33,221 bases of DNA, from the IMG/VR virus record IMGVR_UViG_3300021976_000050, positions 1 to 33,221 of that record. One strand, 5' to 3'. Below are positions 1-33,221 of this stretch, piece by piece. The notes under the pieces were generated by a model. It worked only from the letters and a program-made list of their open reading frames with translations, was not told the DNA's origin and searched no databases. Numbering within the stretch: the first letter of the stretch is position 1; the number at the start of each line of letters is the position of its first letter. The translations under genes and the position numbers were made by a program. The DNA comes from a virus.

Positions 1-1638
1 CTGCAGCTTCTCGGCCAGCTCCTGGCCAAGCAGTGCGTGCAGCTTCTCGGGGTGGTCGACGTGCTCGTTGACGACCTCACGGCCGCTGTGGTCGTGCGCC
101 GTCACAACACCGCGATCGAACGGCCCTTCCAAGCTTGCCTTGCCCGCACCGCCACTGCTGTTGTCAGCGAGATGCACGCGGCTGATCTGCTTGCTCAGAT
201 CGTAACGCTTCGCCTGCTCCTCGCCGGGCGTGAACACGACCTTGTCGTAGCCGCCCTTGGCTGCCTCGTGCAGGATGCGCTTGAGGCCCAGGTCCACCCA
301 TTTTTGGGTTGAGTCGACGTAAGGAGCAACAGGTATCCGGGCATCGTTGATACGTTTGTTGTATTCGTCGATGGTGCCGTCAGGGTCCTGCGCGTAGCGA
401 CGCTTGATATCGGCTTCCTCTTCAGACGAAGCCTTGAAACCTTCCTTGCGACCTTGCTGTGCCCAGTCGCTCTGCAATTCCTCGATGTGCAGGATTTTCT
501 TCTTGCCGTCTTTCCGATCGGACATACGAATATGGGCGAGTACGTTGGGCGTGTCCCAGTGGCTGCTTTTGTAACCACCATCAACATCTTGACGGACGGT
601 GCTCGCCACTGTGCCGTTAATCGCTTGCGCGCGCGCGGCGGCTTGCTCTGCCGTCGACCAATTGCTGTCGCCGTGGCCATCTGGGCGTATGACCCGATGC
701 AACGCTAGAGTTTTCTTTTCAGCCGGCGTGTGCAGCAACAGCTCGCGGTAATTCTTGCCGCCGGGCAGGGTGTATTCGGCAAATTTGGGTGCGTGCTTCG
801 GCTTTGTTCCACCGCCGAACACATCTTGCGCAACGTGCTCGGCCCAGTCTTCGTTATCGGCAAGTTCGGGAAAACGGCGCGTGAGTGCGCGGTAGACGTT
901 TCCATCGTTCGCCAACGTCAGACCCAGGTCCCCTTCGTAGCTGCCGGCTTGTTGCGCCGCACGGAGCACTTCCGGCAGCGCGTATTTGCTGCTGCGGTTG
1001 ATGTCGTTGGGGCGCTCACTATGTTCGGTCTCCTGGATATTCGGTAGCCCCTGCTCGAAGTGCTGCTTAAGTTCCTGCTTGGTGATCATCGGCTTGCCGG
1101 CATGCGCGGTGTCGTAACCGCTCCACTTCAGCTCGTCCGGCTTCACGCCCTGCTTCAGCAGCATCGCCTTGAACTGCTGCGGCGTGCCCTTCATCTGCGG
1201 CATGCGGTTCACGACATCCGCGGCGTGGCTGTACAGCCCGAGCGGGGTCAGGCTGCGGCTATCGTCGGGCGCGGGCTGTGCCGGCTGCACGTCGACGGAG
1301 CCGCCATCAGCGCGTTCTTTCGGCGGCATGTAAAGCGCCTCGGGCTTTAAGTGTTCTGAGATAATCTCGGGTGCCGACCGCGCCCATGAAGGTGCGTCAG
1401 ATTTGAACAAGTCATAGTTACGCGCATAATCGGCAGCGTCGTAGCGATCGAGATATTTTCCACGATGATCGACGTAGCCACGATTGGCACCATCAAGTTG
1501 TGCTTGCTGATATTGTTTAACCGGTATCCCGCTCGCGCCAAGTTGGCTCAGTGCGTTGAGATGCGTCGCGCCGCGGTACGTCTTTCCATTGAAACGTATT
1601 GCCGGTGTTAGATACGCGCGCCCTGACGCGCTACTCAC
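1..1638 (-). CDS. Large polyvalent-type phage protein, N-terminal part (runs off left edge)
   Basis: About 546 codons are open from a GTG at 1638, which overlaps the portal stop, to the window edge, so the C-terminus is missing. Visible blocks include ELKWSGYDTAHAGKP (about residue 195), KKILHIEELQSDWAQQGRK (about 400) and GGYDKVVFTPGEEQAKRYDL (about 480). Such blocks recur in very large phage proteins of the polyvalent or ejected type in podovirus-like genomes. The position right after the portal fits a protein packaged in the virion and delivered at infection, but I see no catalytic motif, so the function is inferred from context. The first 30 residues (SSASGRAYLTPAIRFNGKTY) carry no signal peptide. 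There is no Shine-Dalgarno sequence of its own; translation is probably coupled to the portal gene. The reading frame is secure; the role is not. Confidence 0.8.
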   Translation of the reverse strand, partial: MSSASGRAYLTPAIRFNGKTYRGATHLNALSQLGASGIPVKQYQQAQLDGANRGYVDHRGKYLDRYDAADYARNYDLFKSDAPSWARSAPEIISEHLKPEALYMPPKERADGGSVDVQPAQPAPDDSRSLTPLGLYSHAADVVNRMPQMKGTPQQFKAMLLKQGVKPDELKWSGYDTAHAGKPMITKQELKQHFEQGLPNIQETEHSERPNDINRSSKYALPEVLRAAQQAGSYEGDLGLTLANDGNVYRALTRRFPELADNEDWAEHVAQDVFGGGTKPKHAPKFAEYTLPGGKNYRELLLHTPAEKKTLALHRVIRPDGHGDSNWSTAEQAAARAQAINGTVASTVRQDVDGGYKSSHWDTPNVLAHIRMSDRKDGKKKILHIEELQSDWAQQGRKEGFKASSEEEADIKRRYAQDPDGTIDEYNKRINDARIPVAPYVDSTQKWVDLGLKRILHEAAKGGYDKVVFTPGEEQAKRYDLSKQISRVHLADNSSGGAGKASLEGPFDRGVVTAHDHSGREVVNEHVDHPEKLHALLGQELAEKLQ

Positions 1639-4024
1639 TACCTGGCTCCTCGTCGGGGATCTTCGGCGTAGCAGCGCCCAGCCCATGCCGCTGCTTCAGC
1701 TCAGCCTGGCGACGGTTCACGTCTTCCCACGCCGGCTTGACCAGCGGTGCCACGAGGTTGGTGCTCTCGGGGTGGACAGCGAGATTCTGGGCGACGTCGA
1801 TCAGCTGGATGCGCTCCTCGAGCAGGCCCTTGTCCTCCTCCTGGTCGATCTCGCGGTTCTTGAGCGCCGCATCCATCTGCGCGCCGACGATGTCGAGCTT
1901 GTTCTTGACCTCGCTGTTGTCCTGGTCGAGCTTGAGCTTGGCCGCGCCGAGGCCCTGCGTCTGCTTCATGTTCGCGATGTCGGCCTGGACCTTCTCGATC
2001 TCAGCACCCGTCTTCTGCATGTCGCCCTGCGCCTTCATCTTGGCCACTTCGGCGAGCGCCTGCTTGACCGCCAGCTCGCCCTGGTCCTGCTGCTGCTCGG
2101 GCGTCGGCCGGCCCATGCTCTCGGGCGGCGCCATGAACTGCTCGGGATTGCTGTAGCCGATCGCGCGCACCACCATCTTGAAGATCTTGATCGGGTCAGC
2201 CATGCCCGGAGGCGCGCTCGCGGCGGCGCGGCCGAGCGCCTCGACCTTCATCAGGCGCTGGACGTGACTTGAGGTGTTCGGGTCGGCCTGTGGCACGAGA
2301 TTGCAATCGTTGAGCGCCTTGAGGAAGGTTTCCTCGTCCCATTGCTTCGCCGGCTTGCGGTTCTGCTGCCAGAAGCTCTCGGGGTGCTCCTTGAAGCACT
2401 TGGCAAGCAGCTGCAGTTCGCGCGCCTGCGCACTATGTCCGCGTTTGTGGGTGGCCGCCAGGATCTGCTGGGCCTGCTCAATCAACGCCAGGGTCGTGCC
2501 GACCGGCGCATTCTGCCGACCCTCGCCAACCGGTGTCTCGGCCGTGCTGCCGGCACGCTGCGCCTGCTGCACGATGTCCTGGGTGAGCGACAGCATCGCC
2601 GGCATGCCTTGGCTGGTGTAGGGCAGCGGCGCCACGACCTGATCGATCGGCATGCCGCTGGTTTCGATCTGCACGAAGCTACCCGGCGCAACCCGCTGTA
2701 TGTTGCTGTTCTGCCGCGACGCAGATTTCGAGATCAATCCACCCGGAAAGTTCGAAAACATGCCGTTGTCGAGCATAATGCGCCACGCCGCGGTCACCGC
2801 GTTGGTCGCGTTGCCCAGAATATGCAGCAAGCCGATCGGGTAGTAGCCAAAACCCGGGACGAACACGTAGTCGACGAAGGTATCGCGCCGCACCGGCAAC
2901 TTTTCGGTGTCCTGGTCGTAATCCCGCACCACGGCGAGGACCTGGCGGCTGCTCAAATCCATCGTTACCCGGTAGGGCACTTCCAGGCCGGACGGCTTGC
3001 CCTTCCACTTGTGCTCGAAACCCTTGATATCGGCTTCGCAGTAGCATTCGTAGACCTCGCGGTCGCGATCGTCCGGGTTCATCGTGTTCGGCGCGATGCC
3101 CTGCTGCTCTTTTTCCTCGTTCTTGAGCGCGTCGCTCTTCGGATCGTTCGGCGTGCCGAGCTGAACGTCGAGATAGACGTCGAGAAGCTGCATCCGGCGC
3201 ATGATCGACGGGGTCATCATGATGCGGTGCGTCACCCGCTTGGCATTGGCGAGCGATGTGGCGTTGTTGTTGACGATCAGGTCGTCGGCATCGACGTATT
3301 CGCTGACAGGACGGTTGTAAAGCGGGCTGAAATACACTTTTTTGTACGCAAGACCGCCAAACACCCACTTGAGCAGCAGCCGGTCGGTATCGGGGTAGTA
3401 ATTCTTGTCGGTGACCGTCAGGAAGTGGTTGAAATCCTTCTCCAGGCAGTCGGCAAGCTCGTCCTCGTCGCTGGTCGGGTTGTTGTCGTCATCCCTGATC
3501 TTGACCGGGCCGTCGGTTGGCAGGAACTCGCCCCGCGCATTGGCCTGCGCGCGCAGCACAGCCTCTAACATGAGCGGATGACGGACCCTGGAGGTGCCCT
3601 CGACCGCCGCGCCGTCGGCGCTGTCGCCGGTATCCTGGGTCTCGATCTTGAGGCCCAGCATTTTGAGGCCTTCGGTACGCTGGTCGATCCAGTCGGTGCG
3701 GCTGGTGATGTCGTCCTCGATGCCACGTAGCAAGCGTTCGGCGATGATCCCGAGCTGCATCTGGTCGATCTTCTTGGCGAGGTTATCGAACCAGCCCGGC
3801 GGATTGTCGTCCTGGTCGTCGGCGCCCTCGATCGGGCTGCCGTCCATGCTGATGGTGATGCTGCCGTCGGGATGCTCAATCTTGATGACGTTGCCGCGGC
3901 TGTCGTACTGCTTCTGATCGGGGCTGTCGTCATCGGCGACCCGTACGTCGACCGGCTCGAAGCCCTCCTCTGCAGGCGGGTCCTGGTCGAGACGGATGTT
4001 GGGTGACAGGCCTGTGCCGGACAT
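1631..4024 (-). CDS. Portal protein (P22-like)
   Basis: This 797-residue protein should form the dodecameric ring at the unique capsid vertex through which DNA is packaged and ejected. Length suits P22-type portals. The N-terminal 100 residues are acidic. A typical block RVRHPLMLEAVLRAQANARG (about 145) is followed by the clip/wing region with DTFVDYVFVPGFGYYPIGLL (about 390). The last 150 residues are Gln/Lys/Glu-rich and helical (EEKEQQ, AEVAKMKAQGDMQKTGAEIE), as in the barrel or coiled-coil tail of this family. The ATG at 4024 overlaps the upstream stop as TAATG and has no clear Shine-Dalgarno, so translation is probably coupled. It follows the large terminase after two small ORFs, the usual terminase-portal order. 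Assigned by sequence pattern and position. Confidence 0.9.
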   Translation of the reverse strand: MSGTGLSPNIRLDQDPPAEEGFEPVDVRVADDDSPDQKQYDSRGNVIKIEHPDGSITISMDGSPIEGADDQDDNPPGWFDNLAKKIDQMQLGIIAERLLRGIEDDITSRTDWIDQRTEGLKMLGLKIETQDTGDSADGAAVEGTSRVRHPLMLEAVLRAQANARGEFLPTDGPVKIRDDDNNPTSDEDELADCLEKDFNHFLTVTDKNYYPDTDRLLLKWVFGGLAYKKVYFSPLYNRPVSEYVDADDLIVNNNATSLANAKRVTHRIMMTPSIMRRMQLLDVYLDVQLGTPNDPKSDALKNEEKEQQGIAPNTMNPDDRDREVYECYCEADIKGFEHKWKGKPSGLEVPYRVTMDLSSRQVLAVVRDYDQDTEKLPVRRDTFVDYVFVPGFGYYPIGLLHILGNATNAVTAAWRIMLDNGMFSNFPGGLISKSASRQNSNIQRVAPGSFVQIETSGMPIDQVVAPLPYTSQGMPAMLSLTQDIVQQAQRAGSTAETPVGEGRQNAPVGTTLALIEQAQQILAATHKRGHSAQARELQLLAKCFKEHPESFWQQNRKPAKQWDEETFLKALNDCNLVPQADPNTSSHVQRLMKVEALGRAAASAPPGMADPIKIFKMVVRAIGYSNPEQFMAPPESMGRPTPEQQQDQGELAVKQALAEVAKMKAQGDMQKTGAEIEKVQADIANMKQTQGLGAAKLKLDQDNSEVKNKLDIVGAQMDAALKNREIDQEEDKGLLEERIQLIDVAQNLAVHPESTNLVAPLVKPAWEDVNRRQAELKQRHGLGAATPKIPDEEPGSE

Positions 4025-4254
4025 TATGGAACCAATGGCTGTTTCGGCGCTGCCGTCTCCTCCTCGAACCGGCGCAGACCCTCGTGGGCCGCGAGACTAT
4101 CTGAAAAGGCGCGTATACGGAATACACGAATTCGACCCGGAATCCAGCCCGGCACCGTGCGCACCGTGACCCGCCAGTAGGCTTCACCGCCGCCGATTTC
4201 CTTGGCGATAAAGTCGACCGTGGCCTGTGCAGGCGTGACGCCGGGGCGCTTCAT
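4024..4254 (-). CDS. Small hypothetical protein between terminase and portal
   Basis: This encodes 76 residues. I chose the ATG at 4254, which forms an ATGA overlap with the preceding gene, over an upstream alternative start. The protein is mixed and basic in the middle (WRVTVRTVPGWIPGRIRVF) and ends in VP just before the portal start. There are no cysteines, membrane segment or signal peptide. The gene sits inside a fully coupled terminase-to-portal operon, so it is very likely translated, but I recognise no family. A role in head assembly is possible only by position. Confidence 0.65.
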   Translation of the reverse strand: MKRPGVTPAQATVDFIAKEIGGGEAYWRVTVRTVPGWIPGRIRVFRIRAFSDSLAAHEGLRRFEEETAAPKQPLVP

Positions 4255-4463
4255 TCGGGCGCGGCCCCCGTAGCCCACATCATGACTTTGAACTTGAGAA
4301 AATCCCCTATCTTCGCGGCAATCGCGCAGTCTGCTTTGGTTCGTCCGTATGTTGTAACGTGTTCGCCGCCGGCATCGCCGACAGCCCGTGCGATGATCAC
4401 GACCTGGCCGTAACCATATTGCTCGGCGATGCGTCGCGCGGCAGCAACGGGGATATCTTTCAT
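4251..4463 (-). CDS. Small conserved phage protein after TerL
   Basis: This encodes 70 residues beginning MKDIPVAAARRIAEQYGY, with a central block GEHVTTYGRTKADCAIAAKI. I recognise this as a recurrent small protein of tailed phages with no established function. It starts with ATG in an ATGA overlap with the TerL stop and ends in another ATGA overlap, so it is translated in series with terminase and portal. The fold looks alpha/beta and soluble. It has one cysteine and no membrane segment. The call is secure as a gene, not as a function. Confidence 0.75.
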   Translation of the reverse strand: MKDIPVAAARRIAEQYGYGQVVIIARAVGDAGGEHVTTYGRTKADCAIAAKIGDFLKFKVMMWATGAAPE

Positions 4464-6178
4464 GCTGGATACAACCGCTTCTGCGGCCGCCCTCTGTGTT
4501 GCATGCCCTCGGTGACGTCCGAGGTGATCTCGGTCGTGCGTTGGAGCATGCCGGTGTCGCGTAAATATTTCAATGCCATCGACGTAGTGTCGACGTACTC
4601 ATCGTGCTTGGCGTTCGGGAAAGTTCCATTTTGCGTAATGACGCCGTCGGCCCATTTGCGGTCCGGCGCGAAGATCATGCCGTCCTCGAACAGCGGCTGG
4701 ACGCTGTAGAGCCGCGCCAGCTTGCTTACGTTCTTGGGGTCGATCAGCTGGATGGCGAAGCTGTGTCGCGGGCGACGCGAGGTGCGCACCTTGCCAGTCT
4801 CCTTGTCGGTATACTTGAAATCGGTGGTCGACAGCAGCCGGCGCATTTCCTGCGCTACGCTGTGCCCCGAAGCCTTGGCCTCGATCAGGATCTTGTCGAC
4901 CTCGTGATCCTGGCACTCGATGCCGACCAGGTTCACCAGGTCGTTCAGCTCGAGCCGATCGGTCCAGGCGTGCGCCAGCATCACGCGTGTGCTGGTCTCG
5001 GTGTAGACGCGCATGGTGTCCTCCATGCTGACCTTGATGTCCTGTGCGATCACATCGCCGTTGAACACGCCCCAGATCGTGAGGCCTGACGGATCGTTCA
5101 TCGTGTCCTCGGTATAGGCCGTGTCGAGAGACGCGAGCACGTAGCTGAACGGCGGGAACGCCGCTGCCTTGAGGATGTGTCCAGCCTTGTCCTTGGGCTC
5201 TCCTTCGGGCGGCCACAGCTGCCACCAGTCGCGCTTGATGATGCCGCCGCCGGCCGGCTCGGGCCTCTGCTGCAGCTGACCCGCGGCTTTCCACTTGCCT
5301 AGCCGCTTCTCGAGCGAGCGGATCTCGGCGTGCCCGAACCGTTCGGGCCAAAGCAACTGGCCTTCCTTCGTGCGCGGATCGGTCCAGCCGATCGGCGTGC
5401 TGAACGCGCGCGCCGGCTCGTATTCCATCGGCAGCATCAGGTGAACCCAATCATCTCCTTCGTTCGTCAGGATGTGCCCGCTGAGATCGCTCTCGCCAAG
5501 ACGCTGCTGGATGACGATGAACGCGCCGGTCTTGGGATCGTTTAGGCGCGTGCCCATCGTGCCGTCCCACCAATCCTCGTTGGTGCTCTTGATGGTTGCA
5601 TCGGACAGCACTTCATCGGCCGCATTCGGATCGTCGACGATGATGATGTTGCCACCCTCGCCGGTGACGCCCGATCCGATCGAGGTAATCAGACGCTCAC
5701 CGCCGCGAGTGTTCTGGAAGCGTATCTTCTGGTCCTGCTCATTGGTGATCTGGACACGATCGCCCCACAGCCGTTGATACCATGTGCTCTTGATCAACCG
5801 CCGGCACTTCACGCTGTCACGCAGGGACAGGTTGAAGCCGTAGGACGCGTGCAGGAACGGCACGGTCGGTCCGCTGGTCGGGCTGTCGTGGCTCTGCGTC
5901 CAGACCCACGCGGGGAACGCCACGCTGCACAGGCTGGATTTCAGGCATCTTGGCGGGATGTTGATCAGCAGCCTGCGGATCTCGCCGTCAGCCACCGCCT
6001 CGAGGTGCTCGGCAAGTGCGTCCAGCACCCAGCCCGGCTTGAATGGCGCCGGATCTATGAAGCGCCATGCGTGCATCAGGAACGTCGCCAGGCTCTCTTC
6101 GCAATCGAAGCGGTCAAGCTCCTTCAGATGCCAGTCGACATCGATGCGCTTGCCTTCCCAGAGGATGGTGTCAGGCAT
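4460..6178 (-). CDS. terL: Terminase large subunit (packaging ATPase/nuclease)
   Basis: This 572-residue motor protein cuts concatemeric phage DNA and pumps it through the portal. The ATPase half shows a degenerate Walker A (LLINIPPRCLKSS, about 72) and a Walker B-like strand GGNIIIVDDPN (about 180). An arginine-rich coupling segment follows, with LQQRPEPAGGGIIKRDWW (about 300). The RNase H-like nuclease half has LASLDTAYTED (about 347), an acidic strand DKILIEAKASG (about 430) and a final KHDEYVDTTSMALKYL. I chose the ATG at 6178 (MPDTILWEG) over an alternative start 30 codons upstream because that extension is low-complexity Arg/Ser and overlaps the preceding gene. A weak AAGAG lies upstream. 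The usual Walker A lysine-glycine is replaced by CLKSS, acceptable in this divergent family. Confidence 0.95.
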   Translation of the reverse strand: MPDTILWEGKRIDVDWHLKELDRFDCEESLATFLMHAWRFIDPAPFKPGWVLDALAEHLEAVADGEIRRLLINIPPRCLKSSLCSVAFPAWVWTQSHDSPTSGPTVPFLHASYGFNLSLRDSVKCRRLIKSTWYQRLWGDRVQITNEQDQKIRFQNTRGGERLITSIGSGVTGEGGNIIIVDDPNAADEVLSDATIKSTNEDWWDGTMGTRLNDPKTGAFIVIQQRLGESDLSGHILTNEGDDWVHLMLPMEYEPARAFSTPIGWTDPRTKEGQLLWPERFGHAEIRSLEKRLGKWKAAGQLQQRPEPAGGGIIKRDWWQLWPPEGEPKDKAGHILKAAAFPPFSYVLASLDTAYTEDTMNDPSGLTIWGVFNGDVIAQDIKVSMEDTMRVYTETSTRVMLAHAWTDRLELNDLVNLVGIECQDHEVDKILIEAKASGHSVAQEMRRLLSTTDFKYTDKETGKVRTSRRPRHSFAIQLIDPKNVSKLARLYSVQPLFEDGMIFAPDRKWADGVITQNGTFPNAKHDEYVDTTSMALKYLRDTGMLQRTTEITSDVTEGMQHRGRPQKRLYPA

Positions 6179-6356
6179 CGCGGCTCTTGATCTCGACGCA
6201 GCGTGTGCGTGGTTGCGCGTAGCCGTGTGCCCGGGCGTCTTGCTCGACCCGCGGCCGGTCACGCTCACAAGCCTGCAAGTCGGGGTAGGCGAGCGCCTGC
6301 CAGGAGCCGCCCGGCCAGAAGCCGCCAGTCGTGATGAGGAAAAGAAGCGCGGTCAT
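6171..6356 (-). CDS. Small secreted or membrane-anchored protein
   Basis: This encodes 61 residues from the ATG at 6356, preceded by a good GGCGAGGGA ribosome-binding site and overlapping the previous gene as ATGA. The hydrophobic start MTALLFLITTGGFWPGG looks like a signal peptide or single anchor. The rest has two cysteines (DLQACERD and TRCVEI), suggesting a small exported disulfide-bonded domain. Similar short export-signal proteins occur in many phages without known function. An envelope role such as superinfection exclusion is possible but unsupported. The longer alternative start adds Arg-rich out-of-character sequence and was rejected. Confidence 0.7.
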   Translation of the reverse strand: MTALLFLITTGGFWPGGSWQALAYPDLQACERDRPRVEQDARAHGYAQPRTRCVEIKSRDA

Positions 6357-6547
6357 TCCCTCGCCTTTCGCAGCACCACCAGAACATCGCTCAAGATAAG
6401 CGCCTGCGCGCAGTATACCTCGTACAGGCTTGCGTCGCGTTTCTTGGCCCCGGGTTTGTGCGCGCGGATGCCCGTGGCGACGCGCGCGTATTCTTTCTCG
6501 ACGATTGAGAGCGCACACTCTATCCCTGGTTTGGTGTCTGTGGTCAT
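6353..6547 (-). CDS. Small hypothetical protein
   Basis: This encodes 64 residues, MTTDTKPGIECALSIVEKEY onward, ending VVLRKARE. It is predicted mostly helical and basic. It overlaps both neighbours by ATGA, placing it in the coupled small-gene string between the terminase subunits. There is no recognisable domain, signal or membrane segment. Function is unknown. Confidence 0.65.
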   Translation of the reverse strand: MTTDTKPGIECALSIVEKEYARVATGIRAHKPGAKKRDASLYEVYCAQALILSDVLVVLRKARE

Positions 6548-6726
6548 TTATCGTTATCCGGCGGTGGTAGTTGCGGCATGGGCGGCATGGGCGGATGTAT
6601 CCCGACGCCCATCGCGCCTACCTGAATGTCCGCCATGAGGATCGCGAACGTGACGATACCCACGACGCCCAGTATCGCCAAGAAGCAAAGCACCGCGAGC
6701 ACGCCAACATCGACTTCGATCGTCAT
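6544..6726 (-). CDS. Small membrane protein with proline-rich tail (paralogue of next upstream gene)
   Basis: This encodes 60 residues from the ATG at 6726, in an ATGA overlap with the upstream mini-gene. A short N-terminus (MTIEVDVG) leads into one long hydrophobic helix (VLAVLCFLAILGVVGIVTFA), then a tail rich in Gly, Met and Pro (HPPMPPMPQLPPPDNDK). A longer reading upstream would start in a different frame from the mini-gene, so it was rejected. The membrane helix matches the preceding 33-residue protein closely, pointing to tandem duplication. Function unknown; small membrane proteins among phage packaging genes can act on the host envelope, but nothing here proves that. Confidence 0.7.
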   Translation of the reverse strand: MTIEVDVGVLAVLCFLAILGVVGIVTFAILMADIQVGAMGVGIHPPMPPMPQLPPPDNDK

Positions 6727-6824
6727 GGCATATTCACGAAAAGAAACACGAACGTGATGATACCGCCGACGCCTATCACAGATAGAAAGCTGAGTATGGC
6801 GAGCACGCGAACATCGACCATCAT
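6723..6824 (-). CDS. 33-residue membrane mini-protein
   Basis: ATG-ATG at 6824/6821 follows a strong AAGGAG site with 8-base spacing. The product is MMVDVRVLAILSFLSVIGVG followed by GIITFVFLFVNMP, essentially one transmembrane helix. It ends in an ATGA overlap with a downstream gene of very similar sequence (VDVxVLAxLxFLxxxGVxGI). The strong ribosome-binding site, perfect coupling and clear paralogy support a real gene despite its size. Function unknown. Confidence 0.7.
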   Translation of the reverse strand: MMVDVRVLAILSFLSVIGVGGIITFVFLFVNMP

Positions 6825-6851
6825 GCAGCGGGCTCCTTAATCGGATGCAGC

Positions 6852-7106
6852 TCAACCATGAACTACCAGCCTCGGACGCATGCCCCGTACGCGCAGCACG
6901 ATGCTGCCGTTGGCGTTGTCCTCGACCTGAAGCGTGCCTTCGGCGGCCGCAGTGATCTCCTCGGCGGTCAACGCCAGCTGATCGAGCACGCCGTAGCGCC
7001 GCACCATCACCGCGATCAGCAGGCGCATGGTGTCGATCGTCTGCTGCATCGCCTGGACCTTGGAACTAAGCTTCAGAGCGACGACGGTGCCTTTGGGGGC
7101 TTTCAT
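6852..7106 (-). CDS. Small hypothetical protein
   Basis: This encodes 84 residues, MKAPKGTVVALKLSSKVQAM onward. A strong GAGGAGG site lies upstream of the ATG. The N-terminal half looks helical (VQAMQQTIDTMRLLIAVMVR); the C-terminal half looks like beta strands ending LRVRGMRPRLVVHG. No signal or metal site is visible. It is part of the minus-strand string between the terminase genes. Function unknown. Confidence 0.7.
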   Translation of the reverse strand: MKAPKGTVVALKLSSKVQAMQQTIDTMRLLIAVMVRRYGVLDQLALTAEEITAAAEGTLQVEDNANGSIVLRVRGMRPRLVVHG

Positions 7107-7162
7107 ATTGCATCCTCCTCGATGCGGTATCCGCGCGCCGATCAGGCGCGCGGATCTCAGTG

Positions 7163-7606
7163 CTACTTCTTGTGGCTGTGGCTCGCCTTGCTCTCGTGCT
7201 TGAGATCGGCGTGGCTCGGACCTTTGGTCGAGGCGACGCCGAGCTTGGACTTCTCAATCTCCATCTCGGCGATCGTCTTTTCGTGCGCGTCGATCTGCTT
7301 GTTCGCTTCGGCCAGCGCCTTCATCGCGGCATCACGATCCTTGATCGCTTCATCGATAGTTGTCTTGGTCCCGGCCTTATGCGCCTCAAGCTCCTTGCGC
7401 GCCGCGTCGCGATCGTCGAGCGCCTTGTCGACATGGCTCGTCAGGTTCTTGATCTTGACATCGTGTTCGGCCGTGCCGGCAGTTGCCGCTTCGGCGACCG
7501 TCGCCAGGTCGTGCGCCAGCTCCTGCTGGTGCGGCGCAGCACCGTCGATCAATGTCTTAGCGTGCAGCGCCACGCGAGTGGCCGCAGATCCAACTTCTTC
7601 ACTCAT
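7163..7606 (-). CDS. Coiled-coil protein
   Basis: This encodes 147 residues from the ATG at 7606 (MSEEVGSAATRVALHAKTL), with GAGGA upstream; the 48-codon upstream extension is out of character and was rejected. From about residue 45 to 125 it is a heptad-like charged helix (LDDRDAARKELEAHKAG, IKDRDAAMKALAEANKQIDA, EKTIAEMEIEKSKL). It ends in a His/Lys/Ser-rich tail (HADLKHESKASHSHKK). Scaffold, virion-internal or DNA-contacting roles fit such a shape, but no family is recognised. The lysine and histidine tail could bind DNA or metal; this is speculative. Confidence 0.75.
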   Translation of the reverse strand: MSEEVGSAATRVALHAKTLIDGAAPHQQELAHDLATVAEAATAGTAEHDVKIKNLTSHVDKALDDRDAARKELEAHKAGTKTTIDEAIKDRDAAMKALAEANKQIDAHEKTIAEMEIEKSKLGVASTKGPSHADLKHESKASHSHKK

Positions 7607-7628
7607 GGTCGTATCCTCGATGGGGTTG

Positions 7629-7832
7629 TCAGGCAGGGCTGAAATGACGCTCGAGCTTATGCTCTTCGAGATAACCGCGCCAGTCCGGTATCGTTGCACG
7701 GGCGCGATCGGCCGCCAGCAGCTTGGCGAACAGGCCGAGCAGCATGGCAAGCTCGAACGGCGTGATGTCGGCCCGCGGCGTGAAATGCTGCTGGCTCTCG
7801 TCGGGCAGGGTCAGGAGAAGGGGCTCGATCAT
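7629..7832 (-). CDS. Small conserved phage protein
   Basis: This encodes 67 residues, MIEPLLLTLPDESQQHFTPR onward, ending EEHKLERHFSPA. It overlaps the upstream stop as ATGA. The pattern of a beta-type N-terminus, the block PFELAMLLGLFAKLL and a C-terminal HFSPA resembles short phage proteins of unknown function often found near packaging genes. It is soluble with no cysteines. Function unknown. Confidence 0.7.
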   Translation of the reverse strand: MIEPLLLTLPDESQQHFTPRADITPFELAMLLGLFAKLLAADRARATIPDWRGYLEEHKLERHFSPA

Positions 7833-8125
7833 GTGGCGCTCGGCGGCAAGAGTTCGAACTTGACGCAGCCCTCCATAATCGCTGCGTCAATCACATCCTT
7901 GGCTTCCTGCAGGCTATTCGTCTCGTACCGCCGCCGCATAGTTGGTGGCGATAACCACGCATACACAATCCAAACCGGTTTCGGCTGCGCGTCGAGCCAC
8001 TTCTGCGCGGCGTCAGCGAGCAAGGTATAGCTCCGAACCATGGTTGGGTTCGCGTAGGCACCGACACGCCACTTCTCGATCATATCGCGCGCCCATTCAA
8101 TCGCACCCTTCAGATCCTGGCTCAT
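7829..8125 (-). CDS. Hypothetical protein
   Basis: This encodes 98 residues from the ATG at 8125 (MSQDLKGAIEWARDMIEKWR). AGGAG lies upstream and there is an ATGA overlap with the previous stop. A 12-codon extension in the same frame was rejected because it bypasses that ribosome-binding site. The N-terminal half is helical; the C-terminal half (PVWIVYAWLSPPTMRRRYET) looks like beta strands. Function unknown. Confidence 0.7.
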   Translation of the reverse strand: MSQDLKGAIEWARDMIEKWRVGAYANPTMVRSYTLLADAAQKWLDAQPKPVWIVYAWLSPPTMRRRYETNSLQEAKDVIDAAIMEGCVKFELLPPSAT

Positions 8126-8598
8126 AGCGAATGGTCTCCTTTGGGCTGCTTGGCGCGCCACGCCGCGCGATCCCGCGCCTCGTCGGCATCGGAGCCGAAC
8201 GCCAGCTCGGCACGAGCGAACGACGCGGCTTGTGCTTTCAGCTCTTCGTCAGTCGCGTGGCGCGGAGGTGGCGGCATGACGATGGCAGACCCGATACTAC
8301 CCGTGCTCGGCGGGGACACGCCATACAAGCGCGCATACGCCATCTGCAACTCGGCTGCGTCAACCTTGACGAATTCGCCCGGCTTGGCGGCTGCCAGCGC
8401 CTGCGCGAATGTCAGCTTCGAGGTGACACAACATGCCGCGTCCGCAATCGTGCTCATGCCGTTGAGCATGAACTTGTGCCGCTGCGATGGACTGTACAGT
8501 CCCTGCGCGGCAGCCATCCCCTCGTAATGCTCCACCAGCACACGCTTGGCAGCTTCGAGGCGGCGGTTGCGATACCAGGCTTTGAGCTTGCTGATCAT
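8122..8598 (-). CDS. Hypothetical helical protein
   Basis: This encodes 158 residues, starting MISKLKAWYRNRRLEAAKRV. It overlaps both neighbours by ATGA. It has a basic amphipathic N-terminus, a Cys-Cys pair (ADAACCVTSKL), a proline stretch (VMPPPPRHATDEE) and a charged helical end (DADEARDRAAWRAKQPKGDH). No family is recognised. It is the second gene of the operon that begins at the promoter near 8920. Confidence 0.7.
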   Translation of the reverse strand: MISKLKAWYRNRRLEAAKRVLVEHYEGMAAAQGLYSPSQRHKFMLNGMSTIADAACCVTSKLTFAQALAAAKPGEFVKVDAAELQMAYARLYGVSPPSTGSIGSAIVMPPPPRHATDEELKAQAASFARAELAFGSDADEARDRAAWRAKQPKGDHSL

Positions 8599-8801
8599 GA
8601 TTGCGTCTCCTTACTCCAATTCATGACAAGCGCCTGATACAGTTCTGCGGCGGTCTTGTCCGGGTACACAGCAGCGATAGCCTCAAGCACGAACCGAACT
8701 GTGTTACGGCAGCCGCTGCACGAACTGGCGCACTTCAATTCCGCGCCACCATCTTCGGTGCATACGATGCGCGCCAAGCTACCGAGGTCGACCGATACCA
8801 T
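8595..8801 (-). CDS. Small cysteine-rich hypothetical protein
   Basis: This encodes 68 residues with four cysteines in a cluster (IVCTEDGG, LKCASSCSGCRNTV; spacing C-x9-C-x3-C-x2-C), suggesting metal binding. The C-terminal half is helical (FVLEAIAAVYPDKTAAELYQ). It is the first gene after the strong promoter at 8895-8924 and couples to the next gene by ATGA. A small zinc-binding regulator is plausible but unproven. Confidence 0.7.
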   Translation of the reverse strand: MVSVDLGSLARIVCTEDGGAELKCASSCSGCRNTVRFVLEAIAAVYPDKTAAELYQALVMNWSKETQS

Positions 8802-8906
8802 CTTAGAACCCCTCTAATGTGCTGTTATCGTATAACGGCCATTATGGAACTAATGGGCCGATGTGCGACTATTGTGCCTTTCGACGTTAAGCACACCATA
8901 GGCACA
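8802..8906 (-). other. AT-rich leader between promoter and small-gene operon
   Basis: This gene-free 105 bp is more AT-rich than its surroundings. It contains the -10 end of the promoter and a second degenerate copy of the recurrent TTAGTGTGCC element in opposite orientation (CTATTGTGCC near 8871-8880). It also holds a short CGTTATACGATAACA-type palindrome on the minus strand. It looks like a 5' leader with regulator sites rather than coding sequence. Confidence 0.5.
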
Positions 8907-8924
8907 CTAAGCGGGCTTTGTCAA
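8895..8924 (-). promoter_or_regulatory. Sigma70-type promoter with TTAGTGTGCC element
   Basis: Reading on the minus strand, a perfect TTGACA (8919-8924) is followed by an 18-base spacer and TATGGT (8895-8900). The spacer contains TTAGTGTGCC (8901-8910). The -35 box lies inside the end of the upstream CDS. It would drive the small-gene, TerL, portal operon. The same architecture occurs at 18778-18807 and 23131-23159. Confidence 0.65.
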
Positions 8925-9209
8925 CTTCGCCGTCCAGAACTTTCCATCGGGGCCGCACAGCTCCTTGTTGCCCGAGCTGTGAACACGTACGTCCTGTCCG
9001 CGTTCGTAGTGAGCGGGAAAGCGATAGCTCATTGGCTTGCCTGCTACGCCCGTGACGAGATCAGGACCAGGCAGCGGCTCGACAATACGCATGCAGATCA
9101 ACGTACGCGCTTCAAGGTGCTCGCAGTCCTTGCAGAACTTTAGCGGCGTATCCTTCGCTGCGCTCTTCGCGACATCGAATGCTACTGCGGCCTCAACACT
9201 TGTCATCAT
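8907..9209 (-). CDS. Putative zinc-binding phage protein
   Basis: This encodes 100 residues from the ATG at 9209 (MMTSVEAAVAFDVAKSAAKD), with GAGGAG 8 bases upstream; it overlaps the TerS stop. It has CKDCEHL (about 27), a further cysteine in LICMRI and a C-terminal KELCGPDGKFW, together a likely four-cysteine metal site. The CGPDGKFW ending is typical of small phage proteins I have seen annotated as hypothetical. Function unknown. Confidence 0.75.
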   Translation of the reverse strand: MMTSVEAAVAFDVAKSAAKDTPLKFCKDCEHLEARTLICMRIVEPLPGPDLVTGVAGKPMSYRFPAHYERGQDVRVHSSGNKELCGPDGKFWTAKLTKPA

Positions 9210-9789
9210 CGTCAATCTCCTCGACCTCTTCAGCCACGACGTCGGTGATCAGCGGTGCAGCCTTTGTGCCGAGCAGCATCGCTCTCAGCTGCTCGCGCTG
9301 CTCGGGCGCCAGGTCGGCAATGCCGATCGTTGTGCTGTTGGCGATCGGCCCGCCGTTCGCACCGGTGTGCTCCAGCTCCTGGCGATCGCGCCACTTTCCA
9401 CGCTGGCGGTTCTTCAGCCAGAAGATCGCTGATCCAGTGTCAGGCGGATAATGCTCGACGTAAGCTTCCTTGATCACCGCGCCGACATCCTTGTCATAGA
9501 ACATCTTGATCGCGGGATGGCTGTACCCGTTCGCACGCTTGTACAAGCTCTGCGCAACAGTCGCATCCGCTTCGATCTTCCCTCTTTGTAGGGACTGCAC
9601 TAACTTCGGGTGCTTTCTTTGCCACAGGTAGAAAGTCTCAATGCTTATACCCCAGCACCCCGCGATCTCGACATCGGTAGCGCCGAGCAGTGCAAGCTTG
9701 AATGCCGAGTCGACATGCGAGGCCTGATAGCTGGTCGGCCGTCCAGGCTCGCCAAGCCTTACAGCTACTCGCTTCTTGGCCGCAGCCAT
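9193..9789 (-). CDS. terS: Terminase small subunit
   Basis: This encodes 198 residues. TerS recognises phage DNA and starts packaging with TerL. The N-terminus carries a helix-turn-helix (GATDVEIAGCWGISIETFYL, about 35-54) followed by WQRKHPKLVQSLQRGKIEAD and SLYKRANGYSHPAIKMF, a classic terS block. The region SAIFWLKNRQRGKWRDRQ (about 122) is also typical. The C-terminus is acidic (EEVEEIDDDDKC). The ATG at 9789 has an AGGG-type site upstream. It lies about 3 kb and eleven small genes upstream of terL on the same strand, an unusually long separation. Confidence 0.92.
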   Translation of the reverse strand: MAAAKKRVAVRLGEPGRPTSYQASHVDSAFKLALLGATDVEIAGCWGISIETFYLWQRKHPKLVQSLQRGKIEADATVAQSLYKRANGYSHPAIKMFYDKDVGAVIKEAYVEHYPPDTGSAIFWLKNRQRGKWRDRQELEHTGANGGPIANSTTIGIADLAPEQREQLRAMLLGTKAAPLITDVVAEEVEEIDDDDKC

Positions 9790-9920
9790 GCCAGCAACCC
9801 TATGAACACGATGATCGCCGGCACCATGGTCGGCGGATAGGCGATGATGAACAGGGAAATGACCGGCGAGCTGAACACCAGCGTCCAGCGCGCGTAGGTC
9901 CTGAGATCTTCGGCACTCAT
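9765..9920 (-). CDS. Small two-helix membrane protein
   Basis: This encodes 51 residues from the ATG at 9920 (MSAEDLRTYARWTLVFSSPV), with two hydrophobic stretches (WTLVFSSPVISLFIIAY and MVPAIIVFIGLLAW) and a basic end (LRPRSE). The ribosome-binding site is weak; a start at 9971 is possible but would overlap the preceding gene by 47 bases. It overlaps terS. Function unknown; a holin-like or envelope role cannot be excluded. Confidence 0.55.
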   Translation of the reverse strand: MSAEDLRTYARWTLVFSSPVISLFIIAYPPTMVPAIIVFIGLLAWLRPRSE

Positions 9921-9924
9921 GCGA

Positions 9925-10116
9925 TCAGCCGAGCTTTCCAGTATCCTTGGGACCAAGCGGATCGAAATCAATTCGATCCTTGGCCGCCCAGCCCGCGCCC
10001 AGCGCGAACGACAGCGACATGCCGATCCAGGCCGTCAGCCAGACCGGGCCATATCCCCCGACCAGGCACACCATGCTGGCGGTCACGCCCAGCATCAACA
10101 GCACGAAACCAATCAT
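9925..10116 (-). CDS. Small membrane protein
   Basis: This encodes 63 residues, MIGFVLLMLGVTASMVCLVG then a second hydrophobic segment (PVWLTAWIGMSLSFALGAGW) and a charged tail (KDRIDFDPLGPKDTGKLG). Two membrane spans are likely. It overlaps the upstream stop as ATGA. It forms a pair with the next membrane protein. Function unknown. Confidence 0.65.
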   Translation of the reverse strand: MIGFVLLMLGVTASMVCLVGGYGPVWLTAWIGMSLSFALGAGWAAKDRIDFDPLGPKDTGKLG

Positions 10117-10358
10117 TGCCCTGCCTCCTGCGCTGCATCTCGCAACGCAATCGCGCTATACGGATTGAGCGGCCGCTCGTTGCCGTGCAAATGCAGCTCT
10201 ACGTCATCCAGGACAGCGGACAATTTCAACATGAGCTTGCGCTCTCGGCCGCGAGCAAGAATTGCGCGACAAGTCACGACACGAAGTTCGAATGCGAGCT
10301 GCCTGATCTCGGCCAACCGAGCCTCGTACTCCATCTTCTGCGCTGCATTAGCCGGCAT
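10113..10358 (-). CDS. Small helical hypothetical protein
   Basis: This encodes 81 residues from the ATG at 10358 (MPANAAQKMEYEARLAEIRQ), with AGGAG 8 bases upstream; it overlaps the regulator gene by 11 bases. It is mostly helical, Arg/Leu/Glu-rich, with one cysteine. No domain is recognised. It is co-transcribed with the Cro-like gene, so it may be part of the same control circuit, by position only. Confidence 0.65.
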   Translation of the reverse strand: MPANAAQKMEYEARLAEIRQLAFELRVVTCRAILARGRERKLMLKLSAVLDDVELHLHGNERPLNPYSAIALRDAAQEAGQ

Positions 10359-10608
10359 CGACAGTCTCCTCGGGTGCGCTCCAGGATACGCCCAGCATCT
10401 CGGCGCCGTGCTTGGCATGAAGCATGAAATCCAGCATTCGAATGACGCTGGCGGGGACCGGCGACCGGCCACTCAGCCAGCGATACAACGTCGCCTCGCT
10501 GACGCCCGCAAGGCGTGCCGCCTCGACGTTCGTGATATCGAGCGTCTCAAGCAACTGCTCGAGCCGCTCGGGCGTCAGGATCGGAAGTGGTACAAAATTC
10601 CACGACAT
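10348..10608 (-). CDS. Cro/XRE-like helix-turn-helix regulator
   Basis: This encodes 86 residues from the ATG at 10608. A helix-turn-helix is clear: TNVEAARLAGVSEATLYRWL (about 26-45), then SGRSPVPASVIRMLDFML, the usual pattern of small phage repressors of the XRE/YdaS class. The tail (HAKHGAEMLGVSWSAPEETV) may dimerise. A TTGACA box and a 7-bp inverted repeat lie directly upstream (10618-10644), so autoregulation is likely. It is the first gene of the leftward packaging region and adjoins the candidate origin. Confidence 0.8.
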   Translation of the reverse strand: MSWNFVPLPILTPERLEQLLETLDITNVEAARLAGVSEATLYRWLSGRSPVPASVIRMLDFMLHAKHGAEMLGVSWSAPEETVDAG

Positions 10609-10617
10609 AGGAGGTAC

Positions 10618-10644
10618 CCTCTCAAAATGAGAGGTGCTTGTCAA
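10618..10644 (-). promoter_or_regulatory. Putative promoter/operator of the Cro-like gene
   Basis: On the minus strand a perfect TTGACA (10639-10644) is followed within the spacer by a palindrome CCTCTCA-TTT-TGAGAGG (10618-10634). The palindrome sits between the -35 box and the start codon, the expected place for a repressor operator. No good -10 hexamer is visible, so the promoter itself is less certain than the inverted repeat. Confidence 0.5.
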
Positions 10645-10680
10645 CACCGCCCGACGCGCCTCGGCAGGCTGCCAGAGCCT

Positions 10681-10970
10681 AAAAAAGACCCGCGTGACAG
10701 TGTGACAACCGCGTCACGTCGTTTGTCACGGAAATCCGCCGCAATATCAAGGGCTTGACCCCCAAATGAGCCGGCGTGACACTGAGCGCGTTATCCGTTT
10801 CACCGACGTAATATACCTACTTACTATACGTCTATTATTTTTATAGATCTTATACCTAGTTATTAGATGTCACTTAGACACTGTTAATAGCTAACTTGTT
10901 GATTTTTTAACAGTTTTTCGAGTGACAAAGAAGGTGACAAACGCCAGCGTTTGTCACCTTTGTCACCTTT
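10681..10970. other. Candidate replication origin: GTGACA/TGTCAC cluster with AT-rich core
   Basis: No gene fits here. GTGACA or its complement occurs at 10694, 10702, 10724, 10776, 10869, 10922, 10934, 10952 and 10961: nine hits where about 0.1 would be expected by chance. Between 10795 and 10920 the sequence is strikingly AT-rich (TTACTATACGTCTATTATTT, TTATACCTAGTTATTAGATG), unlike the GC-rich genome. Iterated binding motifs beside an AT-rich melting region and next to primase-helicase genes are what an iteron-type phage origin looks like. It could instead be a regulatory region. Confidence 0.5.
10931..10960. repeat. Perfect 14-bp inverted repeat
   Basis: AAGGTGACAAACGC (10931-10944) and its exact complement (10947-10960) are separated by CA. 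Flanking GTGACAAAG and TGTCACC extend the symmetry imperfectly. It starts 24 bases beyond the helicase stop. The plus strand continues into CTTTTT, so it could act as a terminator in that direction, or as a dyad binding site within the candidate origin. Confidence 0.7.
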
Positions 10971-10984
10971 TTCGGCCTCGGCCG

Positions 10985-12028
10985 CTACTTCCGACCGCCG
11001 TCCAGCACCTTCAAGTTCTGTAACTGCCCTAGCGACATCGCGGGTCCGAGAGGCGGCAACAGCCACCCGCGCTTGCTGCTGGTCCTGGTTTTGGTGAAAC
11101 CTTCCCGCCCAAGCGTCGCACTAAGGTCGTTGTAGAGCGAGGGATATCCTCTCACATTGTAATTTTGCGCGATCTCCTTGACGGTAAGAACTTGCCATGT
11201 GAGCGCGTCAGTATGTTGGTTTCGGCGCGCCAGAATATCGTCCACCGCCAGGCTGACGTCAGTTTCGATCCTGTGCTCGACGGCGAACCTTTGGTGCAAC
11301 GTCTGCTCGATGCCGGGCTGCAGCCAGTACGGTTCGCCCGCATCGCGCAGCGCTTTGACCTCGGCCCACAGCTGTTGCCGGTCGAATCGCTCGAGCGCCG
11401 CAAAGTCCACCGCAGCAACCGCCAGCGGCCAGTAGCGCCGGTCGCTGGTTACGTCCTTGAGGAACCCCGTCGGATTGACCGATGCGCCGAAGATGGTACC
11501 TCGCGGCCGTGAAATATCCCGCGTGCCGTAGGGCGGCCGGTAGGTGTCGATCGGCGCAGTCAGGAAATTCTTGAGCGCCGCATCTGCCGACTTGGCGAAC
11601 GAACCGTCGAGCTCGCCGATCTCGGTGATCGGCGTGCTGGTCACCCGGCTGACCACGTCGCGTTCGCTGCCGTGGTCGAATTTAAGGCTTTTGCCGATCG
11701 CAACCCACGGCGCAGGCAACAGACGTTCGATCCACTTGCTCTTACCCAGGCCAGTCGCGCCCTGGAGGATGAGCATGTAGCCGACATCGACCGCGGCGCC
11801 GTCGAGCTTCCAGTTCCACATCGCTGCAGCGCCCTGGATCAACCATCGTCTGATCGCGATCCGTTTCCATTGTTCGGCGTCAGACGCAGAATCCTGCATG
11901 GTGATAGTCCGATAGACTTCACCCAGCCGGCTGACCCCATCCCAGGGCCTCGACAGGATCCAATCGCAAACCGGGCTGTACGGCCGGTCCAACGCCCGGT
12001 TGATCAGGGCCTGCATGATGTCGCGCAT
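10985..12028 (-). CDS. VapE/VirE-like replicative helicase (C-terminal part of primase-helicase)
   Basis: This encodes 347 residues. The Walker A is GYMLILQGATGLGKSKWIER (about 83-102), and SKLFDHGSERDV-type and TEIGELDGSF segments follow as in virulence-associated protein E/phage DUF5906-like ATPases. The sensor-like block PRGTIFGASVNPTGFLKD and DRRYWPL match the family. The N-terminus (MQALINRALDRPYSPVCDWI, LSRPWDGVSRL) is the usual lead-in of this family and normally continues from an N-terminal domain. The ATG at 12028 has no Shine-Dalgarno and lies 110 bases inside the upstream gene. This suggests a split or frameshifted gene. The role is unwinding at the phage origin. Confidence 0.85.
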   Translation of the reverse strand: MRDIMQALINRALDRPYSPVCDWILSRPWDGVSRLGEVYRTITMQDSASDAEQWKRIAIRRWLIQGAAAMWNWKLDGAAVDVGYMLILQGATGLGKSKWIERLLPAPWVAIGKSLKFDHGSERDVVSRVTSTPITEIGELDGSFAKSADAALKNFLTAPIDTYRPPYGTRDISRPRGTIFGASVNPTGFLKDVTSDRRYWPLAVAAVDFAALERFDRQQLWAEVKALRDAGEPYWLQPGIEQTLHQRFAVEHRIETDVSLAVDDILARRNQHTDALTWQVLTVKEIAQNYNVRGYPSLYNDLSATLGREGFTKTRTSSKRGWLLPPLGPAMSLGQLQNLKVLDGGRK

Positions 12029-13376
12029 GGATCAGGACATCGGTGCCGGCGTCGGTCTTGTCGGCCAGCCCGTCATACTCGGGCGCTGCAGCGAAATTGC
12101 CCTCGACCTTGGCCGACAGGACGTTCCAGCGCGCCGTCATGCCGACCAGGTTCATCACCGCATGCACTCGCGGCGCTGTCGTGGTCTGCCCCCGCGCCAC
12201 ATTGCCGCCGGCCGTAGTGTCGGGGTCCGGCAGCAGGCTAGGGTCGAGATAGACCTCGCGTAGCTTGTCCGCCAAGGCCTGCGCGGGGCTCAGGGAGCCG
12301 TTATCGACTTTCTCGGTAGCGAACATCGTTCCGGCAGCGGCTTGCGCTTGCAGGGTCGCCCAATGCCTGCTTAAATCGGCATCGGCGACAGTGTTTTGGT
12401 CAGCGCTGCCGTTATCCTTTGCAAGTGAACCTCCCGGCGCCGTCGTTAGATCCAATCCGAGGGCGGCGCCGAGACGGTTCCCGAGATCCGCTACCCGCTC
12501 GCGGCTGACGACGCCGAGATCCGCCGCGGGGTCCTGCTCGGTCATCCAGGCCTTGAGCGCCGTCGTCTTGCGATCGGCACAGTGCCCATGAAGGCAGGCA
12601 AAGGCACCCGGGTTGCCGGGCAGGTAGTCCGTGCCGTGATCGACCTCGCCGCTATGCTCAGCCTCCCAAGGGCAGTGGATCGCGTACCAGCCGCGGGGGT
12701 TCGGGCCCGAGATCACCAGCCCCCGCGCCACCAGCCACTCGAACACCGGGTCGACTTCCCCATCAGCCAGGCCGGCCGGCGCCCCCACCGGCAACGCCGG
12801 CGTATCCGACGGAGTGACCCCGAAAGCCAGCGCGAGCTCGCTGAAGGTCCAGCGCCGCTCGGGGTGCCATTCGACCAGCACCGCGTGCCACGGCTTGCCA
12901 CCGTTCGCCGACACGATCTCGGGCTTGTCGTTGAGCGAGCCGGGCAGGCGCATGATGCGGTCGGCGCGCCGGCTGCCCTTGTCGGTGTAGCCGGCCTGGG
13001 CCAGCGCCTCGATCAGCGCGGCCGCGCGCGCCGGCTCGACGGGCCCCTTGAACAGGTACCCCCAGTGCCAGTTGGACGGTGACGTCTCCATCTTGTAGCT
13101 CGGCGTCGGAAATCCCGCGGCGACGGAAAAGGGTATCTTGGTGCCGATGTCATCAAGCACCACCAGTCGCGTCTCGACCAGATCTTCGGTCCGCCTGTGC
13201 AGCACGCGCTGGCGCGGGATGTCGATGACGGTGCTGATGCAGAAGTACGCCTTGCCGGCCGGCACCGGCTCGCCGGGTTTCCAGCGCCTCGATTGGAACC
13301 CTTCCTCAGCGTTCGCCGTTACAGGGGCGCCGTTGCATTTTTCGAAAATAGTGGATAGGAAAGTGTTCGCGTCCAT
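11919..13376 (-). CDS. RepB-like primase (N-terminal part of primase-helicase)
   Basis: This frame is 485 residues from the ATG at 13376, with AGGAG 8 bases upstream. It resembles RepB-like archaeo-eukaryotic primases of phages: VVLDDIGTKIP (about 70), SYKMETSPSNWHWGYLF (about 95) and RIMRLPGSLNDKP (about 140). A cysteine/histidine region (AIHCPWEAEHSG, AFACLHGHCADRK, about 240-275) may bind zinc or belong to the PriCT-type linker. After LADKTDAGTDVLI the last 36 codons (HARHHAGPDQPGVGPAVQPG) look like out-of-frame helicase sequence. The true protein therefore probably continues in the helicase frame. Confidence 0.8.
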   Translation of the reverse strand: MDANTFLSTIFEKCNGAPVTANAEEGFQSRRWKPGEPVPAGKAYFCISTVIDIPRQRVLHRRTEDLVETRLVVLDDIGTKIPFSVAAGFPTPSYKMETSPSNWHWGYLFKGPVEPARAAALIEALAQAGYTDKGSRRADRIMRLPGSLNDKPEIVSANGGKPWHAVLVEWHPERRWTFSELALAFGVTPSDTPALPVGAPAGLADGEVDPVFEWLVARGLVISGPNPRGWYAIHCPWEAEHSGEVDHGTDYLPGNPGAFACLHGHCADRKTTALKAWMTEQDPAADLGVVSRERVADLGNRLGAALGLDLTTAPGGSLAKDNGSADQNTVADADLSRHWATLQAQAAAGTMFATEKVDNGSLSPAQALADKLREVYLDPSLLPDPDTTAGGNVARGQTTTAPRVHAVMNLVGMTARWNVLSAKVEGNFAAAPEYDGLADKTDAGTDVLIHARHHAGPDQPGVGPAVQPGLRLDPVEALGWGQPAG

Positions 13377-13444
13377 AGGTAGTGCTCCTAACACTGCTGA
13401 GTGGATTACGATCTGCGTGCGCCGCCCGCCGCCGATCGTGCCAA

Positions 13445-13470
13445 CGCCCGCCGGTTCAGTCCGGCGGGCG
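13445..13470. repeat. GC-rich hairpin, possible plus-strand terminator
   Basis: CGCCCGCCGG and CCGGCGGGCG form a perfect 10-bp stem with a six-base loop (TTCAGT). On the plus strand it is followed by TTTCTCTTT, resembling an intrinsic terminator; on the minus strand it is followed by TTGGCACG, which does not. It lies in the gap before the primase start, so on the coding strand it would be a leader hairpin. Confidence 0.5.
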
Positions 13471-13503
13471 TTTCTCTTTCATGACATGCGGGGAGCGGGG
13501 CGG

Positions 13504-13584
13504 TCAACGCGGTCGCGGCACCGCCGCCCAGATGACCCACGGGGCTGGCGTCGTGCGCGCTATGTCTAGCGTCGTCATGGTCAT
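13504..13584 (-). CDS. Possible 26-residue peptide sharing its start with the preceding gene
   Basis: An ATG at 13584 opens MTMTTLDIARTTPAPWVIWA ending in PRPR. The preceding gene's stop overlaps this ATG as ATGA, and GGCAGG lies upstream. Its first seven codons are identical in DNA to those of the gene at 13778, part of a 22-bp direct repeat. It may be a remnant of a duplicated gene or a real mini-gene. Confidence is low because the rest has no recognisable character. Confidence 0.35.
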   Translation of the reverse strand: MTMTTLDIARTTPAPWVIWAAVPRPR

Positions 13585-13585
13585 T
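13564..13585 (-). repeat. 22-bp direct repeat of a translation start, copy 1
   Basis: The 22 bases GTCTAGCGTCGTCATGGTCATT (in two parts: GTCTAGCGTCGT then CATGGTCATT) are identical to those at 13758-13779. Both cover a start codon and the first codons (MTMTTLD) of a minus-strand ORF. The copies are 194 bp apart, consistent with tandem gene duplication followed by decay of this copy. Confidence 0.8.
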
Positions 13586-13778
13586 TTCTTGCCTGCCTTT
13601 CGTTGATGACGCGGAGCCGCTTGAGGATGACCGAGGCGCGGCGGAGTGCCTGCAGCTCGGTGAGGGCGCATTCAATCAGCCGCCACGTATGCGGGTGCAG
13701 TGGCTCGTCCGGGTCGACGCCCCCAAGGATCGCCGCCAGTTCTTCGTCGCTCACGCGGTCTAGCGTCGTCATGGTCAT
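13581..13778 (-). CDS. Small hypothetical protein
   Basis: This encodes 65 residues from the ATG at 13778 (MTMTTLDRVSDEELAAILGG), with GAGGGA upstream and an ATGA overlap with the previous stop. Helical motifs (LIECALTELQALRRASVILK) suggest a small helical bundle. Similar sequences occur as unannotated small phage proteins. The first codons are duplicated in the next mini-ORF. Function unknown. Confidence 0.7.
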   Translation of the reverse strand: MTMTTLDRVSDEELAAILGGVDPDEPLHPHTWRLIECALTELQALRRASVILKRLRVINERQARK

Positions 13779-13779
13779 T
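13758..13779 (-). repeat. 22-bp direct repeat of a translation start, copy 2
   Basis: This is the second copy of the repeat described at 13564-13585. It covers the start codon and first codons of the 65-residue gene, which keeps a full reading frame. Confidence 0.8.
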
Positions 13780-13978
13780 GGTCTTCCCTCTCGTGTTGGC
13801 GGCAGAACAAGGCTCCAAGCCCGTGTCCAGCTTTCCTCTTGCATCTCATCAAATGCACCGAGCGGCCGGCGAATGCCGCGCAACGGCCGGCCGTCCATGG
13901 CTTACTCTCATGGTCTTCGATGAAGCACTCGTAGTGGCGCTCCTTGATCCTTTGAATCTTCTCGTCTCTCTCACTCAT
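13775..13978 (-). CDS. Small hypothetical protein, possible metal site
   Basis: This encodes 67 residues, MSERDEKIQRIKERHYECFI onward. Cysteines and histidines recur (RHYECF, AGRCAAF, HLMRCKRKAGHG, LFCRQHERED), compatible with a small zinc-binding domain. It is basic overall and could contact nucleic acid. The ATG at 13978 has only a weak AAGG upstream. Function unknown. Confidence 0.65.
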   Translation of the reverse strand: MSERDEKIQRIKERHYECFIEDHESKPWTAGRCAAFAGRSVHLMRCKRKAGHGLGALFCRQHEREDQ

Positions 13979-13983
13979 GGGTT

Positions 13984-14014
13984 GGGCCTTGGAGGTTTGG
14001 GTTTGGGTTTGGGG
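13984..14014 (+). other. G-rich TTTGGG repeat, G-quadruplex candidate
   Basis: On the plus strand four G-tracts occur at 13984-13986, 13999-14001, 14005-14007 and 14011-14014, the last three separated by TTT (GGTTTGGGTTTGGGTTTGGG). It fills the 36-bp gap between the methyltransferase stop and the next gene. Because coding is on the other strand, the transcript would carry the C-rich version; any quadruplex would form in DNA. Confidence 0.5.
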
Positions 14015-14743
14015 TCAACGAGGTGCAGGATTAGCCGCGTCGTGCTCGTCAATCCGGCGCCAGGCGATCTCGACGTATTTCGGCTCCTTCTCGATCCCGA
14101 TGAAGTGCCGGCCCTCCATGATCGCCGCGACGGCGGTGGTGCCCGAGCCAAGGCAGTTGTCCAGGATCAGGTCGCCCTCGTTGCTGTAGGTGCGAATCAG
14201 GTAGCGGAACAGGTCGACGGGCTTCTGGGTGGGATGTTCAGGTTTGGGGTCGTTTGGAAACCGCAAAATTGATCGCGGGTAATTCGTAAATTCTTGGAAA
14301 TTCTCGCTGCCGGATTTTCCGAAGTTAGTTCCGTTGCTACCGCGTTTCGTCAGCTTGTTGAACGGTAATAATCCTTGTGGATTATAGGGCGCCAAATGCT
14401 TTGAGAAGATCAAAATATCTTCATGCAGCTTCATCGGCATTCGCTTTGCGTTGAGATGTCCTGTCGCCGCAAATTTCTCCCACACCCAAGCATGCTTGAA
14501 CCAGTCGACACGGCTCATAACGAGTGCGGATGTAAATGGCTGTGCCGCGGTCAACACTACCGCGCCACGGCACACCCGCGCATACTCAGTCCAAAGCGGC
14601 GCAAACGGGATCACCGTATCCCACTTATTTTGCGTCGTGCCATACGGCAGATCGCACAGCACCATGTCGACGCTCGCGTCAGGGATCTCGCGCATCCGCT
14701 CCAGGCAGTCGCCTTCGAGGATAACGTCGGTGAAGTCGTTCAT
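14015..14743 (-). CDS. DNA adenine-type methyltransferase (DLPY, beta class)
   Basis: This encodes 242 residues from the ATG at 14743 (MNDFTDVILEGDCLERM), with GAGGAAA upstream. It transfers methyl from S-adenosylmethionine to DNA, probably N6 of adenine. The catalytic motif IV is DMVLCDLPYGTTQNKWD (about 25-41) and the SAM-binding motif I, LDNCLGSGTTAVAAI, lies near the C-terminus (about 205), the beta-class order. AEHPTQKPVDLFRYLIRTYS is motif X. The short length suggests a solitary phage enzyme without a paired restriction gene; none is seen nearby. The likely role is protecting phage DNA from host restriction or marking it. Confidence 0.9.
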   Translation of the reverse strand: MNDFTDVILEGDCLERMREIPDASVDMVLCDLPYGTTQNKWDTVIPFAPLWTEYARVCRGAVVLTAAQPFTSALVMSRVDWFKHAWVWEKFAATGHLNAKRMPMKLHEDILIFSKHLAPYNPQGLLPFNKLTKRGSNGTNFGKSGSENFQEFTNYPRSILRFPNDPKPEHPTQKPVDLFRYLIRTYSNEGDLILDNCLGSGTTAVAAIMEGRHFIGIEKEPKYVEIAWRRIDEHDAANPAPR

Positions 14744-14994
14744 GCTTTCCTCGTCAGCTCGTGCCGGTACAGCCGCAGGCAACTCTTGCAGGTCGGCGCT
14801 TCGGCCGGCACACGCCGCGCGGCCAGGGCGTGCGTCCCGAGGACACGCTTCAGCTTCACCAGCCGCACGACGGCCCACTGGGTGAGCATGAGGCGTTGCT
14901 CATCGCGCCAGTAGACACGTCCCTTGATGCCGCACCGCGTCGTGGCGGTGCTGTCGGAACCGACACCGCCCTCGTTCAACGCGTGGATCTTCAT
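14740..14994 (-). CDS. Small cysteine-containing phage protein
   Basis: This encodes 84 residues from the ATG at 14994 (MKIHALNEGGVGSDSTATTR), ending YRHELTRKA. It shows TRCGIKG and TCKSCLRLYRHE, a likely zinc-ribbon fragment typical of small phage proteins. It couples to the upstream and downstream genes by ATGA. The basic middle (VVRLVKLKRVLGTHALAARR) might bind nucleic acid. Function unknown. Confidence 0.7.
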   Translation of the reverse strand: MKIHALNEGGVGSDSTATTRCGIKGRVYWRDEQRLMLTQWAVVRLVKLKRVLGTHALAARRVPAEAPTCKSCLRLYRHELTRKA

Positions 14995-15374
14995 GACGGC
15001 AGCTTCGCCACGAACAGCGCGTCGCGCGCTTCGTCCTCGGCCGTCGCTTCGCGCAGGAATGTCGCCTCGGTCTGATCGCACAAGCAATCGCACTGCCCGG
15101 CATCTGCACGCTCGCTACGCTCCGCGAGCAGGTCGACGATGTTGCTGGCGCACGAGCTGCTTTCGTTGAGCTTGAATGCTATCTGCTCCTCGGTCCAATC
15201 CTCGGGCATTTCCATGGTGAGCGTGAAGGCTATGTCGACCACCACCGTCCGTGACCGGATCACGCAACCGACTGCGTGGCTGCCGCCTTTGGGCTCGCCG
15301 CAGTAGAAGCAATGGGTGGGCTTGCCGGCGGGCCGGATGCCGTACTCCCCGACCGGCCAGTGCTCGCGCCTCAC
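14991..15374 (-). CDS. Conserved phage protein with N-terminal CxxC/H zinc motif
   Basis: This encodes 127 residues, MRREHWPVGEYGIRPAGKPT onward. An N-terminal HCFYCGEPKGGSHAVGCVIR (about 21-40) looks like a small zinc knuckle. The middle segment PEDWTEEQIAFKLNESSSC and later GQCDCLCDQTEATFLREATA are blocks I recognise from a widespread phage hypothetical protein. It starts in an ATGA overlap with no independent ribosome-binding site. Function unknown; the family assignment is from memory of these blocks. Confidence 0.8.
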   Translation of the reverse strand: MRREHWPVGEYGIRPAGKPTHCFYCGEPKGGSHAVGCVIRSRTVVVDIAFTLTMEMPEDWTEEQIAFKLNESSSCASNIVDLLAERSERADAGQCDCLCDQTEATFLREATAEDEARDALFVAKLPS

Positions 15375-15688
15375 GGCTCGATCTCCCAGGTATGCGGGCC
15401 AGTTATGCGGCAGTCCTGGCCGATCCTATCTACATATTCTTGTGCCTGTTGCTGCGTAGGATAAGCTGCAGACCAAACAAACTTACCGCTATTGGTTCCC
15501 TCGACCCGCCAGTACTCCAGCACCGGCGGCAGCAACGTTCTTGCGGCCGCGATGATAGTGTCGAGATGGTGCTTATTTACGCCGATGATACGAACATTCG
15601 CATCACCAAGCGACGGCATGGACGGCAACCCTGCCGATACCTGCTGAATCGCGTCCTTGAGCTTCTTCGTGTCGATCTTGTCGTTCAT
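15371..15688 (-). CDS. Hypothetical protein
   Basis: This encodes 105 residues, MNDKIDTKKLKDAIQQVSAG onward, ending GPHTWEIEP. It overlaps both neighbours by ATGA. There is an N-terminal helix, then strands (LPPVLEYWRVEGTNSGKFVW). No cysteine pair or membrane segment stands out. It is slightly less GC-rich at some codons than its neighbours (ISYPT-type region). Function unknown. Confidence 0.7.
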   Translation of the reverse strand: MNDKIDTKKLKDAIQQVSAGLPSMPSLGDANVRIIGVNKHHLDTIIAAARTLLPPVLEYWRVEGTNSGKFVWSAAYPTQQQAQEYVDRIGQDCRITGPHTWEIEP

Positions 15689-16005
15689 GCTGTCCTCCCG
15701 TTCAATCCATCCAGCGTCAAAAGCATCGCCTCAGCCCGCTCCGTCCACCACGGCACCGAGAGCCTGAGCCTGACGCGCGTCTCGAGCTGCTTGGCCGTGC
15801 CGGCGATCGCATCGCTCGATGTGGAGCGGTTTAGCTCGGGCAGCGCCTTGTAACCTCGCGCGGTCCGGCAGCGCCTGGCGTGCGCCCGGAGCCGACGAAC
15901 GACCGAAGCGATGCGGGTCGCGTTGTCGTGCGCGAAAAGCGTGTTCAGCTGGCGCTGCTGCGCGGCACGGCCGGCGGTCAGGCTGGGCGCGCGGGTGGCG
16001 CTCAC
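15685..16005 (-). CDS. Small basic hypothetical protein
   Basis: This encodes 106 residues from a GTG at 16005 (MSATRAPSLTAGRAAQQRQL), with AAGGAG upstream inside the previous gene's end. It is arginine-rich and helical (ASVVRRLRAHARRCRTARGY), suggesting nucleic-acid contact. It couples to the next gene by ATGA. Function unknown. Confidence 0.65.
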   Translation of the reverse strand: MSATRAPSLTAGRAAQQRQLNTLFAHDNATRIASVVRRLRAHARRCRTARGYKALPELNRSTSSDAIAGTAKQLETRVRLRLSVPWWTERAEAMLLTLDGLNGRTA

Positions 16006-16238
16006 TTCGGCTCCTTGTGCGCCAGCAGCATGTACGCCGCCTCGACAGCGGTATCGCCCTCTTGCGTCGCCTGCACTCCGTTATGCTGTATCGCAACCAG
16101 CAGGTTGCGCAGGCCGACTTCCAAATCCTTGTTCCGCTTTTCGAGTTGGATTACTGGGTTATTGACCCATACTCCGACGACTTTTGCAGGGACGCCGGTT
16201 CGCTCGAGCCGCGTCGCGCGACGCACTGGCTTCTTCAT
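16002..16238 (-). CDS. Small hypothetical protein
   Basis: This encodes 78 residues from the ATG at 16238 (MKKPVRRATRLERTGVPAKV), with GGAGG 7 bases upstream. It has a basic N-terminus and a helical remainder (VIQLEKRNKDLEVGLRNLLV). The very long same-frame extension upstream is out-of-frame shadow of other genes and was rejected. Function unknown. Confidence 0.65.
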   Translation of the reverse strand: MKKPVRRATRLERTGVPAKVVGVWVNNPVIQLEKRNKDLEVGLRNLLVAIQHNGVQATQEGDTAVEAAYMLLAHKEPK

Positions 16239-16390
16239 GACATGCCTCCGATCTTGCAAACCCATGATGTGTCGATCCAGCCCCACTGAACCATGAGCTT
16301 CGCGACCTGATTGAAAGCCCAAATAAGGATCGGCATGCAGATCAAATTGGCGATGGTAGCACCGACAACACGCGCAACACCTTCGCTCAC
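16235..16390 (-). CDS. 51-residue single-span membrane protein
   Basis: A GTG at 16390 overlaps the previous stop, and the ORF ends in an ATGA overlap with the next gene. The product MSEGVARVVGATIANLICMP then ILIWAFNQVAKLMVQWGW holds one membrane helix and ends in IDTSWVCKIGGMS. Perfect coupling on both sides and a typical small-membrane-protein pattern support a real gene. Function unknown. Confidence 0.65.
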   Translation of the reverse strand: MSEGVARVVGATIANLICMPILIWAFNQVAKLMVQWGWIDTSWVCKIGGMS

Positions 16391-16638
16391 GGCTGCTCTC
16401 CCACCCGAAGCACGGTGAAGTGGAAATCGTTGATGAGCCCATGCCCGCGGAGCAGGGCGATAACGTCGAGAGGCTTCCCGCCCCTCGCACCGCGCACATC
16501 TTCATACACCATCGGTGGAATGCGGCCCGCCTGAACCGCCACCATATTGGTCCGCCGATCGAAGGTGCGCACCATGCCGGGGGCACCGCTGGGCATCCGC
16601 ACGAACGCACCGCGCGTCCAAAGCTGTTGAAGGGTCAT
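16387..16638 (-). CDS. Small hypothetical protein
   Basis: This encodes 83 residues, MTLQQLWTRGAFVRMPSGAP onward. Beta-rich segments (GMVRTFDRRTNMVAVQAGRI) suggest a small barrel such as a KOW/Tudor-like fold, but this is only an impression. It overlaps both neighbours by ATGA or GTGA. Function unknown. Confidence 0.65.
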   Translation of the reverse strand: MTLQQLWTRGAFVRMPSGAPGMVRTFDRRTNMVAVQAGRIPPMVYEDVRGARGGKPLDVIALLRGHGLINDFHFTVLRVGEQP

Positions 16639-16835
16639 GGCTTCACCTCGTTGAATTTAATCCTGTACTTGATCTGCTCAGCGCCGTGCGACGCCGAACC
16701 GACCAGGTCGCGGACGCCTTTTGGGTTCTGATCCAGCGCGACGAGGCGATACTTTGTCAGAACCTCGTGGGCGACCGCGAGCGCGTAGCGCATGTCGTCA
16801 AACAAGCGCGCGTCGATCTTGAGCGTCTGGCTCAT
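16635..16835 (-). CDS. Small hypothetical protein
   Basis: This encodes 66 residues from the ATG at 16835 (MSQTLKIDARLFDDMRYALA), with AAAGGAAAG upstream. A helix (DMRYALAVAHEVLTKYRLVA) precedes a basic C-terminus (GAEQIKYRIKFNEVKP). Coupled by ATGA to its neighbours. Function unknown. Confidence 0.65.
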   Translation of the reverse strand: MSQTLKIDARLFDDMRYALAVAHEVLTKYRLVALDQNPKGVRDLVGSASHGAEQIKYRIKFNEVKP

Positions 16836-17218
16836 ATTTTCTTTCCTTTGCTGATGAACTGCTCGAGCAGCGTCGCGCCGTCCGGCACCGGTGGCAGGCC
16901 GGCCATCTCGTTGAACGTCGCCTCGCCGTCGACGATGATAGAGCGCACGCGGCCGACGATATCGGCCAGCGACAGCGGCATGTCCGACTGGCGGCATTCG
17001 AGCACGGTGATCGGCTCGCTGATCGTCGGATTCGCGGGAATGTCGAAGTAGCGCGCGAACTCCTGATTGAGCTTAGGGATCTCGGTGTCGAGAAACGCCA
17101 CTGCTGTCGCCCGGTCCTCGAACGTGACCAGCAGATCCTCGGTAGCGACGTCGGTGCCGTTCATGACGTGAGTCACCACCAGCAGCCGGATCGTGAAGCC
17201 TTTGCGGGGGTCGGTCAT
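16832..17218 (-). CDS. Hypothetical protein
   Basis: This encodes 128 residues from the ATG at 17218 (MTDPRKGFTIRLLVVTHVMN), in an ATGA overlap with the previous stop. Alternating strands and helices (DLLVTFEDRATAVAFLDTEI) suggest a small alpha/beta domain; the C-terminus is helical (ATLLEQFISKGKKI). A 50-codon same-frame extension was rejected because it copies the neighbour out of frame. Function unknown. Confidence 0.7.
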   Translation of the reverse strand: MTDPRKGFTIRLLVVTHVMNGTDVATEDLLVTFEDRATAVAFLDTEIPKLNQEFARYFDIPANPTISEPITVLECRQSDMPLSLADIVGRVRSIIVDGEATFNEMAGLPPVPDGATLLEQFISKGKKI

Positions 17219-17445
17219 GACGCGGCTACCGTGCGCCACGATCCGACAATGTAGCCGATCGGCAGCGCCAGGCGACGCTGCGTAAGCCGACAGCGCAGGT
17301 AGTCGATGACCGAGCCAGTCCGATACTGCATGTCCCGAATGAACTGCGCGCGACGGTATTCGGGGCATCCGAGACGCTCGGCATTCATCCGGTTATAGTG
17401 CCGGTAGCCGACCTCATAGACGATCGCGTTAGCGAGTGTGCTCAT
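17215..17445 (-). CDS. Small hypothetical protein
   Basis: This encodes 76 residues, MSTLANAIVYEVGYRHYNRM onward, preceded by GAGGAGC. It is helical and basic (RAQFIRDMQYRTGSVIDYLR) and ends IGYIVGSWRTVAAS. It is the first sizeable gene downstream of the TTGACA box at 17605. Function unknown. Confidence 0.7.
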   Translation of the reverse strand: MSTLANAIVYEVGYRHYNRMNAERLGCPEYRRAQFIRDMQYRTGSVIDYLRCRLTQRRLALPIGYIVGSWRTVAAS

Positions 17446-17522
17446 TATATTGCTCCTCGTTCTTCCAGCCTTGCTCGAAGGTGCTGGTGGATCGAGCCGC
17501 CGGGCGTGGCGGCTCTCACCAT
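17445..17522 (-). CDS. Possible 25-residue leader peptide
   Basis: An ATG at 17522 opens MVRAATPGGSIHQHLRARLE ending ERGAI, with its TAA overlapping the next gene's ATG (TAATG). An in-frame TTG four codons upstream (KILMV) is an alternative start. The ribosome-binding site is weak; a strong AGGAGGG further upstream instead serves a four-codon ORF (MTEG). Its length and position fit a leader that couples translation, but coding is uncertain. Confidence 0.3.
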   Translation of the reverse strand: MVRAATPGGSIHQHLRARLEERGAI

Positions 17523-17606
17523 CAGGATCTTCAACCTTCTGTCATGTCGTGCCCTCCTGGGTTAGCTAGTGTTGCCCGAAGAGTGTGCCCTTGATGTGCT
17601 ATTATG
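17446..17606 (-). other. Intergenic leader region
   Basis: This 161-bp stretch holds a possible leader ORF, an 8-bp GC hairpin (17494-17515), a strong AGGAGGG site followed by a four-codon ORF, and two tandem copies of the TTAGTGTGCC-like element (TAGTGTTGCCC and GAGTGTGCCC, about 17573-17590). It looks like a regulated 5' leader. Confidence 0.5.
17494..17515. repeat. 8-bp stem hairpin
   Basis: GAGCCGCC (17494-17501) and GGCGGCTC (17508-17515) form a perfect stem with a six-base loop. No T-tract follows on either strand, so it is probably a leader hairpin rather than an intrinsic terminator. Confidence 0.5.
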
Positions 17607-17610
17607 TCAA
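17582..17610 (-). promoter_or_regulatory. Possible promoter with inverted TTAGTGTGCC-like element
   Basis: On the minus strand a perfect TTGACA (17605-17610) overlaps the end of the upstream gene. At 17-18 bases spacing the -10 region (CACACT) is poor. GGGCACACT here is the recurrent element in the opposite orientation to the other promoters. The -35 and element support a regulated site; promoter strength is doubtful. Confidence 0.4.
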
Positions 17611-17918
17611 GCGTTGCCTGTGGATAGCTTGACCGCGACGATTTCCATGTCGCCGGCCACGCGACTGGCGCGCGGCTTGCTGATCAGCTTTTCGTCGTCA
17701 TCACCTTCCCAAGAACCGCTGCGCGTGAACACGCGGTAGGTCACGCCCTTGAGCCACTCGCGCAGCGCGGCTTGTGCCGTGTGCCGCTTCAAGAAGAGAC
17801 GGGGCGGTATGTCGAGCGGTTGTGGCTCGTCGTTTGTCCAGCCGCCGCGACCCTTGCGGGAGCCGTAGTTCGGCATGAAGTAGCCGGTGCTGATCTGGCG
17901 GATCGCGAAGTAGATCAT
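17607..17918 (-). CDS. Conserved small phage protein
   Basis: This encodes 103 residues, MIYFAIRQISTGYFMPNYGS onward. I recognise the pattern of an N-terminal IRQ-x-TGYF-MP strand, then PPRLFLKRHTAQAALREWLK (about 41), as a recurrent small phage protein of unknown function. It starts in an ATGA overlap and ends at the TTGACA box at 17605. It is basic and soluble. Confidence 0.75.
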   Translation of the reverse strand: MIYFAIRQISTGYFMPNYGSRKGRGGWTNDEPQPLDIPPRLFLKRHTAQAALREWLKGVTYRVFTRSGSWEGDDDEKLISKPRASRVAGDMEIVAVKLSTGNA

Positions 17919-18097
17919 GCCGTCTCCTCGTTCAGGACCCGCGCCCTCGCCATCGCACCGGTCAGGGTGTCCCAGGTCTCGATCGGATCGAGCACCTTGA
18001 CAAGCCGCCCGTCGCGATGCTCCTCCGTCTGGCGGATGAGATCGACGTAGGCGACGTGCCCGCGATTATCGAATTTGAGCTGTGCGAAGTGGTACAT
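17915..18097 (-). CDS. Small hypothetical protein
   Basis: This encodes 60 residues from the ATG at 18097 (MYHFAQLKFDNRGHVAYVDL), with AAGGAG upstream. The C-terminus is helical (DTLTGAMARARVLNEETA). The same-frame extension upstream is a shadow of the neighbouring gene and was rejected. Function unknown. Confidence 0.7.
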   Translation of the reverse strand: MYHFAQLKFDNRGHVAYVDLIRQTEEHRDGRLVKVLDPIETWDTLTGAMARARVLNEETA

Positions 18098-18099
18098 GA

Positions 18100-18366
18100 C
18101 TAAATCTCCTTGCTGAGACGGAGGGCGGCGAGAGCTCGATCGCGAGTTGCGGGCCATTCCTCGTCGTGGATGAACGTCGGGTCCCAGCCAGAAATCCACT
18201 CCATCACTTCCTCCAGCGCTCCCTTCATGGCGTAATGGGAATTGGCGCACTGTTCGCGAACGCCGGCCACAAGCTCAGCCAGCAATTGCTCGACCGTGTC
18301 GCCGTGCCCGGTGACGTAGCCGTGGGCGATCATCCATTTCGCGATATCGGCGGTGCTGGCGGGCAT
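18100..18366 (-). CDS. Small helical hypothetical protein
   Basis: This encodes 88 residues, MPASTADIAKWMIAHGYVTG onward, preceded by GAGAGGA. It is nearly all helical (TVEQLLAELVAGVREQCANS, DRALAALRLSKEI) with a tryptophan-rich middle (VMEWISGWDPTFIHDEEWPA). Function unknown. Confidence 0.7.
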   Translation of the reverse strand: MPASTADIAKWMIAHGYVTGHGDTVEQLLAELVAGVREQCANSHYAMKGALEEVMEWISGWDPTFIHDEEWPATRDRALAALRLSKEI

Positions 18367-18386
18367 AGGGGTCCTCTCTACGGGGG

Positions 18387-18530
18387 TTAGCTCTTGATAC
18401 CGTGACGGCGCTTATTGCTCTCCTCGAGCCAGCGCTGATGCGCCGCCCCGGCCCGCATGTCGGCGATCAGGATGCCGAACAGGAGACCAAGGCCGGCGAA
18501 AGTGCAGATGGCGATGATGAGGGAGAGCAT
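18387..18530 (-). CDS. 47-residue membrane protein
   Basis: The ATG at 18530 opens MLSLIIAICTFAGLGLLFGI, one hydrophobic helix, followed by a charged cytoplasmic-type tail (RWLEESNKRRHGIKS). It starts three bases after the previous stop without a strong ribosome-binding site. The clear membrane-protein pattern and tight spacing support it. Function unknown. Confidence 0.6.
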   Translation of the reverse strand: MLSLIIAICTFAGLGLLFGILIADMRAGAAHQRWLEESNKRRHGIKS

Positions 18531-18533
18531 GGT

Positions 18534-18752
18534 TTACGTCTCGATCAGGAAAGAGATGGAAGCCAGCGCATCGTTCGGCGTGATGTACACGAGCGGCGGA
18601 ACCGGCATCTTGTTGAAGATGTCCGCGCGGTTGGAGATGAAGCGCCAGCCGTCAATGCCGCGAAGATTCATGCGGAGAAGGAAGCCAATCGTCCGCTTAC
18701 CCTGAAAGACATCGTGGCGCATCTCGGTCGCTGGCTTCATGGTTATGGTCAT
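18534..18752 (-). CDS. Small hypothetical protein, first gene after promoter
   Basis: This encodes 72 residues, MTITMKPATEMRHDVFQGKR onward, preceded by GGAGACAG. Beta strands dominate (TIGFLLRMNLRGIDGWRFIS, PPLVYITPNDALASISFLIE). It is the first gene after the TTGACG/TATATG promoter at 18778-18807. Function unknown. Confidence 0.7.
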   Translation of the reverse strand: MTITMKPATEMRHDVFQGKRTIGFLLRMNLRGIDGWRFISNRADIFNKMPVPPLVYITPNDALASISFLIET

Positions 18753-18777
18753 CGGCTGTCTCCGTTGCTGTGCTTAT

Positions 18778-18807
18778 CATATAGAGGCACACTTACGGCC
18801 CCGTCAA
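18778..18807 (-). promoter_or_regulatory. Sigma70-type promoter with TAAGTGTGCC element
   Basis: On the minus strand TTGACG (18802-18807) is followed by an 18-base spacer and TATATG (18778-18783). The spacer contains TAAGTGTGCC (18786-18795), the same element as in the promoters at 8895 and 23131. It lies in the gap between the SNF2 gene and the small-gene operon it would transcribe. Confidence 0.65.
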
Positions 18808-18820
18808 CGGCTCTCGCAAA

Positions 18821-20137
18821 CTATTTTCGCAGCTCGGCCCACAGCCCATCTTGCGTCCGGCTCTTGTGGCCGGCCATCTCGCGCACCGCGAGATCAATCG
18901 TGCCCAGCGCGCAGGGCTCGTAGCTGTAGACGGTTGAGGCGCCGCCGCGGCGGACTAGGCGTGCGACAGTCTGTTGATACATTTCCAAATCGTAGGGTAG
19001 CTGCCACCAGACGATGCTGTCACAGCCGCTGGTCTGGATGTTGATTCCATGTCCGGCCGAGGCTGGATGCAACGCAAGCGTGCATATCTTGCCGGCATTC
19101 CAATCTTCAATCGTTTGCTCGTCGCCTGTGCTGTCGCCGCCCAGCCAGCGCAGCCCCGGCCAGCGCTTGCGCATCATAGCGAGCTGCTCGCGAAACTCAT
19201 AAGCGATGATAATCTGCCGCCCCTGCATCTCGTCGACCACGTCGGCCACGACCTCGAGGCGATAGGGATCGAAGCCGGCCGCCGAGCCGTCGGGCCGATA
19301 TGCAAAACCGCTGGCAATTTGCCTTAATTTGTTGACCAGCACGCCGGCCGAGCCGGCGACGATCTGATGGTCGCTCAGCTGGCTGGTCTTGCGCATGGTC
19401 TCGTACTGCCGGCGCAGCGCCGCCGGCAACTCGACATCCATCGGTGGCCGAACGATCGGCGGCAGATCGACGGCGTTGTCCTCCAGGACGTAGGTGTAGG
19501 GCTTGATCAGCGCGGCGAGCTCGGCCGGCGTGTCTTTGAAGGGCGCCCAGTTATGCTGCTCAAAGTCCGTAGGGTAGAAGAACGTACGCAGCCATCGATC
19601 GTAGTTACGTCCGACGAGAGCGCCGAGACCAACCGTGTGAGCCATTCCGTAAATGCTGGTAAGCCCATTCGGCGCAGGTGTACCGGTGCACCCGGTGCGT
19701 ATATTAAAAGCTCCACGACGGGCCGCTTTTTGCCTTTTACCCGTCGGATTGCGAAGCTTGCTAAGCTCGTCGAAAACGATCGCGTCGCAGCCATGGGTGT
19801 CATCCTCCAATAGATCGGTGAGCATTTCGTAGTTGACCAGCAGCACGTTTGACGCGCCGCGTACCGCCTCTTTGCGCTTGGCGGCAGGCACCTCGCCCGT
19901 GCAGGTGTCCATGCTGAGCGGGATTTGCCACTTGGTCCGCTCCTGGCGCCAGACGTTGTTTACGACGCGCAGCGGCGCCACGACCATGATGCGCTTCGCG
20001 GCTTTTGATTCGATCCAGTCTTGCATGGCCAGGAGATTAGCGAGAGTCTTCCCGCAACCCATACGCGCAAAGACCATAGAATGATCGCGTTCATAGACGA
20101 ACTGACTAGCCTCGATCTGGTAATCAGCTGGTTGCAT
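18821..20137 (-). CDS. SNF2-like DEAD/DEAH helicase
   Basis: This encodes 438 residues, a compact phage SNF2-family ATPase that translocates on DNA. Motif I is FARMGCGKTLANLLAM (about 23-38), Ia IMVVAPLRVVNNVWRQE (about 49), II CDAIVFDELSKLRN (about 116; DELS in place of DEAH), III TGCTGTPAPNGL (about 147). The second RecA domain includes IIIAYEFREQL, LALHPASAGHGINIQ (about 358) and QTVARLVRRGG (motif VI, about 392). The ATG at 20137 has AGGAG upstream. Phages often carry this helicase near VRR-NUC nucleases, as here, suggesting a shared role in replication fork or recombination processing. Confidence 0.9.
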   Translation of the reverse strand: MQPADYQIEASQFVYERDHSMVFARMGCGKTLANLLAMQDWIESKAAKRIMVVAPLRVVNNVWRQERTKWQIPLSMDTCTGEVPAAKRKEAVRGASNVLLVNYEMLTDLLEDDTHGCDAIVFDELSKLRNPTGKRQKAARRGAFNIRTGCTGTPAPNGLTSIYGMAHTVGLGALVGRNYDRWLRTFFYPTDFEQHNWAPFKDTPAELAALIKPYTYVLEDNAVDLPPIVRPPMDVELPAALRRQYETMRKTSQLSDHQIVAGSAGVLVNKLRQIASGFAYRPDGSAAGFDPYRLEVVADVVDEMQGRQIIIAYEFREQLAMMRKRWPGLRWLGGDSTGDEQTIEDWNAGKICTLALHPASAGHGINIQTSGCDSIVWWQLPYDLEMYQQTVARLVRRGGASTVYSYEPCALGTIDLAVREMAGHKSRTQDGLWAELRK

Positions 20138-21290
20138 CGTCTAACTCCTGCAGTGCATCGAACGCCGCGATCAGGAACGCGGCGGCGACTTGTGGGCATA
20201 TGGCGTTGCCGATCCCGCGCAGCGCCCCTACACGCCCGGCGAAGCCTTTCGCGAGCGGGAAGCCGGCTTCGGCAGGCAGGTCAGCCAGGCTTTCGGGTAG
20301 TCCATCAGCCACAGGCTGAAGTAGGGGTTGAGTGCGGCGCGCCTTTCCGTCGGTGCAGGGGATGACGGAGCAGTCGGACCAGAAGCCATGCTGACCTGCC
20401 GGCCCAGAAGGCCGTTGATCGGCACGCCCGCCTTCGCCAGATCCGTCGAGCCGTCCTTGTGATCCCGCGTCGTCGGCGTCGCCCAGCCGGTCAGCTGCGC
20501 TTGCAGCGCCAGCGATGTCAGGGACACCCCGAGGCTCGAGCCGTTGGCTACCGCCTTCTCCTTGCGTGCCAGGAACTGCTCGGGTGTCCCGCCCGCCTCC
20601 CGTGCCGCGGGCGTGGCCCAGCCGGCCAGTTGCGCTGCTTCGTTCAGGTTGCCGAAGCCCGGCGAACCCTTCCCTTCCGCGCGGCACCGACTGCGGATCG
20701 CATCTATCTGCTCGGGCGTCTTGGCTCCCGTCGTGTCGTGTTGCTGTGGCGTCGGCCAGCCGCTCATCTCGATCTGCGATCCACCACAGGCGTTGCCTGA
20801 TGTGGGGCGCGCCCTGGCTCGCAGCGCACAGATCGGCGGCCCCGACTGCATAGCCCACTCTTTCCAGGTCAGCACGTACTCCGGCGAGCCATTCACGTCC
20901 AAGCTTGCTCGACACTTGCTCGCCAACGACGACTGAAGGGCGGCACTCCGCGATGAGGCGATGGAATTCGGGCCAGACATGTCTTTCGTCGGCAACCCCG
21001 AGCTGCTTTCCTGCTGCAGACCACGGTTGGCATGGGCACGACCCTGACCACACTGGCTCATCGTCGGGGATGCCGGCGAGACGGAGGGCGAGGGGCCAGC
21101 CCAAGATTCCCGAGAAGAAGTGGCATTGGACAAAGCCCTTGAGATCCTCTGCCTTAACATCCTGTATCGGTCGCTCATCGACTTCCCCCGGAGCCACCAG
21201 ACCGGCAGCGATAAGATTACGAGCCCACTGCGCAGCGAACGGATCGCTGTCATTGTGGTAGGACCAGCCGCCTTTGAGGATGGCGGTCAT
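20124..21290 (-). CDS. C5-cytosine DNA methyltransferase
   Basis: This encodes 388 residues. Motifs in order: I HFFSGILGWPLALRLAG (about 57-73), IV SGSCPCQPWSAAGKQ (catalytic Cys in PCQPW, about 86), VI VVVGEQVSS (about 121; GEQV in place of ENV), VIII PHIRQRLWWIAD (about 161) and X GNAICPQVAAAFLIAAF (about 363). Between VIII and X the target-recognition region (about 172-330) is Arg/Gly/Ala-rich, with repeated RLADA, RLGHA and RLGDA words, and the same DNA is open in another frame. The ATG at 21290 has AAGGTGA upstream. Probable role: protecting phage DNA from host restriction. Confidence 0.9.
   Translation of the reverse strand: MTAILKGGWSYHNDSDPFAAQWARNLIAAGLVAPGEVDERPIQDVKAEDLKGFVQCHFFSGILGWPLALRLAGIPDDEPVWSGSCPCQPWSAAGKQLGVADERHVWPEFHRLIAECRPSVVVGEQVSSKLGREWLAGVRADLERVGYAVGAADLCAASQGAPHIRQRLWWIADRDERLADATATRHDGSQDARADRCDPQSVPRGREGFAGLRQPERSSATGRLGHARGTGGGRDTRAVPGTQGEGGSQRLEPRGVPDIAGAASAADRLGDADDAGSQGRLDGSGEGGRADQRPSGPAGQHGFWSDCSVIPCTDGKARRTQPLLQPVADGLPESLADLPAEAGFPLAKGFAGRVGALRGIGNAICPQVAAAFLIAAFDALQELDDATS
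20228..21253 (-). CDS. Overlapping second frame inside the C5-methyltransferase gene
   Basis: This 341-codon frame lies wholly inside the C5-methyltransferase gene. From about residue 116 it looks like a protein, not random antiframe: LDVNGSPEYVLTWKEWAMQS then GPPICALRARARPTSG, three words MSGWPTP, LAGWATP and LTGWATP, the block TTRDHKDGSTDLAKAGVPIN with GLLGRQVSMASGPTAPSSPA, and LNPYFSLWLMDYPKAW near the end. I recall these blocks from phage-encoded methyltransferase-associated proteins. No Shine-Dalgarno fits the first ATG, and the true start is unknown. It may be a separate overlapping gene or an alternative target-recognition region reached by frameshifting. Confidence 0.45.
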   Translation of the reverse strand: MTAIRSLRSGLVILSLPVWWLRGKSMSDRYRMLRQRISRALSNATSSRESWAGPSPSVSPASPTMSQCGQGRAHANRGLQQESSSGLPTKDMSGPNSIASSRSAALQSSLASKCRASLDVNGSPEYVLTWKEWAMQSGPPICALRARARPTSGNACGGSQIEMSGWPTPQQHDTTGAKTPEQIDAIRSRCRAEGKGSPGFGNLNEAAQLAGWATPAAREAGGTPEQFLARKEKAVANGSSLGVSLTSLALQAQLTGWATPTTRDHKDGSTDLAKAGVPINGLLGRQVSMASGPTAPSSPAPTERRAALNPYFSLWLMDYPKAWLTCLPKPASRSRKASPGV

Positions 21291-22231
21291 GCTTTCACCT
21301 TGTCAGCATTGATCCGTCGCTCGGCAATATCGGCATAATCAGCGTTAAGCTCGATGCCGATGCAGTTGCGCCCAAGACGTTGTGCGACCAGCCCGGTCGT
21401 GCCGGCGCCAAAAAATGGATCGAGCACCGTGCCACCTTTCGGGCAACCGGCGAGGATGCAGGGCTCGACCAACGCCGGCGGGAATGTTGCGAAGTGGGCT
21501 TCCTTGAAGGGCTTGGTAGTGATGGTCCACACCGAGCGGCGGTTGCGAGTCAAGCTATTGCCAACCGCTTTCATTGTACCGTTGGTTTTCCCCGGAACAC
21601 GCTCGCTACCGTGTTGCGTGTCGATAGTTGGTTGTGCAAGACGCACTATGCTGGCCGCAGCTACTGGCTCGGCGACGGCAGCAGCGTCAAAATAGTAGCG
21701 TGCGTTCTTGCTCAACAGGAATAGATACTCGTGCGCCTTGGTGCATCGGTCCGTGACGCTCTCCGGCATCGGATTCGGTTTTTGCCATATGATGTCCTGT
21801 CGCAGGTACCACCCGTCGGCCTGTAGGGCGAAGGCGACCCTCCACGGGATGCCGATCAGGTCCTTGGGCTTGAGGCCGTTGGGCGGATGTCGACTGTTCT
21901 GATCGCCGCCTCCAGCGTCGTGTGTGCGCTTTGCGCCGACTCCGTTCTGGTTATCGGATCGTCCGCCGTGGGCACCGCCACCACTGGCGTAGCTATCCCC
22001 CAGGTTGAGCCAGAGCGTGCCATCAGCGCGCAGCACGCGCCGGACCTCGCGAAACACTTCGACCATCACGGCGACGAAGGCAGCGGGCGTGTCCTCCAGC
22101 CCGAGCTGGCCGGTGACGCCGTAATCGCGCAGGCCGAAATACGGCGGGCTGGTCACGACACAATGCACGCTCTCGCCCGGCAGATCGCGTAGCTCGGTGA
22201 GCGCGTCACCTTCGATGATCGTGACAGTCAT
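21287..22231 (-). CDS. Site-specific DNA methyltransferase (TSPPY, beta class)
   Basis: This encodes 314 residues from the ATG at 22231 (MTVTIIEGDALTELRDLPGE), with GGAGCGG upstream and an ATGA overlap with the nuclease gene; the 134-codon upstream extension is a shadow and was rejected. Motif IV is CVVTSPPYFGLRDYG (about 24-38) and motif I, VLDPFFGAGTTGLVA, is near the C-terminus (about 278), the beta order. TSPPY is typical of N4-cytosine or N6-adenine enzymes. The middle (SYASGGGAHGGRSDNQNG to RNRRSVWTITTKPF) is the target-recognition region. No cognate restriction gene is evident. Confidence 0.9.
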   Translation of the reverse strand: MTVTIIEGDALTELRDLPGESVHCVVTSPPYFGLRDYGVTGQLGLEDTPAAFVAVMVEVFREVRRVLRADGTLWLNLGDSYASGGGAHGGRSDNQNGVGAKRTHDAGGGDQNSRHPPNGLKPKDLIGIPWRVAFALQADGWYLRQDIIWQKPNPMPESVTDRCTKAHEYLFLLSKNARYYFDAAAVAEPVAAASIVRLAQPTIDTQHGSERVPGKTNGTMKAVGNSLTRNRRSVWTITTKPFKEAHFATFPPALVEPCILAGCPKGGTVLDPFFGAGTTGLVAQRLGRNCIGIELNADYADIAERRINADKVKA

Positions 22232-22521
22232 AGCCGCTCCACCAGCGTAACGAATGTTGCAAAGTCCCAGATCGTCCACACCGTCTGCCCAAGGCCGGTC
22301 AACCGGCCCCGCCAGTACGGCTGCAGTGGTTGCATCGCGGATTTCGCATTGCGCTTGAACTCCACGAAGCAGACACGCCCGCCCGGCAACAGAAGCAACC
22401 GGTCGGGCACGCCGTTGGCGCTCGGGCTCTTGAACTTGAGCAGCTCGCCACCGAGGCCTCTTATATGATCGCGGCAACGTTCCTCGAGCTTGCTTTCCAG
22501 CGGGTCTGGTTTTTTCTTCAC
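22228..22521 (-). CDS. VRR-NUC nuclease
   Basis: This encodes 97 residues from a GTG at 22521 (MKKKPDPLESKLEERCRDHI), with GGAAGGA upstream and a GTGA overlap with the preceding gene. The VRR-NUC core is plain: GVPDRLLLLPGGRVCFVEFK (about 36-55), with D at PDR and E-x-K at VEFKR as the catalytic set. Standalone phage VRR-NUC proteins are structure-specific nucleases. It lies among methyltransferases and two genes upstream of the SNF2 helicase, a partner I associate with it in other phages. An earlier ATG at 22599 was rejected because it overlaps the methyltransferase by 80 bases. Confidence 0.85.
   Translation of the reverse strand: MKKKPDPLESKLEERCRDHIRGLGGELLKFKSPSANGVPDRLLLLPGGRVCFVEFKRNAKSAMQPLQPYWRGRLTGLGQTVWTIWDFATFVTLVERL
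22501..22520 (-). repeat. 20-bp direct repeat flanking the NPPY methyltransferase, copy 1
   Basis: CGGGTCTGGTTTTTTCTTCA matches 23102-23121 at 19 of 20 positions. On the minus strand it encodes the start of the VRR-NUC protein (KKKPDPL). Confidence 0.75.
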
Positions 22522-23090
22522 GCGAAATCCTTCCAATCGAACCAGTTGACTGTGCAGCCGCTGGCGCCGGCAGCATCCCATATAAACCACGCAAAGCATG
22601 TGTTGCTGACCGCGCGCGGGCCCGTCCAGCCACGCCGGTGCATCATCGGCAGGCGCCGCGCAGAGATCCAGATACGCGCCGGCGGTCGGGCGCGGAAAAA
22701 CGGCAGCCGGCTCGTGCTCTCGAGGAAATTGGTGCGCAGCAGGAACGCCAGATACGGCACTTCTTGTAGCGCCTTGCGTGCGAACGGGAGCGCCAGCTTG
22801 TACGGCGGATTGGTCACAACACCTTTGACACCGGCCACAGGCTCCGCGGTCAGGTAGTCGACGCCCGATGTGCAGTCCTCGAGCCCGTAGTCAGTGATAT
22901 CGGATGCGGTCACCGTGTAGCCAGCCGCGCGCAGCGGCTTGACGATTGCACCGTCACCGGCCGCCGGCTCCAGGATGTGCCGCGGCAGGTGCTTGCTCTC
23001 GATACCGAGCAAGCTGTGAACGGCTTCAGGCGGGCTGAAATAAGCGTCCAGGCCGCGTGCTGCGTGGTCGTGGCTGCTTTGAAGTCTCAT
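22518..23090 (-). CDS. N6-adenine-type methyltransferase (NPPY)
   Basis: This encodes 190 residues from the ATG at 23090 (MRLQSSHDHAARGLDAYFSP). Motif I is HILEPAAGDGAIVKPLRAAG (about 38-57), the acidic strand TASDITDYG follows, and motif IV is GVVTNPPYKLALPFA (about 89). YFSPPEAVHSLL near the start is motif X. The order X-I-IV and small size resemble phage solitary N6-adenine methyltransferases lacking a clear recognition domain. The C-terminus (TVNWFDWKDFA) ends in a GTGA overlap with the VRR-NUC gene. A short decayed copy of the VRR-NUC start lies upstream, suggesting this gene was inserted between. Confidence 0.85.
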   Translation of the reverse strand: MRLQSSHDHAARGLDAYFSPPEAVHSLLGIESKHLPRHILEPAAGDGAIVKPLRAAGYTVTASDITDYGLEDCTSGVDYLTAEPVAGVKGVVTNPPYKLALPFARKALQEVPYLAFLLRTNFLESTSRLPFFRARPPARIWISARRLPMMHRRGWTGPRAVSNTCFAWFIWDAAGASGCTVNWFDWKDFA

Positions 23091-23101
23091 GGTACTCTCA
23101 A

Positions 23102-23121
23102 CGGGTCCGGTTTTTTCTTCA
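23102..23121 (-). repeat. 20-bp direct repeat, copy 2, encoding a decayed VRR-NUC start
   Basis: On the minus strand an ATG at 23123 opens MKKKPDPLRVP and stops after 11 codons, mimicking the first eight codons of the VRR-NUC gene 600 bp away. It has no convincing ribosome-binding site and is probably a fossil of recombination, or of insertion of the methyltransferase gene. Confidence 0.6.
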
Positions 23122-23130
23122 TGCCCCATA

Positions 23131-23159
23131 TTGACACGGCTGTTAGTGTGCCGTAAAGG
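23131..23159 (+). promoter_or_regulatory. Strong promoter of the rightward operon with TTAGTGTGCC element
   Basis: A perfect TTGACA (23131-23136) is followed by a 17-base spacer and TAAAGG (23154-23159). The spacer contains TTAGTGTGCC (23143-23152). It should transcribe the ribbon-helix-helix, nuclease, polymerase operon. The same element lies 40 bp downstream in reverse orientation. Confidence 0.7.
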
Positions 23160-23192
23160 TGTATTTGTCGGTGCAGCGTGGAAGGACATGCA

Positions 23193-23203
23193 GGGCACAC
23201 TAT
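23193..23203 (-). promoter_or_regulatory. Reverse copy of the TTAGTGTGCC element
   Basis: GGGCACACTAT on the plus strand is ATAGTGTGCCC on the minus strand. With the forward copy at 23143 it makes an inverted pair about 50 bp apart, between divergent operons. It may be a second binding site for the same regulator. Confidence 0.45.
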
Positions 23204-23207
23204 CGAC

Positions 23208-23272
23208 CTTTAGCCCGCTCAGGAGGGAGGAAGGTCGTAACCTTAGCCCGCTCAGGAGGAAGGTCGTAACCT
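23208..23272 (+). repeat. Imperfect tandem repeat in the rightward leader
   Basis: The unit TTAGCCCGCTCAGGAGG followed by (GAGG)AAGGTCGTAACC occurs twice in tandem, at about 23208-23240 and 23241-23269, differing by a four-base insertion. Each copy contains AGGAGG, a Shine-Dalgarno-like sequence with no adjacent start codon. It lies in the 5' leader of the rightward operon, upstream of the ribbon-helix-helix gene. Confidence 0.7.
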
Positions 23273-23325
23273 TAGAGCATCAGCAGGTATCAAGGCCTGC
23301 CACCGACAGCCATTCAGGAGGATCA

Positions 23326-23511
23326 ATGTCAGCTCGTCAGCCCAAGGGCCTGGAAGCCAAGCGTATCCACATCCATGTGCCCCTCAAGCCTCACCTCAAG
23401 GCGATCGATGCGGCGGCGAAGAAGCTGAACCTGTCCCGCTCACACTACATCGTCACCGCCGCCAACGCTGCGGCGCAGGTCGAGCTGGCGAAGCCGAAGG
23501 TGCGGCCGTGA
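23326..23511 (+). CDS. Ribbon-helix-helix (CopG/Arc-like) DNA-binding protein
   Basis: This encodes 61 residues from the ATG at 23326, with AGGAGGATCA immediately upstream; the earlier same-frame start at 23089 would run through the promoter and was rejected. The sequence KRIHIHVPLKPHLKAIDAAA then KKLNLSRSHYIVTAANAAAQ fits the strand-helix-helix plan of CopG/Arc proteins, with IHIHV as the DNA-contacting strand. It is the first gene after the promoter at 23131, between two copies of TTAGTGTGCC upstream and its own coding region. It is therefore the best candidate for the regulator that recognises that element, by inference. Confidence 0.75.
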   Translation: MSARQPKGLEAKRIHIHVPLKPHLKAIDAAAKKLNLSRSHYIVTAANAAAQVELAKPKVRP

Positions 23512-23669
23512 CCCGCATGGTATGGCTCGTGACCGAGATCTCATTTGGCCGTACGACGGGCTGGCGACACTTCCTGCACCTTGCCGAGGCACTGGAGACC
23601 GCCGGTATCTGGGTCAGCCAATCGGCGGGCGACGTCACGATCTCGCGCTGCGAGGTGCTGCGGCAATAG
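23508..23669 (+). CDS. Small WLVTE protein, paralogue of the gene at 30496
   Basis: This encodes 53 residues from a GTG at 23508 overlapping the previous stop (GTGA). The product VTRMVWLVTEISFGRTTGWR then HFLHLAEALETAGIWVSQSA aligns with the 46-residue protein at 30496-30636 (WLVTExxxGRxxGxRxFLHxxEAxETA). Function unknown. The resemblance across strands and operons supports both genes being real. Confidence 0.65.
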   Translation: MTRMVWLVTEISFGRTTGWRHFLHLAEALETAGIWVSQSAGDVTISRCEVLRQ

Positions 23670-23715
23670 TCGACACGGGTTCTAAAAATTAACTGTTAAA
23701 TAAACGAGGGAAAAC

Positions 23716-24834
23716 ATGGCCGATAAACACGTCACATACGGCGGCTCGAATGCCGAGCGCTGGTTGCCCTGCGCGGGCTACGCGGCACTCAGCAAGCTGG
23801 TGCCGTGCAAGCCAACAGGGCAGGCCGCAATCGACGGCACCGCCCAGCACAAGTGCATGGAGATGATGCTGGAGGACCCCGAGCTGGAGCCCAAGAAGTT
23901 TCTGGGCACGACGGTGCTCGGCGTCGAAATCACCCAGGAGCACGTCTTTGCGCTTGAAGTCGCGCTTGAGGCTTACTGCGAGATCGTCGACAGCTACCCC
24001 GATGGCGCCAGCCTGTTCAGCGAGAAGTTCGTTGGCCTGCGCGGCGTCGATGACGAAGAAGTCGGCGGTACGATGGACGCCGGCGTCGTTGCCGGCGACA
24101 AGGGCGCGATCATCGATTTCAAGTTCGGACAGATCGAGAAGGCGGCCGACGGCTCGCAGAACCTGTTCTATGCGGTCTGCGCGCGCAAGAGCATCGCGGC
24201 TTTCGCCGGCGTCAAGGAGCTGGCCAGCTACATCGTCCAGCCGGCCTACGATCCGGCGATTGACAAAATTGTCTACACCGACGCGATCCTCGATCGCTTC
24301 GAGCAAACTGTGCGCAACGCGATCAGCGCCAGCCAGGCGCCCAATCCGCACTACACTGAAGGCGAGTGGTGCGGCTGGTGCGAGGGCAAGCTGGCCTGCC
24401 CGTCGAAGCTGCAGCGGCTCAATACGCTGACCGCACCGAACCATGTGCTCGATCTTGCCGAGCTGGGCAAGCTCAGATTGAAACTGAAGGAATGGGAGAA
24501 GTGGGCCGACGATGCCGATGAGCGCATCCAGCACGAGCTAGAGCACGGCGTGTCCGTGCCGGGCTGGAAGCTGGTCGCCAAGCGCGCCATCCGGCAGTGG
24601 ATCGACGAAGCGGCGGCGGTGCTGAAATTCAAGAACTTGAAAATTCCTGCGGCAACGTACATGGTGACGAAGCTGGTCTCTCCGGCACAAGCTGAAAAAT
24701 TCATGGCAAAAACTGAAGTTGCAAAGCTCGCAAACCCTGTCTCGTCCGGCTACACGATCGCGCCCGAAACCGACAAACGGCCGGCGGTCCTCGCCCCCGC
24801 CGCGCTCGGGCAGGCGCTGAAGCGTTTAGTTTAG
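23716..24834 (+). CDS. DUF2800 PD-(D/E)XK nuclease (Cas4/RecB-like)
   Basis: This encodes 372 residues, MADKHVTYGGSNAERWLPCA onward, with GAGGGAAA upstream. It resembles phage DUF2800 exonucleases. The nuclease core has GTAQHKCMEMML (about 40), GTMDAGVV (about 118) and AIIDFKFGQ (about 131; D-x-K catalytic pair). An iron-sulphur cluster of the Cas4/AddB type is likely: an N-terminal cysteine (WLPC, about 19) and a C-terminal EWCGWCEGKLACPSK (about 217). It should trim DNA ends for recombination or replication. The C-terminal 130 residues are a helical extension. It sits with an SSB-like protein and polymerase in the replication operon. Confidence 0.85.
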   Translation: MADKHVTYGGSNAERWLPCAGYAALSKLVPCKPTGQAAIDGTAQHKCMEMMLEDPELEPKKFLGTTVLGVEITQEHVFALEVALEAYCEIVDSYPDGASLFSEKFVGLRGVDDEEVGGTMDAGVVAGDKGAIIDFKFGQIEKAADGSQNLFYAVCARKSIAAFAGVKELASYIVQPAYDPAIDKIVYTDAILDRFEQTVRNAISASQAPNPHYTEGEWCGWCEGKLACPSKLQRLNTLTAPNHVLDLAELGKLRLKLKEWEKWADDADERIQHELEHGVSVPGWKLVAKRAIRQWIDEAAAVLKFKNLKIPAATYMVTKLVSPAQAEKFMAKTEVAKLANPVSSGYTIAPETDKRPAVLAPAALGQALKRLV

Positions 24835-24962
24835 CGAACGACGGTGTCACCTACCTGAGACACGACCATCGTAGATGGAAGGTACAAAGTGGTGAGGCGG
24901 GCGGAGCGCGGTGCCGCAATTTAGAACAGACTAAAACACAACTAGAACAGGACAAAAAGCGA
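24835..24962 (+). other. Intergenic gap with a short repeat
   Basis: This 128-bp gap holds two copies of TAGAACAG(G)AC(T)AAAA at 24922-24936 and 24943-24957, just upstream of the next start. The second copy ends six bases before the ATG, whose Shine-Dalgarno is weak (GGAC). No gene or promoter is clear. Confidence 0.4.
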
Positions 24963-25820
24963 ATGACTGACAACGCAATCGCCCTCTTCAAGGGTGCCGG
25001 ACTGCCTGCGGCTGATGTAGCGCAGTTCAAGAAGGCCCTCTTCACCGCCAGCCAGGTCATCCAGGTTGCCGGCGGCACGCCTTTCCTGAAGATGCTCAAG
25101 CAGGACGGCACCTGGGTCTATGGCGCCAACGAGACCGAGGTGCAGGAAGGCTCGCAGTGGGCGATCAACCCGCTGTCGCTAAAGACCGGTTACGTCTGCT
25201 GGAATCCCAAGGGCGGCAAGCCGCTCGGCCAGCAGGTGCGTTCGATCTTCCAGTCGCCACCGCTGATGCTGACCGACATGCCGGATCTCGACGCGCCTTG
25301 GTCCGAGACCATCTCGCTCGAGCTACAGTGCCTCAACGGCGAGGATAAAGGCACCGCGGTCGAGTACACGGGCAACTCCTACGGCTGCAAGAAGCTCTTT
25401 AGTGGCCTTGTCGCGGCGCTGCAGAAGCAGCTCGATGTCGACGCGGCCAAGGTGGTGCCGATCGTCAGCATGACGAATGACAGCTACAAGCACCCCGTGT
25501 ACGGCCTGACCTTCAATCCGATCTTCGAGATCGTTGGCTGGATGTCGATGGGCGGTCCGGAGGCGGCGACGCCGCCCGCGGAGCCGCCCGCACCGAAGGC
25601 TGAACCCGAGGCACCCAAGCGCCGTGGACGGACGCCGCTGACGGCGGTGCCGACGGTGCCGGCTGAAGCTGAGTCCGCGCAGAGCACGGTCGCCGAACGC
25701 GTCGCTGAGGCAGCAGAGCAGGAGCGGACGCGCGTGGCGGCCGAGCAAGCCGAACAGGCGGCCGCGCCGGCTGTCGATCAGCCCGTGCAGCGTCGTCGTC
25801 GGCGCGTCGCGACGGTCTGA
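24963..25820 (+). CDS. Putative ssDNA-binding or replication-accessory protein
   Basis: This encodes 285 residues, MTDNAIALFKGAGLPAADVA onward. Residues 1-200 look globular (GGTPFLKMLKQDGTWVYGAN, VQEGSQWAINPLSLKTGYVC, NDSYKHPVYGLTFNPIFEIV), resembling phage proteins that follow DUF2800 nucleases and are thought to bind ssDNA. Residues 200-285 are Ala/Pro/Glu-rich and end in QRRRRRVATV. This is the reverse of the acidic tail of classical SSB. The pairing with the nuclease suggests an annealing or SSB role, inferred from context only. Confidence 0.65.
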   Translation: MTDNAIALFKGAGLPAADVAQFKKALFTASQVIQVAGGTPFLKMLKQDGTWVYGANETEVQEGSQWAINPLSLKTGYVCWNPKGGKPLGQQVRSIFQSPPLMLTDMPDLDAPWSETISLELQCLNGEDKGTAVEYTGNSYGCKKLFSGLVAALQKQLDVDAAKVVPIVSMTNDSYKHPVYGLTFNPIFEIVGWMSMGGPEAATPPAEPPAPKAEPEAPKRRGRTPLTAVPTVPAEAESAQSTVAERVAEAAEQERTRVAAEQAEQAAAPAVDQPVQRRRRRVATV

Positions 25821-25822
25821 TC

Positions 25823-26023
25823 GTGAAGACCGAAGCCGCGCCACGGAACACCAAGCGACCGGGCGACAAGCTCGGCGAGCTGAATGGTGATCCGCGCGCG
25901 CTTTGCTACGAAGCTATGATGGACCGCGAAACTACGCGACGCATCGTAGAACGGATGCACGGGCCGGCTAGCTCGCCGACCTACGTCCGTGAGGACGATC
26001 CGCCAAAGAGCGCCGCGAGGTAG
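25823..26023 (+). CDS. Small hypothetical protein
   Basis: A GTG at 25823 starts three bases after the previous stop and gives 66 residues (MKTEAAPRNTKRPGDKLGEL). It is charged and helical in the middle (AMMDRETTRRIVERMHG). No strong ribosome-binding site is present. Similar short ORFs occur at this position in related-looking phages, but I cannot name a family. Confidence 0.55.
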   Translation: MKTEAAPRNTKRPGDKLGELNGDPRALCYEAMMDRETTRRIVERMHGPASSPTYVREDDPPKSAAR

Positions 26024-26050
26024 GCCCCTCACTTCAACGCGCTTTTCGCG

Positions 26051-26089
26051 CCGCCGCTCTCCTGCCTTCCCCCGGCAGGAGGGCGGCGG
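26051..26089. terminator. Long GC-rich hairpin, possible terminator
   Basis: CCGCCGCTCTCCTGCC (26051-26066) pairs with GGCAGGAGGGCGGCGG (26074-26089) over 16 positions with one G-U wobble and a seven-base loop (TTCCCCC). It is followed by TGCACCCTTT, a weak T-tract at best. It lies between the small gene ending at 26023 and the zinc-ribbon gene, so it could attenuate polymerase-operon transcription. Confidence 0.55.
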
Positions 26090-26120
26090 TGCACCCTTTC
26101 ACCGGTCCGAGGAGGGATCG

Positions 26121-26318
26121 ATGACTAAGCCAATTCCGATATTACTGACGTGTCCCAGTTGCGGCGCGCGGCACATCGATAGGGGGCTGTTCGCCACGAA
26201 ACCGCACCACACGCATGCGTGTCAGGCGTGCGGCATGTGCTGGCGCCCGGCTATTGTGTCGACAGTCGGCGTGCAGTTCCTTCCTGGTTTCCGAGATGAC
26301 GATGCCGCGCGTCTGTAA
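26121..26318 (+). CDS. Conserved phage zinc-ribbon protein
   Basis: This encodes 65 residues, MTKPIPILLTCPSCGARHID onward, with GAGGAGG eight bases upstream. Two CxxC knuckles (CPSCG and CQACGMCW) frame RGLFATKPHHTHA, and it ends VGVQFLPGFRDDD. I recognise this pattern as a widespread small phage zinc ribbon. The ligands are complete. The function is unknown; it usually lies near replication genes, as here just before DNA polymerase. Confidence 0.85.
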   Translation: MTKPIPILLTCPSCGARHIDRGLFATKPHHTHACQACGMCWRPAIVSTVGVQFLPGFRDDDAARL

Positions 26319-26880
26319 TTGGGATGTGGAATCTCGTGCCACGGTCGACCTGACCGTGGTGGGCGCGCTAGAGCGCTGGCTCCCTGTCGTGGGCCGTCCC
26401 GGTTACGATGTTAGCGACCAGGGTCGCGTGCGTAGTAATGACCGAACTGTGCAAGCAGTCGCTAACATCGTATATACCAGTTATAGAAAAGGACGCTTTC
26501 TGAAATCATGGCCCGATAGCACGGGTCATTTAGTAGTTGGTGTTGGCAGCCGGGTACGCCGCCACATTCACGTATTGGTTCTACACGCTTTCTGCGGACC
26601 GCCGCCGGCGCCAAAAATGCAAGCGCGGCATCGTAACGGCAATCCTGCAGATAACAAATTAACCAATTTAGAATGGTCAACAAAAAGCAGAAACCATCAA
26701 GATATAAAACACCACGCCGGACAGCGAAATTATAAATTGAATGGTAATCAAGTTGCGGAAATAAAACGCGCATTACTTACCGGTAAATCAGGTAAATTGT
26801 TGGCGATTCAATACGGCGTCAGCGGCCCGACAATATCAGCCATTAAACATAACCGATTGCATACAGATGTTGAAATATGA
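26296..26880 (+). CDS. HNH homing endonuclease with polymerase-like N-terminus
   Basis: This encodes 194 residues from the ATG at 26296. The first 20 residues (CNWDVESRATVDLTVVG, about 6-22) mimic the start of the next gene's DNA polymerase (LDFETRATVDLTIVG). Then come a NUMOD4-like block (ALERWLPVVGRPGYDVSDQG, RVRSN), the HNH core (HIHVLVLHAFCG, MQARHRNGNPADNKLTNLEW, STKSRNHQD) and a C-terminal HTH (GKSGKLLAIQYGVSGPTISA). It overlaps the zinc-ribbon gene by 23 bases and polymerase by ATGA. Base use in the second half is much more AT-rich than its neighbours, indicating recent transfer. Cleaves specific DNA to spread its own gene. Confidence 0.85.
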   Translation: MTMPRVCNWDVESRATVDLTVVGALERWLPVVGRPGYDVSDQGRVRSNDRTVQAVANIVYTSYRKGRFLKSWPDSTGHLVVGVGSRVRRHIHVLVLHAFCGPPPAPKMQARHRNGNPADNKLTNLEWSTKSRNHQDIKHHAGQRNYKLNGNQVAEIKRALLTGKSGKLLAIQYGVSGPTISAIKHNRLHTDVEI

Positions 26881-28943
26881 CCGTCTTGCATCTCGACTTC
26901 GAAACCCGCGCGACGGTCGACCTGACGATCGTCGGCGCACATATTTATGCCGCGCATCCCGATACGCGCGTTCTGTGCGCCAGCTACACACTTGACGGTG
27001 CGACCATGAAACGTTGGCGGACATGGGCGGGCGATCCACCGCCGCGCGACCTGATGGCAGCGTTGGCAGATCCCGCGATCGTCATTCATGGCTGGAACCT
27101 TAATTTCGAGCGCTTGATTTTGCGCGACGTGCTACGCCGCGAAGTACCGACCGAACGCTTCAGGTGTGTCATGGCCCGCGCGCGTAGCATGGCGTTGCCG
27201 GGCAAGCTCGAGCTGTGCGCCAGGGCGCTGCAGATGCCGGTGCAGAAGTCCGACAACAGCATCATGATGAAATGGTGCAAGCCGCTGAAGGACGGTACTT
27301 GGGCCGACGACCCCAAGGAGTACGAACAGCTGCTCGACTACTGCGATGTCGACGTGCTGACCGAGATCGGCATTGGCGGCCTGCTGCGCGAGCTGAGTGA
27401 CGAAGAGCAGCGCGATTGGGAGATCAACGAGGCAATCAACGATCGCGGCATCCCGGTCGATACCGGACTGGCGCAGGCCGCGCAACGCTACGCCAAGGAC
27501 GAGCTTGACGACATCAAGGCACAGCTCAACGTGCTGACGAAGGGTGTGGTGACATCGCCTAAGCAGTTCCAGCGGATCAAGGACTGGCTGGCCGAGTGGC
27601 TGCCGCCCGAGCTCAAGAGCTTTGCCGAGCCCGATCCCGAGACAGGAAAGGTAAGCTTCGATGCCGCAGCCCGCGAAGAGCTTCTCGCAGAAGACAACGC
27701 CGACGTGCTGGTTGGCGACGTTCGCGAGTTCGTTGAACTTATCCACGACGGCGGCCGGGCCTCCACCGCCAAGTTTGCCGCCATGCAGGCGCGAGCCGGT
27801 AGTGGCCAACGCGCGAGAGGCGCCTACGTCTTCTACGGCGCTTCGCAAACCGGCAGATACAGTTCTTCTGGAATCCAGGTCCACAATTTCATTCGAGCGG
27901 GCCTTGCGAACATCGAGAACGTTGTCGAGGCTGTGCTGCGCGGCGTGCCCAAAGCGAAGCTTATCGACATCGCCAGCTACAAGCCCGACGGCACATTCGT
28001 TTTCGACAAGAGCGTGGGTGTGCCGATCGCCAAGCCCTACAACGTCCTCACCATCCTTTCCCGGCTCCTCCGACCGTCCATCGTTGCCGACGACGGCAAG
28101 ACCTTGGTCTGGGGAGACTGGTCTTCGATCGAAGCTGTGGTCAATCCTTGGCTGAGCAAGGAGAACAGCGCCAGCGAGCTGCTCGACTACTTCGCGGCTG
28201 GCAAGGATCTCTATCTGCGCCAAGCGGTCATGACCTATGGTCTGCGCAGCGAGGAAGACGTGACGCCCGCGCAGCGCCAAGCCGGCGGCAAGGTCCCCGT
28301 GCTGAGCTTCGGCTTTGGCGGCGGGGCCGGCGCCGCCATACGGATGGCGCGCGCCTACAACGTGGCGATGGACTGGGCGTCAGCCGACCTGCTCAAGGTG
28401 ACATGGCGTCGGTCCAATCCATGGGCTGAGCGCTTTTGGCGCAACCTCGAGATCGCCTACTTCAACGCCGTACGCGAGCCCGGCACGGTGTTCCACGCCG
28501 GCCGCGTGGCCTATCTCATGGCGCAGTCGGTGCTGTGGTGCCTGCTGCCGAGCGGCAAGCTGCTGGCTTACCCCTTCGCCCGGATCGAAACGGTCGAGGG
28601 CCGCTTCGGGCCGCAGGACGTAGTGACCTGCATTAAGGGATCGTTCCGCCCCAAGGCAGGATCGAACTACTGGCCTCGGATGCGCCTATGGGGCGGCATC
28701 ACCGCGGAGAACTGCACACAAGCTGAAGCCGCGTCCCTGCTACGCTGGGCGATCCGCGAGCTCTACGAAAACGGCTGGCCGATCATCGGCCACACGCACG
28801 ACGAGCTGCTGTGCGAGATCGAGGAAGAGGAAGCCGACGAGATGAAGACGGTCATGCACGACATCATGACCAACGGCCCGGCCTGGGCGGCCGGCCTGCC
28901 GTTGCGCGCCGAAGTATCGAATGGATATGTGTATGCGAAATAA
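26877..28943 (+). CDS. polA-like: Family A DNA polymerase with 3'-5' exonuclease
   Basis: This encodes 688 residues. Exonuclease motifs: Exo I LHLDFETRATVDL (about 5), Exo II IHGWNLNFERLIL (about 69), Exo III YCDVDVLTEIG (about 154). Polymerase motifs: A WGDWSSIEAVVNPWL (about 411), B QAGGKVPVLSFGFGGGAGAA (about 466) and C IGHTHDELLCEIEEE (about 632). It replicates the phage genome, working with the primase-helicase. It starts in an ATGA overlap with the HNH gene, so its native ribosome-binding site may have been lost to the insertion. Its last 23 bases overlap a second HNH gene. Confidence 0.95.
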   Translation: MTVLHLDFETRATVDLTIVGAHIYAAHPDTRVLCASYTLDGATMKRWRTWAGDPPPRDLMAALADPAIVIHGWNLNFERLILRDVLRREVPTERFRCVMARARSMALPGKLELCARALQMPVQKSDNSIMMKWCKPLKDGTWADDPKEYEQLLDYCDVDVLTEIGIGGLLRELSDEEQRDWEINEAINDRGIPVDTGLAQAAQRYAKDELDDIKAQLNVLTKGVVTSPKQFQRIKDWLAEWLPPELKSFAEPDPETGKVSFDAAAREELLAEDNADVLVGDVREFVELIHDGGRASTAKFAAMQARAGSGQRARGAYVFYGASQTGRYSSSGIQVHNFIRAGLANIENVVEAVLRGVPKAKLIDIASYKPDGTFVFDKSVGVPIAKPYNVLTILSRLLRPSIVADDGKTLVWGDWSSIEAVVNPWLSKENSASELLDYFAAGKDLYLRQAVMTYGLRSEEDVTPAQRQAGGKVPVLSFGFGGGAGAAIRMARAYNVAMDWASADLLKVTWRRSNPWAERFWRNLEIAYFNAVREPGTVFHAGRVAYLMAQSVLWCLLPSGKLLAYPFARIETVEGRFGPQDVVTCIKGSFRPKAGSNYWPRMRLWGGITAENCTQAEAASLLRWAIRELYENGWPIIGHTHDELLCEIEEEEADEMKTVMHDIMTNGPAWAAGLPLRAEVSNGYVYAK

Positions 28944-29355
28944 TAAACACCCACTATACGCACGATGGTTATCTCTTCGCTCGCGCTGTTATAGTCCGAA
29001 CACGCGTAGTTACATGGATTATGGCGCACGCGGAATCAGTGTTTGTCCTCGGTGGGATAGTTTTGAAAATTTTGTTGCGGATATGGAGCCTACTTTTAAG
29101 CCTGGTTTACGTATAGAACGCAAAAACAACAATGGTGACTACGCGCCTAATAATTGTTGTTGGGCCACACCTAGTGAACAAATGCTTAATACTAGACGTA
29201 CGCACTTCATACAAACACCTTGGGGTTTAAAACCGATAACTGTTGCGGCACAACTTGCCGGAATACCGCGCGGTACACTTAAAATGCGCGTGTATGCCGG
29301 CCGTCCTTATGAACAATTATTTGATCCTGTGCGTAAATTAAACCGCAAAAAGTGA
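28921..29355 (+). CDS. Second HNH-type homing endonuclease
   Basis: This encodes up to 144 residues; ATGs at 28921, 28927 and 28933 are all possible and none has a good ribosome-binding site. The block YARWLSLRSRCYSPNTRSYM, DYGARGISVCPRWDSFENFV, then PGLRIERKNNNGDYAPNNCC and WATPSEQMLNTR is a phage HNH-like endonuclease pattern. A C-terminal HTH-like TVAAQLAGIPRGTLKMRVYA follows. It is strikingly AT-rich (TTTTGAAAATTTTGTTGCGG) against a GC-rich genome, indicating foreign origin. It overlaps the end of the polymerase gene. Confidence 0.8.
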   Translation: MDMCMRNNKHPLYARWLSLRSRCYSPNTRSYMDYGARGISVCPRWDSFENFVADMEPTFKPGLRIERKNNNGDYAPNNCCWATPSEQMLNTRRTHFIQTPWGLKPITVAAQLAGIPRGTLKMRVYAGRPYEQLFDPVRKLNRKK

Positions 29356-29366
29356 GGGAGAACGAC

Positions 29367-29642
29367 ATGGCATACGGCATTCAACTGGTCCATCAGAGCC
29401 CGCACCACGCTCAACACGACAAGACTGCGCCGCTATGGCTGCGCCGTCCCGCACCTGTGCCTGGCGACGAGGTGGAACAGGTACTGGATTGGAGCCTCGT
29501 GCATGTCGGCGCGCTTCGCTTTGCTACGCGCGCCGAAGCGGCGGCAGCGCAGCCTGCACCGTGGACCGTGACAACAAAGGTTGTAGCGCTGCCGTCTCCA
29601 CCCTCCCCCACCATCCTGCAGACCGGAGGAAAGGAATTATGA
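29367..29642 (+). CDS. Hypothetical protein
   Basis: This encodes 91 residues from the ATG at 29367 (MAYGIQLVHQSPHHAQHDKT), with GAGGGAGA upstream; the longer GTG start was rejected. It is rich in Ala, Pro and His with a Pro/Ser end (VVALPSPPSPTILQTGGKEL). GC-rich codon use returns here after the HNH gene. Function unknown. Confidence 0.65.
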   Translation: MAYGIQLVHQSPHHAQHDKTAPLWLRRPAPVPGDEVEQVLDWSLVHVGALRFATRAEAAAAQPAPWTVTTKVVALPSPPSPTILQTGGKEL

Positions 29643-29776
29643 GCGCGAAATACTGGTGGCTCGCTCCGTATGGATGGATCATCCCGTTCGCGATGGGCGC
29701 CTGTTTTTCCGGAGTGGTTATGGCGCTGGGTGCTCTAGCCATGCGCTTGCGAGCTACAACGAAGGACAAGAAATGA
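29639..29776 (+). CDS. 45-residue membrane protein
   Basis: An ATG at 29639 overlaps the previous stop (ATGA) and is preceded by GGAGGAAAGG. The product MSAKYWWLAPYGWIIPFAMG then ACFSGVVMALGALAMRLRAT has one or two membrane spans and ends KDKK. It couples to the next gene by ATGA. Function unknown. Confidence 0.7.
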   Translation: MSAKYWWLAPYGWIIPFAMGACFSGVVMALGALAMRLRATTKDKK

Positions 29777-30093
29777 CAGACATAATCGAGGCAATTATTG
29801 CGGATACTCTCGCCCGTGAGATAGACGAAGCTTATAGACCCCTTGCGCCGGCCATCATCACAGCCCTGCAGGAGCATGGGTTTGTGGTGGTCAAAACGCA
29901 TCCCCAATACGGCCTCTTCCGTGGCATCGGCTTCACGCCCTCCGATAATGTCGAATTCACCGATAACATCTGCTTCAATTCCGCTGAAGAACGCGAGGCA
30001 TGGGAGAAGACGCCAGATGGGATCGCGTGGCTGGAGCGCAGGGACGCCGCCCGGCTCGCCGCCAGTCCGGGCTCTGGGAAGGAGAAGGATTAG
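29773..30093 (+). CDS. Hypothetical protein
   Basis: This encodes 106 residues from the ATG at 29773 (MTDIIEAIIADTLAREIDEA). An N-terminal helix precedes strands (GFVVVKTHPQYGLFRGIGFT), then an acidic helix (EEREAWEKTPDGIAWLERRD). Coupled by ATGA to the membrane protein. Function unknown. Confidence 0.65.
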   Translation: MTDIIEAIIADTLAREIDEAYRPLAPAIITALQEHGFVVVKTHPQYGLFRGIGFTPSDNVEFTDNICFNSAEEREAWEKTPDGIAWLERRDAARLAASPGSGKEKD

Positions 30094-30172
30094 GGGATAT
30101 ACGCGACCTGATCGATCGGCCTTTCGGGGCCGCGCTTCCACGCATCAACATCTTCAACTAGGATTGCCGCTC

Positions 30173-30415
30173 ATGAACGATCTTAAGGGAGCATTCGCGA
30201 TAGCGAGGGAGACACTGGCCCGCGACGCAGAGAGCGGGCTGACTTCCACATTCCGCGAAAAACTGGCCCTCTATCGCATGGCCCGCGGCGGCTTCATCGC
30301 TTGGCGCAATACCGTCAGTGATGCCCGGCGCGGCATCCGTATCTCCCCAGACTTCATGGGAGACTTTGAGATCGTGGGAAACACAATCGTTGAAGTCACG
30401 CGGCCGGCGCGGTAG
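30173..30415 (+). CDS. Small hypothetical protein, last gene of the rightward operon
   Basis: This encodes 80 residues from the ATG at 30173 (MNDLKGAFAIARETLARDAE), with a weak AGGA upstream. It is helical and basic (REKLALYRMARGGFIAWRNT), followed by ISPDFMGDFEIVGNTIVEVT. It is followed by a hairpin and then by convergent genes. Function unknown. Confidence 0.65.
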   Translation: MNDLKGAFAIARETLARDAESGLTSTFREKLALYRMARGGFIAWRNTVSDARRGIRISPDFMGDFEIVGNTIVEVTRPAR

Positions 30416-30430
30416 CCCCGTCTTCGGGGC
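30415..30430. terminator. Hairpin between convergent operons
   Basis: GCCCCG (30415-30420) and CGGGGC (30425-30430) form a 6-bp stem with loop TCTT. It overlaps the last base of the previous gene's stop codon and lies between rightward and leftward operons, where a bidirectional terminator is expected. No T-tract follows, so the strength is uncertain. Confidence 0.5.
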
Positions 30431-30442
30431 GCGTAGCCATTC

Positions 30443-30499
30443 CTAAACCACCATCAGAACGACCGCGAGCACCAGCACCAACAGGAAGTTGGAGTTCAC
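30443..30499 (-). CDS. 18-residue hydrophobic peptide
   Basis: A GTG at 30499 overlaps the previous stop (GTGA), giving MNSNFLLVLVLAVVLMVV then stop. It is one short membrane helix at the end of the lysis operon. Translational coupling and the composition suggest it is made, possibly assisting lysis. Its size makes it uncertain. Confidence 0.45.
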   Translation of the reverse strand: MNSNFLLVLVLAVVLMVV

Positions 30500-30636
30500 T
30501 GCAGAGCCTCGATCGTGACCACGCCGACGTTCTGACTTCGCCACCGCCGCGCCGTCTCCTCCGCCTCCTGTCGATGCAGGAAGAGACGCATGCCCCAGAC
30601 CCTGCCGTAGGCCGTCTCGGTTACAAGCCAGATCAC
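30496..30636 (-). CDS. Small WLVTE protein, paralogue of the gene at 23508
   Basis: A GTG at 30636 overlaps the previous stop, giving 46 residues (VIWLVTETAYGRVWGMRLFL then HRQEAEETARRWRSQNVGVV). It aligns with the protein at 23508-23669 over most of its length. Function unknown. It lies at the end of the lysis operon, whereas its paralogue lies with the ribbon-helix-helix gene. Confidence 0.65.
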   Translation of the reverse strand: MIWLVTETAYGRVWGMRLFLHRQEAEETARRWRSQNVGVVTIEALQ

Positions 30637-30842
30637 CGGCTGTCTGTCGCCGGATCGAGCGCACGAGCCATCAGGGCGTTGACGGCAGCGTCTGCCTCGG
30701 CCCACTGCGGATCTCCGGGCGCGGCGACTTCGTCGAGGCTGGCGCGGATCTTGGTCCACAAGCCGGCCACGCTGATGCCAGCTTCAATGATACGAGGCGC
30801 GAGCCCCGCGAACTCAAGGGCGACTGCAACTGCTCCGAGCAT
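30633..30842 (-). CDS. Small lysis-region protein
   Basis: This encodes 69 residues, MLGAVAVALEFAGLAPRIIE onward, preceded by AAGGAGAG. An N-terminal hydrophobic segment precedes a helical, acidic remainder (ASLDEVAAPGDPQWAEADAA). Such proteins occur next to phage endolysins and are usually annotated hypothetical. A regulatory or holin-like role is possible. Confidence 0.7.
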   Translation of the reverse strand: MLGAVAVALEFAGLAPRIIEAGISVAGLWTKIRASLDEVAAPGDPQWAEADAAVNALMARALDPATDSR

Positions 30843-30852
30843 GGTTCTCTCC

Positions 30853-31242
30853 TTACTTCTTGGCTGGGGTAATGGCCTGCAGCGCCGTTACCGACGCCGT
30901 AGCGGCGGCTACCAGGGCGCTGAGCGCGGTGCTGTCGCTGTTGAGTGAGCGGGCAGCATCCTCGGCCGCCTGCGTGCTGGCATCGGCGGCCTTGACCGCG
31001 TTGCGCATCACGTCGACTACGTTCTGCTCACTGCAGATAGTCGGCGACGTGGGGCGACCGCAGCGCGGCAATTCGATGTAGAACACCGCGCCGGTCAGGG
31101 CAGCTTGGAAGCCCAGCTTGGCCGTGTAGGCGCCCTTCTGCAGATCGGCGGTGGTGCTGGCCGGGAGTGGCTTTGTCGGGTTGAGCAGGGCGCAGCCGGC
31201 GAGGGCCAGTGCGCATGCGAGAACGGCGAGATATCGCTTCAT
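30853..31242 (-). CDS. Phage lipoprotein of the lysis cassette
   Basis: This encodes 129 residues with a lipoprotein signal (MKRYLAVLACALALAGCALL; lipobox LAGC, Cys at 17). The mature part has GFQAALTGAVFYIELPRCGR and a helical end (ADASTQAAEDAARSLNSDST) with two further cysteines. The spot between holin-like and small lysis genes suggests an outer-membrane spanin-like or periplasmic function, but I see no Rz1-type proline-rich region and no partner gene. Confidence 0.75.
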   Translation of the reverse strand: MKRYLAVLACALALAGCALLNPTKPLPASTTADLQKGAYTAKLGFQAALTGAVFYIELPRCGRPTSPTICSEQNVVDVMRNAVKAADASTQAAEDAARSLNSDSTALSALVAAATASVTALQAITPAKK

Positions 31243-31264
31243 GTCTTCTCCTTGGGTTGATGGG

Positions 31265-31621
31265 TTAGCCGAGCTTGCCTGCGTCGCTTGGCACGGGAGG
31301 CCCGGTCATCGGTACGAGATCGGGGGTCGTTTTGATCGCTTCCACGACCGACGTCGGCGCGAGCGCTTTGTTTACGTGAACCTGTACGCCCGGCACGCTG
31401 GCAGCGTCGACCGCCATCGCCGCGGTCGTCTTGTCGATGATGAGCAGGATCGCGCCGACCGCGGTCGTCGCCAGGGCGATGAACTTCTCGGTATCCGTCG
31501 CCGGGTAGCCAAGTAACGACGCCACGGCGATGATGCTGGGTCCGCCTGTTGCCAGCGCAGTTTTGAGCGCGGTGAAGACCAGCTTCCAGTTGAAGGCTTT
31601 GAGCTTCTCGAAGAATGTCAT
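31265..31621 (-). CDS. Putative holin
   Basis: This encodes 118 residues. A basic N-terminus (MTFFEKLKAFNWKLVFTALK) leads to two hydrophobic spans (PSIIAVASLLGYPA and FIALATTAVGAILLIID) and a soluble tail with VHVNKALAPTSVVEAIKTTP. This matches the shape of a class II-type phage holin, which opens the inner membrane for lysis. It lies two genes downstream of the lysozyme-like gene on the same strand. Assigned by shape and place. Confidence 0.7.
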   Translation of the reverse strand: MTFFEKLKAFNWKLVFTALKTALATGGPSIIAVASLLGYPATDTEKFIALATTAVGAILLIIDKTTAAMAVDAASVPGVQVHVNKALAPTSVVEAIKTTPDLVPMTGPPVPSDAGKLG

Positions 31622-31631
31622 GGCGCTTCTC

Positions 31632-31796
31632 CTAGTCCGTGATACGCGGTTGACCCCAGTGGGCCGGTAAGCCGTCCCACGGATACGCGGGCGCCGTTTG
31701 CGGTGGCACGAACTTGTACGTGCTGTCTGGTCGCCTCAACTCGCGCTCGATTTCATCGAGTTTTTTCATCAGACGGTCTAACTGTTCGTCGGTCAT
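31632..31796 (-). CDS. Small proline-rich hypothetical protein
   Basis: The ATG at 31796 overlaps the lysozyme stop (ATGA). It gives 54 residues: MTDEQLDRLMKKLDEIEREL, a charged helix, then a proline/aromatic tail (PPQTAPAYPWDGLPAHWGQP). The DEIEREL helix could dimerise as a coiled coil. Function unknown. Confidence 0.65.
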   Translation of the reverse strand: MTDEQLDRLMKKLDEIERELRRPDSTYKFVPPQTAPAYPWDGLPAHWGQPRITD

Positions 31797-32284
31797 GGTT
31801 TCGCTCCTATTGCGGCGAGAGCCTGGTCATAGAGGCCATCCCAGGACGCGCGGTGCGGCGCGCCCGGGCGCCAATTGCGCAAGTAGTACGCCCACGCGGC
31901 TTCTTTGTCACCGACCGCCGGCAAAGCCGCGGGGTCCTGCCACAGCAGAAGACGCGCCATGCAGGCCGCCAGCAGGTCGTTGCCGGCCATGACGATATAG
32001 ACTTCGTTGACCGCTGCCGGGCATTCGACCTCGCCGCAAACAACGGCTAGCTGCTTCGGGCACTTCTGCAGCACTTCGGCGACGCCGCCCATCTTTTCGA
32101 ACTGCCAGTAAGAATGCGCCGGACCACCGATCTGGATACGATACTTCCACGCACTCTCTTGCCCCGCGATCGTCATCATCAGTACGCGAGCCGCGTCGGT
32201 CACGCGAATGTTGATACCCGGCGCGTCGGCCATGTACTGCAGCGCCGGCGCGACGATCCGGGTGAAGAAGCTCTTGGGGTCCAC
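31793..32284 (-). CDS. Lysozyme-like endolysin or lytic transglycosylase
   Basis: This encodes 163 residues from a GTG at 32284 with TAGGAG upstream. The core MTIAGQESAWKYRIQIGG (about 37-54), with a glutamate before SAW, followed by HSYWQFEKMGGVAEVL, matches phage peptidoglycan-degrading enzymes of the soluble lytic transglycosylase or lysozyme class. The C-terminal half is helical (AWAYYLRNWRPGAPHRASWD). No signal peptide is present, so export depends on the holin. Confidence 0.75.
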   Translation of the reverse strand: MDPKSFFTRIVAPALQYMADAPGINIRVTDAARVLMMTIAGQESAWKYRIQIGGPAHSYWQFEKMGGVAEVLQKCPKQLAVVCGEVECPAAVNEVYIVMAGNDLLAACMARLLLWQDPAALPAVGDKEAAWAYYLRNWRPGAPHRASWDGLYDQALAAIGAKP

Positions 32285-32293
32285 GATTAGCTC

Positions 32294-33221
32294 CTATGCC
32301 GGTGAGAGTTCGGTGACGGTTATGCTGGACGCGGCAACACCGCCAAGTATGCGCGCGGCGCTCGCGCCGTTGACATAGAAGTCACCGCCGCTATTCGCGC
32401 CGACACGTACCTTGAACGTGGTCGCGGATGTGCTGCCGGCGACTACTGAGTACGAAAAGGACCAGGTATCTCCGACAGTCCCCGCCGGGAAAAAAGCGCC
32501 GGCCGCGGCAACGGCGCCGAAGGTGCTGTCGCGAAACAGGGCTGCCGTTATGATATCGACGGCGTTGGACGCCCCGGTAATCACCACGTCCACCTTGAGC
32601 ACGCTGGTCGCGCTCTTCGGCGTGATAGCCCGTGAAAGAACTTCGGTCCCCTGCGTATTGTCAGGAATGGCGTCGGTATAGGGGATCGTGCCGGTGACGG
32701 TGATCAAGGTCCCGGGTTGCGACGTGACCGATTGTCCGGTCGATGCCAGAACCAGCGCCGCGGTAGCGACCTGGGTAGTGTTCGTACCTACCGCCGCCGT
32801 AGGTGCTACCGGCACGCCGGTGAGTGTCGGACTCGAGATCGTGGGCGTTGCCAGGGTAGGGCTGGTACCGCGTACGGTAGCGCCGCTGCCGGTGCTGGTC
32901 GTGACGCCGGTGCCGCCAGACGTGACCGCCAATGGAGTCGCCGACAGCACGACCGACGGCACGGTCAGCACACCTGAGCCGGCGACAAAAGTGAATGCCG
33001 AATCCCCACCAAATGCGCCGGCGTTATTATACTGCACCCAGGTGTTGCTGCCCGCCGCGCCACCGGTGCCCGCCGCAGTGGTCTGGACGCTGTTGTCAGG
33101 AAACTTGAAGCCGCCCGAGGTGGACTGGACGACGCCCACGACGGTGAGTGCATTGGTGCCGACCGTCGTCGTGCCGATGCCGACCTTGGCGGCCGTACCC
33201 GACACGAACAGTTTATTAGTG
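32294..33221 (-). CDS. Tail fibre or appendage protein (partial, 5' end beyond window)
   Basis: The frame is open to the right edge, where TNKLFVSG precedes the GTG at 33205, so about 308 codons are seen and the N-terminus is missing. The composition is Gly/Ser/Thr/Val-rich with repeats typical of phage fibres (GIGTTTVGTNALTVVGVVQS, GGFKFPDNSVQTTAA, VTSGGTGVTTSTGSGATVRG). The C-terminal 100 residues (DIITAALFRDSTFGAVAAAG, FKVRVGANSGGDFYVNGASA) look like a beta-structured receptor-binding domain. It is followed by the lysis cassette. Confidence 0.8.
   Translation of the reverse strand, partial: TNKLFVSGTAAKVGIGTTTVGTNALTVVGVVQSTSGGFKFPDNSVQTTAAGTGGAAGSNTWVQYNNAGAFGGDSAFTFVAGSGVLTVPSVVLSATPLAVTSGGTGVTTSTGSGATVRGTSPTLATPTISSPTLTGVPVAPTAAVGTNTTQVATAALVLASTGQSVTSQPGTLITVTGTIPYTDAIPDNTQGTEVLSRAITPKSATSVLKVDVVITGASNAVDIITAALFRDSTFGAVAAAGAFFPAGTVGDTWSFSYSVVAGSTSATTFKVRVGANSGGDFYVNGASAARILGGVAASSITVTELSPA

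Follow-up and report, generated by a model that had tools for sequence, protein, structure and literature searches.

An HNH endonuclease gene that appears to have taken over the original start of a phage DNA polymerase gene, followed by a polymerase with a substitute 5' end

The HNH endonuclease gene that precedes the DNA polymerase gene in a 33,221-base virus record (the window, by which we mean the whole stretch of DNA analysed) appears to begin with the authentic, undegraded start of that polymerase, and the polymerase itself now seems to begin with a substitute drawn from another lineage. Homing genes that lack introns usually insert between genes or divide the gene they enter; the window locus appears to represent a third outcome, the start of the host gene having been rewritten by an invader that keeps the old one. 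If the HNH gene does hold the old start and the polymerase a replacement, it follows that a selfish gene can be accommodated in an essential one that stays intact, with no intron involved.

The HNH open reading frame (26296..26880, + strand, 194 aa) consists of a polymerase-derived leader joined to an endonuclease body (26368..26880, +) made up of NUMOD4 (E 1e-6; 29.2 bits, curated cut-off 23.4) and HNH_3 (E 2e-9; 37.5 bits, cut-off 24.8) domains. The G+C content of the body is 48%, against 61% in the window, and residues H92, H112, N120, N124 and N133 are invariant across eight homologues. The likeliest start codon is at 26302, with 26296 as the alternative, and the last four bases of the gene form an ATGA overlap (26877..26880, +) between its stop and the start of the polymerase. 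The leader is apparently foreign to the HNH family, as judged from the seven aligned homologues, all of which start at the NUMOD4 motif (ExWxPVxGxxGYEVS), where the leader ends, or a few residues earlier. These homologues answer the concern that every member of the family might carry such a segment regardless of the polymerase. When the 28-residue leader was compared with phages by tblastn there was no match, no leader resembled the following gene at the seven other HNH loci examined, and a search of viral contigs for the HNH protein returned a single match, to an unrelated free-standing homologue.

A preliminary description of this locus had reported that the HNH gene begins with a copy of the polymerase N-terminus, sharing with it an identical core of DNA, and both observations stand. 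The leader, MPRVCNWDVESRATVDLTVVGA, aligns with the polymerase start, MTVLHLDFETRATVDLTIVGA, over 19 residues with a score of 63, compared with a maximum of 46 in 20,000 shuffles (Gumbel-extrapolated p about 6e-7) and with 37 for the runner-up segment when all six frames of the window were compared, and 14 bases (ACGGTCGACCTGAC) are identical between the two start copies. The same description called the HNH copy degenerate, which comparison with relatives contradicts: this copy matches the intact polymerase starts of three related viruses (L001, L002 and L003) at 17 of 19 residues (89%), whereas the present start of the window polymerase matches them at only 11 of 19 (58%), and L005 at 74%. 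The captured segment (26302..26367, +) comprises 22 codons, corresponds to codons 1-21/22 of the intact L001-L003 polymerases, and in nucleotides is 84% identical to L003 and 72-75% identical to L001 and L002.

Five related polymerases of 60-75% identity were available from viral contigs (L001-L005), genome contigs having yielded only distant ones, and HNH is absent from the polymerase locus in all five. In L001-L004 the polymerase is intact and starts at the same place as the captured segment, with ICNWD(V/L)E...VDLTVVGAY; a DNA pattern for this CNWD-type start matches exactly L001-L004. Because these HNH-less polymerases start in the same manner as the leader, the HNH copy is best regarded as the authentic polymerase start, in agreement with the earlier suggestion that the endonuclease had captured it. 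The DNA similarity between the window and L001 reaches 26366, breaks at HNH and restarts only at 27138; towards L001-L003 together, left-side similarity ends at 26366-26367, which places the left junction at 26367/26368, directly after the first exonuclease motif, as had been proposed. Taken with the identities of the two starts, this interruption of similarity to L001 indicates that the native start probably resides in HNH and has been substituted in the polymerase itself.

The polymerase (26877-28943, +) is a family A enzyme of 688 residues by domain search, and is a hybrid of two lineages. Its body (27138..28943, +) is sister to those of L001 and L002, the three being grouped with support of 99/99 over codons 88-688, but codons 1-87 (26877..27137, +) reject the same grouping (AU p 0.00055). 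The window polymerase shares 78% identity with L001 over codons 88-688 and 54% over codons 1-87, whereas the corresponding values for L005 are 62% and 66%. A breakpoint test places the change of lineage at 27188-27209 (permutation p 0.0002), so the right end of the foreign tract lies between 27138 and about 27209. It would appear, therefore, that HNH and a replacement 5' tract intervene between codon 22 and approximately codon 88-110 of a gene that elsewhere resembles L001, and that the present start, along with some 87-110 codons, derives from a different allelic lineage and was not regained by duplication, the other possibility raised in the preliminary description. The nearest relative of the tract is L005, only 66% identical and without a supported clade; joining the two is not rejected (p 0.29). 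A scan with the tract returned one match, a 46% relative, and viral contigs contained no donor carrying both HNH and the replacement tract. Exchange at this end of the gene is evidently recurrent in the clade, since the L003 polymerase (6001-8040) is itself a mosaic of an L001-like 5' end and an L005-like remainder, with a break near codon 190.

The flanks of the polymerase are also variable. The gene that precedes the polymerase in this clade (24963..25820, +; L001-like, 72% identical in nucleotides) occupies the slot of annotated ssDNA-binding genes in other phages. Immediately 5' of the polymerase, the window has a zinc-ribbon ORF (26121-26318), L002 (upstream of 480) and L003 (5267-5998) have unrelated ORFs, and L001, L004 and L005 have no small gene. 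In relatives the zinc-ribbon gene had been expected to continue directly into the polymerase, but the slot there is either empty or filled by other genes. A second HNH gene, of PHROG 3377 (E 1e-40; 28921..29355, +), starts within the last polymerase codons and overlaps the polymerase stop; it is missing from this position in L001 and L002, and hence the window polymerase has an HNH gene on either side.

A tblastn search with the HNH body joined to the 5' part of the polymerase identified HNH genes in the same slot in three unrelated phage lineages: PV036457, Dulem virus 37 and the Streptococcus prophages Javan389/392. In each, the gene lies between an ssDNA-binding-type gene and the polymerase, has its own start, and shares the NUMOD4/HNH_3 domains of the window HNH. 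HNH-less alleles of the Streptococcus locus occur in Javan385, 140, 135 and 626, among which Javan385 is a close relative of Javan389 and is 96% identical to it up to the polymerase leader. After the leader, Javan389 has HNH and a foreign polymerase 5' tract, and then becomes 93% identical to Javan385 from base 3442 of its sequence (L046). Per 20-codon block, this tract has about 40-80% identity to Javan385 and 78-97% to Javan140, and its end (p 0.0002) falls at about codon 178 by the breakpoint test and about codon 136 by BLAST. Javan389/392 thus seem to provide a parallel independent of the window, with an HNH at the polymerase start, joined to it by an ATGA overlap and next to a polymerase 5' tract of foreign origin, although the Javan389/392 HNH took only the native leader region and no polymerase codons, whereas the window HNH took polymerase codons. 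Capture of codons is seen in one window only. Javan140 has the same type of 5' tract without HNH, so tract and HNH are not always found together. A candidate third case, PV036457 (L044) compared with NatCom_3357 (L053), showed no sharp tract.

We consider it probable, on these comparisons, that the locus arose by intronless homing, in which a co-converted tract gave the polymerase a new start and HNH kept the old one. The donor would have been a free-standing NUMOD4/HNH_3 gene directly before the polymerase of a related phage, its stop overlapping the polymerase ATG, and the direction of transfer would have been from there into the lineage of the window phage. A break in the recipient polymerase near codons 22-90, presumably made by HNH in an allele that lacked it, would have been repaired on the donor template, so that HNH together with codons 1 to about 88-110 of the donor polymerase took the place of native codons 22 to about 88-110. 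At its right end, repair would have stopped in the conserved polymerase sequence RFRCxMARARxMALPGKLEL, and the product would be a hybrid polymerase of full length whose translation starts at the donor ATG. At its left end, native codon 21/22 would have been fused in frame with the beginning of the HNH body, so that the endonuclease would now be translated from what was once the start of the polymerase. In a 48-bp stretch spanning the insertion point, the HNH-adjacent allele departs from L001-L003 at 14-16 positions, and such a recoded tract may be resistant to cutting. Both in the window and in Javan389 the foreign polymerase 5' tract adjoins HNH and may have arrived with it in a single event.

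The transfer could have run in the opposite direction, with a polymerase of the LDFET start resident and a unit of CNWD-type codons 1-22 plus HNH, formed in another phage, landing before it. We regard this as unlikely, yet it retains some weight because the captured codons are nearest in nucleotides to L003 and not to the sister phages; moreover, L003 is evidence that CNWD-type 5' tracts move between lineages, and LDFET-like starts, judging from L005, L016 and L017, are probably ancestral. Against it, the sisters L001 and L002, whose polymerase bodies group with that of the window, are both of the CNWD type, the discordance between the window and L001 ends at about codon 88-110, unlike the L003 break at about codon 190, and in the Streptococcus parallel HNH was imported with a foreign 5' tract. 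A similarly low probability attaches to ordinary modular recombination, which would have swapped the polymerase 5' end while HNH was inserted separately and had no role in the swap. As 5' tracts are also exchanged in L003 and Javan140, which lack HNH, the swap could predate HNH or be independent of it; however, in both HNH-bearing cases that have an HNH-less comparison, the foreign DNA starts exactly at HNH and ends within the polymerase.

That two related starts flank HNH would also follow from local duplication, had the polymerase start been doubled when HNH was inserted and the copies then diverged. This now seems very improbable. Over 57 bp the copies share 68% identity, less than a recent duplication would leave, whereas the 5' copy shares 72-84% with the genes of other phages, and the entire 87-codon tract, well beyond the 21 codons duplicated, belongs to another lineage; tandem duplication is largely refuted by this tract phylogeny. 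Splicing, with HNH housed in a polymerase intron, was considered because HNH genes often occur within phage polymerase introns, I-PfoP3I being an example (PMC3428280). We reject it as having the slightest chance of the readings weighed here: no Rfam intron family is detected in 25800-29500 even at E 5, and the polymerase is complete, with its own start, and needs no splicing. The intron-less character ascribed to the element in the preliminary description is upheld accordingly, and splicing is presumably absent from the locus.

The nearest known case is found in fungal mitochondria, where mobile ORFs insert in atp6, atp9, cox2 and nad3 with a foreign 3' end, forming hybrids whose native end clusters with that of relatives, whereas the inserted end falls elsewhere (PMC3630166). 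Allomyces macrogynus atp6 and Glomus atp6, atp9, cox2 and nad3 resemble the window in combining an endonuclease ORF with a foreign copy of one gene end in an essential gene (PMC3630166), and there too the displaced native end groups with relatives (in the window, at 89% amino acid identity to L001-L003) and the inserted tract rejects that grouping. The fungal genes have had the 3' (C-terminal) end replaced, with the native C-terminus left downstream, whereas in the window phage it is the 5' (N-terminal) end, and, unlike in the fungi, the displaced native end provides the endonuclease with its own start. Within the literature searched, a comparable outcome is known only at that other end of the gene, in fungal mitochondria; our search, of incomplete coverage, returned no report of 5'-end replacement with capture of the old start.

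Among phages, free-standing endonucleases of the T4 type show co-conversion and overlapping starts (PMC2988022). T4-like SegF and MobE share with the window an HNH gene between phage genes, overlapping start and stop codons and an expectation of co-conversion, but T4-type genes sit between intact genes, whereas the window insertion point lies inside ancestral coding sequence and the gene has been mended by a replacement start. MobE in Aeh1 nrdA and MobA in T4 gene 60 are, like the window HNH, intron-free homing genes inside essential coding sequence, but these insertions split the host protein into two polypeptides (PMC2988022); the window polymerase is a single polypeptide of normal length. 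A survey places phage nuclease genes at the boundaries of inter-phage exchange, often near the polymerase (PMC10448857). The window locus supplies a concrete, testable target site, and homing of this kind is one reason that may be offered for mosaicism at the 5' end of the polymerase gene in both phage groups examined. A broader generalization, possible but put forward only tentatively, is that HNH and a recoded, cut-resistant polymerase 5' end move as a single homing unit, free of introns, and thereby exchange the start of an essential gene, with translation of the endonuclease reliant on the original start of the host gene; the piece of target retained beside the HNH start may be an operator, and the window and the Streptococcus prophages would then exemplify, independently of each other, a mechanism general to phages.

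Several annotations encountered in these comparisons deserve mention. In Javan140 (L050, MK448852.1; 1804-2035) the polymerase is annotated as starting approximately 77 codons late, omitting the exchanged 5' tract. In Javan389 (L046, MK448748.1; 2465-2500) the annotated HNH start runs through a hairpin leader common to Javan385, and translation more probably begins at a TTG that follows AGGAGG. Finally, in Escherichia phage BUCT618 (L035, OM735461.1) a NUMOD4/HNH_3 frame (1019-1468, +) lies antisense within an annotated 789-residue terminase, which itself has a weak match to an intein splicing domain, and this may possibly represent an intein with its endonuclease gene on the opposite strand.
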